Assembly (NCBI GenBank): GCA_015233155.1
Contig: JADFYG010000010.1
Location: 1-64,000 of the forward strand
Direction of reading: 5' to 3'
DNA length: 64,000 bases
Source: Candidatus Rifleibacteriota bacterium
GTDB lineage: Bacteria > Muiribacteriota > Ozemobacteria > Ozemobacterales > Ozemobacteraceae
Shown here: positions 1-64,000 of the stretch, piece by piece
Numbering within the stretch: the stretch's first letter is position 1
Layout: every line of letters begins with the position of its first letter
Translations under genes and position numbers: made by a program
The notes under the pieces: generated by a model
What the model saw: the letters and a program-made list of their open reading frames with translations, nothing else
What the model was told of the DNA's origin: nothing
Databases searched by the model: none

Positions 1-1879
1 TCCGAGGCTCATGCTTAACCGTTTTCGCGACATGCACGGGCGTAGCTGCAGCTAGCTCGAAATTACCACCACCTGTCACAAGAGTTACCAGATCACGCAC
101 CATGCCCTGAATCTCGCGAGCCTGAGCGGACAATTCTTCGCTAGCCGACGCCGACTCTTCAGAGGCAGCCGCATTGCTCTGTGTAACCTTGTCCATTTCA
201 TTGACCGCAAGAGTGATCTGTTGAACCCCCTTGGCTTGTTCATCGCTCGCAATGGCTATCTCACCCATGAGAGAAGAGACTTTTTCGATGCGTGTAGTGA
301 TATCCCCCAGGATTTTAGTCACCTCAGCCGCAACTCCGACACCGCCTATCGCCTTTTGCTGCGAATCTTCGATCAGGGCAGCCGTATTCTTCGCCGCTTC
401 CGCGCTTCGAAGAGCCAGGTTACGCACTTCATCCGCGACGACCGCGAATCCGGCACCCGCTTCACCCGCACGAGCCGCTTCGACCGCCGCATTCAACGCG
501 AGAAGATTCGTCTGAAACGCGATCTCGTCGATGGTTTTCAAAATCCGCGCCGTGTCATCAGACGATTTTTTAATCATCTGAATGGCTTCGGACATTCTGC
601 GAACCGCATCCTGACCCTTGACAGACGCATTATTCGCTTCCGTGGAAAGAGCATTAGCCTGCTTCGTATTGTCAGCGTTGCGGGTCGTCATATTAGACAT
701 TTCCTGCAATGAGGCTGAAGTCTCTTCCAGGCCGGAAGCCTGTTCGCTAGCCCCCGATGCAAGAGTCTGGCTGCTCGATGACAGTTCTTGAGAAGCAGAT
801 GCGATCTGATTCGCTCCGGCTCTCAAACTTTCCGTTATGCTGGAAATGGAAGAGGTTATGCTTCCCGCCAAAAATACGCCAAGGACCAAAGCAAAAATAA
901 TGTTGCCGACAACTGAAACCAGGGAGATCATGGAGGCCTGATGGCTCATTGCCTCGGCATCCATTGCGGCATCATGGTTTTCTTTTTGGGTGATCTCGAA
1001 GATCTTGTTGAGACAACCCATGGATTTGGCTAAAAGCGGAGAAACGTCACTAAAAATCGCATCAGTTTTTTGCATAAGGTCGATGTATTTACCAACCTCT
1101 TCGCGAATGCCTCTGAGGCTGATCATCATCTGCTTGGTATGTGGAATAAACGTCTTTTCCGCCAGTTCCCGGGCTTCGGTGGCATTGCCGGCTTTCAGGA
1201 TTTCCTTGAATTTCTTGATGCTGGCATGCTGCAATTCATGGGCTTCTCCAAGAGATTTCATTTGAGCCAGAATGACTGGGTTGGTCGTCTTATATGAAGA
1301 GAGCCATACTCCAACTGAGCATTTGGAAGCATCATCGCCGGGTTGCGCTTCTTCTTGCCCCGTCAACATGCGATTGATTTCACTCTCAGCCTTGTAGATA
1401 TCTCCGCGTAGCTCTTTTTCCGCGAGGACAGTCTCATAGGGATTGTCGATCCCGGAATCGACGACCTGCTTGATTACACCCAAAAACTCGTTGTCCTTGG
1501 CGAGGATACTGGCTTCTAGTTCGAGAAAGGATTTCCAGGTTTTAGTTGTCTCCTCGTCATTCGGAATCTTCGAAAATTCGTCCCTGGCCTTGTTTTTTTC
1601 GGCTCTGACCGATTCGACACGCTGAAGCAGTGCAACCCGCTCGTCCTTGGTAAGATCAGCATTTCTCAGCGCTTCTACTGTTCCGACTATCGATGTCATG
1701 CTTCGCATGAGCAAACCGATTTTCTCAGTCCCGGGGAGCCGGTTTTCAACGAGCTCGTCATGGCTGGACTTCATTTTCATCAGGTTGTTGTATCCAATCC
1801 ATCCGACGAGTGCGGCTATAATGGAAACCGCCAGAAAAGCTGCGATCAGCTTGGTTCGTAAACTCATACCTTTGAGCAT
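1..1879 (-). CDS. Methyl-accepting chemotaxis protein with a CZB-like motif, C-terminus beyond window
   Basis: Transmembrane chemoreceptor that would control a CheA kinase. About 626 codons are visible and the reading frame runs off the window start. The ATG at 1879 follows a GGGGAGG ribosome site. TM1 is at about residues 9-30 and TM2 at about 316-343. The region between them carries CSVGVWL (Cys187) and HELQH (His214, His218), which match the C-x2-G-x-W and paired-His pattern of the CZB zinc-binding domain; the family's first His is not visible. After TM2 the chain goes almost directly into the signalling helices, so a HAMP domain is absent or very short. The hairpin tip AFQTNLLALNAAVEAARAGE is canonical for MCPs. 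The receptor identity is certain; zinc, redox or hypochlorite sensing is inferred from the motif only. Confidence 0.95.
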   Translation of the reverse strand, partial: MLKGMSLRTKLIAAFLAVSIIAALVGWIGYNNLMKMKSSHDELVENRLPGTEKIGLLMRSMTSIVGTVEALRNADLTKDERVALLQRVESVRAEKNKARDEFSKIPNDEETTKTWKSFLELEASILAKDNEFLGVIKQVVDSGIDNPYETVLAEKELRGDIYKAESEINRMLTGQEEAQPGDDASKCSVGVWLSSYKTTNPVILAQMKSLGEAHELQHASIKKFKEILKAGNATEARELAEKTFIPHTKQMMISLRGIREEVGKYIDLMQKTDAIFSDVSPLLAKSMGCLNKIFEITQKENHDAAMDAEAMSHQASMISLVSVVGNIIFALVLGVFLAGSITSSISSITESLRAGANQIASASQELSSSSQTLASGASEQASGLEETSASLQEMSNMTTRNADNTKQANALSTEANNASVKGQDAVRRMSEAIQMIKKSSDDTARILKTIDEIAFQTNLLALNAAVEAARAGEAGAGFAVVADEVRNLALRSAEAAKNTAALIEDSQQKAIGGVGVAAEVTKILGDITTRIEKVSSLMGEIAIASDEQAKGVQQITLAVNEMDKVTQSNAAASEESASASEELSAQAREIQGMVRDLVTLVTGGGNFELAAATPVHVAKTVKHEPR

Positions 1880-1912
1880 GACTACCTCCCCATGTGGTGA
1901 AAATTCAGATAG

Positions 1913-1918
1913 ATTATA
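1913..1918 (-). promoter_or_regulatory. Possible -10 box for the chemoreceptor gene
   Basis: Read on the minus strand this is TATAAT, 34 bases upstream of the chemoreceptor ATG. No good -35 box sits 16-18 bases further upstream (the nearest is GACTGA), so the assignment is weak. Confidence 0.3.
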
Positions 1919-1976
1919 ACATACCGATACAATAATCAGTCACTTAAATTTGTTGTACAGGCAGACAATCCGACAA

Positions 1977-3140
1977 CTAAAAATTGTGATTCAAACTTGT
2001 TTCCCAACGGCGATACCGTTTGTCGGTGGCTATCGCGCCTTCAAGCCTCTTCCAGTCTAAATACATGACCTGTATTTCGGTCTTTTTTGTAATCCTCATC
2101 TTAACGTCCCACTGGAAGCCCTGCATATTCATGCGCTTGAAATACGAGACGAAGTTCGGCGGAACCGCCTGAGCACCAACTTTCAAATACTGCAGAATGC
2201 TCTGAAAATTCCCGTTTTGCTTAAGTTTTCCAAGAACCATAGTCGCATTGATCGCATCCCCGCCCTTATTTGACGCAACCGGTGAATTGGCGGCAAAGTT
2301 TCTTGATGCATCCACCGTCAAACGAATCTGTTGCGGCCATTCAACTGCGCCGTAAACATTCGTGGTGCGATATCCGGGCGCATAAGCGGCCACATTCACC
2401 TTCGTCTGCTGCTGCCATGAAGAAAGAGGATTGTCCTTCAAATTGGAAATGCCATACTGAAAACGATCGAGACGCCACTCATACTGAATGTTTCCGCACT
2501 TCGGCGTGCCGAACAACCCGATCAGATACATGTGATCGCCGCGCCATGCCAGATCACGATGAATCTCGAATGCTCCCCCATGAAAACGGGTTTTATTTCC
2601 CAGACCGGGAAGAGACTTTTCCACGTACATGCCATCCCAATAGTCGTCGTTGTCCCAAAGCATCTCGGATTTCAGCCTGTTAAAGGGATTCTGCGTTCGC
2701 CCGAGACGCACTGACCAATCAGATTTTTCCTTATATTCCACATATGCATTGACCGGCAGAAAATCCTTGTAAGAAAGAATATGATCCGTCTCACGGCCAA
2801 GCTCGACAAGAGAAGCCGTCAGATTGCTCGAACTGATAGTGGAAACACCAAGTTTCCAGTTCCAGTTTCCCTGGGTATTTTCGAGCTGCAGACGCAAACG
2901 CTCTGCAAAGACTCGCTTAACAGCGTGAACTCCTTTGCTGTTTTCAGAATCTGTTTTTACCCAGAATCGATGCGATAAATCACCAGAAACTTTTGTGTTT
3001 CCTTCGGATTCAGAAACCACTGCCGATTTTTTTATCCTGCTCAAAGATGTCGTATCTGAAGATGTCTCCGCGAAAGCGGTTCCAAATAAGCAACTGATCA
3101 GCACGCCAATGCCCAGAACACCAGAATATAGACGTCTCAC
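1977..3140 (-). CDS. Porin-like outer-membrane beta-barrel protein
   Basis: 387-residue exported protein. The GTG start at 3140 has a strong GGAGGGGG ribosome site. The signal peptide ends near residue 24 (GTAFA). The rest is rich in alternating hydrophobic and aromatic segments such as YVEYKEKSDWSVRLGRTQNP, and it ends in Phe (SLNHNF), as outer-membrane barrels do. The gene resembles putative porins or alginate-export-type barrels, but I cannot name a substrate. It stands alone between the chemoreceptor and the DUF2156 gene. A C-terminal aromatic, an N-terminal signal and the absence of internal TM helices support an outer-membrane location and a two-membrane envelope. Confidence 0.75.
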   Translation of the reverse strand: MRRLYSGVLGIGVLISCLFGTAFAETSSDTTSLSRIKKSAVVSESEGNTKVSGDLSHRFWVKTDSENSKGVHAVKRVFAERLRLQLENTQGNWNWKLGVSTISSSNLTASLVELGRETDHILSYKDFLPVNAYVEYKEKSDWSVRLGRTQNPFNRLKSEMLWDNDDYWDGMYVEKSLPGLGNKTRFHGGAFEIHRDLAWRGDHMYLIGLFGTPKCGNIQYEWRLDRFQYGISNLKDNPLSSWQQQTKVNVAAYAPGYRTTNVYGAVEWPQQIRLTVDASRNFAANSPVASNKGGDAINATMVLGKLKQNGNFQSILQYLKVGAQAVPPNFVSYFKRMNMQGFQWDVKMRITKKTEIQVMYLDWKRLEGAIATDKRYRRWETSLNHNF

Positions 3141-3249
3141 TTCCCCCTCCTGCAGGTATTAATTTTGTATATAGACAGCAACTCGCAAAATCACCGTAAT
3201 ATGTTGTACCTTCCCCCACTTTTGATTGATCCGTTTTACCTGTTTCCGG

Positions 3250-3290
3250 TCTTTATCTGTGTCTATCTGAGTTCATCTGTGGTTTATTTT
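3250..3290. repeat. TCTGTG/CACAGA degenerate repeat, overlaps the DUF2156 stop
   Basis: The stretch reads ctttatctgtgtctatctgag followed by ttcatctgtgg, units of about 10-11 bases carrying TCTGTG or TCTGAG. The same family occurs at 35703-35750, 35920-36015 and 55885-55930. Read on the minus strand it encodes the last residues of the upstream DUF2156 protein (PQMNSDRHR) and its TAA stop, so the repeat now forms the gene's 3' end. Confidence 0.7.
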
Positions 3291-4206
3291 CTTCCCAGGA
3301 AAGTATGAATTTTTCTTCATACCCCGACGGATGATAACTGGATTTAGAAGTTCGTAACCCCTCGATATCCAGATCGGTTTCGCGATTGATAAGCCGGACC
3401 CCCGAAGGAATGCGGTTTACAGTGGCCCAGTTCAGGAACTGGTAAATCCCCTTGAATTGACGGTCCGCCTTTTCAAGTGTAACCACCCAACAATCTGAAT
3501 GAATCGGAGACGCGACGGACAACCCTGCCGGACGCCCACCAATGCGCACCAACACACCGATTCCCCCTATTTCAGCAAGGCGGGGAAGCATCCGGCGGGC
3601 CGCGAGGTATTCCAGACACACCGAGAGATCTTCGCTCGGGTTTGCCGCATTCCATGCTTCAAGAACGCCAAGAGCCTCAGAAAGATTGCCGTCCAGGAGT
3701 TCGATCTGAGGATTTTCCTCCTGGATCAATCTGTTCACGAAGTTCTTTTTCTGATGAAAACGCCGTCCGGCAAGTTCCGCCAGGTCACTTCGTTCATACA
3801 GATAGTCGAAATCTCCCCGTGAAGGAATGGCTGAAATCGCAGGATATTCCCGACCGATTTCTTCGGCAAGAATGCGCGGTACATAGCGTAATAATGGCTT
3901 CTGCCCAAATACAGGAAGTTGTTTCATCAGGTCGCGCATAGGAGTGACAATAGATCCAATACCCAAGGGGGGAAGAAATAAGTGGCTCCCGTCAGGGCCT
4001 TCCACATCGATAATAATATGATCACCCGACCGGCTGATAAGCGGGGGACGCTCCAGATACCAGCCAAGAAGGTTGTACATCGCGAAGTCCGACGAATTGA
4101 CACCCTTCTGAAAAAGCAGTCGGGAAACAATTTCGCGGTGGTGAGTAGTGAGTTCCTGTTGTTTCGGAAACTTACAAATAGCTTGCATTGCACGGCAGTT
4201 TAACAT
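3253..4206 (-). CDS. DUF2156 / LPG-synthase C-terminal-like acyltransferase domain protein
   Basis: 317-residue soluble protein with a double GNAT-like fold as in the C-terminal domain of MprF phosphatidylglycerol lysyltransferases. The diagnostic stretch is LAELAGRRFHQKKNFVNRL (about residues 137-155), followed by a second half with INRETDLDIEGLRTSK. It lacks the membrane flippase part of MprF, so it is a stand-alone DUF2156 protein. Such proteins are proposed aminoacyl- or acyl-transferases; the substrate is unknown. ATG at 4206 has GGAAGAG about 10 bases upstream; Met7 (4188) is an alternative. The C-terminus (PQMNSDRHR) is written by a dispersed repeat and so is probably not native. Confidence 0.8.
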   Translation of the reverse strand: MLNCRAMQAICKFPKQQELTTHHREIVSRLLFQKGVNSSDFAMYNLLGWYLERPPLISRSGDHIIIDVEGPDGSHLFLPPLGIGSIVTPMRDLMKQLPVFGQKPLLRYVPRILAEEIGREYPAISAIPSRGDFDYLYERSDLAELAGRRFHQKKNFVNRLIQEENPQIELLDGNLSEALGVLEAWNAANPSEDLSVCLEYLAARRMLPRLAEIGGIGVLVRIGGRPAGLSVASPIHSDCWVVTLEKADRQFKGIYQFLNWATVNRIPSGVRLINRETDLDIEGLRTSKSSYHPSGYEEKFILSWEENKPQMNSDRHR

Positions 4207-4268
4207 ATCCGGGTATTCTCTTCCATAATGACTTGACCAGGCAGCGGAAAGCTTCTATCATCGGCTCC

Positions 4269-5366
4269 ATGAGTATGCTCGCATTTACCCCGTTTCAGCT
4301 GCGAAACGTCACGCTGAAAAACCGTTTTCTTCTCGCGCCCATGGCGACGCAATATGTCGAAAAGGGCGGAATCATCGGAGATTCGCTCATCGATTATTAT
4401 ATTCATATGGCCCTTACCGGAGTTGCTGCAGTCATAGTCGAAGCCGCTGCCATTGCAACAGAAGGCCGCGGATGGTCCAGACAATTGTCGGCAGCGTCTC
4501 CAAATGATCTCCCCGGACTCAGCCATATCGCGGAGGCTATCCGTGAGCGCGGTTCCATACCATTGCTGCAGATCCACCACGCTGGCAGGCAGGGACTCCC
4601 CGCTGATGCCAGCGGGTATGTCGTCGGACCATCCGGAATTCCATGTCCTGTTCTTGGGCGTCCCGTACGAGTCCTGAATCCGAAAGATATAAAAACCCTG
4701 GTAACTAAATTCACTGATGCCGCCAGAATTGCGGAAAGAGCCGGCTTCGCCGGAATCGAATTACACGGAGCTCACGGTTACCTTCTGCATCAGTTCGTTT
4801 CACCTCTCACAAATAAGCGGGACGATGAGTATGGCCTCAAGAATCCGAATCCGTATAGATTTCCGCTCGAAGTTGTGAAATCAATACGAATGGCCGTGCC
4901 CGATATGATTCTCGCATACAGGCTTTCCGCGCGTGATTACCTTCCACGCGGTCTGACTCTCGAACACTCCGTTCCGCTGGCTATTGCTCTCGCGGACGCC
5001 GGAGTGGACATGCTGCATGTTTCCGGCGGTATGTATGCATCCCTTCATGGCCCGGAATCGATTGTCGGGCCTTCTACGCCGAGCGGAGTATTCAGATCGG
5101 ACGCTCACGACATTCGTCAGGCCGTCAGGGTCCCGGTCGCCGTCGTCGGAAAAATACAAACCCCTGCCCTCGCCGAAGAAATCCTGCAAAACTCAGATGC
5201 TCACCTGATCGCTCTGGGCAGAATCCTGCTTCGCGACCCGCTCTGGATACAAAAAGCCCAGGGACAATCGGATGTCCCTGTCCGCCCCTGCCTGTTGTGT
5301 TCACGTTGTCGGTATCATCTGAAAGGATGCCCGGACGATCAGCAAAAACCAATTTGGGTCAAGTAA
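4269..5366 (+). CDS. NADH:flavin oxidoreductase, old yellow enzyme family, single domain
   Basis: 365-residue FMN-dependent TIM-barrel reductase of the OYE / 2,4-dienoyl-CoA reductase type. Visible family motifs are NRFLLAPMAT near the N-terminus, IPLLQIHHAGRQG, GIELHGAHGYLLHQFVSP with a following NKRDDEYG, and IALGRILLRDPLW near the end. It stops after CLLCSRCRYHLKGC, a C-x2-C-x2-C-x6-C cluster. In the long dienoyl-CoA reductases a Cys cluster at this place binds 4Fe-4S and is followed by an NAD(P)H/FAD domain, which is missing here. ATG at 4269 (MSML) is chosen because a longer frame from TTG 4188 has no family similarity and overlaps the divergent gene. The substrate, probably an alpha,beta-unsaturated carbonyl, is not identifiable. 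Confidence 0.9.
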   Translation: MSMLAFTPFQLRNVTLKNRFLLAPMATQYVEKGGIIGDSLIDYYIHMALTGVAAVIVEAAAIATEGRGWSRQLSAASPNDLPGLSHIAEAIRERGSIPLLQIHHAGRQGLPADASGYVVGPSGIPCPVLGRPVRVLNPKDIKTLVTKFTDAARIAERAGFAGIELHGAHGYLLHQFVSPLTNKRDDEYGLKNPNPYRFPLEVVKSIRMAVPDMILAYRLSARDYLPRGLTLEHSVPLAIALADAGVDMLHVSGGMYASLHGPESIVGPSTPSGVFRSDAHDIRQAVRVPVAVVGKIQTPALAEEILQNSDAHLIALGRILLRDPLWIQKAQGQSDVPVRPCLLCSRCRYHLKGCPDDQQKPIWVK

Positions 5367-5424
5367 AATAATGACATGCAAGGTATTTGCAATATTCATA
5401 AATTTAATAACCGAGGTGTTCTGC

Positions 5425-6456
5425 GTGAAGCGTTTTTCCATCACTCTTATTGCTACTGTAGCCCTGTTTTTCTCAATTCCAGCTGTTACGCCGGTTCATG
5501 CCCAGGGCGTGCTTGATCTCATAGGGGCTTTTTCCGGGGCGCCGTCTGAAAACAAGCAATCCGTGACTTACATAGAAGGCGACAAAGATGCGACTGACGA
5601 GATTCTGCTGATCAGAATTCACGGAGTCATTTCAGAACCGGACGACGGAGACTCGAATATGCCTTTCGAAATAAAGAAAAGCATGATCGAGCGCGTCAAG
5701 AAAGAAATCGATACTGCTATTGAACGCCCTCAGATCAAAGCCGTCCTATTGGAAGTCGACTCCCCCGGGGGAGAAATAACAGCCAGCGATATCCTTCAAC
5801 ACCAGCTTTCCCGCATCAAAGCGGCGAAAAAACCACTCGTCACCCTGATCGGCTCCCTGGGGGCTTCCGGCGGCTATTATGTGGCTTGTGCTGCAGACCA
5901 GATCTGGGCACATCCGACATCTATAATTGGCAGTATCGGCGTTATCATGCACAGCATGAATTTCGAGAAACTGGCCGGCATGATAGGCGTTAAAGCAGTG
6001 ACGATCATCTCTGACCGCACACCGAAAAAAGATATATTTTCGCCATTCCGCGAAATGACCCAGGAAGAAAAAACTATGTTGTTGTCCATAGTAGACAGCA
6101 GCTATGACCGGTTCATCGAAATTGTTGCAGCCGCCAGAAAGAAGTCTGTTAAAGAAATTACCGTCCTCGCCGATGGCGGCATCTATACCAGCAAACAGGC
6201 TCTCGACAAAGGTTTAATCGACGGCATCGGCTATCGCGAGGATGTAATGGCCAAACTCCGCGAAATCGCCGGGATGAAAACATCACAACTTGTACGCAGA
6301 AAAGCAAAGCGCAGCTTTGGGGAACTCCTCGGCGACCTCGCGGAAATGCAATCCGGAGCTCCCGCGCTGCTCAACCGCCTTGAAACACTGATGCAGAATT
6401 CCGGAACCGCAAAAATACTGTTCCAGATGCCCGGCATCGGAGAATCCCACCCATAA
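5425..6456 (+). CDS. sppA: Signal peptide peptidase SppA, short form
   Basis: Membrane-anchored serine/lysine peptidase of family S49 that degrades cleaved signal peptides. GTG at 5425 is preferred over ATG 5371 because GAGG lies just upstream and the protein then opens with a clean signal/anchor (VKRFSITLIATVALFFSIP). Length is then 343 residues, matching the 36-kDa type. The catalytic Ser148 lies in GSLGASGGYY and the general base Lys202 in PKKDIFSPFREMT, 54 residues apart as expected for the short form. The gene follows the OYE gene by 58 bases on the same strand; co-transcription is possible. Confidence 0.92.
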   Translation: MKRFSITLIATVALFFSIPAVTPVHAQGVLDLIGAFSGAPSENKQSVTYIEGDKDATDEILLIRIHGVISEPDDGDSNMPFEIKKSMIERVKKEIDTAIERPQIKAVLLEVDSPGGEITASDILQHQLSRIKAAKKPLVTLIGSLGASGGYYVACAADQIWAHPTSIIGSIGVIMHSMNFEKLAGMIGVKAVTIISDRTPKKDIFSPFREMTQEEKTMLLSIVDSSYDRFIEIVAAARKKSVKEITVLADGGIYTSKQALDKGLIDGIGYREDVMAKLREIAGMKTSQLVRRKAKRSFGELLGDLAEMQSGAPALLNRLETLMQNSGTAKILFQMPGIGESHP

Positions 6457-6483
6457 CAAACGGCCCGGATTATTATTCGGCGC

Positions 6484-7569
6484 TCACGCCCCATTGAATG
6501 CAGTATTGGTGGGGCGCGACCGCCGAATAATATGGCCATGCCCCGGATTACATTTGCGCCCCATTGCTGTAACCCAGCCTTCGACGCATGTCCGGCACTT
6601 CAAGGCATCATCGTTAAGACAAATCTTTCCGGGATATAACTGGTATCTGGCACGATTTTCGATCGGGGAAATATTCGGCATCAGCACGTTTGCGCCTGCC
6701 TTCAGTGCCTGACGCCGTCCATCCGGATGAATAGAACCCATCGCAGAAGTAGCTGGCAAAAACGCGTCAGGGAGATATAATCGCAACAAGGCCAGAAACG
6801 TCAGACAGGCATCGAGCGTTCCTCCCGTTGCGTTCCCGAGCGGAGTAAGCGGATGCGGAATAAATGGGCCGATGCCGACCATTTCAGGTTGTATGCCAAT
6901 AAGATAACGCAGGTCTCGCCCAAGGCTTGCTCCGTTCTGGCCCGGAAGACCGACAAGAACTCCCGAACCGACCTGGAAACCCAGCTCTTTCAAATCCATC
7001 AGGCAACGATGACGGGCTTCCCAGTTCGAATCCGGGTGGAGCTTTGCAAACAATTCGGGATCAGATGTCTCGATGCGCAACAGATAGCGATCTGTCCCGG
7101 CCGCACGAAAAGCCTCTAACGAGGAACGTGGCCACTCGCCAACGGAGAGTGCGATCGCAACATCAAACCGGCTCTTGATAGTTTTGACAAGAGCGACGAT
7201 ATCCTGTTCACGCCATATGGGATCTTCCCCTGACTGCAGCACAAAAGAACGGAAACCCATATCATAGCCGGCACTGAGCGTACTAAGTATCTCGTCAGGA
7301 CTCATTCGGTACCGCTCAATGTCTGCATTGAACGCGGAAATTCCACAATAAGCGCATCGGCACGTGCAGTAGTTGCTGTATTCAATCAAACCACGCAGAT
7401 AGACATCATCACCGACCATCTCGCTCCGGACACGATCGGCCGCCGCGTATAAATCGGTCCTGTGCGTATCGAAGGCAGGGGAAAACAAAAATGTGGCTTC
7501 GGCGTCACTTAGCGACGATCGCGCAACACACTTTTCAATCAGGGTTTCCGGCGTTCCCGGCAGGATCAT
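6484..7569 (-). CDS. hydE: [FeFe]-hydrogenase H-cluster radical SAM maturase HydE
   Basis: 361-residue radical S-adenosylmethionine enzyme of [FeFe]-hydrogenase H-cluster assembly, thought to act on the Fe(CO)2(CN)Cys synthon made by HydG. The radical-SAM C-x3-C-x2-C motif is Cys68-Cys72-Cys75 in EYSNYCTCRCAYCG. Further HydE-like features are the LQSGEDP segment and the C-terminal part with MPNISP and CRTC. ATG 7569 is chosen over TTG 7587 because GGCGGGG lies 5 bases upstream. It is 52 bases downstream of hydG on the same strand. The GTPase scaffold gene hydF and hydrogenase subunits are not in the window. Confidence 0.93.
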   Translation of the reverse strand: MILPGTPETLIEKCVARSSLSDAEATFLFSPAFDTHRTDLYAAADRVRSEMVGDDVYLRGLIEYSNYCTCRCAYCGISAFNADIERYRMSPDEILSTLSAGYDMGFRSFVLQSGEDPIWREQDIVALVKTIKSRFDVAIALSVGEWPRSSLEAFRAAGTDRYLLRIETSDPELFAKLHPDSNWEARHRCLMDLKELGFQVGSGVLVGLPGQNGASLGRDLRYLIGIQPEMVGIGPFIPHPLTPLGNATGGTLDACLTFLALLRLYLPDAFLPATSAMGSIHPDGRRQALKAGANVLMPNISPIENRARYQLYPGKICLNDDALKCRTCVEGWVTAMGRKCNPGHGHIIRRSRPTNTAFNGA

Positions 7570-7621
7570 GTAAGACCCCGCCGGCAAATGGCTTGAGCAG
7601 CCCGATTCCGTTTTGAGATGC

Positions 7622-9028
7622 TCATTCCAGCAGATCGCGTCGCCCGGCTCTGGTTTCGGCTAACTGCTTTTCGAGGCGCATTTTATTCGTTCCTTCGGGC
7701 ATGGAGGTCAGGAAATCCACGATACGCGCCTCTCCGCTTTTTCGTGTTTCGGGTGAAGCAAAGTCGAGCAGATATTCCTCCAGAGTTATGATGGCATTCA
7801 GACTACATAAAGAGCCTATATGCTGCTCTTTCGCCATGTTCTGGAATTTTTCGCCGGTCCGGCCGCGACGGTAACAACCTGTACAAAAACTTGGAATAAA
7901 TCCACTTTTGCATGTCGACCGAATGACCTCATCGAGCGAGCGATGATCCTGGACTTCAAACTGCGGTACCACATCACTGTTTTCTGAATAACCACCCGGA
8001 TTTGTGATTGAGCCCGCCGACATCTGCGATACCCCTACCTCGAGAAGACTTTCCCGCATGCTCACGGTTTCGCGGGTCGAAAGGATAATTCCGGTGTACG
8101 GCACCGTCAAGCGAAGAATGGCCGTAGCCTTGATCAAATCCAGGTCTGAAATTATAAAGGAGGATGTTGTCAATACATCGCTGCCATCCGCCGGCTCCAG
8201 TCGCGGTATCGAGATCGTGTGCGGCCCGATGGAGAACTCTTTTTCGAGCCAGGAAATATGCTGAAGCATGGCCAGCAGTTCAAAACGATAATCGTAGAGA
8301 CCGAACAGAATACCCATGCCGAAATCGTCTATTCCAGCCTTTATACAACGATCGAAGACATGCAGTCTGTAGTCGTAATCCTTTTTCGAGCCCTTTGTAT
8401 GCATACGCGTGTAGGTTTCACGATGGAATGTTTCCTGGAAACATTGATATGTTCCAATGCCGGCCGATTTTATCACGCGAAAGTTCGCTTCACTCGTCGG
8501 CGCCACATTAACATTCACGCGGCGTATGTTTCCCTTGGGGAGCTTAACGGAATAAACAGCCTGTACCTGGGCGGCAATATCCTCGAAAGTCAGTTGAGGA
8601 TCTTCACCGGCAACCAGAAGAACCCTCTTGTGCCCCATGTTAACGAGCGCCGTGGTCTCTTCGACTATCTGTTCCGGTTTCAGTCTGGAGCGTAGTGATG
8701 ACTGACTTGCACGAAAGCCGCAGTAAAGGCACTCATTGGCACAATAACTCGAAGTGTACAGCGGCGCAAACAGTACAAGCCGACGCCCATAGATCTCCTC
8801 TTTAATTCGCACGGCGGTTTTCGTGAGACGCTCGATAGCATCGCGATCTGAAAGGGCAAGTAAAAACGCTGCATCTTCGAGGGTAACTCCTTTGAGTTGA
8901 AGAGCACGGGCAAGAATCTCATCGAATCGCGCAGCGTCAAAGGTTTGTGAAACGGCAAGCAAACGCTGAATCTTGTTTTCGTCGATGATCTCAGCAAATG
9001 CAGTGGAACCGGTCCGTGATTTAATCAT
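7622..9028 (-). CDS. hydG: [FeFe]-hydrogenase maturase HydG, tyrosine lyase
   Basis: 468-residue radical SAM tyrosine lyase that makes the CO and CN ligands of the H-cluster. The N-terminal radical-SAM cluster is Cys96-Cys100-Cys103 (SYCANECLYCG). The second, HydG-specific cluster is seen near the C-terminus as FCTGCYRRGRTGEKF with a later Cys in IGSLCSLNA. The TIM-barrel stretch MRESLLEVGVSQMSAGS is typical. ATG 9028 gives the usual family length; the longer frame to 9235 reads back through the upstream peptidase gene. It starts 13 bases after that peptidase stops, so the three genes look like one transcript. Confidence 0.96.
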   Translation of the reverse strand: MIKSRTGSTAFAEIIDENKIQRLLAVSQTFDAARFDEILARALQLKGVTLEDAAFLLALSDRDAIERLTKTAVRIKEEIYGRRLVLFAPLYTSSYCANECLYCGFRASQSSLRSRLKPEQIVEETTALVNMGHKRVLLVAGEDPQLTFEDIAAQVQAVYSVKLPKGNIRRVNVNVAPTSEANFRVIKSAGIGTYQCFQETFHRETYTRMHTKGSKKDYDYRLHVFDRCIKAGIDDFGMGILFGLYDYRFELLAMLQHISWLEKEFSIGPHTISIPRLEPADGSDVLTTSSFIISDLDLIKATAILRLTVPYTGIILSTRETVSMRESLLEVGVSQMSAGSITNPGGYSENSDVVPQFEVQDHRSLDEVIRSTCKSGFIPSFCTGCYRRGRTGEKFQNMAKEQHIGSLCSLNAIITLEEYLLDFASPETRKSGEARIVDFLTSMPEGTNKMRLEKQLAETRAGRRDLLE

Positions 9029-9041
9029 CTGTTTGAATGCC

Positions 9042-10730
9042 TCATTTATCGGAGATGGGAATCGATTCGTGAAGACGATCGAATTGCACCATTGCTTCGA
9101 TCTCACTACCAGAAAACGCATTTGGCCCTGAAAATGTGATGCCTCTGTTTTGGAACACTTCAACGATGGCATTATGGTAAACGCCGCCAAAGTTGTCTTT
9201 ATCGACCTGGAGCATAGCAAGAAGTCCGTCGACAAAATTCGGCTCAGCCTTCATGACAAAATAACTCTTGAAAATAATCAGATCACTGACTGAAGCGCCT
9301 ATTTTATTTCTCAGGTCCCAGAGGGTGGCGCTCCAGATTTGGCCATCATCATGCGGCTCATGTTTGATATCTTCAGGATAATGCGTCTTGTTCTCCACCG
9401 TTCGAAGATATGGACGGTTCATCTTCGATGCGACATATTCTCCGATGCGGGGTTCACCTGAAAAAGAACAGGCAAAATAATCGGCCTGACCCTCGTTCAT
9501 TGCATCGCCCTCGTTGCCGCGCAACGGAACGATCTTGTCAACTACGGCGTGGGCATATTCATGATACATGACTGATTCTTCACGGGCCAGAGGATAGAAG
9601 CGATCACCACCGTCACCTATGTAAATCGCGTTCGCGTAGGAAGTATAGTAGGCATTATCGAGATCATACCCTGCATGAACCAGCACTCCTATTTGTGGGC
9701 GATCGAAGCCCATTGTCGCATACCAATCATGCATACGCGAAATGTGAAAATAAGCGTTCACCTCATCAAAATGAGTGTTGCTCGGGTCAAACAGGAAAAC
9801 GCCTTTCGTCGGCCATGCGCCCATATGCCCCTGATTTTCGACTGAACACGATGTTCCGCTGCCCAGATTGCCTGTGTTCAAATCGGCGAGTGGCTCGATA
9901 GTCAAAGGCGATGAAAGAGGATGATGCAGATAAACCTGGCCGGAAAAACTTGCCGTATCGAGGAACATGGCGCGGTTGCGCAGTTCCAGAATTGTACCGT
10001 TGCTGCCATCGACGGTTACTTCCCAATCTCCCGGGGGGGTTTGGCAGGCAAAGCACACTCGTCTGGCTGGAACTCCATGTCTCTTTTCAGTTACGAAAAT
10101 CCCGGAATCGCAATTAATATCGGAGTCCGCTTTCGTGACCCCGACGCGTCGCAAAGCAACTGCCTGTGCATCGGCCTCAGAAATCGTGAAACTGCCTGCG
10201 GCGTCAACTAATCCCGGAAAAGTGTTTCCGACAAGTTCCACGACGCCGGAACGGCCGACGTGAACATCGATGCGCGCATCGAATACGGGTAATCCGGCAG
10301 CCATGGGCTGAAAAATAAAATGAGCTGAGTTTTCGAGGGAACGTGATTCTGAAAGGCGTAAATCGCTTCCGCTGAATGTATCTGAGAGTCCGAACAGGGT
10401 CGCATTGTCACGCATGAATTTCAAGGCCACTACACGTCTGTCGGTGGTTTTCACCGGACTGGCAAGCTGTCCGGCAAGACTTTCAAGCGTCTTCCCGTCT
10501 GGGGAAAACCGCGCGTAGGTGACATGCCGCGTCGGGCCGACCAGACCGGCGAGTCCACGTCGGGCCTCGATCGAAGGAGATGCGATGTTTTCTTTTGAGC
10601 GTGCAACAACCGGCGCCGCCACGGAACAACGATCGAAACCGAACGCTGTGTCAGCATTATTTCCAACGCCGAATACTGTGAGGATCAGACCACCGATTAT
10701 CGTGCTGATGAGACTTCGTTTCATAATCAT
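9042..10730 (-). CDS. Exported zinc metallopeptidase, M4/M36 (thermolysin/fungalysin) type
   Basis: 562-residue secreted endopeptidase. A signal peptide (KRSLISTIIGGLILTVFG) is followed by a fungalysin/thermolysin-type propeptide and a PepSY-like segment (FTISEADAQAVALRRVG). The zinc site is HEYAH (His390, Glu391, His394) with the third ligand Glu413 in NEGQADYF, at gluzincin spacing. The segment MHDWYATMGFD before the active site is closer to M36 than to M4. ATG 10730 follows GGAG by 10 bases; 10721 is also possible. It precedes hydG by 13 bases, an odd partner for hydrogenase maturation. Confidence 0.88.
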   Translation of the reverse strand: MIMKRSLISTIIGGLILTVFGVGNNADTAFGFDRCSVAAPVVARSKENIASPSIEARRGLAGLVGPTRHVTYARFSPDGKTLESLAGQLASPVKTTDRRVVALKFMRDNATLFGLSDTFSGSDLRLSESRSLENSAHFIFQPMAAGLPVFDARIDVHVGRSGVVELVGNTFPGLVDAAGSFTISEADAQAVALRRVGVTKADSDINCDSGIFVTEKRHGVPARRVCFACQTPPGDWEVTVDGSNGTILELRNRAMFLDTASFSGQVYLHHPLSSPLTIEPLADLNTGNLGSGTSCSVENQGHMGAWPTKGVFLFDPSNTHFDEVNAYFHISRMHDWYATMGFDRPQIGVLVHAGYDLDNAYYTSYANAIYIGDGGDRFYPLAREESVMYHEYAHAVVDKIVPLRGNEGDAMNEGQADYFACSFSGEPRIGEYVASKMNRPYLRTVENKTHYPEDIKHEPHDDGQIWSATLWDLRNKIGASVSDLIIFKSYFVMKAEPNFVDGLLAMLQVDKDNFGGVYHNAIVEVFQNRGITFSGPNAFSGSEIEAMVQFDRLHESIPISDK

Positions 10731-10908
10731 TCCAGTATTTCTCCTTATGCACACACGATAAACTCTTGTAACAGTCTAGTCTTTTGCGTCGTTTTTTTCA
10801 ATGAATTTGTTTACAATGTGTGGTTTCGTTGATGTTTTCCATACTATAGGCTAGAATGAGTCTTGCAGGAAAAAGAAGAGATTTAGTGAAAATAAATCGA
10901 TTGACCGA

Positions 10909-10936
10909 TTGCGGTTTTCCGTGAGTTTGGTATAAT
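10909..10936 (+). promoter_or_regulatory. Sigma70-like promoter of the Gly/Gln-repeat protein gene
   Basis: TTGCGG at 10909-10914 and TATAAT at 10931-10936 are 16 bases apart, and TGG directly before TATAAT gives an extended -10. Transcription would start near 10943, leaving a leader of about 170 bases before the coding start at 11115. Confidence 0.6.
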
Positions 10937-10944
10937 TGTTAGCA

Positions 10945-11114
10945 GGATGTAGGGGTACATCCGGGTAGGTTGTGATTGAAGTCTCGGGTAAGGCTTCAAT
11001 CCAAGGTTTTCAAATCATCAGGTTTATTTCGGGTATATGGAAAGGGAGGTTGTTAATGGGGTTTCGGGTAAGTATCCACCTCAAACATCGGGAATCATTT
11101 ATGAGGAGTATCGT
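10945..11114 (+). promoter_or_regulatory. Structured 5' leader with repeated CGGGTA boxes
   Basis: The leader contains a perfect 7-bp hairpin (GGATGTA gggg TACATCC, 10945-10962) and an 8-bp hairpin (GATTGAAG ... CTTCAATC) whose loop shows CGGGTAAG. There is also a possible weaker GAGGT/ACCTC stem enclosing another CGGGTAAG. CGGGTA occurs four times in this stretch (after the first hairpin, in the second loop, near 11030 and near 11066). The ribosome site GAGGAG lies just before the ATG. It does not match a riboswitch class that I can recognise. A role in mRNA stability or post-transcriptional control is inferred. Confidence 0.5.
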
Positions 11115-13274
11115 ATGAATATCAGGAAACTACGGTTACTGAGCAAGCTTCTGTGCATCATCCTGATTGCCAGCTTCGTCTGCGAAGGGCCTCTGATGGC
11201 GGCGAGTCAGTCCTTCGAAGCAATCAAGGTCAATGTCAACGGTCAGGTTATCAACGTGACCCCCGGCACATGGATAAAGGCTAATGGGGTCGATTACAAT
11301 GTTCGTTATGTGAACGGTCAGCCCGTTGCTCTTACGGCGACTTCGTATTACGAGCTCGTTGGCGTGAAGCCTCCGGTTCCTGCTCCGACCTCGGGCGAGA
11401 ACACCGGCACCGTCAGTGAACCCTCTGCAAAACCTGCAGTTCCCGCTCAGACCTCGGGGAACGCCGGCACTGTCAGTGAGCCATCGGCGCCCGCCAAGAC
11501 CTCCAACTGGGATCCCGCAGCTCATCCTCGCGATCCGGTCACCGGCAAGTTCGTTTCCGCCAATCCGGCTCCAGCCGCTCCGGCAGCTCCGGCCGTCCCA
11601 GCTGAAACAGCAGGTCCGGTCGGCGTTGGTGCAGTGGCCAACAATCCCGCGACTCCGGCACCGGTTGGCAACAACCCCATCGAGAAGGCTGCGGTTCCAA
11701 CTTCTATCGATGCCGACATGAATGTCGCTGCAGCTCCAAGCGCACCGAAGTTGGCTGACGCCCCCGTCAGCAACGCCGCTCAGACTGCTGCTGCCGCTGC
11801 TCCGAGTGCAGCTGCTCCAGCCGCCGCTGCTGCAGGCGCTGCGAAGTCCGGCTCCTGGATCAAAGACGAGATCAATAACTACGGCACGGCGATGAAAGAC
11901 AACTTCACCGCCGGCAAAGACAATGGTCAGGCCTTCGGTACAAAGACCGTTGAAGGCGCCAAATCCGGCATCAGCGCTGTTGGTAGTGGCGTTAAGACCG
12001 CTGGTTCCAAGATCGGCGACCTGTTGAGCGCCGCCAAGGATAGAGTCGCGAAGATCTTCCACAAGAATCCACCCGCTGCCAAGCCCACTGGCTCTACTGA
12101 AGAGCCGACTGGTCAGCAGGGTCAGAACCCGAAGCCCGGCCAGAATGGTCAGAGCGAACAGCAGGGTCAGACTGGTCAGGCTCAGCAGGAACAGCCCGGT
12201 CAGACTGGACAGCAGGGTCAGACTCCGAAGCCCGGCCAGACTGGTCAGGTTTCTCAGAACACCCAGGAACAGCCCGGTCAGGTCGGACAGGCTGGTCAGG
12301 TCGGACAGGCCGAACAGTCGGGTCAGACTCCCGCAAAGCCCGGCATCAAGCAGGTAACCTCTGAGAAATTCCATTCCGGTTATACGGCTGGCAAGGGCAT
12401 GACCAATGAAGGTCTGCAAAATGTAAAGAATAACTTCAAATCCGGTTTGGCTCCGAAGAACATCCTCATGACCGCTGGAATCACAGTCGGCGTCGATCTG
12501 GCGACCGCGATCATGAATGGTGAAAAGCCCTCCATTAAGAAGGCTCTCAAGACCGTTTGCTCGGCTGAGTTCGCCGGTGGCGTAGCCGGTTCCGTAGTAG
12601 GTGCTGCGGGCGGCTCCTTCTTCGTCCCCTTCCTCACCGCTATCCCGGTCGTCGGTGGCGCTCTCGCCGCTCTCGCCCCCGTATTCGGTTCCGTAGCCGG
12701 CAGTTCAGTCGGTGCTTATCTTGCCGGCGACCTCAAGAACGGCAAGTTCTCCATCAAGGATGCCTTCAAGAAGGTTGACTGGATCGGAGTTGGTGGTCAG
12801 GCTATCGGTTCGACAATCGGCATGGTCCTCGGCGCAAGCCTGGGTCCCGTCGGATCAATCGTTGGCGGTATGGTCGGCGGTTACCTCGGTAACTGGGCTG
12901 CTCACAAGATCGCCGGACTCTTCGGCAAAGGCACCACCCCTGTGGCAAGCAACAACCCCGGAACGATGCCCGTCGGCACCAATCCTCTCGGTGCTGATGT
13001 CGGTCCCGTCACCATCGGCAATGTAGCCGGTAGCGAGATCCCAGCCGCCGGAACCCAGAGCGCTGCTCCGGTCGTCACCATCGCCGGGAATTCTGAAACC
13101 ACCGGAACATATTCTTCCGAAGTTCAGCTCGCCTTCGCCAAGTACCAGGAACTCTATAAGCTGTATGGCGAAATGATGACTCAGGGACGTCAGGATGACG
13201 CCGCCAAGGTCGGTGTTGAAATGAACAAAGCCAAGGGTGAGTATGAAACACTCAAGGCCAAAGCCGGTCAGTAA
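11115..13274 (+). CDS. Large exported Gly/Gln-repeat protein with glycine-zipper hydrophobic domain
   Basis: 719-residue protein of unknown function. ATG 11115 has GAGGAG upstream and opens with a signal peptide (about 1-28). Then come a short beta-rich segment, a Pro/Ala/Ser-rich linker containing HPRDPVTGKF, an Ala-rich tract, and a low-complexity region of GQTGQ and PGQ units (about 333-406) built on repeats of ggtcag. Next is a Gly-rich hydrophobic region (about 451-605) full of GxxxG (GGVAGSVVGAAGG, GSIVGGMVGGYLG), as in glycine-zipper and pore-forming proteins, and finally a charged helix. Codons are strongly skewed to C-ending and other favoured choices compared with neighbours, suggesting high expression. 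With its own promoter, leader and terminator it looks like an abundant surface or secreted protein. No family assigned. Confidence 0.8.
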   Translation: MNIRKLRLLSKLLCIILIASFVCEGPLMAASQSFEAIKVNVNGQVINVTPGTWIKANGVDYNVRYVNGQPVALTATSYYELVGVKPPVPAPTSGENTGTVSEPSAKPAVPAQTSGNAGTVSEPSAPAKTSNWDPAAHPRDPVTGKFVSANPAPAAPAAPAVPAETAGPVGVGAVANNPATPAPVGNNPIEKAAVPTSIDADMNVAAAPSAPKLADAPVSNAAQTAAAAAPSAAAPAAAAAGAAKSGSWIKDEINNYGTAMKDNFTAGKDNGQAFGTKTVEGAKSGISAVGSGVKTAGSKIGDLLSAAKDRVAKIFHKNPPAAKPTGSTEEPTGQQGQNPKPGQNGQSEQQGQTGQAQQEQPGQTGQQGQTPKPGQTGQVSQNTQEQPGQVGQAGQVGQAEQSGQTPAKPGIKQVTSEKFHSGYTAGKGMTNEGLQNVKNNFKSGLAPKNILMTAGITVGVDLATAIMNGEKPSIKKALKTVCSAEFAGGVAGSVVGAAGGSFFVPFLTAIPVVGGALAALAPVFGSVAGSSVGAYLAGDLKNGKFSIKDAFKKVDWIGVGGQAIGSTIGMVLGASLGPVGSIVGGMVGGYLGNWAAHKIAGLFGKGTTPVASNNPGTMPVGTNPLGADVGPVTIGNVAGSEIPAAGTQSAAPVVTIAGNSETTGTYSSEVQLAFAKYQELYKLYGEMMTQGRQDDAAKVGVEMNKAKGEYETLKAKAGQ

Positions 13275-13293
13275 GCTCCCGTTCTGAAGACCT

Positions 13294-13333
13294 AGCCCCC
13301 CAGGTTCGCCTGGGGGGCTTTCTATTTATTCTT
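13294..13333 (+). terminator. Strong intrinsic terminator after the Gly/Gln-repeat protein gene
   Basis: An 11-bp perfect stem AGCCCCCCAGG / CCTGGGGGGCT encloses a TTCG tetraloop (13294-13319) and is followed by a T-rich run (ttctatttattctt). It begins 20 bases after the TAA stop. Confidence 0.92.
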
Positions 13334-13446
13334 CTGTTGAAGTCTGAGGCAAAATCTTTTAGTATTACTGAAACGCCCGCATGTTTCGTTTCGTATCATT
13401 GAAGAGGGTTGGCGCAAAACTGTTTTTCTGTTTGCGTCGGTGATGT

Positions 13447-14244
13447 ATGGATAAAAAAAAGCTGATATTCATCGGCGGCATGCTTTTCGGGGGTTTGATC
13501 GCCCTTGTTTTTCTAACCATATTTTCAAAAGGAAAACATAAACCACCTGTCGAAACCGTAAAGACAACACCCTATCGGGAACCAGTTACAGCTGTCAAAC
13601 CGCGTCCTTCTAACGTTATAGCCAGACCGGCGCCTCCGGCTGCCACATCAGGCGGAGGAGTTTCTCCCGAACTTGTCCGTGAGATCACTGAGGCCCGCGA
13701 GGCCGCCGCCACCCATCAGAAAAAAATGGTAGAGCAGGGAAAAATATGGCTGGACAAATATCTGAAAGATGACAGCGTCTCCAGTTATACAAAAGAAGTG
13801 TACCGCCTTAGAAACAACCCTTTCATCCAGGCCGGAAATCTGTACTATAAACAGGGGGATATTTCAAAAGCCAAAGAAGAGTTCCAGAAAGCCCTCGACG
13901 ACCCGAATTCAACACCATCAATAAAATATTCTTCATACATGTTCTTAATGGGTATCGCAAAAACTCAGAAAAACAGTGAGGAGTATTTCATGTTTGCCAA
14001 GGCAATGGGAAAACTCATTGCTGAAAACGATTTCACCTGTTTTGACCAACCTAAATCCAAAGCTTTTCTCACCGAAATCACTGAAAAAGAAATCTACTTC
14101 AAGGCCCGAAACAGCCCGGAAATGCAGGATAAACTCGCAAAGTATCTGATTGATTACGTCGGACTGAACGAATTCACCAAAGAACAGGCTCTGAAAGAAG
14201 TGAAAATCAGAATCAAACGCGTAGAAAGAGAGCTTCTGGGATGA
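13447..14244 (+). CDS. Membrane-anchored TPR-like protein, first gene of the pseudopilin operon
   Basis: 265 residues. One N-terminal TM anchor (IFIGGMLFGGLIALVFLTIF) is followed by a Pro-rich linker (to about residue 65), then helices. A tetratricopeptide-like unit, GNLYYKQGDISKAKEEFQKA, lies at about 132-151. The stop codon overlaps the start of the next gene (ATGA), so translation is probably coupled. The context (three pseudopilin-type proteins downstream) suggests an accessory part of a type IV pilus-like or type II-like assembly machine, a periplasmic TPR partner similar in layout to a pilotin or assembly platform protein. That role is inferred. Confidence 0.75.
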   Translation: MDKKKLIFIGGMLFGGLIALVFLTIFSKGKHKPPVETVKTTPYREPVTAVKPRPSNVIARPAPPAATSGGGVSPELVREITEAREAAATHQKKMVEQGKIWLDKYLKDDSVSSYTKEVYRLRNNPFIQAGNLYYKQGDISKAKEEFQKALDDPNSTPSIKYSSYMFLMGIAKTQKNSEEYFMFAKAMGKLIAENDFTCFDQPKSKAFLTEITEKEIYFKARNSPEMQDKLAKYLIDYVGLNEFTKEQALKEVKIRIKRVERELLG

Positions 14245-16850
14245 GTAACCGCAAATCCAGACGTGGTTCAGCTTACCTGATAGCCCTCGGAATCCTGTCG
14301 GTACTTGTAATCGTTGTTTTCATGTATTCAAGAACAAGCATTGCCAGACGTTGGTCCACTAAGTTCATGACCTCTGAACAAAATGCCGAAGCCGTAGCCG
14401 AAGCCGCTATTGATCTGAAACTTCTCATCGTAAGAGAACAAATGAACCCGGACCCGGCAAACCTCTCTACCCCTTTGAAAGAGTGGGGTGAGATCCTGCG
14501 TTCCCCTGGAAAACTCAGCAACAACGGGTCTGAACTTTCCGCACCCAATGGCACGGATATCCCCATAGACGCCGACAATCCTTCTTTTCAAGCGACTACG
14601 CAAGTCGTCAACACCAAGGGAGGAGCCACCGGCGACCTCGCTCCGCTTCAAAGTCTAATCGATACGGTTCCCGGAAGTCTGACCGTATGGCTGGATTCAC
14701 GCATATCGTCGGCATCGGCTTTCGCAGCCAAGGACGGCGGTTTCCACCAACTATATCATGTCGTAGGAATCAATAAACAATCTCTACCGGTCTCGGGTGA
14801 CCCCGCAAAATTCCTGGACGGCCTGAGTAACGTCGATTCCAACTGCAATACTGTTTCTACACAACTCATCAGCGATTATAAACTCAACCTTCGCCTTCCA
14901 AACTGGCCTTCATTGACCGACAGTCACACCATGATGATTGATGTCCCTTTCTTCCCGAATCTCCCGATCGATATCACACTCGATATTCTCGATGGCCAGC
15001 CGTCCGATCATTTGAGAATCGTCGCAACGATTCCACTCTTCGGTTTTGAAGTGGGAAAATTCGAGTTCAATATTTACGATCAGTTTCTAAAGAAATTTCT
15101 GGATGGCGATACTAATCCAAGCACTCCACCAAAAAAATTCTATGCGCAGGACTTCGCGGAAACAGTCGTTGCCGCACCCAATACCTGGAAACAGTTCATC
15201 TGGTCTTCCTCGCGAATCGTCCCCTTCATTTCTAATGCCTTCGCCAATCTTCCCGCCAGAATAAAGACCAATATCCCATCTACCGGAATAGCTCCGGAAA
15301 TGATCGTTGAAAAAACCGGGCTAATAAAATTAACCGCCACGGTTTTTTATCAACCGCATCTCGGAGGAGAAACCATAAAGAAAATTCTTTCGGCGGAAAG
15401 AGATTTCAAGGTTTCAGATATCCAGCCGATCGCTCCGGAATATGTTTTCTTCGTCGCCAACAGCAAATGGCCCTATGAAAACACCGCCGATGCAGCTGCT
15501 ACCGAAAATGACGTCTACCAGTTCAGTCCCACCAGTACCGGCATAACGATGGCCACGAACACCGTTCATCCATTTCCGAAAGATCCGACTACAGCAAGTA
15601 TTTCATACGCCATGCTCAAGGATGCATTTTCTTCTTCCGGTACAGTGAGCAATAAAACACATCTCCCTGGAATGCTTCGTCTGAACGGTACAAACCCCAG
15701 CAATATCAACGTATTTTCCGGCACTCTTGAAGAACTTAAATCGACTATGTACAATGTGTTTTTCGTGAACAAGAAGGGTACTGCGCCAAACGACGTATAT
15801 GGTGTTGTTGACCCTCGCTTCAACTGGAAAAGTCCGCTTACAAGTAACGCATGGACACTTCCTTACATCCCTTTTCCCGTTGGCTACACAAATCCTAAAG
15901 GTTTCCTGGCAATGTTCGATATTTTGAAAAACCATCCGAAGCTTGATTCACCAATGCTGTTCTTTGGAGATTTCGCCGCGGAATATCCCCTTTCTCTTCG
16001 CCTGGAAGGAAATATTCTGATGAACTACAGTTCCATGGTTATACAAGTCGAACCCATCATCGATGCAGTCGAAATTGCCAAAGCAATCCGCCCCAAACTT
16101 GGAATTCCTCCATTTACGATAGATGTAACAAAAATCGACAAGGCCAAAGCCGATGTGTCAGATATTACCTGTATTCATACGGTTAAATCCGACCTTCCAT
16201 TCGGAGTCCACGATTTCCCAGCCTGGGATTCGACGACTCCCCCCGCCACCGCCTGGGATCCGGTAAACAGGCCGGAAAGCATGCCAGCCAATCTTTACAG
16301 TCCATTGCAGTATGCAAAAAAAGCGACATATTATTACGCCAACGAGTCAGATTTTCTCGCCGATATGCCCAATCATGGCGGGGCCGGCGATTTCCAATGC
16401 GATGGGGTTTTCTTCATCAAGGGAAGCGTGACCCTCCCGGCAATGACGATATACGGGCGCGGTCTCATAATCGCCAGTCAAAATATCACAACAGAGGGAG
16501 ATATCGTCAGAAAGGCCAACACTGATACGGTTTTTGGTCTGATTGCACGCGGTGGAAGCATTCTCAATGGCGGAATCACAGCTGGCAAAGAAGCGAAAAG
16601 AATCGAGGCAGCGTGCTATTCCAATTACACTCTTCAAAATACCGGCGGAAGCAAACTGACTATCGATGGAAACCTCGTAATAAATCACTTTGACCGGGCT
16701 CTGATGAACAGCGTCATTGTCTTTTATAACGGCCCCGCCTGCAGAAATACTCTTCTTTCCATGATAAGAGATGTTGGAAAATATGAACCTTTGAGGTATT
16801 ATGTCGCTCTTGGAAAACAATGGGCGCGCTTTGAATATGAAAAACGTTAA
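14241..16850 (+). CDS. PilX/GspK-like large minor pseudopilin
   Basis: 869 residues. The N-terminus RRGSAYLIALGILSVLVIVV is the short basic leader plus hydrophobic helix of PilX-type or GspK-type proteins, followed by TSEQNAEAVAEAAIDLKL, the typical amphipathic continuation. The body is large and unlike standard GspK. Its C-terminal third (about 700-830) contains beta-rich, IKGSVTLPAMTIYGRGLIIA-type segments that resemble the stacked strands of bactofilin-like or beta-helix domains. It overlaps its upstream neighbour by 4 bases and its downstream neighbour by 14. A tip or priming subunit of a pilus-like fibre is the likely role. Confidence 0.75.
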   Translation: MSNRKSRRGSAYLIALGILSVLVIVVFMYSRTSIARRWSTKFMTSEQNAEAVAEAAIDLKLLIVREQMNPDPANLSTPLKEWGEILRSPGKLSNNGSELSAPNGTDIPIDADNPSFQATTQVVNTKGGATGDLAPLQSLIDTVPGSLTVWLDSRISSASAFAAKDGGFHQLYHVVGINKQSLPVSGDPAKFLDGLSNVDSNCNTVSTQLISDYKLNLRLPNWPSLTDSHTMMIDVPFFPNLPIDITLDILDGQPSDHLRIVATIPLFGFEVGKFEFNIYDQFLKKFLDGDTNPSTPPKKFYAQDFAETVVAAPNTWKQFIWSSSRIVPFISNAFANLPARIKTNIPSTGIAPEMIVEKTGLIKLTATVFYQPHLGGETIKKILSAERDFKVSDIQPIAPEYVFFVANSKWPYENTADAAATENDVYQFSPTSTGITMATNTVHPFPKDPTTASISYAMLKDAFSSSGTVSNKTHLPGMLRLNGTNPSNINVFSGTLEELKSTMYNVFFVNKKGTAPNDVYGVVDPRFNWKSPLTSNAWTLPYIPFPVGYTNPKGFLAMFDILKNHPKLDSPMLFFGDFAAEYPLSLRLEGNILMNYSSMVIQVEPIIDAVEIAKAIRPKLGIPPFTIDVTKIDKAKADVSDITCIHTVKSDLPFGVHDFPAWDSTTPPATAWDPVNRPESMPANLYSPLQYAKKATYYYANESDFLADMPNHGGAGDFQCDGVFFIKGSVTLPAMTIYGRGLIIASQNITTEGDIVRKANTDTVFGLIARGGSILNGGITAGKEAKRIEAACYSNYTLQNTGGSKLTIDGNLVINHFDRALMNSVIVFYNGPACRNTLLSMIRDVGKYEPLRYYVALGKQWARFEYEKR

Positions 16851-17262
16851 TAACAAGGCCGGCATTTCGATTCTTGAAGTCGTTGTCGCCGGTTTTATTT
16901 TGTTATTGGCGATCATTCCGATATACAAAAGTCTGACAGCCCAGACCTCCTCGGAAATCGAGACAACCAAAATTGCCATGGCGAAAGACGTCCTGAAGTC
17001 ACTCCGCCAGGAAATTATGGCGCGAACTTTCGATGAGGTGACTTCTATAGTAAGCAACCCACTGGCCCAGCCTTATCCGCTGACGCTCGACAAAGTCCTG
17101 AAAATACAAAAAGAGTTTCAGAACTTCGACTTGGCTGTAGTCGCCAGTTTCACTGATGTCGCTAAAAAGGTTGCCCAGTTCACCGGTACAGTGACCTGGA
17201 AAAACAACAAGGGCCTCGAGAAAAAAGAGACTTTAACTTTCATTCAAATATCCCAGAAATGA
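16837..17262 (+). CDS. Type IV pilin-like minor pseudopilin (GspI/PilV type)
   Basis: 141 residues. ATG 16837 is chosen because it gives a short leader MKNVNNKAG followed by ISILEVVVAGFILLLAIIPI, a class III prepilin signal with Gly at -1 and Glu at +5 (Phe +1 is replaced by Ile). The rest is a small globular domain with no Cys. The gene overlaps the upstream one by 14 bases and the next one by 4. It would be cut and methylated by a PilD-type prepilin peptidase encoded elsewhere. Confidence 0.85.
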   Translation: MKNVNNKAGISILEVVVAGFILLLAIIPIYKSLTAQTSSEIETTKIAMAKDVLKSLRQEIMARTFDEVTSIVSNPLAQPYPLTLDKVLKIQKEFQNFDLAVVASFTDVAKKVAQFTGTVTWKNNKGLEKKETLTFIQISQK

Positions 17263-17846
17263 AACAAATACGCAGAAAATCAGGTGTCACGCTCGGTGAG
17301 GTTCTTGTAGCGGCTTTCCTGATGTCAATCATGTGCGGTGCTCTTTACGGCATCTGGAGCAGAGTAAGTTATACAAGGTCCCTCACAACAGCCCGCGGAA
17401 TTGCCAAGGATGAAGTCGAGATATGTCTGAAACAGCTCGAAAGAGATATTTCGATGGCCCGGGCCACTACATTCACCACTGCTGGAAACACTATGACGAT
17501 GGATATTTCACAAAAAGACGGGGCTTTGACATCAAAAAAAGTACCGATTGCATACTCCTGGACGGGTTCTAAATTGACGCGCAAAGACAATGTCGGCGAA
17601 AGGGTTCTGACCAGCCATCTCGCTCAGAATTACCAGGGCCTGTCAGGTGGAATCGCAATTTACAGAGAAGCAGCCTCTGGGTCAGTTAATATAAAAATAG
17701 CGGCAGAAGTCAAACCCGAGGGCTATGCCAATCTTCCACAAACGCATGTCCAGGATATCCTGATCACGATCAGGGAAGAGGCGGCCGGAGCAGGCTCGGA
17801 TACGAGATGGGTAAAGCCCGTCAATCTTGATCCCACTAATTTCTGA
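17259..17846 (+). CDS. Type IV pilin-like minor pseudopilin (GspJ/PilW type)
   Basis: 195 residues. The leader MKQIRRKSG is followed by VTLGEVLVAAFLMSIMCGAL, a prepilin peptidase site with Val at +1 and Glu at +5. The remainder (LERDISMARATTF, then ILITIREE) has the GspJ/PilW-like pattern of one long helix and a beta sheet. It is the last gene of the operon; its start overlaps the previous stop (ATGA). No ATPase, platform or secretin gene is nearby. Confidence 0.85.
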   Translation: MKQIRRKSGVTLGEVLVAAFLMSIMCGALYGIWSRVSYTRSLTTARGIAKDEVEICLKQLERDISMARATTFTTAGNTMTMDISQKDGALTSKKVPIAYSWTGSKLTRKDNVGERVLTSHLAQNYQGLSGGIAIYREAASGSVNIKIAAEVKPEGYANLPQTHVQDILITIREEAAGAGSDTRWVKPVNLDPTNF

Positions 17847-17902
17847 CACTTCTGACACATTTGACCATGACTAACAAAGGATGCAAACCGATTCGTTGAG
17901 AT

Positions 17903-17966
17903 TTCTCCCTTCGGTCGCAATGACAGCATTGTTTGTTATTCCGAACGAACGTGAGGAATTTCGCTT
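17903..17966. repeat. Inverted pair of a TGTCATTCCGA-type dispersed repeat
   Basis: Two arms, GAGATTTCTCCC...GCAATGACA and TGTTATTCCGAACG...GAGGAATTTC, are imperfect reverse complements separated by a few bases. The arm consensus (tgtcattccgagcg..gaggaatctc) is a motif I know from many environmental bacterial genomes. It fills most of the 170-base gap between the convergent pseudopilin operon and the TerB-like gene and may act as a terminator for either. Confidence 0.55.
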
Positions 17967-18016
17967 GGCGTAAAGAGCCATGAATATTCAGGCTTATCTG
18001 TTAATCGTACATTTGA

Positions 18017-19858
18017 CTATTTAAACGAATGTTCGATAGCAGCAAGTTCGTCGGGGCTAAGCAACAGAGCTTCGGCGACGGCTTCCAGAAGCCCGCGTTC
18101 CGCGGGTTCTATGCGCCCGTCCTCGAGAGCTTTCGCGACGAGTCGGCGATAGAGGGAAAGAGGTTCCAGCGAACCGGCGGAATTTTTTTGTCCTGTGCCG
18201 GAACGCGTGCGCATCTCGGCTTTGATACGTGCTTCTTCCATCAATACTGAATACACGCTATTCTCGATCATCAGACGATCACGGACGGCGCGCAGCAACT
18301 CGCTCTCGGCACGATCAAAGACTCCATCGGCGAGGATTTCCTCGAGCAGAATTGAGAATACGCCTTCCATGGTCAGCCGGCCTTCACCCGCAAACGGCGA
18401 AACCGGCGGCTCGACATCGCCAAGAAGTGAGCGCAGCTCACCCGGAGCAGGCAGTCTGTCGAGTGTTTCCACCATCCATGGCGCCAAAATATCACGCGCG
18501 GAACGTGGTCTTGCATCAGGAACGGCGGGATCGGCAAAAAATCCGGGTTCAGGAATGAAACTGCGGATATTCACTTCACTGCCCGATGCGGTCCAGGCAA
18601 GATGAATTCCCTCCCCTTCATCAACCATGAACTTACTGACTTCAACCCCTCCCTTCCAGACAACAATGTGCTGGCCGGGAGTAACATCCATACTGATCGA
18701 ACGGGGCATATCCAAATCGACATCGACGCCATCGAGCGAAACGACAATCGCCGCATCCGGGCCGGTCAAGCGTAAGCAACCGCAGAGTCGCAATTCCCGG
18801 GGAACATTTCCATGCATGAGACTTCGACACTGTTCCTGATATAAGCGGGCGTTTTCGGGCAGACCGGCTATCATAAATAGACGGGCAAGGCCGTGCCATG
18901 GCTCCGGGAGAATGGGAAATGTTCTTGCCGTAAGCAGATATAAAGCCGCGGCCCGGGCGAGATGTCCACTATCCGCGGCGGCATGAGCGGTCATGAGCAA
19001 AATTTTGGGGTCACCCGACTCGAATCTGGCCACTGCGGCAAAATCCCGCAGAGCCAATGAATATTTTCCAAGCCTTGTCCAGATGACTCCCCGGTTGGTC
19101 AAACCCACCTTACTTTTGGAATTAGCCCGAATCGCCTGTTGCGCGAATACAAGCCCCTTCTGAGAATCAGAGGCGAAATGCGCAAGGAATGCCCATGGCA
19201 GATCAAACGAAGGGTCTATCGCACCAGCGGCATAATAACAGGCTTGAGCCCAGTCGGGCTGCGGAGTTTTCTCCAGATGCGTTCCGATGGAAACAAGCGC
19301 GGAAGCACGGTCGCGAGGGCCTACTTCAACAGGACTCCTGGACAATCGCTCGCGCACAGGTTTAAAGGAGGGTTCTTTCCAGACTGCCTCCTGTGCCAGG
19401 AGCAGCTCAATCAGGTGCCCCGGGTTGTTGGCCACCGACTCCGGCGGGAAAGGCAAGGCGCCGAGGGAAGGCATTTCAAAATCACCACTGACAATCGGCG
19501 TGGGATTCCCCGCGGAACGCTGAGCTGTCTGAAGCAGATGTCCGGCGGGAACCAGTTTCGGATTCGAACACTCAATCAGGTCTTCGGCTATAAAGCCAAT
19601 GTATAACCCGGGCTGGCCGGAAGCAACCTGTGGCTTTCCCGGTAAAAGATCAACAAGCGTTTTCACGAGATCAAGATAGTATCCGCTGCGCTTTTCCAGA
19701 TCAGTGACACTCATGTATGATGCGCGCAGAATAGTAAACACATCGTCGAGTCTGGAATCGGCAAATGCGTCACGCAATGCCTGAATGATATCCCGACAGG
19801 CAGCCACTTCAAGAGGAATTTTAGTGATAAGAAGAAGTCGGATATTTTCAGTTTTCAT
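18017..19858 (-). CDS. TPR protein with PEGA-like and C-terminal TerB-like domains
   Basis: 613 residues, cytoplasmic (no signal peptide). ATG 19858 has GGAGGC upstream. Residues about 1-190 are of unknown type. About 200-350 is a set of tetratricopeptide-like helices (ACYYAAGAIDPSFDLPWAFL, GKYSLALRDFAAVARFE). About 360-440 is a beta domain with VVSLDGVDVDLDMPRSISM and VTPGQHIVVWKGG, reminiscent of PEGA. The end (about 490-613) has two acidic helical repeats, EEILADGVFDRAESELLRA and KALEDGRIEPAERGLLEAV, the pattern of TerB/DjlA-type domains that may bind metal. The domain combination is unusual; function is unknown. It stands alone between two plus-strand operons. Confidence 0.7.
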   Translation of the reverse strand: MKTENIRLLLITKIPLEVAACRDIIQALRDAFADSRLDDVFTILRASYMSVTDLEKRSGYYLDLVKTLVDLLPGKPQVASGQPGLYIGFIAEDLIECSNPKLVPAGHLLQTAQRSAGNPTPIVSGDFEMPSLGALPFPPESVANNPGHLIELLLAQEAVWKEPSFKPVRERLSRSPVEVGPRDRASALVSIGTHLEKTPQPDWAQACYYAAGAIDPSFDLPWAFLAHFASDSQKGLVFAQQAIRANSKSKVGLTNRGVIWTRLGKYSLALRDFAAVARFESGDPKILLMTAHAAADSGHLARAAALYLLTARTFPILPEPWHGLARLFMIAGLPENARLYQEQCRSLMHGNVPRELRLCGCLRLTGPDAAIVVSLDGVDVDLDMPRSISMDVTPGQHIVVWKGGVEVSKFMVDEGEGIHLAWTASGSEVNIRSFIPEPGFFADPAVPDARPRSARDILAPWMVETLDRLPAPGELRSLLGDVEPPVSPFAGEGRLTMEGVFSILLEEILADGVFDRAESELLRAVRDRLMIENSVYSVLMEEARIKAEMRTRSGTGQKNSAGSLEPLSLYRRLVAKALEDGRIEPAERGLLEAVAEALLLSPDELAAIEHSFK

Positions 19859-19980
19859 GCGCTTGCCTCCAAGTCTCTGATGCCTGTGGTCGGTTAACCT
19901 GATTCATGATAGCATAACAATATAATAGTTCGCCCGAAATGGGCGTGTGTCAGAACGGTGAAGGAAAGGACGGTTCCATA

Positions 19981-21336
19981 ATGAATTACTGTAGAATCAT
20001 TCGGACAGGTTGTTGTGCTTTACTATTGACCATCATGCCTTTTGTAAGCCAGGTTAATGCAGCAACGCGGGCTGAAGCCACATCAATCAGACTTATCGAC
20101 AATAACCATGTCCCGAAAAAGATCGTTGTTGTCATGACTTCAGGTACCACTTCGTTCGTCAAAAATCTCTTTACGATCATTAAACAAATTAATGTTGAAG
20201 AAAACCTGTCATCCGCGAATCGTCTGAAACTGCATATCATCCCCTCCGGTGGGAATCCGATTTCCAGCCTTGGAATATCCGCGGAAGACGCTGATAAATA
20301 TGTTGAAGTGAATCCGAAATACTCTTCAGATGACATATGGGCACAAGATTGCATGGAGCTCTGCGCCGCCCGCACCTCAGGAAGCGACACACTTGTTCCC
20401 GCCGTCTTCGACACAAATCGCGGGCGCGGTCTTGCCGGTCTTCCTCGTGCCCTGGCTGATCTCTGGGGATTAGTTTACGCTTTGAATCCCTCTGACGCGG
20501 AAGCCCACGGTGACTACGGCGGAAATATCGAAGTGACGCCTTTCGACAATGTCATGGTTTCAGGTAATACGATCACTCCGGAATGCAAGAGTTTTTTCGA
20601 AAAAATGGGATACGCGGGACGCATGTTCAATCCGGATACTTCGTGGCTGACGGTAGGACACATCGATGAGAGCATGAGTTTCATTCCAACCTCGCATGTA
20701 TCCGGTGGATACAGCATAGTAAAAGCCGATCCGGCATATGCCCTGGATCTTGTAGAGGCCGCAACCGACGCGGATTTCGCGAATCTCGGCAACGACGCCG
20801 CTTTCCTGAAGCGCGTGAAGGCGGTTCTTTCCGCTCAGCGTGATAATCCCGAGGCATCTACAGGCACCCCGGAAGACGATTTCATCAAAATGAATCGAAA
20901 GATCGGCGAAATAGTCGAAAAGAATGCCGGAGACTTGAAAAACTTCATCCGAAAAGTAACCAATGATGAAAATCGTGAATTCGGGGAAGTGTCCTGGCCA
21001 GCCCTGTATGAAGGCCGCAATGGCCCCAGACCATCGGGATGCTGTGCTTTTCTTCCCGGCGTCGTGAATTTGACAGTCCTTGGAACCCATCTTCTGGTTC
21101 CGGCCTGCCATTTTCCTCCATTCGACCGTATCATCGAAGCCAGGTTTCGCGCTCAGGGCAACAAAATCCATTTCATCGACGATTCCGCATATCATACGAG
21201 CATGGGAGAGATCCACTGCGGAACAAACGTTCTTCGGGATCTTGAGCACACCGTCGTCACCCCTGCACGCATCCAGGCGATTCAGCGTGTAAAAGAGCGG
21301 TTCGAGAGCCTCCACACCACCCCGAATCTTCGATAA
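19981..21336 (+). CDS. Exported peptidylarginine deiminase, eukaryotic PAD-type catalytic domain
   Basis: 451 residues, converting protein arginine to citrulline if active. ATG 19981 follows GGAAAGGA, and a signal peptide (about 1-28, ending VNAA) predicts export. All four catalytic residues of the animal PAD family can be placed: Asp123 in WAQDCMEL, His227 and Asp229 in VGHIDESMSFIP, and Cys413 in GEIHCGTNVLR. GDYGGNIEV matches the family's GDFGNLEV-like stretch. The N-terminal Ig-like domains of animal PADs are missing and calcium-site residues were not checked. This family differs from the bacterial PPAD of Porphyromonas. The gene stands alone. Substrates are unknown; secreted or surface proteins are likely. 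Confidence 0.88.
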   Translation: MNYCRIIRTGCCALLLTIMPFVSQVNAATRAEATSIRLIDNNHVPKKIVVVMTSGTTSFVKNLFTIIKQINVEENLSSANRLKLHIIPSGGNPISSLGISAEDADKYVEVNPKYSSDDIWAQDCMELCAARTSGSDTLVPAVFDTNRGRGLAGLPRALADLWGLVYALNPSDAEAHGDYGGNIEVTPFDNVMVSGNTITPECKSFFEKMGYAGRMFNPDTSWLTVGHIDESMSFIPTSHVSGGYSIVKADPAYALDLVEAATDADFANLGNDAAFLKRVKAVLSAQRDNPEASTGTPEDDFIKMNRKIGEIVEKNAGDLKNFIRKVTNDENREFGEVSWPALYEGRNGPRPSGCCAFLPGVVNLTVLGTHLLVPACHFPPFDRIIEARFRAQGNKIHFIDDSAYHTSMGEIHCGTNVLRDLEHTVVTPARIQAIQRVKERFESLHTTPNLR

Positions 21337-21502
21337 AGCCCATGACCACAGTCGCCATATTTGATCGTCGTGTTTTCCAGGTTCCTATCCAAATCCTGAA
21401 ACTTCAGAGAAGTTCATTGCCAATGAATTGCCATGAGAGTATTATTCGCAACACGAGTGGTTGCCTGCGGGAAGCAGTATTTTACAATTTTAAGGAGACA
21501 CC

Positions 21503-21901
21503 ATGAAGCGAATGTGGAAGTTGATTGTTCTGACAGTGACCGCCCTGGTTTTTGGGATGGTAGCCATCGGACAGGCGGCCGAGCCGGTGACCCCAAAAGT
21601 GAAAACGGAGATTCCCGCGGATTTGTTGAAAGAAGCGAAAATTTCCGTGGAAAAGGCACAGGAGATTGCCGTCAAAAATGCCTCGGGAACCCTGGAAAGC
21701 ATTGAATTGGAGAAAGAAAAAGGTGCTTTGGTTTTCACGTTCGGCATTCGGGATGGGAAGATTCTCAATGAAGTTCTCGTGAACGCGGTTGACGGCAAAG
21801 TCGTGGCCGTTGAAAAGCTGGATGAAAAAGCCCAGGCGGAAGATAAAGCCAAGGATGAAAAGGAAAAAGGGAGCGGCACTTCAAAGGAAGTGGGCAAGTA
21901 A
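21503..21901 (+). CDS. Small exported PepSY-domain protein
   Basis: 132 residues. ATG 21503 has an AAGGAG site. The signal peptide is about 1-25 (cut near GQAAEP). A single PepSY-type unit follows: ISVEKAQEIAVKNASG, then LVFTFGIRDGKILNEVLVNA and DGKVVAVE. The tail is highly charged (Lys/Glu/Asp). PepSY domains inhibit or chaperone peptidases and are common in secreted regulators; the partner is unknown. The gene ends 17 bases before an inverted repeat that probably terminates its transcript. Confidence 0.85.
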   Translation: MKRMWKLIVLTVTALVFGMVAIGQAAEPVTPKVKTEIPADLLKEAKISVEKAQEIAVKNASGTLESIELEKEKGALVFTFGIRDGKILNEVLVNAVDGKVVAVEKLDEKAQAEDKAKDEKEKGSGTSKEVGK

Positions 21902-21918
21902 ACCGCTCGGGTTCAATA

Positions 21919-21962
21919 ATTCCTTATCTCCATGGGAACCATTTTCCAGGGAGATAAGGAAT
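21919..21962 (+). terminator. Inverted repeat, probable terminator after the PepSY gene
   Basis: A 13-bp perfect stem, ATTCCTTATCTCC (21919-21931) and GGAGATAAGGAAT (21950-21962), with an 18-base loop. There is no T-run after it, so termination may be factor dependent or the structure may have another role. Confidence 0.5.
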
Positions 21963-21999
21963 GTAAGCTAGGATTCTTGGCAAATGGAGGCAATAGTAC

Positions 22000-23001
22000 A
22001 TGTTGGATATCTCTAGGATTACCATATGCGCAGCTATATTCTTGGCAGTCCTTTCTATTCAGGCTTTTTCAGCTGATAAAATCTACCTTGGCGTATTCGA
22101 TAATGATAAAAATAAAAATCTTGACGATTTATCAGGTGTCGAAACATTTGAAAGGGATGCTGGTAAAAGGGTAGCGATAATTCATGTGTTTCAAGCTTGG
22201 GGAGCAAATCACGGCAAGAATCAATTCAATGTCACTGCGATGAATGCTATTCGCTCACATGGATCTATACCACTTTTAACCTGGGCACCACGTGCTCTTC
22301 ATGAGAAAGAGAATGAACCTGAATATGCATTGAAAAATATAATTGATGGAAAATATGATGGTTACATCATCAAATATGCTTCTGCTATAAAGGCATGGAA
22401 ACATCCGCTGTTTTTGAGATTCGCTCATGAAATGAACGGCAACTGGTATCCATGGGCAGAAGGGGTTAATGGAAATGTATCTACTGAATATGTCAAGGCA
22501 TGGCATCATGTTCATGATCTATTCAAGCGCAATCAAGTAACAAACGTTACTTGGGTGTGGTGTCCTAGTCGAAAAAATAGCAAGCATAAAAAATTGAGTG
22601 AGCTATATCCCGGCGATGATTACGTTGATTGGCTGGGTATTGATGGATACAATGATACAAGATTCAAGGGATGGCAGTCGTTTGAAGAAGTTTTTGGTGA
22701 TGCTTATCATGAAATGGTGAGATTGTCAGGAAAACCGATCATGATAGCTGAGTTTTCCTCAATGGAAGCGGGCGGAAAAAAATCTGTCTGGATTTCAAAG
22801 ACTCTAAGCTCGACAATAACAGCAAAATTTCCTAGGATAAAGGCTGTTGTCTGGCTAAATCACCAATTCAGCAGTGAGCTGGATTGGAGGATTGAATCAT
22901 CCGTATCTTCGCAGAGAGCTTTTGCAGAAGCAGTTGCATCACCATTGTATTGCGATAATAAATATGCTTTCCTAGATGTATCTCCGATTTCAGCACCCTA
23001 G
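22000..23001 (+). CDS. Exported GH26-like glycoside hydrolase
   Basis: 333 residues. ATG 22000 has GGAGG upstream; signal peptide about 1-24. The fold motifs match family GH26 (beta-mannanase, lichenase and related): acid/base Glu144 in RFAHEMNGNWYPW, WVWCPS, DWLGIDGYN, and nucleophile Glu251 in IMIAEFSS. It would cut beta-1,4- or mixed-linked polysaccharide outside the cell or in the periplasm; the substrate cannot be assigned. Coding sequence is clearly richer in A and T than its neighbours (many AAA, AAT, ATA, TAT codons), a sign of recent acquisition. It is a single-gene unit. Confidence 0.85.
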   Translation: MLDISRITICAAIFLAVLSIQAFSADKIYLGVFDNDKNKNLDDLSGVETFERDAGKRVAIIHVFQAWGANHGKNQFNVTAMNAIRSHGSIPLLTWAPRALHEKENEPEYALKNIIDGKYDGYIIKYASAIKAWKHPLFLRFAHEMNGNWYPWAEGVNGNVSTEYVKAWHHVHDLFKRNQVTNVTWVWCPSRKNSKHKKLSELYPGDDYVDWLGIDGYNDTRFKGWQSFEEVFGDAYHEMVRLSGKPIMIAEFSSMEAGGKKSVWISKTLSSTITAKFPRIKAVVWLNHQFSSELDWRIESSVSSQRAFAEAVASPLYCDNKYAFLDVSPISAP

Positions 23002-23140
23002 CATAAATTGGTTGACATCCTGGCAGGTTCACACAGTTCGTCGCGAAATCACCGACGTCATATTCTTGTAACGCAAAGCAGCTCATTATTTTTATATAAT
23101 CGTTGAGGGTCCCATTGGGAATACATGTCCGCCATCCACT

Positions 23141-24334
23141 TCAGCTTCCAATAAGTTTTTCGAGTGCTCGAAATTCCTTCAGTGATTCCTTATCAGATTC
23201 CGCTTTAATTGCTTTCTTTATCCAGAATGACGCCTGTTTGCAATTGTTGCTCTTGAGATAGGCCTTGGCCAAAAGCCCTGCCGGCTTGGGATCCAGTGGT
23301 TTGATATCCGCGGCTCTCCTCAGATCCGCTATCGCAACCTCCGGCTTGTTTGCCTCCAAGTATGCTCTTCCTCTTTCGAGATAAACCCAATCAAGATCGG
23401 GATTTTTTTTAAGCGCAAGATTATAAAAACTTATCGCCTTTTCCGGCTGTCCCATGGCGAGGTAGGTATCTCCAAAAAAGCCATAGGCAATCCAAGAATC
23501 CGGGTTAATTTTTTCAGCCTTCTCAAGGTTAGATATTGCTTTTGCCCAATTTTTCCGCGTTCCCAATTCGCATCCTACCGAGGCATATACGTCACTCAAG
23601 ACGCTTTTCATTGGCTGAGCTGTCAGATATACCCCGGTCTTCACCGCCTCCGTCTTTATGCCGAGGTCCCTGATGTAATCAGAGTCTGGCATGGTTCTTC
23701 CCGAGGTTATCTCCCAGTTAAGATATAATTGGTTTCTTTCATCCACGGGGGGCACCCAACGCACAAAAATATGTCCTGGTGCATATACCGGCAAAAGATT
23801 CAGCGAAAGTTCCTCAGCTACTGATAAGTATACTAAAGATAACGTATGGCAACTGGCAAAATGGAACAATTCATCTGAATGCACCAGCGCGTGCAGCTTG
23901 CCTTTTCGTCCAATACCAAGTGCCTTGTGAAAAAATGGTTCATCCGCGACGTTAGTAAACGTCATCTTCTCAATATCTTTCGATTTAAGATTATCGATGT
24001 CAGCCGGGGAAAGTTTCCGTGACTCGAATATTGCGTAAAACCCCCGATGTTCGCCATACACGAAGTTGTGCCGAATCAGGTAATCATTGATTAACTCCAG
24101 GACGGCTCTAGCGTAATGCCGTGTACCGGGCTTAGGAAAATTTTTCAGGGTTTGAATTTCTTCTTTTATCTCGCGGACAAATCGAGCGAGTACAGGTTTT
24201 GCGACTTCGCTATTTTCGATCTGTGACTCAATTTCGAGCGCCTTTAAACCGATGTTTTCCGGAGCAAAGTCAGCATATAGAGAGCCTACTCCCATCGCAA
24301 TCGAGAATATGATAGCAACATTTAACCGATTCAT
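23141..24334 (-). CDS. Exported transglutaminase-like plus TPR protein
   Basis: 397 residues with a signal peptide (LNVAIIFSIAMGVGSLYA). The N-terminal half carries a transglutaminase/SirB1-like core: Cys in FASCHTLSLVYLSVAEEL and His in YAPGHIFVRW followed by LNWEITSG. The C-terminal half holds about three TPR units (NLEKAEKINPDSWIAYGFFG, AISFYNLALKKNPDLDWVYL, AIADLRRAADIKPLD). ATG 24334 is preferred over 24340 because GGAG then sits 6 bases upstream. The enzyme activity of such proteins is not established. It heads no clear operon, though another TPR gene lies upstream on the same strand. Confidence 0.8.
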   Translation of the reverse strand: MNRLNVAIIFSIAMGVGSLYADFAPENIGLKALEIESQIENSEVAKPVLARFVREIKEEIQTLKNFPKPGTRHYARAVLELINDYLIRHNFVYGEHRGFYAIFESRKLSPADIDNLKSKDIEKMTFTNVADEPFFHKALGIGRKGKLHALVHSDELFHFASCHTLSLVYLSVAEELSLNLLPVYAPGHIFVRWVPPVDERNQLYLNWEITSGRTMPDSDYIRDLGIKTEAVKTGVYLTAQPMKSVLSDVYASVGCELGTRKNWAKAISNLEKAEKINPDSWIAYGFFGDTYLAMGQPEKAISFYNLALKKNPDLDWVYLERGRAYLEANKPEVAIADLRRAADIKPLDPKPAGLLAKAYLKSNNCKQASFWIKKAIKAESDKESLKEFRALEKLIGS

Positions 24335-24371
24335 AGACATCTCCGGGTGTGCCAGTTATTTGCTTTTCACC

Positions 24372-25331
24372 TCAAGTTATCACATACAATGCACAATGAC
24401 AAAACGACGTCACTATATTCGGATGTAAAAGCTGCACGACGACTTCAAACCGAAGATGTAAAGAGACGCCGTCTCGAAGAAATTTCTCGTAGGCCTGGAT
24501 GGCCCGGTCTGGTCGTTTCATCCCGTCGCAGGCGATGCCGATCATCATTTGAGAATCCTGAGCCAACCTGGAGTTGGGCAGCATTTCGATAACCCGCTGG
24601 AAGAGAGGTATGGCCTGGTCGAATTTCTTTTGTCGGAACAGTGAAAAGGCCGATTCATGCAGATCCTGAGGGTCGTCGACTCTGGCGGAATGAGAGGCTG
24701 GGGGAAAATCGGACCCGGGCGAGGACCCCGTTGCGACAGTCATCGATGGACGGATGGTGGCAATGAGTTCTTTTCCCCAGGGCGTATCGGGATAGGATCT
24801 GACAATCTCCTCGTAAATCTCGACGGCTTTTTCCTTCTTTCCTTGGCGTTCGAGGATCTGCGCGATCCTTCCCTTGGCCTGAGCGCAAATCCAGCGTTTC
24901 CGCTCGATCCGGCGGACCGCCATAGTCAACAGTTCCACGGCTTTGGCGTCGTCGGCATCCTTGAGCTTCAGGGGGGCGGTGAATCCTCCGTAGGCCTGCC
25001 CCAGATACAGATATGCCGATTCCAGTTCAGGGCTCTCGGGATAGCGTTGGATCAACTTCTCGAAAGCCTCCCTGGACTTTTCCAGAAGGGCGGGATCCTT
25101 TTTTTCGGCGGCCAGCAGGTCGAAGTTGATGCCCACCATCAATTGGGCTATGGAGGCCTCCGGAGCATCGGGGAAGGTCGAAACCACTTTTTGATACACC
25201 TCAAGAGCCTCGGCATATTTCTTCCGGGCATAGAGCTCATTGGCATCTTCCTTGAGGGATTGGGCATCCTCCGCCATCCCGAGTGCAACTGAGGCTCCGA
25301 ACAACAGAATGGTAAGAATCAACCTTTTCAT
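24372..25331 (-). CDS. Exported TPR protein, C-terminus perhaps altered by frameshift
   Basis: 319 residues; ATG 25331 with a GGAGGAAAAA site; signal peptide KRLILTILLFGASVALGMA. It has tetratricopeptide / outer-membrane-lipoprotein-type repeats such as YARKKYAEALEVYQKVVSTF, EAFEKLIQRYPESPELESAY and FRQKKFDQAIPLFQRVIEML, spaced as in YbgF/BamD-like proteins. The last 35 or so residues (after AIQAYEKFL) are Cys/His/Val-rich and do not continue the repeat pattern, so the natural end may have been lost by a frameshift. It is related to the broken gene just upstream at 25408-25722 (shared QMMIG and signal peptide). Confidence 0.78.
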   Translation of the reverse strand: MKRLILTILLFGASVALGMAEDAQSLKEDANELYARKKYAEALEVYQKVVSTFPDAPEASIAQLMVGINFDLLAAEKKDPALLEKSREAFEKLIQRYPESPELESAYLYLGQAYGGFTAPLKLKDADDAKAVELLTMAVRRIERKRWICAQAKGRIAQILERQGKKEKAVEIYEEIVRSYPDTPWGKELIATIRPSMTVATGSSPGSDFPPASHSARVDDPQDLHESAFSLFRQKKFDQAIPLFQRVIEMLPNSRLAQDSQMMIGIACDGMKRPDRAIQAYEKFLRDGVSLHLRFEVVVQLLHPNIVTSFCHCALYVIT

Positions 25332-25407
25332 TTTTTCCTCCTATGAGAAGCTGAATGATCAGAACATTTCAGGACAAACCCTCGGATATACCCGGATTGG
25401 AGTGCCG

Positions 25408-25722
25408 TCATTTCCTTATCAGTTCTTTCAACGATTCCCGGGAAGACCTGATGGCCCACCCGCGCGAGAAATGGTCCGCGATCACCTGCTCGAACACTGC
25501 CTTTGCCTTCTTGAGCTCGCTGGCTTGTTTCAGAGAACGACCGTAGTAATAGTAAACTGATCGCCTTGGTATGACGTGAAATTTTTGAATACGTCTCGAA
25601 AGACGCCACGGCCTCCTGGTGTCTTTTCAAAGGCACAGTCCGATCATCATCTGGGTATCCTGGGAATGCACCAGTGAGACCTCTGACACGATTAGCAGTA
25701 TTGTCAATAAGAGCTGTTTCAT
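25408..25722 (-). pseudogene. Degraded TPR protein gene, paralogue of its downstream neighbour
   Basis: The minus strand starts with ATG 25722 and a good signal peptide (KQLLLTILLIVSEVSLVHS), then reads SQDTQMMIGLCL and hits a stop. The repeat pattern continues in another frame (KRHQEAVASFETY) and after a second shift in a third frame (YYGRSLKQASELKKAKAVFE, then SRESLKELIRK and TGA at 25408). The pieces match the TPR style and the QDSQMMIGI segment of the adjacent gene, so this is a short, internally deleted and frameshifted copy. Confidence 0.7.
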
Positions 25723-25774
25723 GAACTTTCTCTTTTTTTCCGTTGTCAGTTGTTTCGTAATGAATACCGCTTGG

Positions 25775-26710
25775 TCAATATCCCGATCTGGCGAGGCGGA
25801 ATCCCATGGCATACCACTTCCCCGAGAGTGAGCAACCCGGACCATTTCGACGCGCCGGGCGGCAGGTTTCCCGAGGACAGAAAAAGCTACCTCCCCGGAA
25901 GACCCGGTGAACGCCATCCACCGGACCACGGGGATCGTTCTGGGAAGCAGAAGAATATGATCCATACCAATCCCAGCACCATTCCCAGACATTCCCGAGC
26001 ATATCGTATAAACCGAAGCCATTTGCCCGTTTTGCGCCAACGTTCCAGGGCCCATGTCCGGCTATATCCGGTTTCAGATCTTCCGCCTGGTACTTCATGA
26101 CGTAGCTCACTTCGCTGTTGGCCCGATATATGAAGGAATCTTCATCGTTGGAGTTCCCCCAATCATAAGAGGCATCCGCTCCGCCCCGACAAGCGTATTC
26201 CCATTCGGCTTCGGTCGGTAGCCGAAAACCGTTGGAGGTCCAGTTGCAGCTTATCCAGTCGCTGTCGACAATGAGTGTCCGGTTAGATGCATTTTGATAG
26301 CAGGCGGTCAGTCCCTGGGTTTCACTCAGCGTATTGCAAAACCGTATTGCATCCCACCAGGAAATCATGTTGACAGGCTGTTTCTGACTGACCGCGTGTT
26401 GGAAATGGGAGGGATTCACTCCCATGACGGCGCGATATTGCTCCTCCGTGACTTCGCTCGTCTGCATCTGAAAACCCGAAATCGTCACCTGATGCTGAGG
26501 TCCTTCGTCCGGCTCGCGCCCCCTCTCTCCCGAAGGGCTTCCCATCATGAAAGACCCGGTCGGAATCTTGGCAAAGCTGATTTTCACTCCGCCGCCCAGG
26601 TCGATGGATGTCGTGGCGGGGATGTCGGCCGAACGTGCTTCGACTCCTTCAATGCGGGTCAACGGGAGAATGAACAAAAACAATAACAGAGCAAAACAGG
26701 GATGCTTCAT
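25775..26710 (-). CDS. Exported formylglycine-generating-enzyme-like (FGE-sulfatase fold) protein
   Basis: 311 residues; ATG 26710 with GGAGG; signal peptide about 1-25. The rest is one FGE/SUMF1-type domain: FMMGSPSGERGREPDEGPQH, TSEVTEEQYRAVMG, FRLPTEAEWEYACRGG, GLYDMLGNVWEWCWDWYG, VFRGGSFFC. Most bacterial members lack the catalytic pair of cysteines. Here Cys278 and Cys283 (GGSFFCPRETC) stand exactly at the +3 and +8 positions after GGS where true FGE has its two active-site Cys. No sulfatase is nearby, so activity is uncertain; a ligand-binding or structural role is possible. Confidence 0.88.
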   Translation of the reverse strand: MKHPCFALLLFLFILPLTRIEGVEARSADIPATTSIDLGGGVKISFAKIPTGSFMMGSPSGERGREPDEGPQHQVTISGFQMQTSEVTEEQYRAVMGVNPSHFQHAVSQKQPVNMISWWDAIRFCNTLSETQGLTACYQNASNRTLIVDSDWISCNWTSNGFRLPTEAEWEYACRGGADASYDWGNSNDEDSFIYRANSEVSYVMKYQAEDLKPDIAGHGPWNVGAKRANGFGLYDMLGNVWEWCWDWYGSYSSASQNDPRGPVDGVHRVFRGGSFFCPRETCRPARRNGPGCSLSGKWYAMGFRLARSGY

Positions 26711-27084
26711 TGGTTTCCTCCTTTATTTTTCCGATTCCAAATGTTTAGTGGCGGAAACCTTTAAAAAGTTCACGAGAAAAATTCGGCTGATTGTTCTTGA
26801 TAGGAAGTTCCTTTTTCATGAATCGAGGAAACTTCCGTGTTGATTTTCACTGAGTTGTCCCGGTATTTTCTCAGAGAATTTTACCAGTGCTGCACCTCCT
26901 GATTTGTCAGATGGCGTTCTTTGAAAAGTTGATTCTGAATGTGAATTAACAAGGGGCCTGCCAAGTAGCGACAGACCCCCGACGATGAACCGTCTACCGC
27001 ACGGGATATTCCTTGATGCCGGATTCTCGAGGCCATAAGTTTTTCACATGGTTCGGTCTTGAATCTGGCAAATGTGGCTCGTGA
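26711..27084. other. Gene-free gap with two small hairpins
   Basis: About 370 bases without a supported gene. Two hairpin-capable sequences are seen: GGAAGTT ... AACTTCC near 26810-26836, and GGGG(C)CTG ... CAG(A)CCCC near 26952-26978. The first is 100 bases upstream of the FGE-like gene and the second lies before the DUF4143 remnant. Nothing else is recognised. Confidence 0.4.
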
Positions 27085-27360
27085 ATGTCAGGTCGAAAGA
27101 AAAACCGTTGCCAACTTTGTTCAGGTTTTAGAAGACCTTCTGCTGGCTTTTTTGCTATCGAAGTAAAGAATTCTACAAAGGTCTTTCCGAAAGACCTGCA
27201 CTTTTTAAAGGCGTTCAAGGAAGATTATCCGCAAGCCCGGACATACCTTCTCTATCGCGGAAAAGATCGCCTGAAAATGGGAGATATCTATTGTCTTCCG
27301 GTAAGCGAGTTTCTCATGGCCATCAATCCCCGAGGGCAAAACCTTTTCCAGGTTGAGTAA
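27085..27360 (+). pseudogene. C-terminal remnant of a DUF4143 ATPase
   Basis: The in-frame stretch FFAIEVKNSTKVFPKDLHFL, KAFKEDYPQARTYLLYRG and YCLPVSEFLMAI is the C-terminus of AAA-type ATP-binding proteins with a DUF4143 tail. The ATPase domain and the start of DUF4143 are missing. Just upstream another frame reads NFVQVLEDLL, which looks like the preceding EVDFVLE-type stretch out of frame. I therefore read it as a decayed gene end and not as a 91-residue protein. Confidence 0.7.
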
Positions 27361-27413
27361 CAATATGGAACAAATATGGTATGACCCCGAAACGAACGGA
27401 AACTCATCCTTCA

Positions 27414-30389
27414 TTAAGGAAGTGAATATCCGACTATTTTTCCTGAAGAATCCTTTTCGACCTGGTAATAGATTGGCTCTTTGGTTGAATCCAGTTGGAA
27501 CGTCACGTCCTTATCTTTCTCAACCGAAACAATATTGCTGAATTCTCCGCTTGTACTAACCTGGGAAGCCGGATCAATAACAAAAGGGCGCCCTGCCTGT
27601 TGCTGATCACCCATTAGAAAAAAGCAATAACAATAGGGGTCTTTCTGGCCCTTCAAAGGCAAATTAAGCGAATACTTCCCGGTTTGATCGGGGGTCATAT
27701 CATATTTGTTCCATACGTTCCCAATCATTATGCAGAGTCGAACTCCCTTAACAGGTTGCAACAAAATATCTACCGTTTTGTCTTTTCCATCTGTATTAAC
27801 CAGATCCACAAAGCCAAGACAGTAGCCAGGTTTAGAAACAACGACTTTGTATGTTCCAAGGCGAACTGATTTAAAGGAAAAGCTTCCATCCTGGGCGGCA
27901 GAACAATCGCCAAAAGAGTAGTATTCCCGGCCGTCTTTTTCGAACAAAATTACTTTCGCGCCCACGATATCGGGATTTTTTCCTGATACGGCGCATAATG
28001 GATAAAGCGTCACGTCATACCTTTGCCGATATTCCTGATCTCTCATTGAAAAATAATAGTACTTAAATTCAGGACTATATCCTGCCTTTGTAATCTGAAT
28101 TGTAAAATCTTCTTTTGGAAGATCGTTTAAACAGTAGCACCCGGATGCATCAGGTGCCGCCTCAATAAATTTCTCCATGCTGGATTTTCCATTTACTGTT
28201 ACTCGTTTGTAGCCTCGAACAAATGTTCCTGAGAGATCTCCATTATAGGCAACCTTGATTTGTCCCTGGATACAACACTCATTTTTCAAATCAACATTTT
28301 CCTGAACTGTTTTCTGATCAGTTATAGTGAGGGTTTCCTTCGCTGACGAATATCCCTGAGCCTGAACCTCCAGAACATGCTTTCCAAAAGAGACTTTTTC
28401 AATAACGCATGGGGTTTCACCCTTGGGAATGCTGTCAAGCAATACTGTAGCGCCGGAAGGATTGGACGTGACCTTTATACAACCCAGTGCCTTGGAAGGA
28501 GTTTGAGTCTGTGTGTTTTGAACACCTGTAATATTCTTCTGGAGACTGATAATTTTCGTAAAAATCCTTGCCTGGATTCCATCCTTGTCCTGAAGTTGAG
28601 CCAGATTAAAACGCATCTTGTCAGAAACGGCCTTTAAGACAAACTGGAACTGAGCTATCGCGGAAGGATTTTCCTTCAATTGCCCCTCGAGAACCGAAAG
28701 GCCTTCTTCAATATCGCCGAATTTCCCGGAATCGACCAGGCTTACAAAAAACTTCCTGATCTCCTTTTGCCGTCTTTCCATGGATGTCTGCAGAAAGTTA
28801 TAGTCCCGCGTAAGTTTCTCGAAAACAGGACCATCGCGGCTGGTCTTTGGAAGATATACTTCAAGGTCCCGGAGAGCCTGATCCAGGAAGACGAGTTCCG
28901 CAATTTTATCCTGAACAACGCTTTTACTTCCCTTTATTGGCAGTTGAATAAAGCCCTTGTTATCTGAAACATCGGAAACATATAATCCGGGAGCTGCGTC
29001 AAATGGAATTTCGACTTCTTTTGGAACAAGATTTTTGGCGGAAATAGTAAGTTGAAGCTTATTTTCCTCTTTAAACCGCAAACAGGCTAGAGCACCAATG
29101 ACTGGGGCTCCGTTTGCGGAAATATTCAAGGTAAGTCGTGAATTTTGGGGGTCAGGCTTTGTTGTTACTAGCAGTTCCTGAGGTTCGTCGGTCCAGACTG
29201 GCATTTCCGGGTCACCAAGAAGATTCATTCCAAAAACGAGCCATCGATACTGTCCATCAGTGGCCATGGCTTCGGGAACATATTTTGCGCGAGCCCTGGC
29301 AACGGCCTCGCCGATATGGTTGGAAATGTTTTTCGGATCGTTTAAAAGAAGGTCATAAAAATCCTTGATCATCAGGATGGTGTAATAATGGCCTTCGTTC
29401 TGTACTTGGTACCATCCCTCGCGACTGCATGCCCAATATGCGACAGCCCCCCCCTTGGGATTGTTCATGAAATGTTCTGAAAGGGAATCCTTGTCAAAAT
29501 AATTTGTGAGACAGGAAATCGATGTGTAAATGAAGGGAAAGGAGTTGGACAAAGCATCCGCATCTTCACTCTTAAAAAGTCCATTGGCTGCAAACAAATT
29601 CACGTTTCCGTGAGCCCCGACATATACAAAATGCGGGTTAAACGTTGAAAAGCCATTCTTGATCTGATCAGGATTGGCTCCCTGGGAGTCATAAAACCGC
29701 TGTATCTGATAATCCTTGAAAAAGGCCCCGGCCAGTTGTTCGGCGTCGTGTTCTCCGGGAGTTTGTTCGTCGTGGTCCATGCCGACAAGCAGAGCGCGCT
29801 TTACCCAATTTTTCGGAGGGGACTTTTCGTAATTCAGAACCTTCTGGACAAATGTTGAAGCGTCTTCCCGCGAATCAACTGAGGCCCGTCCGATAAAGAC
29901 TTCGGGGATCAGATCGCAATTATCCTTTGGCTCTCCGTAAATTCCGTTATTATTGCCATCCCAGGTTCCATCGAGATTCGCGTAATACAGATCGGAAGGG
30001 ATATCGGTTCCGCCTCTTATTCCTGATCTTGCGTATCGAACAGGAATTAAGGCGCCTTCCTTATCTTCGGTATCACCACCCAGCAAAACCCACTTCACGT
30101 TCCAGGTCTTTTTGGCATCTTTAATGAATTCTCTTATTTGAACGGGTACATCTTTCCCCTGATAGTTTTTCAGTACCCACTCAAGCGAAATGACTCTTGT
30201 TGGAACTCCTTTTGCTGTTTTCCAGTCGGCAAGCTGCTGAAAAATTGAAGCATAGCGCAGGGGAGTGATAATAACGTATTCAACGGCATTTCCAAGTGTC
30301 AGGCAAGCTGAGGTTGCGTCCTTTGCCTCAATCCGGAAAGCCCAGCCAATGGTCAATATTGAAAAAACGAGAATAAATATTTTTTTCAT
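27414..30389 (-). CDS. Exported C25 (gingipain-type) cysteine peptidase with PEGA and Ig-like domains
   Basis: 991 residues. Signal peptide about 1-22. The N-terminal 430 residues are a caspase-like peptidase C25: catalytic His260 in FVYVGAHGN and Cys293 in TSISCLTNYF, plus LLGGDTED and LIPEVFIGRAS. A coiled linker (about 500-650) follows. A PEGA domain comes next (GCIKVTSNPSGATVLLDSIP, about 637-700), then carboxypeptidase-regulatory-like beta domains (YCLNDLPKEDFTIQITKAGY). No type IX secretion C-terminal domain is evident, so the export route beyond the inner membrane is unclear. It stands alone on the minus strand. Substrate specificity (Arg or Lys in gingipains) cannot be read from sequence. 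Confidence 0.88.
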   Translation of the reverse strand: MKKIFILVFSILTIGWAFRIEAKDATSACLTLGNAVEYVIITPLRYASIFQQLADWKTAKGVPTRVISLEWVLKNYQGKDVPVQIREFIKDAKKTWNVKWVLLGGDTEDKEGALIPVRYARSGIRGGTDIPSDLYYANLDGTWDGNNNGIYGEPKDNCDLIPEVFIGRASVDSREDASTFVQKVLNYEKSPPKNWVKRALLVGMDHDEQTPGEHDAEQLAGAFFKDYQIQRFYDSQGANPDQIKNGFSTFNPHFVYVGAHGNVNLFAANGLFKSEDADALSNSFPFIYTSISCLTNYFDKDSLSEHFMNNPKGGAVAYWACSREGWYQVQNEGHYYTILMIKDFYDLLLNDPKNISNHIGEAVARARAKYVPEAMATDGQYRWLVFGMNLLGDPEMPVWTDEPQELLVTTKPDPQNSRLTLNISANGAPVIGALACLRFKEENKLQLTISAKNLVPKEVEIPFDAAPGLYVSDVSDNKGFIQLPIKGSKSVVQDKIAELVFLDQALRDLEVYLPKTSRDGPVFEKLTRDYNFLQTSMERRQKEIRKFFVSLVDSGKFGDIEEGLSVLEGQLKENPSAIAQFQFVLKAVSDKMRFNLAQLQDKDGIQARIFTKIISLQKNITGVQNTQTQTPSKALGCIKVTSNPSGATVLLDSIPKGETPCVIEKVSFGKHVLEVQAQGYSSAKETLTITDQKTVQENVDLKNECCIQGQIKVAYNGDLSGTFVRGYKRVTVNGKSSMEKFIEAAPDASGCYCLNDLPKEDFTIQITKAGYSPEFKYYYFSMRDQEYRQRYDVTLYPLCAVSGKNPDIVGAKVILFEKDGREYYSFGDCSAAQDGSFSFKSVRLGTYKVVVSKPGYCLGFVDLVNTDGKDKTVDILLQPVKGVRLCIMIGNVWNKYDMTPDQTGKYSLNLPLKGQKDPYCYCFFLMGDQQQAGRPFVIDPASQVSTSGEFSNIVSVEKDKDVTFQLDSTKEPIYYQVEKDSSGKIVGYSLP

Positions 30390-30590
30390 AATAATTCTCT
30401 TTTCCCACGAACTTTAATAATGGAACAAATTATGATTATATCAAAATTTCAGATAACAACAAGATTTTGTTGATGCCATGAACTTAACGTGCCATTCGGC
30501 GTTTACATTTTTTTATACTTTCTATTTTTTGGCAATTTTATTTTTTGGCTGTTGCAATGGGCTTTGTTTTTCCTTAGAATGTCGGCACCT

Positions 30591-30606
30591 TGGAGGGGCC
30601 CCTCCA
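30591..30606. promoter_or_regulatory. 16-bp perfect palindrome upstream of the ATP-grasp gene
   Basis: TGGAGGGGCCCCTCCA is a perfect 16-bp palindrome ending 10 bases before the AAGGAG ribosome site. It follows a T-rich stretch at about 30508-30580. It could be an operator or an mRNA structure that affects translation; nothing else supports either. Confidence 0.35.
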
Positions 30607-30624
30607 GAAAGAAAGAAGGAGCCA

Positions 30625-31788
30625 ATGAACTTCGTTTATCTCTCGCCTCAGTTTCCGCCACACTTCTATCGTTTTTGCGTAGAACTCGCCAGACAGGGCG
30701 TACAGGTCTTTGGTATAGGTGATGCTCCGCTTGAACAGTTGCGTCCTGAGTTACGTGAGGCCTTGGCCGATTACTATCAGGTTAACTCGCTCCATGATGA
30801 AGATCAGGTAAGACGTGCCTGCGGATATTTCGTCTGGCGTCACGGCAAAATTGATCGCATCGAGTCTCATATAGAAATATGGCTCACTCTCGAAGCGGTC
30901 ATGCGCGAGGATTTCAACATGATCGGTCCGAAGATTCCGCAGACCGATATTTTTAGACGGAAATCGAAGATGAAGGAAGTATTTCGCGGAGCGGGAATTC
31001 CGGTCGCAGATGGAGAGTTGTTTCGCGACCGCGCACACACGGAAGCTTTTATCAAGCGTGTAGGATACCCGATCATTGCAAAGCCGGACATCGGAGTCGG
31101 CGGTCAGGACACCTTCCGAATTGAGGGCAGCAATGATATTGACCGTTTTCTCTCACAAAAACCATCTGTAGATTATTTTCTCGAAGCTTTCGTTTTCGGT
31201 GATCTGTTTACGTTTGACGGCATCACTGACCAGCAGGGAAACATGGTGTATCACACATCGCACACATCGGCAACGGGAGTCCTGGAGCTTGTCGTTGACA
31301 ATGTCGATTTGAGTTATTATTCCCTGAGAGAGATTCCGGAAACACTTCGGTCATATGGAGAAAAAAGTGTTGCGGCATTCGGAATCCGCGAGAAATTTTT
31401 TCACTTCGAGTTTTGGAAAGAACATAAAACCGGTCGTTATATTGCTATGGAACTAAATTGTCGCCCCCCGGGCGGGTATACAACGGATATCATGAATTAT
31501 AGCGCTGATATCGACGTATATCGCGAATGGGCCAATGTCATAGTCAGGAACAGATTTGAATCTGGCGTTAAACGAAAATACCATTGCGCACATGTTGCCA
31601 GGAGATTTGAAAAATCGTATCGTTTGAGCCACGAGGAGATCCTCGCTCAATATGGCGCGAACATAGCTTTTGCCAGCGAAGTTCCTCTGATATTCGCCCC
31701 TGTCATGGGGAATATGTGCTATCTGGTGAGATCTGAAGAAGAGTCAGAGATAAGAAAGATGATCCTGGCCATACAGGAAAAAGCCTGA
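30625..31788 (+). CDS. ATP-grasp family carboxylate-amine ligase-like protein
   Basis: 387 residues; ATG 30625 has AAGGAG 5 bases upstream and starts MNFVYLSPQFPPHFYRF, so the longer frame from 30478 is rejected. ATP-grasp features: lid and lysine strand VGYPIIAKPDIGVGGQDTF, a DYFLEAFVFGDLFTFDG strand, then FHFEFW and AMELNCRPPGG, which supply the Mg-binding Glu/Asn pair. Members join a carboxylate to an amine or similar group through an acyl phosphate; the substrates are unknown. It is a single gene; no peptide or siderophore genes lie nearby. Confidence 0.85.
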   Translation: MNFVYLSPQFPPHFYRFCVELARQGVQVFGIGDAPLEQLRPELREALADYYQVNSLHDEDQVRRACGYFVWRHGKIDRIESHIEIWLTLEAVMREDFNMIGPKIPQTDIFRRKSKMKEVFRGAGIPVADGELFRDRAHTEAFIKRVGYPIIAKPDIGVGGQDTFRIEGSNDIDRFLSQKPSVDYFLEAFVFGDLFTFDGITDQQGNMVYHTSHTSATGVLELVVDNVDLSYYSLREIPETLRSYGEKSVAAFGIREKFFHFEFWKEHKTGRYIAMELNCRPPGGYTTDIMNYSADIDVYREWANVIVRNRFESGVKRKYHCAHVARRFEKSYRLSHEEILAQYGANIAFASEVPLIFAPVMGNMCYLVRSEEESEIRKMILAIQEKA

Positions 31789-31837
31789 TACATAATGAAT
31801 TTCTTCTGCAATGGGTTTGCAAAATGATTTGGAAGAG

Positions 31838-31863
31838 GGGGCGGGTTTCAAACCCGCCCCTAC
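31838..31863. repeat. GGGCGGGTTT palindromic dispersed repeat, copy 1
   Basis: Arms GGGGCGGGTTT and AAACCCGCCCC around a single C, followed by TAC. A second copy is at 53840-53863. It lies between the ATP-grasp and CheA genes and might terminate the former. The motif resembles repeats common in other bacterial genomes. Confidence 0.7.
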
Positions 31864-31989
31864 ATGAAATGTCGTAAATATTGCATGCCCCTGTGTTTAT
31901 TTGCACCACGGATTATTGTAACCATCTTCTGTGTTATATTACGGATTTTGTGATTGGTAAGAGAGTGTAAACAGCAGGAGTAATAATCA

Positions 31990-34900
31990 GTGGCTGTCGT
32001 TCGAGATGAAGACTGGAAATATGTTCTTGGCATTTTCATAGCCGAGAGCACGGAGATGCTCGACTCGGTCGAGCCACGCCTCATGCAGCTGGAAACGCTT
32101 CCGGCGGGCAGAGATGATACCCAGAAGCTTTTGAACGAGATCTTCCGGCTTTTTCATTCTTTGAAGGGGGGAGCGGCATCATTCGATTTAAACGTGATTC
32201 GCGATGTCACGCACCAGATGGAGAATATGCTCGAAATATTCCGGTCGCAGCAGAAGCCGGTAAAGGCTATTCATATCGATCTGATGTGCAAGACATGCGA
32301 CCTCATACGAAAGTGCCTTCCGCGGGTTGCCGTGGAGTTTGCAGATGTCGAATTCACCGGTGAAGCAACTGAACTTCACGATCTTATAACCCGTGAACTG
32401 CTCATCCTAGAGGGCAAGAGTCCCACGACCGCGTCATCCTCGAAGAAAAGCGATTCGACTAAACCCGCAGCTACTGATAAAAGTGAAGCGACAAAAGCTT
32501 CCGCAATAGATGACCTCCCGGAGCTTTCGGCATTCGACACGTTTTTCACACCACCACATTCCAATTTTGCCGGGTCTCGTGCCGATCTGAATCTTTTCCT
32601 GACTCCGACTATGCTTGCGCAGTTTATCCAGGAATCAGAAGTCAGCTTTTCACAAATCGAAGCGCATATCGAGTTTGTCAATAAATCTGGTTACAACTCG
32701 CAATTTTTTTTGGAAGCTTTCCGGGAAATTCACACCTTCAAGGGCATGTCCATATTTTTCGGTTATCCAACACTATCCGACCCGGCCAACCTCGTTGAAA
32801 CTCTAATAGATCTGATTCTGCTAGGCTCTGTACCCAATCTGTCTGACGTGCTCTCCTTGCTGAAAGAATCAGTTGCCGCACTGCGAAGCGGTCTTGAATG
32901 CCTGAAAAAGTCGGAGGAGGTTGTTGTCGATCCGGGCAATCTCGTCGCGAAGCGCCTGGAATCCGCTATATCCAAGGCAAAAGCTACAAAGCCTGCCCCT
33001 CAGCTCACCCCCATTGTTGATCGAGTTAAAGAGCAAAGTAGAGCCCCGGATTCACCTGATGTGATATCGCCAACAGCGGATTCCGGACTAACGCCGACAC
33101 AAGCTCCAGGCCTCACTCTTGTTGAAATGCAGTTGAACGTATCGCCGCAGATGCTCGAGGATTTCCTCGGTTTTGCGAGAGAATTATTCGACGATGCTGA
33201 TGCGGCGCTCGTCATTCTGAAGAATGACACAACCGCCATAGATAAGATAGAGAAGGCTTTTCAGGCCATACACAGTTTTTCCGGAACCTCCGGCTTCTTT
33301 GGATTCAAGCCACTGATGGATTTTGCCAGATTATGCGAATTAGTGCTCAACCATATGATCAGGCATCCGATTGCCACGGCCACAGAGGTCGTAGCAACGG
33401 TAACGGATGCAGTCAAGGCGATGCGCACCGTTGTAGAACGCTTAAAAACCTCAGGCCCGGAACTGGGCGAAAACGAAATACCGGTACTGAAGCGACTGAG
33501 CGAAATTCTTGCCGAATTCGGAAAGACCGAAGGGATGGCCGAATTTTTCCCGGCTGGAGCGGTTCTCGAAGAAGTTTTCGATCCCTCCCATCTGAAAACT
33601 TTCCGGGATGAATCCATGTCAGGAATCGCCGCTCTCGAACGGTTATTGAGCAACTGGAGTCGCGACCCGGAAGACACTTCCTTTGCCCCTGAGGTCAGTT
33701 CAACCATTCATGCATTGAAAAGTGGAGCGGCGACACTGATCACCCGGGCGAAAAAGCCTCTTCCATCGAAACACCCGCTGCAATTTTTCCGCGTGGTGGC
33801 ACACGGCGCGGAAATGATTGTGTCGCGAGATCTCGTCTACGAAGAGTCTTTAATGGGAATCGATGAGTTTGAAACGCTTTTCAAAAGTGTGGAGACGCTC
33901 AAAAGCCTCAGGGAAGCCTTTTTCGCCCGTGAATCAACTGTTTCCATCTCCGAGGAGCTTCTCGCAAGGCTTTCGATTAATGCCGCCCAGTTTCGCGAAA
34001 CCGATCTGGCCCTCATGGAAGCCTGCCTCAAGAATATCGAGCATTCTCCGGAAAACGAAATTCCTGATGCCGTGCGGGCATATTTACGATCTTTGCGAAA
34101 TCTGGAATCAGCCTGCAAGCGACTGATTCGTCCTGATGTGGGGCAACTTGTTGAACGGCAAAAGACGCTTCTTGATTCATGGATTAAGAATCAGGCCTCA
34201 CATTTCTCCACCCTCCTCCCGGAAATAAAAAAAGAGTATGCCGCTCTTCTGGAATGCATCAACGCCCCTCCACCCGCAGGCGCTGTCCCCGGAGCCGTTG
34301 TCAAACGGGAGCACAAACCTCCCGAAGCTGCGGGTGTCACCAAAGGCACGCTACGAATCGACGAAGAGAAAATAGACAGACTGCTGCGTGCGGTCGGAGA
34401 ATTGTTCGTTGTTTGTGAATCATTTTCGTTGCTTGAAAAACAGCTCGCAAACGGAAGCAATCTGGCGGCACTTTCACAGCGTATGCGCGAGACAGGCGAG
34501 GGCATGGCAGGTCTTACCAGTGAACTCGAAAAAGGGCTGATGGCGATTCGACTTGTGCCCGTCAAATCAGTGTTTCAACGATTTCCCAGAATTATTCGAG
34601 ATCTTGCGCGCCAGCTTGGCAAGGAAGTTCAGCTGCAGATTCGCGGCGAAGATACCGAAATAGATAAGAAAACCCTGGAACAGATAAATGACCCGCTAGT
34701 GCATCTGATTCGCAACTCCGTTGATCATGGCGTAGAGCTCCCAGACAAGCGTCGCGAAACCGGGAAACCCGTAGAAGGGGTGGTAATTCTTTCAGCGTCA
34801 ATTCATGGCGACCAGATCAATATCGCTATTTCCGATGACGGCAAGGGACTTTCTCCGGTGGTCCTGAAGAATAAGGCGATTGAAAGAGGAATAATCACCC

Positions 34901-35634
34901 CGGAAGAAGCCACCATCATGACGGATCGGGAAGCATACAATCTGATATTCGCGGCGGGTTTTTCCACGGCCGAAAAAGTTACGGATGTTTCAGGTCGCGG
35001 TGTAGGCATGGATGTTGTCCGCAACAACATATCCGCCCTCCAGGGAACGGTCGAGATCGAGAGCAAGGTCGGAGAGGGCTCAACCTTTACGCTGAAACTG
35101 CCTATTCAAAAACTTTGTCTTATGGTATTTCAAACGGTACTCGTGCAAGCCGGTCAAGAAGAATATCTGCTCCCCATGGAAAATGTTGCCTATCTGGTTA
35201 ATATTCCAACCTCTCAGATACATGTTTACAGCAATATGTTGTTTGTTCCCATACACGAAAAATTGTATCCGATGGCCTTTCTGGACCGCCTCCTCGATAC
35301 CCGGCTTCCAGCCCCCGCCGGAGCCCCAAACCCAGATATAAGCATTCCCAGAGACGGCAAAGATCTGGCAGTAGCGCTGATTCGCTGCTCAGCAGGAGAA
35401 TACGCTCTGGGTTTCGATCGCTTCATCAGTGAAGAACGCGTCGTCGTCAAGCCGCTGAAAAGCCGTCTGGTTCAATCCCCGCTATTCTCCGGCAGCGCAA
35501 TAATGGGCGATGGCAGGGTTTCACTGGTATTAGAGCCAATCAATCTCGCCGAGCATTTTACCCATTATTCCGAGTACATCGCGGATAAAAATAATTGCGC
35601 GGCAATCCCGGCGCCACTTCCCCGAAAGCGCTGA
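31990..35634 (+). CDS. CheA-type histidine kinase with four Hpt domains
   Basis: 1214 residues; GTG 31990 with AGGAG 9 bases upstream. There are four phosphotransfer domains in series: His56 (LFHSLKGGAAS), His248 (IHTFKGMS), His428 (IHSFSGTS) and His574 (IHALKSGA). A dimerisation helix (about 790-860) follows, then a HATPase domain (LVHLIRNSVDHGVE, ISDDGKGLS, VSGRGVGMDVV) and a C-terminal CheW-like domain (about 1037-1190). The third Hpt has Ser for the usual Lys, so may be inactive. No response-regulator domain is fused, unlike ChpA of type IV pilus systems, which it otherwise resembles. No cheW, cheY or cheB lies beside it; CheV is 15 kb downstream. Confidence 0.93.
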   Translation: MAVVRDEDWKYVLGIFIAESTEMLDSVEPRLMQLETLPAGRDDTQKLLNEIFRLFHSLKGGAASFDLNVIRDVTHQMENMLEIFRSQQKPVKAIHIDLMCKTCDLIRKCLPRVAVEFADVEFTGEATELHDLITRELLILEGKSPTTASSSKKSDSTKPAATDKSEATKASAIDDLPELSAFDTFFTPPHSNFAGSRADLNLFLTPTMLAQFIQESEVSFSQIEAHIEFVNKSGYNSQFFLEAFREIHTFKGMSIFFGYPTLSDPANLVETLIDLILLGSVPNLSDVLSLLKESVAALRSGLECLKKSEEVVVDPGNLVAKRLESAISKAKATKPAPQLTPIVDRVKEQSRAPDSPDVISPTADSGLTPTQAPGLTLVEMQLNVSPQMLEDFLGFARELFDDADAALVILKNDTTAIDKIEKAFQAIHSFSGTSGFFGFKPLMDFARLCELVLNHMIRHPIATATEVVATVTDAVKAMRTVVERLKTSGPELGENEIPVLKRLSEILAEFGKTEGMAEFFPAGAVLEEVFDPSHLKTFRDESMSGIAALERLLSNWSRDPEDTSFAPEVSSTIHALKSGAATLITRAKKPLPSKHPLQFFRVVAHGAEMIVSRDLVYEESLMGIDEFETLFKSVETLKSLREAFFARESTVSISEELLARLSINAAQFRETDLALMEACLKNIEHSPENEIPDAVRAYLRSLRNLESACKRLIRPDVGQLVERQKTLLDSWIKNQASHFSTLLPEIKKEYAALLECINAPPPAGAVPGAVVKREHKPPEAAGVTKGTLRIDEEKIDRLLRAVGELFVVCESFSLLEKQLANGSNLAALSQRMRETGEGMAGLTSELEKGLMAIRLVPVKSVFQRFPRIIRDLARQLGKEVQLQIRGEDTEIDKKTLEQINDPLVHLIRNSVDHGVELPDKRRETGKPVEGVVILSASIHGDQINIAISDDGKGLSPVVLKNKAIERGIITPEEATIMTDREAYNLIFAAGFSTAEKVTDVSGRGVGMDVVRNNISALQGTVEIESKVGEGSTFTLKLPIQKLCLMVFQTVLVQAGQEEYLLPMENVAYLVNIPTSQIHVYSNMLFVPIHEKLYPMAFLDRLLDTRLPAPAGAPNPDISIPRDGKDLAVALIRCSAGEYALGFDRFISEERVVVKPLKSRLVQSPLFSGSAIMGDGRVSLVLEPINLAEHFTHYSEYIADKNNCAAIPAPLPRKR

Positions 35635-35702
35635 CTTTTTTTCGCAGATGAAAAATGCCACTGAGCTGTGAACGCCAAAAAAGAGTCCTAGCGGAGTTTT
35701 TG

Positions 35703-35750
35703 CCACAGATGAACTCAGATGCTCACAGATAAGACAGCTGGGTTAATCTG
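35703..35750. repeat. CACAGA/TCTGTG degenerate array, left part
   Basis: CACAGATGAACTCAGATG and CACAGATAAGAC are followed by GGTTAATCTGTGG in the opposite sense, so the array contains both orientations. It matches the copies at 3250-3290 and 55885-55930. Confidence 0.7.
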
Positions 35751-35909
35751 TGGAGTCATTTAATTCTCCGCAGGTGAATAGCTTGAATAGCACGATTTCG
35801 TTTATTAGGTAGGGCGGGACCGCTGGGCCCGCCGAGAAAGCTCTTGGCAAAGCACACGGCGCGCCCGGCGGTCGCGCCCTACCACAGAGCTTTTAAGTGC
35901 GTTTGCCCT
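35751..35909. mobile_element. MITE-like palindromic element, hybrid ends
   Basis: The left end (GTCATTTAATTCTC) is that of the elements at 43.5 and 61.2 kb; the right end (TTTTAAGTGCGTTTGCCC) is that of the element at 54 kb. The core hairpin is GGTAGGGCGGGACCGC ... GCGGTCGCGCCCTACC. It sits within the TCTGTG array, and the flanks GGTTAATCTG and GGTTAATCCG may be a target duplication or just array units. It has no open reading frame and is therefore non-autonomous. Confidence 0.65.
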
Positions 35910-35919
35910 GGTTAATCCG

Positions 35920-36015
35920 TTAATTTGTAGTTAATCGGTGGCTATCTGTGTTAGTCTGTGTCCATCTGTGGTTCATTCGTGGTTAATCTGTTGTTAAGGT
36001 GTTAATCCGTCTTTA
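35920..36015. repeat. TCTGTG degenerate array, right part
   Basis: Units of 10-11 bases such as atctgtgtta, gtctgtgtcc, atctgtggtt, cattcgtggt and taatctgttg, about nine units in all. The spacing is close to one DNA helical turn. No coding potential. Confidence 0.7.
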
Positions 36016-36054
36016 TCAGCGATTCACACATAGGACAGTGAACAGGAGACTCCC

Positions 36055-38712
36055 ATGAAGCGTATTTATCCAGTAGCGCTGGCGGTATTTGTTTGTCTTT
36101 GGCTATCAGCAGCCGGTTTATGTGCTCAGCCTTTGTCCGGCGAGTTGGGAGAGCTCTGTTCGCTGTTTGCACGATCGATGGCTCTGGAGCAGGAGTTACG
36201 GCCGGGAGTTGCGAAGATTTCGCCCGAGTCGTCCCGCATCAGGCAGGATTTCACCGACTCTGTTTCCCGAATAGAATTCCTGAAATCGATCGTATTGCGT
36301 GACATCGCGGCCGGCCTCGAAAAGGGCGATACGGAAGCCCTGGATGCATTTGTTTCCACTGTTTCCGCGCTGCCGTCGAATGATCCGGTACGTCGGCAGT
36401 TCATCCCTCTTACACGAGCCTTGCGATCAAAGCTGGTTTTCCTGCGACTGACAAGCGAACAAGCCCGCCATCAGGATATCGAATCGCGACTTGCAGCACT
36501 GGAAGGCATCAATGAAGCACTTTCAACGGCCGCTGCCCCCGGAAACACAAAATCGCCCCGGACCGCCCCGCCAATATATATTTCCTTTCACTGGCACATG
36601 CATCAGCCAATTTATTGGCCTTATGAAGACATCCTGACAACTGACCACCGCGGCGTCTACTCATATTCCGTCGTCGACGTTTTCAATCAACGCATGGGAC
36701 CATATACCTCATGGCCCTGGGACGCAGTCAAATCTATTGCAGATGCAGGTTTACCTGATGGCGGCGCGCAGGTGAGCTTTTCCGGCTCACTCATGGAAAA
36801 TCTGAATGTAATCAAGGGAAATTCCGGCTGGGCCGGTTCGTATGCTGCCGGTCGCCATCTGAAAACAGTTCGCGGAAATCCGCGTCTTGACATGGTTGCA
36901 TTCGGGTATCACCATCCGCTCATGGCTTTGATAGGTTATGAGGACATTCGACGCCAGATAGCCGCGCATCGCGACATGCTTCTGCGCACTTTCGGCGATG
37001 ACGTTCCGTATTCCAAAGGAATTTTTCCACCTGAAAATGCGTTCGCGAAATGGATGATTCCGGCTCTCGTCGACGAAGGTCTGGAATGGGTCATGGTGGA
37101 TAATATCCATTTCAATCGCGCATGCAAAGGTTATCCGTGGGTAAAAGGCGAAAACCTGTTTCCACCAAACCCGGCTGATCAGCGAAATGTGAACCCGGGT
37201 TCATGGCTGCAACTGAATGGGCTCTGGGCGCCGTCGAAGGTTTCCGCATGGGCTGACCGGCCACACTGGGTCGAGATGACAGATCCCGCAACCGGGAAGA
37301 CGGCGACCACACCCGGTGGCAAACCGGCGCGCATGATTGCTGTTCCCACTGAGCGATACCTCGGAAACGAAGACGGCCGTGGCGGCTTCGGAGCTTTGAA
37401 CTACGAGGCTGTGATGTCTCAACTCCTCAGTGAAAATAATGATCCGGATCATCCGATTTTATTGGTTCTTCACCACGACGGCGATAATTACGGCGGCGGC
37501 TCAGATGGTTACTATCACGCCAATTTTTCAAGATTCGTCGAGTGGGTGAAAGCAAACCCCGATCGTTTCGTCTGCACAACAGTACAAGATTATCTCGACC
37601 GTTTTCCGCCGGCTGCAAACGATGTAATTCATGTTGAACCAGGTTCATGGGCCGGCGCCGATAACGGAGACCCGGAATTTCTGAAATGGAACGGGAATCC
37701 CGACCCCAAGACCGGCTATTCGCCCGACAGAAACTCATGGGGCGTCATGACAGCATGCAGGAATATCGTTGCGACCGCCCGCGACCAGAAAGTTCCGAGT
37801 GCCGCACTCAAAGCTGCAGAACGCATGCTGATGGTTGCTCAGACCAGTTGTTATGAGTACTGGGACGGCACTGAAATGTGGGACTCTCACCCGACCAGAG
37901 CATGCAATCAAGCGGAAGAAGCAGTTGTTTCGCTACTGTCAACGAAGGAAAATGACGTGACACCACCTGCAATCTATATCCCACAAAGGGAGCCTTACAA
38001 TCCGGGCGGCCAGGAATGGGGAACGAAGCCTGAATCAAGTGATTTTACCATCTGGACCTACGCATATGATTTCGGCGGCATCGGGAGTGTTGTTCTCAAC
38101 TTACGAACTCATCCGGGAATGACAGCTGCCGACACCTCATGCGATGTATTGGCTGGTGGCGAATGGAAGGCATTGCCCATGGAATCCCGGGCAATTCCGG
38201 CCCAGACGAATCCGAAACCTCTTTTCAAGGCGGCGGAGTACTCGGCACGCGTTACCGGCCTGAAGGATGCGCTTGTCGACTACTATGTCACCGCCATGGA
38301 TAAATCGGGGAATAAAACAAGTTCACCCATTTTGCACGTCTATGTCGGTAACGGAGCAACCAGTGACAGCGGAAACGGGACGGACGACCTGACCTGGACT
38401 CCGCTGCAACCTTCCCCGCGAGATATCGTGACATTCACCTCATCCAAGCACGGCACACTTCATTGGGGTGTGAATGGCTGGATGCTTCCTCCAAGCCCTG
38501 TCTGGCCAAAGGATACGGTTATCTGGCCGGATAACAAGGCCGTAGAAACACAAATGATCAAAAACGCATCAGGAACCTGGTCCGTAGATGTGGGGCCTTT
38601 CGGTGACGCCAGTCGCCCCATTCACGAAATCGATGCAATCATGCATTTCGATGGCAACGCCTGGGGCAAGGACGCTTCCGTGTCTATCAATGACGGAGCG
38701 GCTTCAAGATAA
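36055..38712 (+). CDS. Exported GH57-type glycoside hydrolase
   Basis: 885 residues; ATG 36055 with AGGAGA; signal peptide about 1-23. After a helical N-terminal region, the GH57 barrel begins at about residue 174 with SFHWHMHQPIYWPYEDI. Nucleophile Glu327 lies in IFPPENAFAKW, and the acid, Asp475 or Asp477, in VLHHDGDNYGGG. The C-terminal 250 residues form beta-sandwich modules (FTIWTYAYDFGGIGSVVLNL and WGVNGWMLPP-type, like starch-binding domains). GH57 enzymes act on alpha-glucans (amylase, branching enzyme, amylopullulanase); an extracellular alpha-glucanase is most likely. It is a single gene ending at a strong terminator. Confidence 0.9.
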   Translation: MKRIYPVALAVFVCLWLSAAGLCAQPLSGELGELCSLFARSMALEQELRPGVAKISPESSRIRQDFTDSVSRIEFLKSIVLRDIAAGLEKGDTEALDAFVSTVSALPSNDPVRRQFIPLTRALRSKLVFLRLTSEQARHQDIESRLAALEGINEALSTAAAPGNTKSPRTAPPIYISFHWHMHQPIYWPYEDILTTDHRGVYSYSVVDVFNQRMGPYTSWPWDAVKSIADAGLPDGGAQVSFSGSLMENLNVIKGNSGWAGSYAAGRHLKTVRGNPRLDMVAFGYHHPLMALIGYEDIRRQIAAHRDMLLRTFGDDVPYSKGIFPPENAFAKWMIPALVDEGLEWVMVDNIHFNRACKGYPWVKGENLFPPNPADQRNVNPGSWLQLNGLWAPSKVSAWADRPHWVEMTDPATGKTATTPGGKPARMIAVPTERYLGNEDGRGGFGALNYEAVMSQLLSENNDPDHPILLVLHHDGDNYGGGSDGYYHANFSRFVEWVKANPDRFVCTTVQDYLDRFPPAANDVIHVEPGSWAGADNGDPEFLKWNGNPDPKTGYSPDRNSWGVMTACRNIVATARDQKVPSAALKAAERMLMVAQTSCYEYWDGTEMWDSHPTRACNQAEEAVVSLLSTKENDVTPPAIYIPQREPYNPGGQEWGTKPESSDFTIWTYAYDFGGIGSVVLNLRTHPGMTAADTSCDVLAGGEWKALPMESRAIPAQTNPKPLFKAAEYSARVTGLKDALVDYYVTAMDKSGNKTSSPILHVYVGNGATSDSGNGTDDLTWTPLQPSPRDIVTFTSSKHGTLHWGVNGWMLPPSPVWPKDTVIWPDNKAVETQMIKNASGTWSVDVGPFGDASRPIHEIDAIMHFDGNAWGKDASVSINDGAASR

Positions 38713-38726
38713 TACCTTCGATTATC

Positions 38727-38758
38727 AGGCGGGGGCGCGGCATGCCGCGCCCCCGCCT
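38727..38758. terminator. 32-bp perfect palindrome, bidirectional terminator
   Basis: AGGCGGGGGCGCGGCA and its exact complement make a 32-bp perfect palindrome between convergent genes (GH57 at left, GT-C-type membrane protein at right). No long T-run follows on the plus strand, so it may be a repeat element that also blocks transcription. Confidence 0.7.
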
Positions 38759-38763
38759 TCCGT

Positions 38764-40392
38764 TTATTGACCTTCGAAATGCGTGCAGGATGGAAGTGAC
38801 ACGGAAAAAGTCTCAAGAAGCGATTTTATCCGGGGAATGATCTCTTCATCCAAAGCATAGAACGCCACCCTGGGTTCTGGTGAAATCAGGCACGCATCAG
38901 TGAATACAAGATACCCGAGCAGTTTCCAGTTCGTCGGAAGCACGGGAAAAACTCCGGGGTAAACCATGGCGAAACGCACATTCCGTTCACGGGCCAGATT
39001 GTTCATCCAGTCGGGGGATGCGCCTGGTCTACGCGCCTCGAGTGCCCTTTTCGAAGCAAGACCAAGCAGATCAAGGACATAGGAATTATTTCCGTACACG
39101 ACTAACCCCAGATCATTCACCGCGATCGGAGCGGCATAGAATTCCTGCGCAAATCTATGCATCTGGTACTGGTGACCGTATATATTATGAGCCGCCGCCG
39201 GAACAGCCAATGTGATCATAAGATAAGGCATACCGGTGATTGTAATGGCGGCGAAGCCAAGAAGAATGCTTTTATAAATTGGTTCGTAATCAATAAACGC
39301 CACAAGCGGATTACGAAAAACCCATATCGTGATAACCAGAAGATTCCCCCATAAATAAATTTCGTATCGGGAAAACCACCCTATTTTTCCAAAAACCAGC
39401 AGAGAAGCCGTTCCTAATACTGCCAAGAAAGCAATCAGGCGTTCGGTCACGTTTGGCGCATCAAGGCGATTCTGAAAAACAACCGCCAGCAGCAGCACTG
39501 AAAAAAACGCAAGAATCGTTCCCTGGCGATTTACGAGATTTTCCACAAGGTTCTCAACGACTGATCCATGACCGCCGTTGCTCGATAATGGCGGTGGATT
39601 CAGAATTTTTGCGATCACGGACGTGGGTAGAACACCCAGGCCATGCATCTGCAACATTCCGGAAAAACCAGCGACCGGAAGAATAATGCAAAGTCCGGCG
39701 ATGACGGCCGACTTTCTGTAACCGCGCAATCCGATAACAATAATTGCGGGAAGGGACAATGCGAGATTTTCATAACGAATCAGAGGACCAAGAACAATCG
39801 CCGCTATCAGCCACCATGATGGATGGCCGGTTTCCCCCCAACGTAAGAAACCGAAAAAAAACAGTGCCGTCAAAAAAAACTGAACGGAATGCTCCATGCC
39901 GGTAAAGGCCAGACCAACAAGCTGAATCGTCGGAATCAGGATTATCAGAATCAGGGGATGAAAAAACCTGCGTTTGACATCATTCAGATTCAGAAGTGAT
40001 CGATGAATGAACTCATTGAATATGCAAATTACTCCTATCGAGGCTAAAAAATTCAGGATCAATGGAACAAAGAGACCAATGCGTGTCGCGGCAAACGGGG
40101 CAAGCAAAAACGGCCATAGAATGCTCGAACATGGAGCTGCCCACTCACCCGCATTAACGCCGTATTCGCCATGCAGAATTCGCGACGCGAGAGCCAGATG
40201 TATATATGGATCATCCAGAGTATAGGTGAATATACCATTATTTTTCAGGAGTAATGCCATCAAAAGGCCGATAAAGAGCAAAACGAAGACAATGAGAGCG
40301 GGAAAAAGGGCCGCGCGGGAAGACCCGGAATCGCTCGATGTTTTCGGGCAGAAACCGGCGGACTCAATCATAAAAATACAGTCTGATACCAT
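38764..40392 (-). CDS. GT-C-like polytopic membrane protein
   Basis: 542 residues with about ten predicted TM helices. The first luminal loop TYTLDDPYIHLALASRILHG contains the paired acidic residues expected of GT-C glycosyltransferases, which use polyprenyl-phosphate sugars on the outer face of the membrane. The C-terminal soluble part (NVRFAMVYPGVFPVLPTNW) is typical of related hypothetical proteins in many phyla. The acceptor is unknown; a protein or surface glycan is likely. ATG 40392 has no clear ribosome site; Met8 at 40371 is an alternative. It is 139 bases downstream of the phosphatase gene. Confidence 0.72.
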   Translation of the reverse strand: MVSDCIFMIESAGFCPKTSSDSGSSRAALFPALIVFVLLFIGLLMALLLKNNGIFTYTLDDPYIHLALASRILHGEYGVNAGEWAAPCSSILWPFLLAPFAATRIGLFVPLILNFLASIGVICIFNEFIHRSLLNLNDVKRRFFHPLILIILIPTIQLVGLAFTGMEHSVQFFLTALFFFGFLRWGETGHPSWWLIAAIVLGPLIRYENLALSLPAIIVIGLRGYRKSAVIAGLCIILPVAGFSGMLQMHGLGVLPTSVIAKILNPPPLSSNGGHGSVVENLVENLVNRQGTILAFFSVLLLAVVFQNRLDAPNVTERLIAFLAVLGTASLLVFGKIGWFSRYEIYLWGNLLVITIWVFRNPLVAFIDYEPIYKSILLGFAAITITGMPYLMITLAVPAAAHNIYGHQYQMHRFAQEFYAAPIAVNDLGLVVYGNNSYVLDLLGLASKRALEARRPGASPDWMNNLARERNVRFAMVYPGVFPVLPTNWKLLGYLVFTDACLISPEPRVAFYALDEEIIPRIKSLLETFSVSLPSCTHFEGQ

Positions 40393-40531
40393 TCACGATA
40401 AATAGGTGCGTAATTGATGCGTGGGAGCGATCAGGTGGATCTTCCGGGTAGTGTGCACAAACATTTAGTGATTGGCTTGATAATAGCGCTAGCATTGTTA
40501 TTCTCCGGGTTGTGAAAGTCATCAATCGAAA

Positions 40532-43408
40532 TCAGACTGCGAGACGTTTCAAAAAGATCAGGGAAACGTCATCCGTAGCCGCTGAGCTTCCGATAAAGGC
40601 ATCCAATTTTTCGAACAGTGCGGCAACGGCTTTCTCCGGCTCAAGGCCGGCGACATCATCCAGCCATTGGCGGGCAAGGTCGTATCCCAACACCACTCCA
40701 CCAGGGTCTGATGCCTCAACGAAGCCGTCCGTGTAAAATAGAACGATATCACCGGGGGCAAGCTGAATTTCCTTAACATCATATTCTATCTTCGTGCGCG
40801 TACCAAGGGGCATTGCGATCTGTTCAAGCATTTCGATCTTTCCGGTCGAAGCACATCGAAAAAAGGGGAAATTGTGTCCGGCATTCGAATATCGAAGAAT
40901 ATTGCTGACAGGGTCGATCGAATAGATAAACACGGTCATCATTTTTTGCCGTTTCAGGGCGCTGAGCATGAATCTGTTGAACGAGCCGAGCAGATCCGGG
41001 AAGGAACGATGCATGTTTTCCTCGTTTGCGAAAACGGCTTTGGCCATCCCCATCACAAGTGCGGCCGCCACACCATGTCCGGAGACATCGCCAACGAGAC
41101 CCGTGATAGAAGTTTCACCTACATTGAAATAATCGAAGTAGTCGCCCCCCAAATCCGTCATTGAGCGGCTTTTGCCAAAAATATGGTAGTCGCTGAGTAT
41201 CAACGCCTGCCTGGGAAACAGGCTTTCCTGGACGATACGGGCGATTTGCAGATCACGCATTCCTTCGATAACGTGATTCATCAGACCGGCCATTTCGCCG
41301 AATTCGTCCGCGGCATGAATCGGCACCTGATGGTCAAATTTTCGCTGCTGAATAGCTTCTATTCCCAGATTAAGATCGGAAATGGGGTTCAGAAACTGCT
41401 CTGACAGGAACATGCCTATGGAGGCGGTCGATACAAAAACAAGCAGTGACAATAACAACAAGCCACCCCAAAGATACTGGACATGGCGCTGCAAAGGCTG
41501 AAGAGATGTATTCGCGGTAAGAATGTAACTTGTGAGATTCTGGCCCTTGATACCCAGCCAGAGATTATCCCCGTCGGGAGCACTGACGATATTGCGAATA
41601 CTCGTTTTTGTGATCTTCAATTCATGCACGACACGATCAATTTGCACCTTGTCTTCAGGAAATGAAACCAGTGTATGGAAAAACGTCTCTTCGCCGACCG
41701 CATTTACACGCCAGGAAAAATCAGACTGTCGCAGAAGCTCGCTGATGTGCTTTTTCATAAACTCATACTCGAGATCATAGCCTGGAACATTGACCATAAC
41801 CATATAAGGTGCTGTTCCATCGGGAAGAAAAAGAGGATTCACATAAAGAAACGAAACTTCATTTCCTGTCTGGAAACGAAAAAATTCGCCTCGTTTTCTC
41901 AGTATTTCATCGACAAGATTTTTTGTCCCGCCAGTTGAAATGGAGCTGAAAATTCCCGACGCTGCTTCTGCTGCGAAAGTCCCCGAATCTATATGGCTGT
42001 CATTGTTTATTTTTTTCAGACCTTCGCGCGCAAGGAGTGAATACATCCGGGCAATTTCAGATCGTCGCTTCTCTTTCAGCTTTTCGTTGAAACAAAAAAG
42101 CGTATTGCCTTTATCATTTATGAGAAATATGTTGCTGATAGAAGGTTCTCTGCGAAAAGGCTCGAAAAAGCGTGAGATCTCTTCCGGGGAAGAATGCAAG
42201 TCGAAATTTTTAATCATGCCGGTTATCCATGTGGTCAGTCGCAACTGCTCTTCGGGAAACCTCTCGTCGAACTGACGGAGCTTCAAACGCATCCGGGATT
42301 CGAGTTCCTGGAGCATGACCCGGCCATGGTCTTTCAGGGCGTAATACCCGCCTACGAGCAGGATTAACGACGGGATTCCCACGGCAAACAGGAAAAGACC
42401 GACAAGTTTGGACGGAATACGTGCCGCGAAGCCGCTTTCCCTGTTTTGAATTTTTACAAAAACAAACGCCGTCCAGAGCATGCCGATACCAAACAGGATC
42501 AGTCGCAATCTGTTGGAAATAAAAGCCGGTTTCGGGGAAATTGCAAGCAGATAGCCGCCTCTGCCTCTAAGCATGACGGTTCCGTGAAAGTAGCTTCCCT
42601 CAAAATTGCGATCATATCTTGAAAGCGCGGCAAGAACCTCATGTTTCAATTCGGAGCGGCGATTCCATTGTGACGGGATAAGGTTAATCGTTCCCGAGGA
42701 CATTTCGAACATGCCGACTTGCAGACGCTTTGTGTGGTGTCGAATCATAGCCATGGAACTCTGTAATGCACGATTTTCGCGAATTCCCGCCGGATGGATC
42801 AGAGCACAGTAGCCACCGATATCGGCTGATCCTCCGAGATTATAATCCCAGGTGAAATAGCCGTCACGGGGACGATTATCAAGAGCTAACACGCTTCCCC
42901 GGAATTTTACAGCAAGCATCGGCTCCGGCATGATCAGAAATCGGCTCAGAATGCCCTCCTGAGTTTTTGTCACATCACGACGTTCTGAAGCATCAATCAG
43001 AGTCCCATAAGCACGTTCGACGACTCCGCGAGTGTGTCGGGAACTACTCATTTCAGTGATTACACTGCCCTTCTTATCGAATACATAAAGGTCGAATGTT
43101 TGGGGAAACAAGCTAATCAAACGTTCGACCCCAAGCTTTTGAATTGATACAGGGCGAGTCTTTACAGCATCCATCATCCGTCGAATGGAGCGTTCAACCA
43201 TGGCTACATCATTATCAGCGGTCTGCAGTCGCCCAAGAACACTCTCGTGAAGCGCTCTCTCAGCAGATATGACGCGCTCGACCTCAAAGATTTCCATGAA
43301 ATACAATGCCGCAAGGAGAACGGCAACTGGAAAAACGGCAAAAACCAGAACAGCCATAACTGTGCGGGTCATCATACGTAATCTGGGAAAGAGGTCGGCA
43401 AAATTCAT
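40532..43408 (-). CDS. Membrane-bound RsbU/SpoIIE-type PP2C phosphatase with HAMP
   Basis: 958 residues. TM segments at about 17-38, 305-322, 334-356 and near 650 flank two extracytoplasmic sensor regions. A HAMP domain follows (LSEQFLNPISDLNLGIEAIQ), then a PP2C-type Ser/Thr phosphatase with the metal-binding motifs GGDYFDYF, LVGDVSGHG, LFYTDGFVEA and TDDVSLIFL. Such enzymes dephosphorylate anti-anti-sigma factors in partner-switching stress pathways; no STAS or RsbW gene is in the window. ATG 43408 has GGAGGG 14 bases upstream. Two sensor regions on one chain is less common than one. Confidence 0.9.
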   Translation of the reverse strand: MNFADLFPRLRMMTRTVMAVLVFAVFPVAVLLAALYFMEIFEVERVISAERALHESVLGRLQTADNDVAMVERSIRRMMDAVKTRPVSIQKLGVERLISLFPQTFDLYVFDKKGSVITEMSSSRHTRGVVERAYGTLIDASERRDVTKTQEGILSRFLIMPEPMLAVKFRGSVLALDNRPRDGYFTWDYNLGGSADIGGYCALIHPAGIRENRALQSSMAMIRHHTKRLQVGMFEMSSGTINLIPSQWNRRSELKHEVLAALSRYDRNFEGSYFHGTVMLRGRGGYLLAISPKPAFISNRLRLILFGIGMLWTAFVFVKIQNRESGFAARIPSKLVGLFLFAVGIPSLILLVGGYYALKDHGRVMLQELESRMRLKLRQFDERFPEEQLRLTTWITGMIKNFDLHSSPEEISRFFEPFRREPSISNIFLINDKGNTLFCFNEKLKEKRRSEIARMYSLLAREGLKKINNDSHIDSGTFAAEAASGIFSSISTGGTKNLVDEILRKRGEFFRFQTGNEVSFLYVNPLFLPDGTAPYMVMVNVPGYDLEYEFMKKHISELLRQSDFSWRVNAVGEETFFHTLVSFPEDKVQIDRVVHELKITKTSIRNIVSAPDGDNLWLGIKGQNLTSYILTANTSLQPLQRHVQYLWGGLLLLSLLVFVSTASIGMFLSEQFLNPISDLNLGIEAIQQRKFDHQVPIHAADEFGEMAGLMNHVIEGMRDLQIARIVQESLFPRQALILSDYHIFGKSRSMTDLGGDYFDYFNVGETSITGLVGDVSGHGVAAALVMGMAKAVFANEENMHRSFPDLLGSFNRFMLSALKRQKMMTVFIYSIDPVSNILRYSNAGHNFPFFRCASTGKIEMLEQIAMPLGTRTKIEYDVKEIQLAPGDIVLFYTDGFVEASDPGGVVLGYDLARQWLDDVAGLEPEKAVAALFEKLDAFIGSSAATDDVSLIFLKRLAV

Positions 43409-43774
43409 GCTCGTTACTGATTTCCCTCCGAAACTTGTGTATTATTCTTCTATAAGGCTCATAATGCGCCCTGTCAGTTAGTACCGTCAAGCCTCAAATA
43501 ACCAGACATTTATGTACCGCACACAACCGACCATTGTTGGCAGGGTCATTTAATTCTCGACCGTAGAATGGCTTGAATAGACTGATTTCAACGAATGGTA
43601 GGGCGGGACCGCCGGGACCGCCGAGAAAGCTCGTGGCAAAAGACGCGGCGCGCCCGGCGGTCGCTGCCCTACCTGTCGAGAATTAAATGACCCGACCATT
43701 GTATGAATGGACCTACCCTGAAGTTCATGACGATGGTATACTTGATACAGTAAGTCTAATTTGAGATATCACAA
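43409..43774. other. Gap holding a MITE-like element
   Basis: About 365 bases between the divergent phosphatase and RDD genes. Apart from the element at 43538-43693 and its flanking 9-bp direct repeats, I see no gene or clear promoter. The start of the RDD operon must lie in its right part. Confidence 0.7.
43538..43693. mobile_element. MITE-like palindromic element with 19-bp perfect terminal inverted repeats
   Basis: Inverted repeats GGGTCATTTAATTCTCGAC (43543-43561) and its exact complement (43675-43693) enclose a GC-rich imperfect hairpin that starts GGTAGGGCGGGACCGCC and ends GCGGTCGCTGCCCTACC. The sequence GACCATTGT occurs at 43529-43537 and again at 43694-43702, a probable 9-bp target duplication (five extra bases separate the left copy from the repeat). 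It encodes nothing, so a transposase would act in trans. Confidence 0.78.
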
Positions 43775-44473
43775 ATGCCTTTGGAAAAGCAGATAATAAC
43801 ACCGGAAAACATTGTTATCAGGTATCAGCTGGCCGGGCCGGTCAGTCGGGGTGTCGCCTGGATGAACGATTTTGTATTCCAGGGAATCCTGATCGGAATC
43901 GGTGTCCTATTTATAAATATCTTTTTCTCCGGTTATTCGGTGAGATCCGTGAATGAAGTGCTGACAGTTATACATGCCTGCATCATTCTGTTTGGATATC
44001 ACACTTATTTCGATATTTTTGCCGAAGGAAGATCACCGGGCAAGAAGTCTGCCGGCATAAGAGTTGTACGACTCGACGGTCAGTCAATAGATTTTTTTCC
44101 GTCTATCATTCGCAATCTTTTGCGGATCGTAGACTTCCTGCCGATAGGCTTCCTTCTTGGAGTTATAACCATGCTGATGAACGAGCAACATCAGCGCATC
44201 GGTGATCTGCTCGCCCAGACATTGGTAATTCGGGAACCATCGCGGCCTCCTGATAAAGAGCCAATCGTGGGCTTCGTAGCCAGCGACAAGCCCCGTTTCA
44301 GAGCAACGCGTTCGACAAATAACAGCTCTGCCAGACCGGTGGTCCAGAAGCCAATAAAACGCTCTCCATCACCTGGAAATAAACCCCCGGCTCCGACGGC
44401 AAAACCGACAAATACAGCAGATTCCGACTCCGACGCTGTTCTTCCTGACACCGATTCTGAGGAAAAGCCATGA
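43775..44473 (+). CDS. RDD family membrane protein, first gene of the MoxR-DUF58 operon
   Basis: 232 residues. The RDD domain spans about residues 20-150: AGPVSRGVAWMNDFVFQGIL with the family's Arg and Asp, TM helices at about 32-52 and 65-84, then FAEGRSPGKKSAGIRVVRL (the second conserved stretch) and a third TM. The C-terminal 80 residues are a disordered Pro/Ser/Asp-rich tail. Its stop overlaps the next gene's start (ATGA). RDD proteins often travel with MoxR, DUF58 and SpoIIM, as here; the molecular role is unproven (some are Na+/H+ antiporter-like). Confidence 0.9.
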   Translation: MPLEKQIITPENIVIRYQLAGPVSRGVAWMNDFVFQGILIGIGVLFINIFFSGYSVRSVNEVLTVIHACIILFGYHTYFDIFAEGRSPGKKSAGIRVVRLDGQSIDFFPSIIRNLLRIVDFLPIGFLLGVITMLMNEQHQRIGDLLAQTLVIREPSRPPDKEPIVGFVASDKPRFRATRSTNNSSARPVVQKPIKRSPSPGNKPPAPTAKPTNTADSDSDAVLPDTDSEEKP

Positions 44474-45531
44474 TTGTTCGAGACGACAGTCCTTTTGCTC
44501 AAGCGCTTATGTTCGTGGAAAGCCGTGATCCTCAGGCACGCCAGGATGGGATAGCGCTACTTGCCGAAATCGGGGACGCGCGCAGTCTTGAGGTCGTGCG
44601 CGTGCTTCAGAACGATGAGGATCCCGATGTTCGCGCTGCCGCCCGACCGGTATACCAGTCGCTCATAGATAAGGGACTTCATCCGCGTTTACGGCCTGGT
44701 GATGAGCTGCAACGCGAAAAATCCCCGCTCTCGCACCCCACGGAAATCCTGGATGAAGCCTTCTTTCTGATCACGCGCAATTTCGACAGAATCGTCTCGG
44801 CCTCTTTGCGAAGCGGAAGTATAAAAATCTTAACGGGGTTCCTGTTTATATGTGCCCCATATTGGCTGAGCTCCGCCGATTCTTCCTGGCTCCAACAGGA
44901 AGCATACAGCATATTTATCTGGTTGTTCGTCATTCACCAGGTGCTGGTACGCCCATACGCCTGGGAGACAACCGGCCGTGCCATACTGGCTAACTATCCT
45001 GAAAAAAGCGTTCGCAAGGCTGCCATCGGCGAGTTTTCCAGCTATCGCTTCCAGCAAATTTTCTTTGGAAACGCATTATTTCGTCTGGTGATGTTGGGCC
45101 CCATACTGTTTTTCTGGCAAAGTCTGCTGGTTCAAATTAATCATTATACCTCTCTCGATCCACTCTATGTAGCACTTGCCATAGCCTTTATGGCTTTCAT
45201 ACTGTATCTGAATCCTTTTTTTATGCCGCTTCATATTTTAAGCGGCAAGCCTGTTACAGCGACGATTTCAGAGAGCATCGAACTGGGCGGCCAGAAGCGC
45301 TGGGTGTTGAACGGCATATATTTAAATTTCCTTGCAATGACACTGGGCCTATATATCATGCTTGGCATGAACGTATTGTTCATTTTACAAATGTTATTTA
45401 ATGTAGATCACAGCGGATGCATTGTCGGCGCCATTTTAATTGCCGATGCCATCATAGACCCGCTCTGGATGTCCTGTCGTTTGCTCATTACGCGACTCTG
45501 CATGAACAGCTCGTCTCTGGAGGGCATATGA
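44470..45531 (+). CDS. HEAT-repeat plus multi-pass membrane protein
   Basis: 353 residues. A single HEAT-like unit lies at about 22-62 (ARQDGIALLAEIGDARSLEV, then NDEDPDVRAAARPV). It is followed by a membrane domain with about six TM helices (GFLFICAPYW, YSIFIWLFVIHQVLV, LGLYIMLGMNVLFILQML). The gene overlaps both neighbours by 4 bases. In related clusters this position holds an uncharacterised membrane protein, so it is probably a fixed member of the same complex. No enzyme signature is seen. Confidence 0.8.
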   Translation: MIVRDDSPFAQALMFVESRDPQARQDGIALLAEIGDARSLEVVRVLQNDEDPDVRAAARPVYQSLIDKGLHPRLRPGDELQREKSPLSHPTEILDEAFFLITRNFDRIVSASLRSGSIKILTGFLFICAPYWLSSADSSWLQQEAYSIFIWLFVIHQVLVRPYAWETTGRAILANYPEKSVRKAAIGEFSSYRFQQIFFGNALFRLVMLGPILFFWQSLLVQINHYTSLDPLYVALAIAFMAFILYLNPFFMPLHILSGKPVTATISESIELGGQKRWVLNGIYLNFLAMTLGLYIMLGMNVLFILQMLFNVDHSGCIVGAILIADAIIDPLWMSCRLLITRLCMNSSSLEGI

Positions 45532-47000
45532 AACTATCTTCTAACTCTTTTAGAGCCTGTCTTCCGATCATTTTTCTGTCTGTCGCAACTATGGCATCAG
45601 CGGTTTCTTTTAAGGCATTTGAAACCATAACTGAGAGTATTCAGACATCGCATGACAACTCAGGCAGTATCACCACCGGAGCCACCGAATGGGCAAGCCT
45701 ACTTGGGAAGCTCGCCAGAATAAAAAGCATTTCGATCGACAAAAACGAGTATCCTGCGGATTTCGAGTGGGTGGAATCATCCTGGATCGAGATCAGCAAG
45801 ATAAAAAATGATGTTCAGCGCAGAACAGCAGCAGAGGCCTTTTTCGACACGATCGATGGCCTTGTACGCGCCTATCATGCTCCGATCAACAAAACCTGGA
45901 ACCCCAACGTAATACGTGCGAACTTCCAGCAAGCCATAAAAGATACCCGACCCGTCGATGAATCAATTATCGCCCAGGGTTACAACATTTCCATCCGTGA
46001 TATCTGCCCAGACGGGTACTATGTCCAAGGTATCATGGGAGAAGTAACCGCAATGCGGTTGATTGCGAACTCTTTTAAAGCCTCCTGCGATGTCAAAGAA
46101 ACCTCCAATAATGTCACCACGCACTATTCCTCATCCGGTTCGACAGGCGGGGCCGTCTATTCCGGCACATCGGGCGGACGGGTGACCTTTCCGACTTCCG
46201 GCACTGGAACAGGCACAAAGACCAGCACGAATCAAACCAGTCTACCAAACCCCGGAAGCATCGTGGGCAGTTCGATTGCAACAACGAATCAAAGCGGGTA
46301 TTCCGGCGGAAGTGTGAATTCAGTTTCTCCCGGAAACTTAGTCAATACGCCATTAACATATGAGGGAGGGAGTTCAGTTTCACGCCCTAACATCGTGGCA
46401 ACAAAAGTGACTCCACCAAGCTCCGCGCAGCCATTCCATTCAACTCCGCCGTCATCCCCACCGTCATATCCGACTTCATCCCACATTCCGGAAGCAGTTC
46501 CCGTTGTTATAGGTCTTGGCCTCGGCGGCATCGGAATGATCTTTTTCATCTCCATTCTGGTGTCGATGGTGCTTTCATTTTTTGGACTTTTGTATTACAT
46601 CTTCAAAACCGCGAAAAAAAATCTCACATCCCCTGCCCCTATTACTGTCGTAATGGAGCAGTCGATCATCTCCGCGGAACATGTCCATATTCCCACACTT
46701 CATGAAGACGCCGTTTTGCTGGCCCGGCAAGGAAAATATGACCATGCGATTCGGCTGCTCACAGTTGGATCCATGCTTCTCCTCGATGAACGCAGGGTGC
46801 TCAACTTCCAAAACTCCATCACGAATGGCGAATATCTTAGAAACCTCATTGAATGTGAGCATGAAGAGCTGCAATCTCTCTGGCGTATTCCACTGAATCT
46901 TTTCGACAATCTCATATATGGTTTCAAAGTACCGGGTTGGGACGAATTCGCTGTTTTTGAGACACTATATCTCAAATTACGCGACATGAAAGGCATCTGA
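45528..47000 (+). CDS. DUF4129-like membrane protein
   Basis: 490 residues. ATG 45528 (in GCATATGA, overlapping the previous stop) is chosen because it opens with a signal peptide (about 1-25, ATMASA) and has GGAGGG upstream. Then follow a periplasmic domain, a long Ser/Gly/Thr/Pro-rich linker (about 200-325), one TM (VIGLGLGGIGMIFFISILVS, about 328-360) and a cytoplasmic DUF4129-type helical end: LARQGKYDHAIRLLTVGSML, then ITNGEYLRNL. DUF4129 proteins in MoxR clusters usually have this C-terminal pattern. Orientation puts the linker outside the membrane. Confidence 0.8.
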   Translation: MKLSSNSFRACLPIIFLSVATMASAVSFKAFETITESIQTSHDNSGSITTGATEWASLLGKLARIKSISIDKNEYPADFEWVESSWIEISKIKNDVQRRTAAEAFFDTIDGLVRAYHAPINKTWNPNVIRANFQQAIKDTRPVDESIIAQGYNISIRDICPDGYYVQGIMGEVTAMRLIANSFKASCDVKETSNNVTTHYSSSGSTGGAVYSGTSGGRVTFPTSGTGTGTKTSTNQTSLPNPGSIVGSSIATTNQSGYSGGSVNSVSPGNLVNTPLTYEGGSSVSRPNIVATKVTPPSSAQPFHSTPPSSPPSYPTSSHIPEAVPVVIGLGLGGIGMIFFISILVSMVLSFFGLLYYIFKTAKKNLTSPAPITVVMEQSIISAEHVHIPTLHEDAVLLARQGKYDHAIRLLTVGSMLLLDERRVLNFQNSITNGEYLRNLIECEHEELQSLWRIPLNLFDNLIYGFKVPGWDEFAVFETLYLKLRDMKGI

Positions 47001-47005
47001 ATCAT

Positions 47006-48238
47006 ATGGACAGACTAAAAGGCTATTTCATACTGATCCTTTCACTGTTCGTTTTTTCGATGTGGGGCATCAATCTGATAAGCCTCGCTCAGATTGAAAC
47101 AGAAATTCCAGGGATTCCTTCCAGCGAACGTACTGAAACACACACAACCGAGGTTGCTCCAAAACCATTCCTGTATTTTTTCCTCAAAAACGCAGGCTTT
47201 GAAGTACGTCTTATATCCGGTGTCCCAACAGTAAATCAGCCACTTTTGATCGTCGACCCGCCCGTAAAACTCGATGCCACCTTTAATCAGGCTCTTTTAC
47301 GATGGGTGCGGGCAGGCGGAACGCTTGTAATAGTGAACTCGAGCTCATCCACCCCGCTGCAATTAGCGTCTTCTCTCGGTGCAGAGCCGGCTTCCCAGGA
47401 TTCAGTCGAACGGCCGATCGCCACGGGCTTATTTCCAAATATGAAAGATGTGGGAACTCTGAATATCACGAGCGGATATAATACCCCTTCCACGAATCCC
47501 TTTCATCTGTTTTTCAAGCGTGATGATGGCGCGTCACCTGTCATGGAAACCTGGCGAGGAAGCGGAAACGTCATTTTGATTAATGGATCTGATTTTTCCA
47601 GTCCCAATGGACTGAAGCAGGCGGACAATGTGATCTGGCTGGTCAGATTGCTTGAATCGATCTCTCCCGGCCATCAACTGACAATGCTGGATCCGAGGAT
47701 AATCATAAATGTTGTTTCGCGAACCACGACTGGTGTTGCCGCAACTCCCTCCCGAAAAATTTCCAAAACCTTTGTATCGCTCTGGAGTCTGATCAGCTCG
47801 AATCCTATAAGTTGGGTCCTGGCACAGCTTGCCTTTGCCTTGCTTGCTTACTTCTACGCTCTGGGACGCCGATTCGGCCGTCCGATTCCACTTTCATCAG
47901 CCACTACCTCCCATGATTCCTTCATTACCGGCATGGGACGCCTTCTGCACCGCAGATGCTCTTCCGCTTTCGCGGCACAACACATTCAGCAATCGATTAT
48001 ATCTTCCATGCGACCACGTCTGGGGCTTCCGCCAAATGCCGATATGACCGCTGTTGTCAGCCGCTTCGGAGTCCTGTATCCACAACATCTGAAACAATTT
48101 CGGGCCTCTCTGCTGGGGCTTACAGAGTTGAGTACCAAAGGAGTCGCGACAGCCGCGACTCAGGAGGACGAAGCAGCATTACTGAAGCATGTTAGAGGTT
48201 TGGAGACCATTCGAAAGGAATTGAAGATACATGATTGA
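47006..48238 (+). CDS. DUF4350 domain membrane protein
   Basis: 410 residues. An N-terminal TM (IILSLFVFSMWGINLISLAQ-like) is followed by a flavodoxin-like or GATase-like DUF4350 domain (LLIVDPPVKLDATFNQALLR, VRAGGTLVIVNSSS, NVILINGSDFSSPNG) and a second TM near 273-292. A cytoplasmic helical tail (FGVLYPQHLKQFRASL) follows. The gene starts 5 bases after the DUF4129 gene and overlaps moxR by 8. The domain is thought to support the MoxR/DUF58 chaperone-like unit; no catalytic residues are known. Confidence 0.85.
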   Translation: MDRLKGYFILILSLFVFSMWGINLISLAQIETEIPGIPSSERTETHTTEVAPKPFLYFFLKNAGFEVRLISGVPTVNQPLLIVDPPVKLDATFNQALLRWVRAGGTLVIVNSSSSTPLQLASSLGAEPASQDSVERPIATGLFPNMKDVGTLNITSGYNTPSTNPFHLFFKRDDGASPVMETWRGSGNVILINGSDFSSPNGLKQADNVIWLVRLLESISPGHQLTMLDPRIIINVVSRTTTGVAATPSRKISKTFVSLWSLISSNPISWVLAQLAFALLAYFYALGRRFGRPIPLSSATTSHDSFITGMGRLLHRRCSSAFAAQHIQQSIISSMRPRLGLPPNADMTAVVSRFGVLYPQHLKQFRASLLGLTELSTKGVATAATQEDEAALLKHVRGLETIRKELKIHD

Positions 48239-49190
48239 AATCCCACAGGTAAAAGAGCTCATCGGCCAGATGAAGGCCGAGATCAAAAAGGTCATAGTCG
48301 GCCAGGAAAGAGTTGTTGATCTGATTATTGCGGCCCTTCTGATTCGAGGACACGTGTTGATAGAAGGCGTCCCGGGAACCGCGAAGACGCTGACCGTTAA
48401 AACCATTTCCCGAATCATCGGCGCGGGTTTCCGGCGATTGCAGATGACTCCTGATCTGATGCCATCGGACGTTGTCGGAACGACTGTGTACGATGTAAAG
48501 ACAGGAGAATTTCGTGTCCAGAAGGGGCCAATCTTCAGCGATCTCATATTGGTCGACGAAATAAATCGTGCTCCGGCGAAGACTCAGTCGGCTCTGCTCG
48601 AATGCATGGAGGAGCGCCAGGTAACCATTGAGGGGAATCGTTTCGATCTTTCTCCTATATTTATGGTGCTTGCCACCCAGAATCCGCTCGAATATGAAGG
48701 CACATACGCGTTGCCAGAGGCCCAGCTGGATCGTTTCATGTTTAAAATACTGATCTCATACCCGGAAGGCTCCGAGGAAAATCAAGTACTCGAAAAATTC
48801 GAAGCGGGTTTCCGCGCTGATGAACTCAAGAATGTCGGTCTTTCCGTTTTGGCCGACGTTGAGAAAGTTCGCGCCTGTCAAGAAGCCATCCGCGCAGTAA
48901 AAACAAAGCCGGGAATCATAGACTATATAACCGGGCTTGTACGTTTAACCCGCACATGGAACGACCTCCAGGTTGGCGGTGGAGTGCGCTCCTCTATTGG
49001 CTTGCATCTGGCATCAAAAGCCGTCGCCCTGATGGATGGCCGCGACTTCGTCACACCGGACGACGTAAAAGCAGTGATTTTCCCGGTGATGCGTCACCGT
49101 ATCATTCTAAAACCGGAAGCTGAAATCGAAGGAATTACCCCGGACGATGCCTTGAAGGCAATCGTAGGGCAGGTAAAGGTTCCGCGGTGA
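48231..49190 (+). CDS. MoxR family AAA+ ATPase
   Basis: 319 residues. Walker A is GVPGTAKT, Walker B is LILVDEINRAPAK, sensor 1 is MVLATQNPLEYEGTYALPEA, and the lid with sensor 2 follows (SSIGLHLASKAVALMDGRDF). MoxR ATPases act as chaperones that remodel or insert metal into vWA-domain partners, here most likely the product of the next gene, whose start overlaps this stop (GTGA). Length and motifs are standard for the family. Cytoplasmic. Confidence 0.97.
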   Translation: MIEIPQVKELIGQMKAEIKKVIVGQERVVDLIIAALLIRGHVLIEGVPGTAKTLTVKTISRIIGAGFRRLQMTPDLMPSDVVGTTVYDVKTGEFRVQKGPIFSDLILVDEINRAPAKTQSALLECMEERQVTIEGNRFDLSPIFMVLATQNPLEYEGTYALPEAQLDRFMFKILISYPEGSEENQVLEKFEAGFRADELKNVGLSVLADVEKVRACQEAIRAVKTKPGIIDYITGLVRLTRTWNDLQVGGGVRSSIGLHLASKAVALMDGRDFVTPDDVKAVIFPVMRHRIILKPEAEIEGITPDDALKAIVGQVKVPR

Positions 49191-50713
49191 GCGAAAACGG
49201 GAAACCGGAAAAAGCAAAGCCGAGTCGTCTGACTCTCGGCTACCTGACAAGCATTCTGGGGCTTGTCGGGGGTATTTATGCCGCCCTCACATGGCCGAAT
49301 ATAGTCTGTCCGGGGGCTATTATCATTGCTCTGGTCCTGAAAATAATCGAGCCATATCTTCCAGAGGCTCCCAGGTTCAAGCTTCTGGATAATTTGGCCA
49401 ATGTTGCCGTAACAACTCGTGTCATTCTTTTGGCGTTATGTGGAACATTACCCCTGATGCTGGCTTCCTCCCATACCCAGGCGATATCGTTCATGATCGC
49501 ATACGACATCCTGCTTTTTCTCATGATTTACATAGATCTTCGTATTTCCCCGAAACTCGAAGACATTGAAGTAAGTCGTGTTATATCGGGCAAACTTTCT
49601 CTCGATGAACCGAATGAAGTATTTCTCCGGCTCAGGAATCACTCTGGCCGTCGGTTGTTTGTGACTCTGCGCGACGAGTATCCAAGAGGTTTTCATGCAA
49701 GCCATCGCGAACTTGATACTCCGGTGGAACGACGTAGTGAGGCGGTTGTCAAATATCGCGTAACTCCCTCGCATCGCGGGGATTTCCTCTTCGGAAATCT
49801 GGTAATACGCTATCGCGGGATTTTTGAACTCGTCGAACGTCAGAAAGTAATCGAAGCGCCAACCAAAGTCGAGGTGTATCCGAATTTAAGAAATATCTCG
49901 CGATTCGAATTATCCGTGAAACGCCGGCACCTCGGAGAAATCGGACTCAAACCCGAACGTCGGCGCGGCTCCGGAACCGAATTTGAAAGCCTTCGCGAAT
50001 ATGTCCCGGGCGATGAATTCCGTAAGATTGACTGGAAGGCCTCCGCACGCAAGGGCAAGATGATTTCACGTGATTATCAGTCTGAAACCAACCAGTCCGT
50101 CGTCATTGCGATCGACTGTAGTCGTCCGATGGGTGCCCACGCAGGGAAGTTGACTTTGCTCGATTTTGCGGTGAATGCCTCGCTTTTGCTGGGCTGGCAG
50201 ATATTGAAAAAGGAAGACAAAATCGGTTTGCTGACATTTTCCGATCAGGTGCATTCCTTCACGCCCCCGAAACGCGGGAAGCGTCACTACCAACAGTTCC
50301 TTAAAAGTATCTACAATCTTCAATCCCGCCCTGTAGAGCCCGATTATGATAAGCCATTGCGTTTTCTGATGGGAGCTCGCATGAAACGCTCACTGATCAT
50401 TATTTTGACCGATCTGACTGCGGGAGATGCTGCTTCGCGGCTCCGGGAGACAATCGGGCTGTTGAGTCGCAAGCATCTTCCGATCGTTATTTCCATAGTC
50501 ACTCCTGAGGTATGTGAATCGGCCGCCAAACTCCCGGATTCAAATGAAGATGTCTACAGAAAAATCATCGCCATAGATATGCTCAATCGTGTAAAACAAT
50601 CGAAGAAGGCCATGACAGCACTTGGTGTGACCGCCATTTCAATGCAGCCACATGAACTATGCTCCGGCCTGTTGTCGAACTATATGTCAGTCAAGCTGCG
50701 GGGGCGAATCTAG
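49187..50713 (+). CDS. DUF58 domain protein with N-terminal membrane helices
   Basis: 508 residues; GTG 49187 overlaps the moxR stop. TM helices at about 17-37, 38-58 and in 75-120 (VILLALCGTLPLMLASS, then FMIAYDILLFLMIYI) are followed by a beta domain. The DUF58 signature is FESLREYVPGDEFRKIDWKA with SARKGKMISRDY, and a vWA-like fold follows (VVIAIDCSRPMGA is the MIDAS-like DxSxxM variant, SLIIILTDLT). These proteins pair with MoxR and are linked to envelope stress or assembly; function unproven. It ends the six-gene operon. Confidence 0.93.
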   Translation: MSENGKPEKAKPSRLTLGYLTSILGLVGGIYAALTWPNIVCPGAIIIALVLKIIEPYLPEAPRFKLLDNLANVAVTTRVILLALCGTLPLMLASSHTQAISFMIAYDILLFLMIYIDLRISPKLEDIEVSRVISGKLSLDEPNEVFLRLRNHSGRRLFVTLRDEYPRGFHASHRELDTPVERRSEAVVKYRVTPSHRGDFLFGNLVIRYRGIFELVERQKVIEAPTKVEVYPNLRNISRFELSVKRRHLGEIGLKPERRRGSGTEFESLREYVPGDEFRKIDWKASARKGKMISRDYQSETNQSVVIAIDCSRPMGAHAGKLTLLDFAVNASLLLGWQILKKEDKIGLLTFSDQVHSFTPPKRGKRHYQQFLKSIYNLQSRPVEPDYDKPLRFLMGARMKRSLIIILTDLTAGDAASRLRETIGLLSRKHLPIVISIVTPEVCESAAKLPDSNEDVYRKIIAIDMLNRVKQSKKAMTALGVTAISMQPHELCSGLLSNYMSVKLRGRI

Positions 50714-50735
50714 ATATAAGACACTGTTTTGTCGT

Positions 50736-50795
50736 AATAAGAGCCTGTCAGAAAATAACCGAGGCACAAAGGTTAGTTTCCCGCAGGCTCTTATT
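50736..50795. terminator. 12-bp inverted repeat between convergent genes
   Basis: AATAAGAGCCTG (50736-50747) and CAGGCTCTTATT (50784-50795) flank a 36-base loop. It separates the DUF58 operon from convergent cheV and could end both transcripts; T-runs are short. A remnant of a small repeat element is the other reading. Confidence 0.5.
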
Positions 50796-50810
50796 TCATA
50801 ACATAGGGGC

Positions 50811-51764
50811 CTATTTTGCGACTGATGCGCTTCCCTTGCCCATTTCCTGATCGATAAGGCCAATAAGATCGTCCAGTTCCGGTTTGGCGAGACAGTGATC
50901 GGCGCCGACCTGCGTGCATTTGCGGGCCATTTCGTCATTTATCATCGATGAAAACATTATGATAGGCACTCCGGACGTTTCCGCATTGCTCTTGATATTT
51001 CTGCAGAAGGTCAGTCCATCCATGATCGGCATCTCTATATCAGATACGATCACATCGAGAACGTCGATTAGCTTCTTATTTTGAGCGGCGCCTTTTTGTT
51101 GAAAAGAGTGAACAATTTTCAACGCCTCTTCACCGTTAGCCGCGACATTGACATGTTTGAATCCTGACGCAGTAAGCTTGTTGATGATCTTTGTCTGAAT
51201 CACCTTGGAGTCTTCCACTATAAGCAGATTTGCATTAGCACGCCTGTCTGAACCGTCACCCTTGGAAATAGCCGAAGGCGCGTCGGACATTGCACTTCCG
51301 GGAAATATATCATTAATGATGCATTCAAAATCAAGAATGAGAATTTCACGTTTTTCTATGTGGAAAGAGCCGGTAATGAATGATGAATGATGGGTCAGAA
51401 TGGGATGCATAGGAGTAAAATCCGCCCAGGAAATACGGTGAATACGAGAAACGCCATCGACCAGAAAAGCATTGATCGACTGGTTGAATTCAGAAATCAG
51501 AATGACCTGGCGAGTTCCTTCCGAAGCTGGTGGAAGATTAAGTATCTTATGAAGGTCAATAAGGGGGACTGCATGGCCGCGAAAAATTATAGTTCCGAGA
51601 ACTCCGGGGGGCTCACCTATCAGGAATGTGACGTTTGACGCCATATAAAGAACAATTTCGCGAATCTTCGCTACGTTGATACCGTAGCTTTGTTTTCCCA
51701 TATAAAACTCGGCGACTTCGAGTTCGTTCGTACCACTTTCCAACAGAATTTCAGTCTTAGCCAT
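50811..51764 (-). CDS. cheV: CheV-type chemotaxis coupling protein (CheW plus receiver)
   Basis: 317 residues; ATG 51764 with GAGAGGAAAC. Residues about 10-155 are a CheW domain (VAEFYMGKQSYGINVAKIRE, GVLGTIIFRGHAVPLIDLHK). Residues about 180-310 are a receiver: acidic pocket LLIVEDS, phospho-Asp in VIVSDIEMPIMDG, then FSS and Lys in CLAKPE. CheV links receptors to CheA and may act as a phosphate sink; the four-Hpt CheA and the MCP in this window are candidate partners. It lies between the DUF58 operon and spoIIM, on the opposite strand from the former. Confidence 0.95.
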   Translation of the reverse strand: MAKTEILLESGTNELEVAEFYMGKQSYGINVAKIREIVLYMASNVTFLIGEPPGVLGTIIFRGHAVPLIDLHKILNLPPASEGTRQVILISEFNQSINAFLVDGVSRIHRISWADFTPMHPILTHHSSFITGSFHIEKREILILDFECIINDIFPGSAMSDAPSAISKGDGSDRRANANLLIVEDSKVIQTKIINKLTASGFKHVNVAANGEEALKIVHSFQQKGAAQNKKLIDVLDVIVSDIEMPIMDGLTFCRNIKSNAETSGVPIIMFSSMINDEMARKCTQVGADHCLAKPELDDLIGLIDQEMGKGSASVAK

Positions 51765-51888
51765 GGTTGTTTCCTCTCTTTGAGAAGATTCAATAACAAC
51801 TTATCAATCCCAGGTCAGTAAATCGACTATCATTTATTGATGATAACACATCTTCACGCTTTTGGCATGATCATGAAAGAGATTCCCG

Positions 51889-52944
51889 TCATCTCAAAAG
51901 CGGGCTGGCTGCATCGACAGATTCGGAGCGCCTTCGGAACAACTCTTTCAGGCGTTCCAGCGAAATCCCGCCCATTGCCAGATAAATGAGAATCAATTCA
52001 ATCAATAACGCACCGATAAGATATCGCCAGATCACATCGATACTCACCAAGGGGGTAATTTGCGCCTCGACAAACGCCGCAAGTATAAACATGGGAAAAG
52101 CCCCGGCAATGATTTTCACGGCATCGAGTCCTTCCTGGGCCAGCCAGTCCCGGCGCCGGTGCGGACCGGGTTTAATAAGAGCGAACGCAATAATGAAGCC
52201 TGCCCCGCTACACAGAAAAATGGTGATCAGTTCAATGCTGAGATGGGGAAATATAAGAGAACCGGTTGAAGCGAGACGGCCGGCCCCCTGAGCCATCGAC
52301 ACGATGCCTCCCAGCATTATCCCATTTATTATAAGCATATATATTGTGCCCAGACCGAAGGGTAATCCTCCAAGAAAGGCAAGAATCGCGACCTGTATAT
52401 TGTGCGTGAGAGTCGCAGTTGTAAATGTCATCTGATCTGTAGAAGAACCGTATTGATAAAGACTCGCCTCAATACAAGATTTTAATTTCGCAGGAATTAC
52501 CAGATCTAGAAGCTTCGAATCGTGACTTATACAGAGAAAACCTATGGAGAAAGAAAAAGCGTAAATCAAAAATGCGACCAGGAAATAGTGAATTCTAGCC
52601 CGCACCAAACGAGGAAATTCAGACCAGTAAAATGTAACGATATCCATGACGCGAAGCGACGGCTTCCGGTAAATCTGGGAGTAGGCACGCCCCACCAGGC
52701 CGTTCAGGTTTCCCGCAAGAATTGCATCACCCCGCGCACGCGCCTTTCCAAGATCGGTAAGAGTCTTTTGGTACAGCATCCCGATCTCACAGACATCCTG
52801 CGGAGTGGCGTCGAACAGGGAAGTTTCCATGCGGGTGAGAATCTCGTCAAGGCGGTCCCAGCGTCGCTCTGGAAGCTCTTCGGATGCCGATGATGATTTT
52901 TTGCGGGAGGAGAATTCTGTCGTCGAACTGCTTGAACTGGTCAT
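51889..52944 (-). CDS. SpoIIM-like (DUF95) membrane protein
   Basis: 351 residues. ATG 52944 is chosen because GAGGAG, which overlaps the upstream stop, sits 10 bases before it; the frame also opens at 52971 inside the upstream gene. An N-terminal Ser-rich segment and helices (about 30-110) are followed by about six TM helices with LTHNIQVAILAFLGGLPFGL and LIINGIMLGGIVSMAQG, the stage II sporulation protein M pattern. In non-spore-formers these proteins travel with RDD, MoxR and DUF58 genes, all present 1.2-8 kb away, so it probably belongs to the same envelope system. No other sporulation gene is seen. Confidence 0.88.
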   Translation of the reverse strand: MTSSSSSTTEFSSRKKSSSASEELPERRWDRLDEILTRMETSLFDATPQDVCEIGMLYQKTLTDLGKARARGDAILAGNLNGLVGRAYSQIYRKPSLRVMDIVTFYWSEFPRLVRARIHYFLVAFLIYAFSFSIGFLCISHDSKLLDLVIPAKLKSCIEASLYQYGSSTDQMTFTTATLTHNIQVAILAFLGGLPFGLGTIYMLIINGIMLGGIVSMAQGAGRLASTGSLIFPHLSIELITIFLCSGAGFIIAFALIKPGPHRRRDWLAQEGLDAVKIIAGAFPMFILAAFVEAQITPLVSIDVIWRYLIGALLIELILIYLAMGGISLERLKELFRRRSESVDAASPLLR

Positions 52945-52951
52945 TGTATCA

Positions 52952-53461
52952 TTACTCCTCGACTGTTCCATGAATTACGCAACTGATGCGGCCTTTATCG
53001 GTGGAAAGATCGCCGATACTGTAATATGAACAAGATATCTCAACATGAGAAAGAGGCGCTTTCAAATACTTCTCGTTTACCAGGAATCCGTTGTTCATAG
53101 CATCCGAATCAGAAATTTTATTAACCATCACGGAGTGATCCATGTTGTACATTTCTACTGCACCCAACAAGACACGCATATTCGCATAGCAGGCTTTTTT
53201 CCGGGCTTCCTCGCGCGCTTTGCCAAACCCCGGGTAGGCGATAGAGGAAACCACCATCAATATACCTATTACAATGAGTATCAATAACCAGGGCCCCCCG
53301 GCTTCAGAAGAGACGCTACCCGGGGGTGGGAAAAAGATAACCTGGTCAGTATCAGAATCAACATCCGCTATCTCGAAGCCGCAGGAACGACAGAAATGAT
53401 TAGTTTCCTGTGCAGTCGCTCCGCATCCGTTGCAGAACCGATCCTTGAGGAACATCGACAT
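52952..53461 (-). CDS. Zinc-ribbon protein with a pilin-like membrane helix and tail
   Basis: 169 residues; ATG 53461 with GGAG. An N-terminal zinc ribbon, CNGCGATAQETNHFCRSCG (two CxxC pairs), is followed by an acidic linker, a TM helix (PWLLILIVIGILMVVSSIAY, about 57-76) and then PGFGKAREEARKKACYANMR plus LLGAVEMYNMDH. The part after the TM looks like the amphipathic helix and N-terminal domain of type IV pilin-like (DUF1559/GspG-type) proteins, but the prepilin leader is replaced by the zinc ribbon, so normal PilD processing is unlikely. A paralogue lies 59 bases upstream. The stop overlaps the spoIIM ribosome site. Confidence 0.8.
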   Translation of the reverse strand: MSMFLKDRFCNGCGATAQETNHFCRSCGFEIADVDSDTDQVIFFPPPGSVSSEAGGPWLLILIVIGILMVVSSIAYPGFGKAREEARKKACYANMRVLLGAVEMYNMDHSVMVNKISDSDAMNNGFLVNEKYLKAPLSHVEISCSYYSIGDLSTDKGRISCVIHGTVEE

Positions 53462-53520
53462 TGCAGGCTCCAGAATGCTACTTTCTTATATTCTAGTCTG
53501 ATTTCCAAAAAAACACCAGA

Positions 53521-53790
53521 TTACTTCACCCATTCCACGAGATATATGCACAACACAATGACTCCGACAATAACACCAAAAAAAATATTCATGAGAGAAA
53601 TTCCGGGTTCTTTGACTTCCTGAGAGATGTCGTTTGGGGCAAAGTTTTCCGGGGTTGGAAAGAAAGTAACCTGATCAATGTCCGAATCCGCATCTGATAT
53701 TTCGAAGCCGCATGAACGGCAGAACCTATAATTATCCCGCGCCAAAACCCCGCATCCGCAACAGAATCTATCCTTGAGGAACAGCGTCAT
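53521..53790 (-). CDS. Small zinc-ribbon membrane protein, paralogue of its neighbour
   Basis: 89 residues; ATG 53790 with GGAG (the frame extends to 53871 without a family match). Its first 45 residues nearly copy the neighbour (FLKDRFCCGCGVLARDNYRF, then CRSCGFEISDADSDIDQVTF), including both CxxC pairs. It then ends with one TM helix (ISLMNIFFGVIVGVIVLCIYLV) and no pilin-like tail. The two genes and part of their upstream DNA (ATTCTGGAG) are a tandem duplication. Function unknown; a metal-binding membrane anchor or adaptor. Confidence 0.75.
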   Translation of the reverse strand: MTLFLKDRFCCGCGVLARDNYRFCRSCGFEISDADSDIDQVTFFPTPENFAPNDISQEVKEPGISLMNIFFGVIVGVIVLCIYLVEWVK

Positions 53791-54107
53791 GTCTGATGAC
53801 TCCAGAATACTATGTAGGTGTATTGAATTTTGTTTTATCGGGCGGGTTTGAAACCCGCCCCTACGATACAAATGACCGAATACATAAACAAATTTCTTTG
53901 CGCTTCTGTATATCTGCCTTTATTCTAGTCCAATTTGCCTGAAAACGCCAAATCAGTATCGCTTCGCGGGGCAAACGCATTAAAAATAAGGAATTGGCCT
54001 ATAGCGCAGCTCATAATGAGGGAACTATGAGTAAGGTAGGGCGTGACCGCCGGGCACGCCGAAGCGCGAAGCGGCGCGCCCAGCGGTCGCGCCCTACCAC
54101 AGAACTT
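53791..54107. other. Gap filled by repeats
   Basis: About 320 bases without a gene. It holds the GGGCGGGTTT palindrome (53840-53863) and most of the MITE-like element (53969-54122). The start of the zinc-ribbon transcript must be in its left part; no clear promoter was found. Confidence 0.7.
53840..53863. repeat. GGGCGGGTTT palindromic dispersed repeat, copy 2
   Basis: GGGCGGGTTT and AAACCCGCCC meet around a central G and are followed by CTAC, matching the copy at 31838-31863. It overlaps the 5' end of the longer, rejected frame of the small zinc-ribbon gene. Confidence 0.7.
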
Positions 54108-54122
54108 TTAATGCGTTTGCCC
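53969..54122. mobile_element. MITE-like palindromic element with 17-bp perfect ends, second end type
   Basis: Terminal repeats GGGCAAACGCATTAAAA (53969-53985) and its exact complement (54106-54122). The core is the same hairpin as in the other copies (GGTAGGGCGTGACCGCCGGG ... GCGGTCGCGCCCTACC). Flanks CAGTATCGC (53954-53962) and CTGTATCGC (54122-54130) differ by one base and may be a 9-bp target duplication. The right end runs into the glycosyltransferase gene and supplies its stop codon. Confidence 0.72.
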
Positions 54123-54995
54123 TGTATCGCATCGTGCAATGGCCGCGCGGCGGAACTGATCATCGAGAGTACGGGCAAAAGGCATAAACCTGTGTCGCTC
54201 CCGCAAAGACCGGGTCTGCCGCATTATATTGAAACCACAGGCCGAGAAAATGCGTTCCGCGCTTTCGAACATTGGATAAGCCGGAAAAATATCGATATGC
54301 GCGATATCGGAGGGAAGTGCGGCGGGGCGGGGGCCTGGGAAAACCGCTGCCATGGCCGGGTGGCTTCCCTCAAGACTCGCCGTCTCCCGGGCGTAAGAGA
54401 CCAGTTCGATCAGCTCCTCGTCTGAACCTGCGTGAACTATCAACCAACTATGTGCTGCATCCGAAGCGCAGGAACCTTTTGTGGCATATTTTTGCGATTG
54501 AATGAAGGACACTGGAGGGTCCTCGAGATCAAGCTGCTCCATGTGTCTGGAAACTTGCCGCAACCCTGCAGTATGTTCAGCATAAAGCGGTTCAAGAAGA
54601 TACGTCATGTCGAAACGGGGCATGGCGGCTCTTATTCGATTATTATAAACCGGCCATCTGAGAAGACGCGCAAGATGCAGGCATTTACATTTTTCCGGAA
54701 TTAGCGAATCGTCGATTTCCCCCAGAATACCTGCCGGGAATGCATCTATAATTAGCATGGACGGCTGTACAAGATCAAAAATATCTGCCAGCCGCGCTCT
54801 CAAAAGCGCACGGTCACGAAGACGCTCTGAAGCAACGGATATCACGCGGTTTCCCGGATCGATGACACGCGGATCACTTGCGAAAGGTGATCCGGTAATC
54901 AATGTGACGGGCTTGTCGATGCCCAGGGTGTGTATGACGGCGGCGGCTCTGGTTAAATGACCAAGGCCGCCACCGACCGCATAATAGCAGATCAT
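54108..54995 (-). CDS. GT-B glycosyltransferase-like protein, end written by a repeat element
   Basis: 295 residues. ATG 54995 (MICYYAVGGGLGHLTRAAAV) is chosen because it starts at the glycine-rich first loop of the MurG/UDP-glycosyltransferase-like fold; the longer frame runs into the upstream gene. Further pattern: VTLITGSPFASDPRVI, LLIIDAFPAGILGEI, AGSDEELIELVSYARE. The last residues (DTGQTH) and the TAA stop lie in the terminal repeat of the MITE-like element, so the native C-terminus has been replaced or shortened. Likely soluble; the sugar and acceptor are unknown. It starts 16 bases after the preceding gene stops. Confidence 0.75.
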   Translation of the reverse strand: MICYYAVGGGLGHLTRAAAVIHTLGIDKPVTLITGSPFASDPRVIDPGNRVISVASERLRDRALLRARLADIFDLVQPSMLIIDAFPAGILGEIDDSLIPEKCKCLHLARLLRWPVYNNRIRAAMPRFDMTYLLEPLYAEHTAGLRQVSRHMEQLDLEDPPVSFIQSQKYATKGSCASDAAHSWLIVHAGSDEELIELVSYARETASLEGSHPAMAAVFPGPRPAALPSDIAHIDIFPAYPMFESAERIFSACGFNIMRQTRSLRERHRFMPFARTLDDQFRRAAIARCDTGQTH

Positions 54996-55011
54996 ACGCA
55001 AAAATTCAGAG

Positions 55012-55728
55012 TCAGCGCTCCCGGGCAATGAGTTCAGAAAGAATGACGTAACGAAGTGTTTCAGGAATCTCCGTGAATAAAAGGATGGCCGGAGCATGCA
55101 TAAATGTGGAGGAGTGACAGGAATACAACTCGTTTTCGGAGACATCCTTCACCTTTATTTTCCTTGTATCCGCATGGAATTTGAGTTTCCCCAGCTCCTT
55201 GCCGCCTGGTCCGGTAATTGAGATCTTATCAGATTTTTTTTCCCTGATTTCGAATACATTTTTTCCGTTGGCCGCATCAATTATTTTAGTCAGACCTGGA
55301 ACCACATTTATTTTCCAAAGGGGTTTGCCATCGGGAGAAACCAGATTGAATCCGTTTCCATCTGAGATTATGAGAGCCTCAACTGTACCGTCTATTTTTC
55401 CGGAATGATAGGCACGCGTTCCATCAGAGCGCTTTTCGACGAGAATCGTTTTCATTTCCATGCCCATGAAATACGTGACCGTCTCAACTCCTGAGGCGAT
55501 TCCGCGCACGAAGACTTCGTGTTCATCAGGGGCTTTGATTTTGAATTTCCCCGGTGTTTCGACGGACATGTCTTCCGCCCCCTTTTGCGGAGAACTTTTT
55601 CCAGGCGCAACATATTCGGCCTGAATGCCCGACTTTGAAGACTTATCTTCAGCTCTGACACCTGAAATGAATAGAGCAGTAGCCGCACACACCGTGAACA
55701 CGAGAACGCCAATAAAATTTTTGTTCAT
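55012..55728 (-). CDS. Exported hypothetical protein with beta-rich repeats
   Basis: 238 residues; ATG 55728 with GGAGGTTGTC directly upstream, so the longer frame from 55758 is rejected. Signal peptide about 1-26 (ATALFISGVRAED). The body has repeated strand-turn units such as LIISDGNGFNLVSPDGKPLW, DAANGKNVFEIREKKSDKIS and TGPGGKELGKLKFHA, which recall WD/NHL-like or LURP-one-like beta sheets. I recognise no family. It is probably co-transcribed with the glycosyltransferase 16 bases downstream. Confidence 0.72.
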   Translation of the reverse strand: MNKNFIGVLVFTVCAATALFISGVRAEDKSSKSGIQAEYVAPGKSSPQKGAEDMSVETPGKFKIKAPDEHEVFVRGIASGVETVTYFMGMEMKTILVEKRSDGTRAYHSGKIDGTVEALIISDGNGFNLVSPDGKPLWKINVVPGLTKIIDAANGKNVFEIREKKSDKISITGPGGKELGKLKFHADTRKIKVKDVSENELYSCHSSTFMHAPAILLFTEIPETLRYVILSELIARER

Positions 55729-55884
55729 GACAACCTCCGAAGGTATATAAAACGACAAAATTTATGACATCTATTTAACAAATTTCAATACCTCTTTGTA
55801 TGATACGAAATAATGATATATAAGCGAGGCATTTATTCTGATTGTACCCGGTCGCACGGCTGAACGTCCCAGGGAAAAGCCTTC

Positions 55885-55930
55885 GGGTTCGTCTTTATCT
55901 GTGTTCATCTGTGTCCACCTGTCGTTAATT
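55885..55930. repeat. TCTGTG degenerate repeat, third locus
   Basis: tcgtctttatctgtgttcatc, then tgtgtccacctgtcgttaa. It matches the copies at 3250 and 35.7-36.0 kb. On the minus strand it would encode RWTQMNTDKDEP, a peptide I have seen as spurious small ORFs in other genomes, so no gene is called here. Confidence 0.7.
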
Positions 55931-55964
55931 TCCTCTTTTCCTGGTGTAAGACACCGATTCGCAT

Positions 55965-57122
55965 TCATGACAGAACTTCTCGAAAAATGCGAAGATATGA
56001 ATCGACCTCACGATTATGCGTAAACTCAACTGCAATGCGTTCTCTAAGCGCCTTCCCCATAGTGACCAGGCGTTCGGCCGGAATATCCACACATTGCCAA
56101 AGCGCTTCGCAAAGGCCCTTCGTATCGCCGGGATGAAACAGAATCCCATCAACTCCATCACGAACTATATCGGGGATTCCTCCGGCACGCGCCGCCAGAA
56201 CAGGAAGGCCGAGCCCGCCACCCTCCAGGATTACATTCGGCATACCATCATAGAAAGATGGGACGGCTATAAGATCACAGGCGGAATACCAGGGCAAAAG
56301 TCTGTAACGATCTGTAAACGGTACCATACTCAAAGAAAGCCGGCTTCCATGGCACGCGAGCCATTCGGTGAGTTCCGGGGCGGGTTCCCCCACCATCAGG
56401 ACGTGGATTTTTTCTGAGAACCCACATTTTGCGAGAGTTTCGAGAAAAAATACGCCCCCCTTCTTGGCCTTCAGATGGCCGAACAAACCGATTACGCGTC
56501 GCCCGCCGAAAACCTCCCGCTCGCGCCAAGTTGTCGCAGTCGCACGCTCGGACGGCAGAGGATGCCATTTATCGAGATCGATTCCGTTGTGAACACATTC
56601 GATGTGAAGTTGCGGAAGCCAGTCCCGGATGCGTCGTTCGTGATCACGTGACACTACACAGATGCGGGCAGACATGGTTAACGCCTGCTCAAGCGAAATT
56701 CTCCGCGTCGGAGAAAAAACGGCGGCGTCAAAATCGTTACCGCGAATCATCGTCACGAAAGGAACATGTAACCATCGGGCAATAACAGGCCCTGCGATCA
56801 GAGGAATACTGCCGCCGAAAGCAACAACATGCGTCAAAGGGCAAGGATCGAAATATGACGATTCATTGAGCTTGTTCCAAAGCAGATTAGCAGCATGCGC
56901 AAAATCATCCCCGATACCAATGGAAAAATGCTTTCCACCACCTGTCCCCGATAAACGTGAATCTTTATGACGCACTGTGAAATGCGCAACATCGACAATA
57001 GCCCCCCGCAGTCGAAGAGTCTCCGTTATGCGATCACATGACTGCGCCATTCCCCCGCCATCAGGAGGAAAATGCTCGGTCATCAGAAGCAGACGTAAAC
57101 GCCGGCAATCCTCCCGGTTCAA
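55965..57122 (-). CDS. GT4-type glycosyltransferase
   Basis: 385 residues of the GT-B fold. TTG 57122 overlaps the preceding stop (TTGA) and is preferred over ATG 57083 because it keeps the first strand RLRLLLMTEHFPPDGGGMAQ whole. Family motifs: RVIGLFGHLKAKKGG, HVLMVGEPAPE and, in the nucleotide-sugar site, AVPSFYDGMPNVILEGGGLG with LPVLAARAGGIPDIV. Last gene of a minus-strand run of five tightly spaced genes (59908 to 55965). Product: probably a surface or exopolysaccharide sugar link. Confidence 0.9.
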   Translation of the reverse strand: MNREDCRRLRLLLMTEHFPPDGGGMAQSCDRITETLRLRGAIVDVAHFTVRHKDSRLSGTGGGKHFSIGIGDDFAHAANLLWNKLNESSYFDPCPLTHVVAFGGSIPLIAGPVIARWLHVPFVTMIRGNDFDAAVFSPTRRISLEQALTMSARICVVSRDHERRIRDWLPQLHIECVHNGIDLDKWHPLPSERATATTWREREVFGGRRVIGLFGHLKAKKGGVFFLETLAKCGFSEKIHVLMVGEPAPELTEWLACHGSRLSLSMVPFTDRYRLLPWYSACDLIAVPSFYDGMPNVILEGGGLGLPVLAARAGGIPDIVRDGVDGILFHPGDTKGLCEALWQCVDIPAERLVTMGKALRERIAVEFTHNREVDSYLRIFREVLS

Positions 57123-57511
57123 CTGTCGAATCCGCCATCGGGAACAGATCCGGAATCAGAATCTTCGACAGCTCCGCCGTCGGGTCCGGGATCAAAAGAT
57201 CTGACGTCAAATTCATCGTAATAGGTATCGCTCACGGAAGTGGAACCAAAATTGATCGGACCATACCTGGTACTCCGATAAAATCCTGTTCTGAATCGAT
57301 GAAACCATGCCCCACCGGTGGATGAAACATCAACATCGATGCTCTGCTGGCGCTTCGCCCAGCAATCATAACAGACTATTCCTTCACCCGGCACGTCGGA
57401 TTCGCCGTGTTCGCGACAGATATAGCGTCCGCAATCCCGACATTTGAGATCAGCGGGTGCGTCGCAGTCAAAAAGCAGGAAAAAACCTTTTTTTACCTGA
57501 CATCCAGCCAT
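57119..57511 (-). CDS. Small Cys-rich zinc-finger-like protein
   Basis: 130 residues; ATG 57511 with AAGGATG. Cys/His ligands are arranged as CDAPADLKCRDCGRYICREH followed by VCYDCW, like a B-box or AN1-type finger with two zinc sites. The remainder is acidic and Gly/Ser/Asp-rich (VSDTYYDEFDVRSFDPGPDG) and probably disordered. It sits 6 bases after the membrane gene upstream and overlaps the glycosyltransferase start by 4. Function unknown. Confidence 0.8.
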   Translation of the reverse strand: MAGCQVKKGFFLLFDCDAPADLKCRDCGRYICREHGESDVPGEGIVCYDCWAKRQQSIDVDVSSTGGAWFHRFRTGFYRSTRYGPINFGSTSVSDTYYDEFDVRSFDPGPDGGAVEDSDSGSVPDGGFDS

Positions 57512-57517
57512 GCAACT

Positions 57518-58435
57518 TCATCCTTTCGATTCGCCCGAGATGGGACGAACCCGCATGAATAGCTCTCCGAGCGATTTAACAAACAAATCTTTCGGAAAAA
57601 CATGGTCGATCTGAGATTCCATGTGGAATCTCTCTGAAGTCAGCACATGGCGGTTGTTTCCCAGGCGGTGGGCGATTCTATCCCCGCTGGTGACGCCTGA
57701 GTCACCCTGCGCCGACTCCAACTCCGGCTTCCCTGAGCCGGGGCAGGCAAGCACGTATCGATCATGTTTTGGCGCAAGCCGCAGCTGCAGCATTTGTCTG
57801 ATCTTGTATTTTGTTTTGGTCCTGATTTTAGTTTTAGAGACGCCGGTTCTTTTGCTGGTCACTTCGCGCTTTCGAATGTGATCCGTGATCTTCCAGGATA
57901 GGGTTGTTCCGTCGGCGAGACGAGTCTCTCCTTCAAGCCATGGATCCTGATACTGGTTTTCAATCGTACGCGGGTACGGCGCAAACCAGCCGGTGTTCTC
58001 CTCGCGATGAGAAATTCGCTTGGAATCAATATCGAAGCCCCGAAGATCAATGCGCATCTTCAAACCGGCATCAGAATCCATATCCTGACTTAAAATTTCG
58101 ACCAAAGGCAAAATGAATTCCCGTAAATTATTATTTAGATCCCGTTTTGCCAGCATACGATAAATTATCCATATGACAAATGTTGCTATCCACAGGAGCA
58201 CTCCCAGAGGCGGAAACAACACCAAAGTTATCATACCGATGAAAAAACAGACGAAGATGGAACAGCCGAGACCACCACGCATTCGATCTCCCGCCATGTC
58301 AAATTCAGCAAGCGGTCGTAAAAATTGAAACCACTCTTTTTTTGTCAGCACACAAACTCGCTGACGCGAGTTGATGAACTCTCGCTGACGAGCATCGAGG
58401 ACACGATATTTCGCCCATGTCTCAATAAGACCCAT
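57518..58435 (-). CDS. Membrane protein of unknown function with two TM helices
   Basis: 305 residues; ATG 58435 with CAGGGAG. Two adjacent TM helices (about 57-95: GCSIFVCFFIGMITLVLFP, then GVLLWIATFVIWIIY) sit between cytoplasmic parts. The C-terminal part (about 110-305) is beta-rich (EGETRLADGTTLSWKITDHI, KIRQMLQLRLAPKHDRYVLA). No family recognised. It is 25 bases downstream of one GT4 gene and 6 bases upstream of the zinc-finger gene, so it probably serves the same envelope-glycan operon. Confidence 0.75.
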   Translation of the reverse strand: MGLIETWAKYRVLDARQREFINSRQRVCVLTKKEWFQFLRPLAEFDMAGDRMRGGLGCSIFVCFFIGMITLVLFPPLGVLLWIATFVIWIIYRMLAKRDLNNNLREFILPLVEILSQDMDSDAGLKMRIDLRGFDIDSKRISHREENTGWFAPYPRTIENQYQDPWLEGETRLADGTTLSWKITDHIRKREVTSKRTGVSKTKIRTKTKYKIRQMLQLRLAPKHDRYVLACPGSGKPELESAQGDSGVTSGDRIAHRLGNNRHVLTSERFHMESQIDHVFPKDLFVKSLGELFMRVRPISGESKG

Positions 58436-58460
58436 ATTCGTAATAACTCCCTGCGAGTAT

Positions 58461-59675
58461 CTAGTCTATTACACGAACAGGTATTGAAATCATCCGCCCT
58501 TTCTCTGGCGGCATAATCAGCTTGTCATAAACCGCGTAAAGGGAATCTCGCGCGCGTGCCCATGTAAATAATTCGCGCACTTTCCTGCGACCGGCTTCCC
58601 CCATTTCGGCGAGTGTTTCCGGATGTTCCAGCATAATCCGCACGGCGCGGGCGAGATCCGTGGGGCGATTCGGCCGGACAAAACGTCCTTCTACACCATC
58701 GCTCATCAGTTCACGAACGGATGGAATGTCGGACGCAAGAACAGGCACTCCCGCCGCCATTGATTCCAGGATCTTCAGCGGGCTACAGCCCTGAATCATA
58801 TTCCTGGGAACGTCAGCGAGTGGAACGATTGAAAGGTTGGCGTGAGCAAGCCACGGAAGGAGTTCCTGCTGGGAAAGATTCAGCATCCAACGTGTACGGT
58901 CAATTATTCCGAGACGGGTGGCAAGTCGCTCCAGGACTTTCAGTCGAGCTTTCGAACCGGAAATACAAAGAACCAGTTCGAGATCCTGGAAGTCAGCAAG
59001 CATGGAGAATGCGAGAAATAAGGTTTCAAGGCCCTGCCATGACTGAACTGCCCCGAAATATATCAGGTGGCGACTCGGAGCATTGCCCGGAAGCGGCGGC
59101 ACAGGACCATCAACAGGAACAGCCCCATTCGGAATGACCGTGATTTTTTCCGCATCCGCACCGACGTTCAACAAACATTCACGAATGGTTCGCGAAGGAC
59201 AAACGATATGGTCCGACTCATGAATGCAAAGTTGCTCTTCAGCTCTGATTTTTTCAAGAGTCCTATTGGAAAGATCAGGATAAAGAGCCGGAAGCTCAAT
59301 CGATGGCAGGCCATTCACTTCATATACAGCCCGAAATTTACGTTCAGGGCAGGCGAGGAGGGGTATGCCTCCCCAGGGGTCCCGGAATTGGACAAGGGAA
59401 AGAGTATTCCGGCATTCCTCCGTCGCTTTGGCCACGAATTCTCCGAACTTCATGGCGCGTTTCAAAAAATTTGGTTCAAAAGCGAAAAAACGACGGATTT
59501 CCCATGACCCTTCACGCTGTAAAGCAGGTGATGACTGGAGACCCAGGACGGCCAGGAGACCGCCTCCCATGTAATTAAAAAGAGCGCCGGCAGCCTCCCG
59601 AATATGAATTGCAGCTCCCTTGGCGGCCGGATACACATCGAAAGCAGCATACAAAGCCGGTATTTGATGGCCCAT
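58461..59675 (-). CDS. GT4-type glycosyltransferase
   Basis: 404 residues; ATG 59675. GT-B fold: an N-terminal Rossmann half (AAFDVYPAAKGAAIHIREAA), VCPSRTIRECLLNVGADAEK, IPNGAVPVDG, then YFGAVQSWQGLETLFLAFSM and a donor-binding end NMIQGCSPLKILESMAAGVP, VLASDIPSVRELM. Similar to polysaccharide-building glycosyltransferases. It starts 11 bases after the small membrane protein gene. Confidence 0.92.
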   Translation of the reverse strand: MGHQIPALYAAFDVYPAAKGAAIHIREAAGALFNYMGGGLLAVLGLQSSPALQREGSWEIRRFFAFEPNFLKRAMKFGEFVAKATEECRNTLSLVQFRDPWGGIPLLACPERKFRAVYEVNGLPSIELPALYPDLSNRTLEKIRAEEQLCIHESDHIVCPSRTIRECLLNVGADAEKITVIPNGAVPVDGPVPPLPGNAPSRHLIYFGAVQSWQGLETLFLAFSMLADFQDLELVLCISGSKARLKVLERLATRLGIIDRTRWMLNLSQQELLPWLAHANLSIVPLADVPRNMIQGCSPLKILESMAAGVPVLASDIPSVRELMSDGVEGRFVRPNRPTDLARAVRIMLEHPETLAEMGEAGRRKVRELFTWARARDSLYAVYDKLIMPPEKGRMISIPVRVID

Positions 59676-59686
59676 GGGAACTTCTG

Positions 59687-59908
59687 CTAGCCGAGACCCT
59701 GTTTGTCGGCATAATAAATTCCGCCGATTATCAGCATTGATATAACACTGAGACTGAGAGGGCTTTCGACCACATAGGACAGCCCCATGAGGGCAATGCC
59801 TCCGATGAGAGACAGCATATGCGGTCTTTTTTTCCCATATATGAAAAAACCAGTCCCTATGGTGCCCCAGAACATCGAGGCCATCAAAGAATTGTAATCG
59901 AAGTTCAT
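59687..59908 (-). CDS. Small two-helix membrane protein
   Basis: 73 residues. ATG 59908 with GGAGATGG upstream; the frame extends to 60037 but has no ribosome site there. Two or three hydrophobic helices, MASMFWGTIGTGFFIYG, LSLIGGIALMGLSYV and LSVISMLIIGGIYYA. Similar small Gly-rich membrane proteins (DUF-type) are often seen in Gram-negatives. First gene of the glycosyltransferase operon. Function unknown. Confidence 0.75.
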   Translation of the reverse strand: MNFDYNSLMASMFWGTIGTGFFIYGKKRPHMLSLIGGIALMGLSYVVESPLSLSVISMLIIGGIYYADKQGLG

Positions 59909-60144
59909 GATGCCATCTCCTGACATTATCGTTTCATGCATAATCGCTATATTACTGTTATATACAGCAGATTCAGTGAGTACACACTTTGCTTCTGACA
60001 TTCTATCATGAATTTTTATGCTTTTGCTGCGTCTCATTCCAGAACAAGCGCATTATGATCTTGTATGAGAAAAATAAAATGGTGTAAAATCAGGAGTCAT
60101 CCGCTGACTTCTGATGACACATTGAACGAAAGCAAAGGGAAAAT

Positions 60145-61200
60145 GTGAAACGGACGTTCTGGCTGACCGCTGTGTTCTGTATTTTTTCATTGGTCCCACT
60201 CCTGGCATTGTCCTGCCGAAACTGCGGCGCTCATCTTCCTGACGGGAGCAGGTTTTGTAATTCCTGCGGGGCTGTCCAGAACTCGAATTCTCCGGCACCG
60301 ATAAAAAAGACGGGAGCCACCGCTTCCGCTACCCAACGTCCCATCGCGGGAGAAGAAATAACCAATCAGCAGTTTATGAAGCTGTTTGCGCCATTGGAAG
60401 CCTTTGAACCGGAGCTTCGAATTTCCCGCCTGAACTCGCCACAGGTACGCTCCACCATTCAGCTTACGCTTATTCCCGGCCTGGAAAAACTGAAAGAGAA
60501 GATGAATCAGCGGAATCTGCGCTTTTCCAAACCCCAGACAAAGTTACTGGCACTGTTTCGGGAGCGATGTGCAACTATCCTGAAATGGTCATCCACCCTT
60601 GGCATGGAGCGCAATATCGTCGCCGACAGGGTCAGTCAGCTTGCCTGTCTGCAGGAATATCTCCGGGTATACCTGGATGACGAAACCCTGGCCGCTATTG
60701 AAGTGCTCGAAGAGGTATACAGCAAGGAACTGGAAAACATGAAGGAACGAATCGATAACATGAATGAAAGTGCCGGCTTCGAGAACCCCGGAGCCGCTTA
60801 TCAGATAAGACAGAAAGATTTGGCGGAGCCCACAGATCAATTCACGTTTTCTTTGTTAATGGCCAGCTCCGGCAAAAAGATCGGTAATCATATGCAGGTG
60901 TTCGATCATTCCCACAAGCTTTTGGGGCAACTGAACCTGGTACATGAAGAAAAAGGCATCCGGAATTTTTCCGGAAAGATTTCCCGGAAAGCATTCGAAG
61001 CCATGGATTCACGTCAGGTCTGGATTGAATACGCGGTGAGAACAAAGTTTTCCACATCCTGGCAAAATCAGAAATTGCGATTGTATCTGGTTCCATGCCA
61101 GAAGCGGGATGATCCGGCCGGATATGAATACGAGGCTCTTCATGGAACAAACCCGGAAATCGTTCGCGTCCGGTTTTTGCAGGGTATCGGTATATTCTGA
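60145..61200 (+). CDS. Zinc-ribbon protein with an N-terminal signal or anchor
   Basis: 351 residues; GTG 60145 after GGGAAAAT. The signal/anchor (FWLTAVFCIFSLVPLLALS) is directly followed by CRNCGAHLPDGSRFCNSCGA, a zinc ribbon with two CxxC pairs. After a short linker come helical (ITNQQFMKLFAPLEAFEPEL; AAIEVLEEVYSKELENMKER) and beta (KIGNHMQVFDHSHKLLGQLN) parts. Zinc ribbons are normally cytoplasmic, so an exported one is unusual, unless the hydrophobic start stays as a reversed anchor. Single gene followed by a MITE-like element. Confidence 0.75.
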   Translation: MKRTFWLTAVFCIFSLVPLLALSCRNCGAHLPDGSRFCNSCGAVQNSNSPAPIKKTGATASATQRPIAGEEITNQQFMKLFAPLEAFEPELRISRLNSPQVRSTIQLTLIPGLEKLKEKMNQRNLRFSKPQTKLLALFRERCATILKWSSTLGMERNIVADRVSQLACLQEYLRVYLDDETLAAIEVLEEVYSKELENMKERIDNMNESAGFENPGAAYQIRQKDLAEPTDQFTFSLLMASSGKKIGNHMQVFDHSHKLLGQLNLVHEEKGIRNFSGKISRKAFEAMDSRQVWIEYAVRTKFSTSWQNQKLRLYLVPCQKRDDPAGYEYEALHGTNPEIVRVRFLQGIGIF

Positions 61201-61461
61201 TACCAGAGGCGGTGTAACCAAGGTCATTTAATTCTCACATAGCAGGGCGCGACCGCCGGGCGCGCCGAGTCCTATATCTGCAGATTAGCTCGGCTGGCCC
61301 GGCGGTCCAGCCCGACCAGTCGTCGAGTTCGGGCAATTCAAGCCATTCTCCCGGGGAAAATTAAATGACCTTGCGGTGTAACGCGCGGGTCTTGCAATTT
61401 TTTGTGGCATGATCTAATCTGAAATGGATTTATTGCACTCTAATTTTCATTCGGGAAAATC
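61201..61461. other. Gap holding a MITE-like element
   Basis: About 260 bases between the zinc-ribbon and GT2 genes; mostly the element at 61219-61373. The promoter of the glycan operon should lie in 61374-61450, where TTTTTTGTGGCATGATCTAATC-like sequence gives a possible but poor -10 (no confident call). Confidence 0.6.
61219..61373. mobile_element. MITE-like palindromic element with 15-bp perfect ends, inverse orientation
   Basis: Ends CAAGGTCATTTAATT (61219-61233) and its exact complement (61359-61373). CGGTGTAAC occurs directly at both flanks (61210-61218 and 61374-61382), a perfect 9-bp target duplication. Its right arm contains, in reverse, the GAATGGCTTGAAT stretch of the 43.5-kb copy, so it is inserted the other way round. 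The core is a diverged form (GGGCGCGACCGCCGGG ... CCGGCGGTCCAGCCC). Confidence 0.8.
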
Positions 61462-62241
61462 ATGACCCTGGCCTCTGAATCATTTATATTTCCCAGTCTG
61501 TCGATCATTTTGCCATGCTATCGGGCCCGCGATTACGCAGGAGCAAGCATAGACGCCGTAGGAAATGCCTTCACCGGAATTGCGGGAGGCTTCGAAATCG
61601 TAGCGGTCGAAGACGGAAGTGCCGACGGTTCCGCGGAAGCATTGTTCGAGCTGGCGCGTTCCCGCCCATGGCTTCGCGTGGTCGTTCATCCTGAAAATCG
61701 CGGGAAAGGCCGCGCAGTGCTGTCAGGCTTTAAAGAAGCCCGTGGTCGCTTTGTAGTGATGAACGATATAGATCTTCAGTATGATATCGACGATATGCGC
61801 CTGTGTTATCAGAATCTGTCGAGCGGAACTGCTGACCTCGTCATCGGATCCCGCATGCACCCGGCCTCAATGTATCACATCCTCAGCCGGCAGATTCGGT
61901 ATATATTCACGCGCCATGTCTACAGCCGAATACTCAATTTCGCGATTCGCAAATTTTTCCTGCCGGGGGTACGTGACACACAGTGTGGCCTCAAGGGGTT
62001 TTCCCGATCATTCGTTGATATCGTGAACCGTGGCCTTCCTATCATTGAAGGGTTCGCTTTCGACATCGAACTACTGGTCATTGCACGGGAAAACAATTTG
62101 TCCATCACGGAGATTCCGGTGCATTTCCACTATACCGACATTCCTTCGACCGTGAAGTTCGTGAAAACCGCCGGCCGTCTGGTCAAGGACCTCCTTCGTA
62201 TCTTTGCGCACCGGCTTGCCGGCCGATATGTCAGTTCGTAG
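61462..62241 (+). CDS. GT2 glycosyltransferase, dolichyl/undecaprenyl-phosphate sugar synthase type
   Basis: 259 residues; ATG 61462 with GGGAAAAT. A GT2 fold with the nucleotide-binding strand IVAVEDGSADGSAE and DxD-like metal site MNDIDLQYDIDD; SRQIRYIFTRHVYSRILNFA and CGLKGFSRSF follow the DPM1/Alg5 pattern. It would transfer a sugar from a nucleotide donor to polyprenyl phosphate, the donor form that GT-C enzymes use. The two genes after it (deacetylase and an ArnT-like enzyme) fit one pathway. Starts the plus-strand glycan operon. Confidence 0.9.
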   Translation: MTLASESFIFPSLSIILPCYRARDYAGASIDAVGNAFTGIAGGFEIVAVEDGSADGSAEALFELARSRPWLRVVVHPENRGKGRAVLSGFKEARGRFVVMNDIDLQYDIDDMRLCYQNLSSGTADLVIGSRMHPASMYHILSRQIRYIFTRHVYSRILNFAIRKFFLPGVRDTQCGLKGFSRSFVDIVNRGLPIIEGFAFDIELLVIARENNLSITEIPVHFHYTDIPSTVKFVKTAGRLVKDLLRIFAHRLAGRYVSS

Positions 62242-62253
62242 TCATTCGTCTCC

Positions 62254-63072
62254 ATGCCTCAACGCCTACTTTTCATAACAGCCGATGATTTCGGCATGGA
62301 TCCGGGTATCGATGATGGTATCCTGGAAGGCATTCAGGCGGGTGGAATCGGCAATGTCTCAATCTGGACAGCCTATCCGCATCTTAACGCCATCCCGGAG
62401 GCGATCAGATCGGTTCTGACCAGGGCCTGCACGGGCATTCACTGGAGTCTTTTTCCACCTGAGATTGACATAAATCGCCCCCTGGATTGGGCAAGCGCTC
62501 TTAGTCTCGCGTTTCCCGACCGCAGGCGTATGGATGCGGAGAGAACGACCTGGGACGCAGCATTCGATGCCCTCGATCGGCAGGGAGTTCGTCCGGCATT
62601 CATCAACGGGCACCAGCACGTCCACTTGTTTCCGGGCTGGGTGAAAGCTGTCTGCTCCTGGGCTGTCATGCGCGGAATCACGGTCATGCGCCGTCCAGTG
62701 GAGGTCGGCTCCGGCGGCTTTTTCGCGAAAGTCAGACGGCCGGCACTAATGGTCCTGGAAAGCCTTGGCAGTCTGGCTGTCCGCCTCGCGCGTCGCTTTC
62801 CCCTGATATGGGTTCCGACGTTATGCAGGTGGGGGCGTTCGTTCACATTTGAAGCCGTGTTTGACGGGCTTTCCGAAACATCCCCGGACATTAAAATAGA
62901 ACTCATGACGCACCCTGGCCGGCCATCTGACAGATATCTTCGCGAGACCCGCTCCCCCTCCGACCACCTGGGACAACTTACCCAGGTGTGCCGGCATGAT
63001 CTTCCGGCGATCATTGCCAGACACGGCTTCAGACTGGCTCGACTCGACGGACGCCCTCTCAATAATGGCTGA
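62254..63072 (+). CDS. YdjC/ChbG/HpnK-family deacetylase
   Basis: 272 residues; ATG 62254, 12 bases after the GT2 stop. Family motifs: the metal-site strand FITADDFGMDPGIDDG, GIHWSLFPPEIDI and FINGHQHVHLFPGW. Family members remove acetyl groups from acetylated (amino-)sugars such as chitobiose or hopanoid glucosamine. Here it lies between a polyprenyl-sugar synthase and an ArnT-like transferase, so deacetylation of a lipid-linked amino sugar is a good guess. Confidence 0.92.
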   Translation: MPQRLLFITADDFGMDPGIDDGILEGIQAGGIGNVSIWTAYPHLNAIPEAIRSVLTRACTGIHWSLFPPEIDINRPLDWASALSLAFPDRRRMDAERTTWDAAFDALDRQGVRPAFINGHQHVHLFPGWVKAVCSWAVMRGITVMRRPVEVGSGGFFAKVRRPALMVLESLGSLAVRLARRFPLIWVPTLCRWGRSFTFEAVFDGLSETSPDIKIELMTHPGRPSDRYLRETRSPSDHLGQLTQVCRHDLPAIIARHGFRLARLDGRPLNNG

Positions 63073-63102
63073 ATTATCCGGGACGCAATGACGGAGTATG
63101 AA

Positions 63103-64000
63103 ATGAATGAGTACAATTTTTTTACACCGGCACGTCTGACGATTTTTGCAGCCTGCATCTTCATGCTTTATTTTGCCGGTCTTGGCTCCGTGCCCCTGTT
63201 CGACCCGGACGAACCTGTATACGGTGAATTCGTCAAAGAGATGGTAAAAACCGGAGACTGGACAACTCCTCAATTTACCGGCACTATCTGGTATGACAAA
63301 CCCCCACTTTTTCACTGGTTCGCCTCATTTGCGGTCACGCTGCTCGGTCCAACCGAATTAGCGATCCGCCTGCCTTCAGCCATCATGGCTACAGCATTGT
63401 CACTGCTTGTTTTTGCCTGGGCCTCTTTTGAACTCGGCTCCTTCGGCGGCATTCTCTCAGCCGTGGTAATGGCCACCTGCATTCAGCAGATTGTTCTGGC
63501 TCGCGCAGCCGTGACCGACGTCACCCTGGTTTTCTTTCTCACGCTCACCGTCTTTGCCTGGCGTCTGGGACAATCCGCGGACCGCCGGCTCACCCGCATC
63601 GGCTGGCATATTCTGGCCGGAGCGGCGGCAGGACTGGGAATGCTTACAAAAGGTCCCGTGTCGCTCGTGCTTCCAGGCGCTGCTTTCTTTATCTTCATCT
63701 TCTGGAAACACGATTTGTTCGTCGCAGTCAGGACATTATTCAGTCCGGAAACCGGCATCATGCTCGCCACAGCCCTCCTGACAGGGCTTCCATGGTTTAT
63801 CATCAGCTGGAGACTTCATCCTGATGCTTTCTATCACGACATGATCCTGGTAAACCATATCCAGAGATTCCTTAAACCGGAACACCCGGAGCAGACCACC
63901 GCCTGGTATTCCCATTTGATGAACATTCCAGTTCTTTTGTTATTCTTCTTTCCGTGGAGCATTTTTCTACCACAAAGTCTGAGCGATTTCTGGAAACATC
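63103..64000 (+). CDS. ArnT-like GT-C glycosyltransferase, partial at window end
   Basis: 299 residues visible. ATG 63103 has GGAG 6 bases upstream; ATG 63088 is an alternative. First loop FDPDEPVYGEFVKEMVKTGD carries the acidic pair of GT39/GT83 enzymes; WYDKPPLFHWFA and ARAAVTDVTLVFFL (helix 3-4) follow the ArnT pattern. About eight TM helices are visible. ArnT moves L-Ara4N from undecaprenyl phosphate to lipid A; the specific sugar and acceptor here cannot be told. The frame is open to the window end. Confidence 0.9.
   Translation, partial: MNEYNFFTPARLTIFAACIFMLYFAGLGSVPLFDPDEPVYGEFVKEMVKTGDWTTPQFTGTIWYDKPPLFHWFASFAVTLLGPTELAIRLPSAIMATALSLLVFAWASFELGSFGGILSAVVMATCIQQIVLARAAVTDVTLVFFLTLTVFAWRLGQSADRRLTRIGWHILAGAAAGLGMLTKGPVSLVLPGAAFFIFIFWKHDLFVAVRTLFSPETGIMLATALLTGLPWFIISWRLHPDAFYHDMILVNHIQRFLKPEHPEQTTAWYSHLMNIPVLLLFFFPWSIFLPQSLSDFWKH

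Follow-up and report, generated by a model that had tools for sequence, protein, structure and literature searches.

A one-domain, predicted exported protein-arginine deiminase in Candidatus Riflebacteria

The window analysed here, a stretch of 64,000 nucleotides in all, belongs to an uncultured bacterium, as an initial sequence-only reading had supposed, and more precisely to Ca. Riflebacteria. On its forward strand, positions 19981–21336 form a complete open reading frame for a protein of 451 aa, with an ATG at 19981 and a stop codon at 21334–21336; an in-frame alternative ATG at 19939, 42 bases upstream, is a possible start, and a start near 19981 matches that of most relatives. In a Pfam search, the protein matched PF03068 (Protein-arginine deiminase, PAD_C) over profile positions 47–387 of 395 with 94.5 bits (E 8.8e-27; curated cut-off, 25 bits), bearing out the family membership proposed in that reading, and it matched no other Pfam family and no model in NCBIfam or PHROGs. 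A phmmer search against the PDB recovered human PAD1-4 (E 6e-15 to 1e-9), with identity to characterised PADs of only about 20–30%, and identity to a cyanobacterial PAD was 28%. A viral or mobile origin of the gene was considered and rejected, as viral contigs contained no confirmed relative and phages and PHROGs none, and so was a plasmid origin, with just two Streptomyces matches of ~30% identity among plasmids. Contamination of the bin was likewise dismissed, because the nearest relatives are all from Riflebacteria (Candidatus Riflebacteria/Ozemobacteraceae; best, 67%) and the codon-position GC resembles that of most neighbouring genes.

The N-terminus of the protein, MNYCRIIRTGCCALLLTIMPFVSQVNA followed by alanine, has the appearance of a signal peptide when inspected by eye, with a short arginine-bearing start, a hydrophobic run and a putative cleavage site near VNA-A, placing the signal peptide at residues 1 to ~27 (19981–20061, forward strand). 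Comparable starts were found in most of the one-domain relatives by a simple rule-based scan. The catalytic domain follows almost directly, with ~5 residues in between and the first strand beginning at residue 33 of an AlphaFold2 model. The predicted export signal and the absence of the animal N-terminal (Ig-like/cupredoxin) domain thus agree with what had been read from the sequence, and the middle domain is missing as well: neither PAD_N nor PAD_M was detected by Pfam in the 451-aa protein, and the model leaves no room for either. Consistently, the distance from the tryptophan of the catalytic motif to the start is ~114–137 aa in nearly all members from Riflebacteria, whereas it mostly exceeds 200 in multi-domain PADs. 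As controls, PAD_M was recovered in a cyanobacterial PAD (8e-45) and in that of Vibrio (4e-17); in the Nocardia and Polyangia PADs, PAD_C alone was detected, with ~200–230 residues ahead of it. Two further loci have long upstream stretches. In a 1450-residue open frame from Holophagales (L080), more than 1000 residues precede a C-terminal PAD catalytic domain with divergent Ca2 positions. On a 3116-base contig (L034/L022), the open PAD frame extends 222 residues beyond the conserved start on its upstream side, but this extension is probably artefactual, caused by frame or high GC, and not an extra domain.

The AlphaFold2 model, built from a 59-sequence alignment, has a mean pLDDT of 93.4 and a pTM of 0.89, with low confidence confined to residues 1–28, which include the putative signal peptide, and to the C-terminal tip. 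All of the best 50 Foldseek matches in the PDB are human PADs, led by PAD4 (E 5.9e-23, probability 1.00) and followed by PAD1 and PAD3; with a probability of 1.00 to PAD1-4, the structural check suggested in the sequence-only reading returned a PAD fold. The superposition has an rmsd of ~5 A over 435 columns, a value probably explained by long indels together with the domains that PAD4 has in addition. Judging from fold, residue order and conservation, the four catalytic residues would share one cleft.

To place these residues, the letters of human PAD2, taken from its PDB match to a cyanobacterial PAD, were aligned with 64 homologues. Asp123 (20347–20349, within WAQDCME), His227 and Asp229 (20659–20667, His227-Ile-Asp229) and Cys413 (21217–21219, within GEIHCGTN), all encoded on the forward strand, align with D351, H471, D473 and C647 of PAD2 (D351 being D350 of PAD4), in the motifs originally singled out. 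This tetrad is invariant in 30 relatives from the phylum, which are 29–62% identical to the window protein, and in all 54 rows of the widest tree. The same 30 relatives also share W120, Q122, E126, D144, R147, N182 and E184 without exception and R149 nearly so. Arg147 and Arg149 lie in the segment Asp144-Gly150 (DTNRGRG; 20410–20430, forward strand) and match R372 and R374 of PAD4, which bind the substrate backbone. PAD chemistry proceeds through an S-alkylthiouronium intermediate on the cysteine, with the guanidinium group held by two aspartates and the histidine acting as both acid and base. By analogy, Asp123 and Asp229 would hold a peptidyl-arginine and Cys413 would attack its guanidinium carbon, His227 would protonate the leaving ammonia and activate water to yield citrulline, and Arg147 and Arg149 would grip the substrate backbone, so that arginine within a polypeptide would be favoured over free arginine.

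The calcium sites are conserved to different degrees. The Ca1 side-chain ligand set is retained as Q122/E126/E184, with Gln122 (20344–20346, forward strand) equivalent to Q350 of PAD2. Of the Ca2 ligands, the aspartate remains, but Cys124 (20350–20352, forward strand) replaces a glutamate (PAD2 E352, PAD4 E351), a position held in relatives by Cys, Trp, Ile, Met or Phe, and Gly148 replaces PAD2 D/N374 (PAD4 N373). The calcium-switch aspartate (PAD2 D389) is not conserved, in a column aligned less surely, and the domain that bears Ca3–Ca6 is missing. The description of the site as a complete animal-type active site therefore applies to the catalytic residues: the tetrad and the Ca1 positions stand, whereas side-chain ligands of Ca2 have been replaced and the best trees place the protein apart from cyanobacterial and animal PADs. 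The calcium relay of vertebrate PAD2 starts in the middle domain and leads into the catalytic domain (PMC8826395, in the part drawn on here, citing Slade et al. 2015). In the window protein, Ca1 is probably kept as one structural calcium site. Since both the Ca2 site and the PAD_M relay are absent, one would expect an enzyme that is either constitutively competent or dependent on a single calcium outside the cytoplasm, where calcium is not limiting. A further variation at Ca1 was seen in one-domain PADs of the Oligoflexia bin G040 and of G105 (L058 4992–6356, L061, L064, L123, L132 and L133), in which the Gln and Glu equivalent to PAD2 Q350 and E354 are replaced by Arg and Lys, giving the motif W-x-R-D-x-x-K with an intact catalytic tetrad.

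Collectively, these features make it quite probable that the gene product is a protein-arginine deiminase, secreted or periplasmic, that has been reduced to its catalytic domain, operates under reduced calcium control and belongs to a one-domain clade typical of Riflebacteria. Export, deimination of arginine in polypeptides and a weak or single-site need for calcium are all predictions from sequence, and the targets might be the envelope or secreted proteins of the bacterium itself or the proteins of its neighbours. An exported deiminase acting on free arginine, agmatine-like compounds or short peptides, serving arginine scavenging and not protein modification, is an unlikely alternative with some points in its favour: secreted peptidases such as those of family C25 would yield arginine peptides, and distant Bdellovibrionota (the order of G040) lose the equivalent of R147, which contacts the peptide backbone, so that specificity can drift. 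Nevertheless, the invariance of R147 and near-invariance of R149 in the 30 relatives aligned and the PAD-type active-site sequence argue for peptidyl-arginine. Furthermore, the protein matched neither the ADI nor the PAD_porph/agmatine deiminase models of Pfam, and neither ADI (PF02274) nor PAD_porph (PF04371) was found in its own genome (84% complete), so that nothing seen there hints at an arginine deiminase pathway and, with it, at a role in free-arginine use.

Loss of the Ca2 site could also be taken as the mark of an inactive, PAD-fold binding protein, and inactive PAD homologues are on record, with human PAD6 so labelled in PDB entries. We regard such a role as very improbable, as selection for binding alone would not keep the tetrad strictly invariant across members as divergent as these. 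A further alternative draws on the surroundings of the gene: a gingipain-family C25 peptidase with PEGA and CarboxypepD_reg domains is encoded ~6 kb away in the same window (27414–30389, reverse strand). Arg-gingipains and PPAD work one after the other in Porphyromonas (PMC6147916, in the part drawn on here), and one could imagine a PPAD-like pairing in which the C25 enzyme exposes C-terminal arginines for citrullination by the window PAD. This pairing appears highly unlikely: the two genes lie on opposite strands with others between them, the usual targets of PADs with this fold are internal arginines and C25 occurs in 39 of the 40 sampled genomes of the phylum, including PAD-free ones, making its co-occurrence with PAD uninformative.

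The wider neighbourhood speaks to inheritance and not to substrate. In many Ozemobacteraceae relatives (e.g., L037), PAD sits in a block with ABC transporter genes, an EamA transporter, sigma-70, 3-hydroxyacyl-CoA dehydrogenase (3HCDH), acetate kinase and an FGE-domain protein, a stable synteny that suggests long vertical inheritance. The window PAD is instead flanked by TPR/TerB-like and PepSY protein genes; the sigma-70 orthologue of its genome lies ~80 kb off on the same contig (C11:101626–103095) and the FGE orthologue on another (C174), indicating that the PAD gene or the block has been rearranged. None of the conserved neighbours reveals a substrate, those of the relatives being housekeeping genes (sigma-70, 3HCDH and acetate kinase). 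An FGE-domain gene is found near PAD in about a dozen relatives, and a partnership with this FGE-sulfatase protein was considered and rejected: since sigma-70, 3HCDH and acetate kinase also lie near PAD, the proximity of FGE is that of a syntenic block. The FGE gene of the window itself is just 25–30% identical to the syntenic orthologue.

In maximum likelihood trees of the catalytic domain, the window gene falls into a clade of predicted exported PADs that lack both N-terminal domains, a clade shared with some Bdellovibrionota. The split between one-domain and multi-domain PADs received support of 100/99 in a tree of 77 rows and 100/100 in one of 60 rows from which the longest branches had been removed. 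When further Bdellovibrionota were added, the multi-domain PADs again formed one group (100/100) and the clade of Riflebacteria was recovered at 96/87, with some rows of Bdellovibrionota standing apart. Human PAD2, the sole animal row in trees without fungal PADs, groups with cyanobacteria at 99/93 in the 77-row tree, in agreement with Cummings et al. The sequence-only reading had called for a tree with cyanobacterial and animal PADs; the best of such trees separate the protein from the cyanobacterial and human enzymes, although a forced grouping of the one-domain PADs with the latter, against the other multi-domain PADs, was not rejected by the AU test (p = 0.117). That test result and the shared catalytic residues could be read in favour of a gene gained recently by horizontal transfer from an animal or a cyanobacterium, yet the exclusively riflebacterial nearest relatives, the low identity to the cyanobacterial PAD, the age of the clade with its strongly supported split, and the synteny common to the Ozemobacteraceae copies make such a source very improbable. 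The one-domain clade is old.

Its distribution is also broader than had been thought. The location had been called rare, a view we revise: of 40 genomes sampled from the phylum, 26 carry PF03068, some of them in several copies and none in more than three when split hits are counted as one gene, and the synteny is conserved in relatives. By comparison, 19 of 292 cyanobacteria and 34 of 129 genomes of the order of G040 carry the family. The accompanying claim that PAD_C is mostly animal and cyanobacterial does not hold either, as the part of Cummings et al. 2021 (PMC8826395) drawn on here records PADs in 136 actinobacterial, 69 proteobacterial and 177 fungal species. Loci from twelve other genomes of the G040 order have open frames of 437–572 aa, and the catalytic motif, readable in 11 of these 12, lies ~129–186 aa into the open frame. 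The Oligoflexia bin G040 itself contains ~seven PAD loci, one of them broken by two in-frame stops, in what looks like a burst of paralogues.

Two PAD architectures, a three-domain and a two-domain one, are described in the portions of Cummings et al. 2021 (PMC8826395) and PMC9174705 used here, which call the function of PADs in bacteria completely unknown. With the three-domain enzymes of animals and late cyanobacteria (PADI1-4, cyanoPADI), the window protein shares the PAD_C fold, the Asp-His-Asp-Cys tetrad, the Q/E/E ligands of Ca1 and the R372 equivalent; unlike them, it lacks PAD_N, PAD_M, Ca3–Ca6 and the Ca2 ligands, has a predicted signal peptide and falls into a separate clade in the best trees. 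Like the two-domain PADs of fungi and actinobacteria, as these are described in the same portion of PMC8826395, it combines PAD_C with the lack of PAD_N and with unconserved Ca2 ligands and calcium-switch Asp, but the two-domain PADs keep ~170–200 residues of divergent PAD_M before PAD_C, and the window protein belongs to a separate clade. Some two-domain PADs are likewise exported or lipoproteins (Nocardia L091). Finally, the protein resembles Porphyromonas PPAD (PF04371, agmatine deiminase-like) in being a bacterial enzyme predicted to be exported and to make peptidyl-citrulline. PPAD and PAD_C enzymes are members of the same guanidino-modifying superfamily. They nevertheless fall into different Pfam families, and PF04371 was unmatched in the window protein, which accordingly is not of the PPAD family, as had been stated from the outset.

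This comparison points to a third kind of PAD, with a single domain, alongside the two already described. In the open literature covered by our searches (subscription journals lying outside that scope), including the portions used of PMC8826395 and PMC9174705, we found no description of a one-domain exported type, and the branch thus seems undescribed there. More tentatively, and with somewhat more doubt than conviction, we propose that a third, one-domain exported type, centred on Riflebacteria and part of the Bdellovibrionota, has shed the calcium relay; that in the G040/G105 sublineage the built-in positive charge of Arg and Lys may replace calcium, permitting calcium-independent extracellular citrullination; and that ancestral PADs may have resembled the one-domain form closely. 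A phylum in which most sampled species carry predicted exported, catalytic-domain-only PADs widens the range of settings in which protein citrullination may occur. Such minimal enzymes also offer a means of asking how much of the calcium control of PADs resides in the catalytic domain, and their sequences provide new material for rooting the PAD tree on which the claim of a cyanobacteria-to-animal transfer is based.

As a minor observation on the same window, positions 22000–23001 (forward strand) encode a GH26-family, mannanase-like exported protein, whose third-position GC of 0.33, against 0.44–0.61 in neighbouring genes, suggests a recent arrival.
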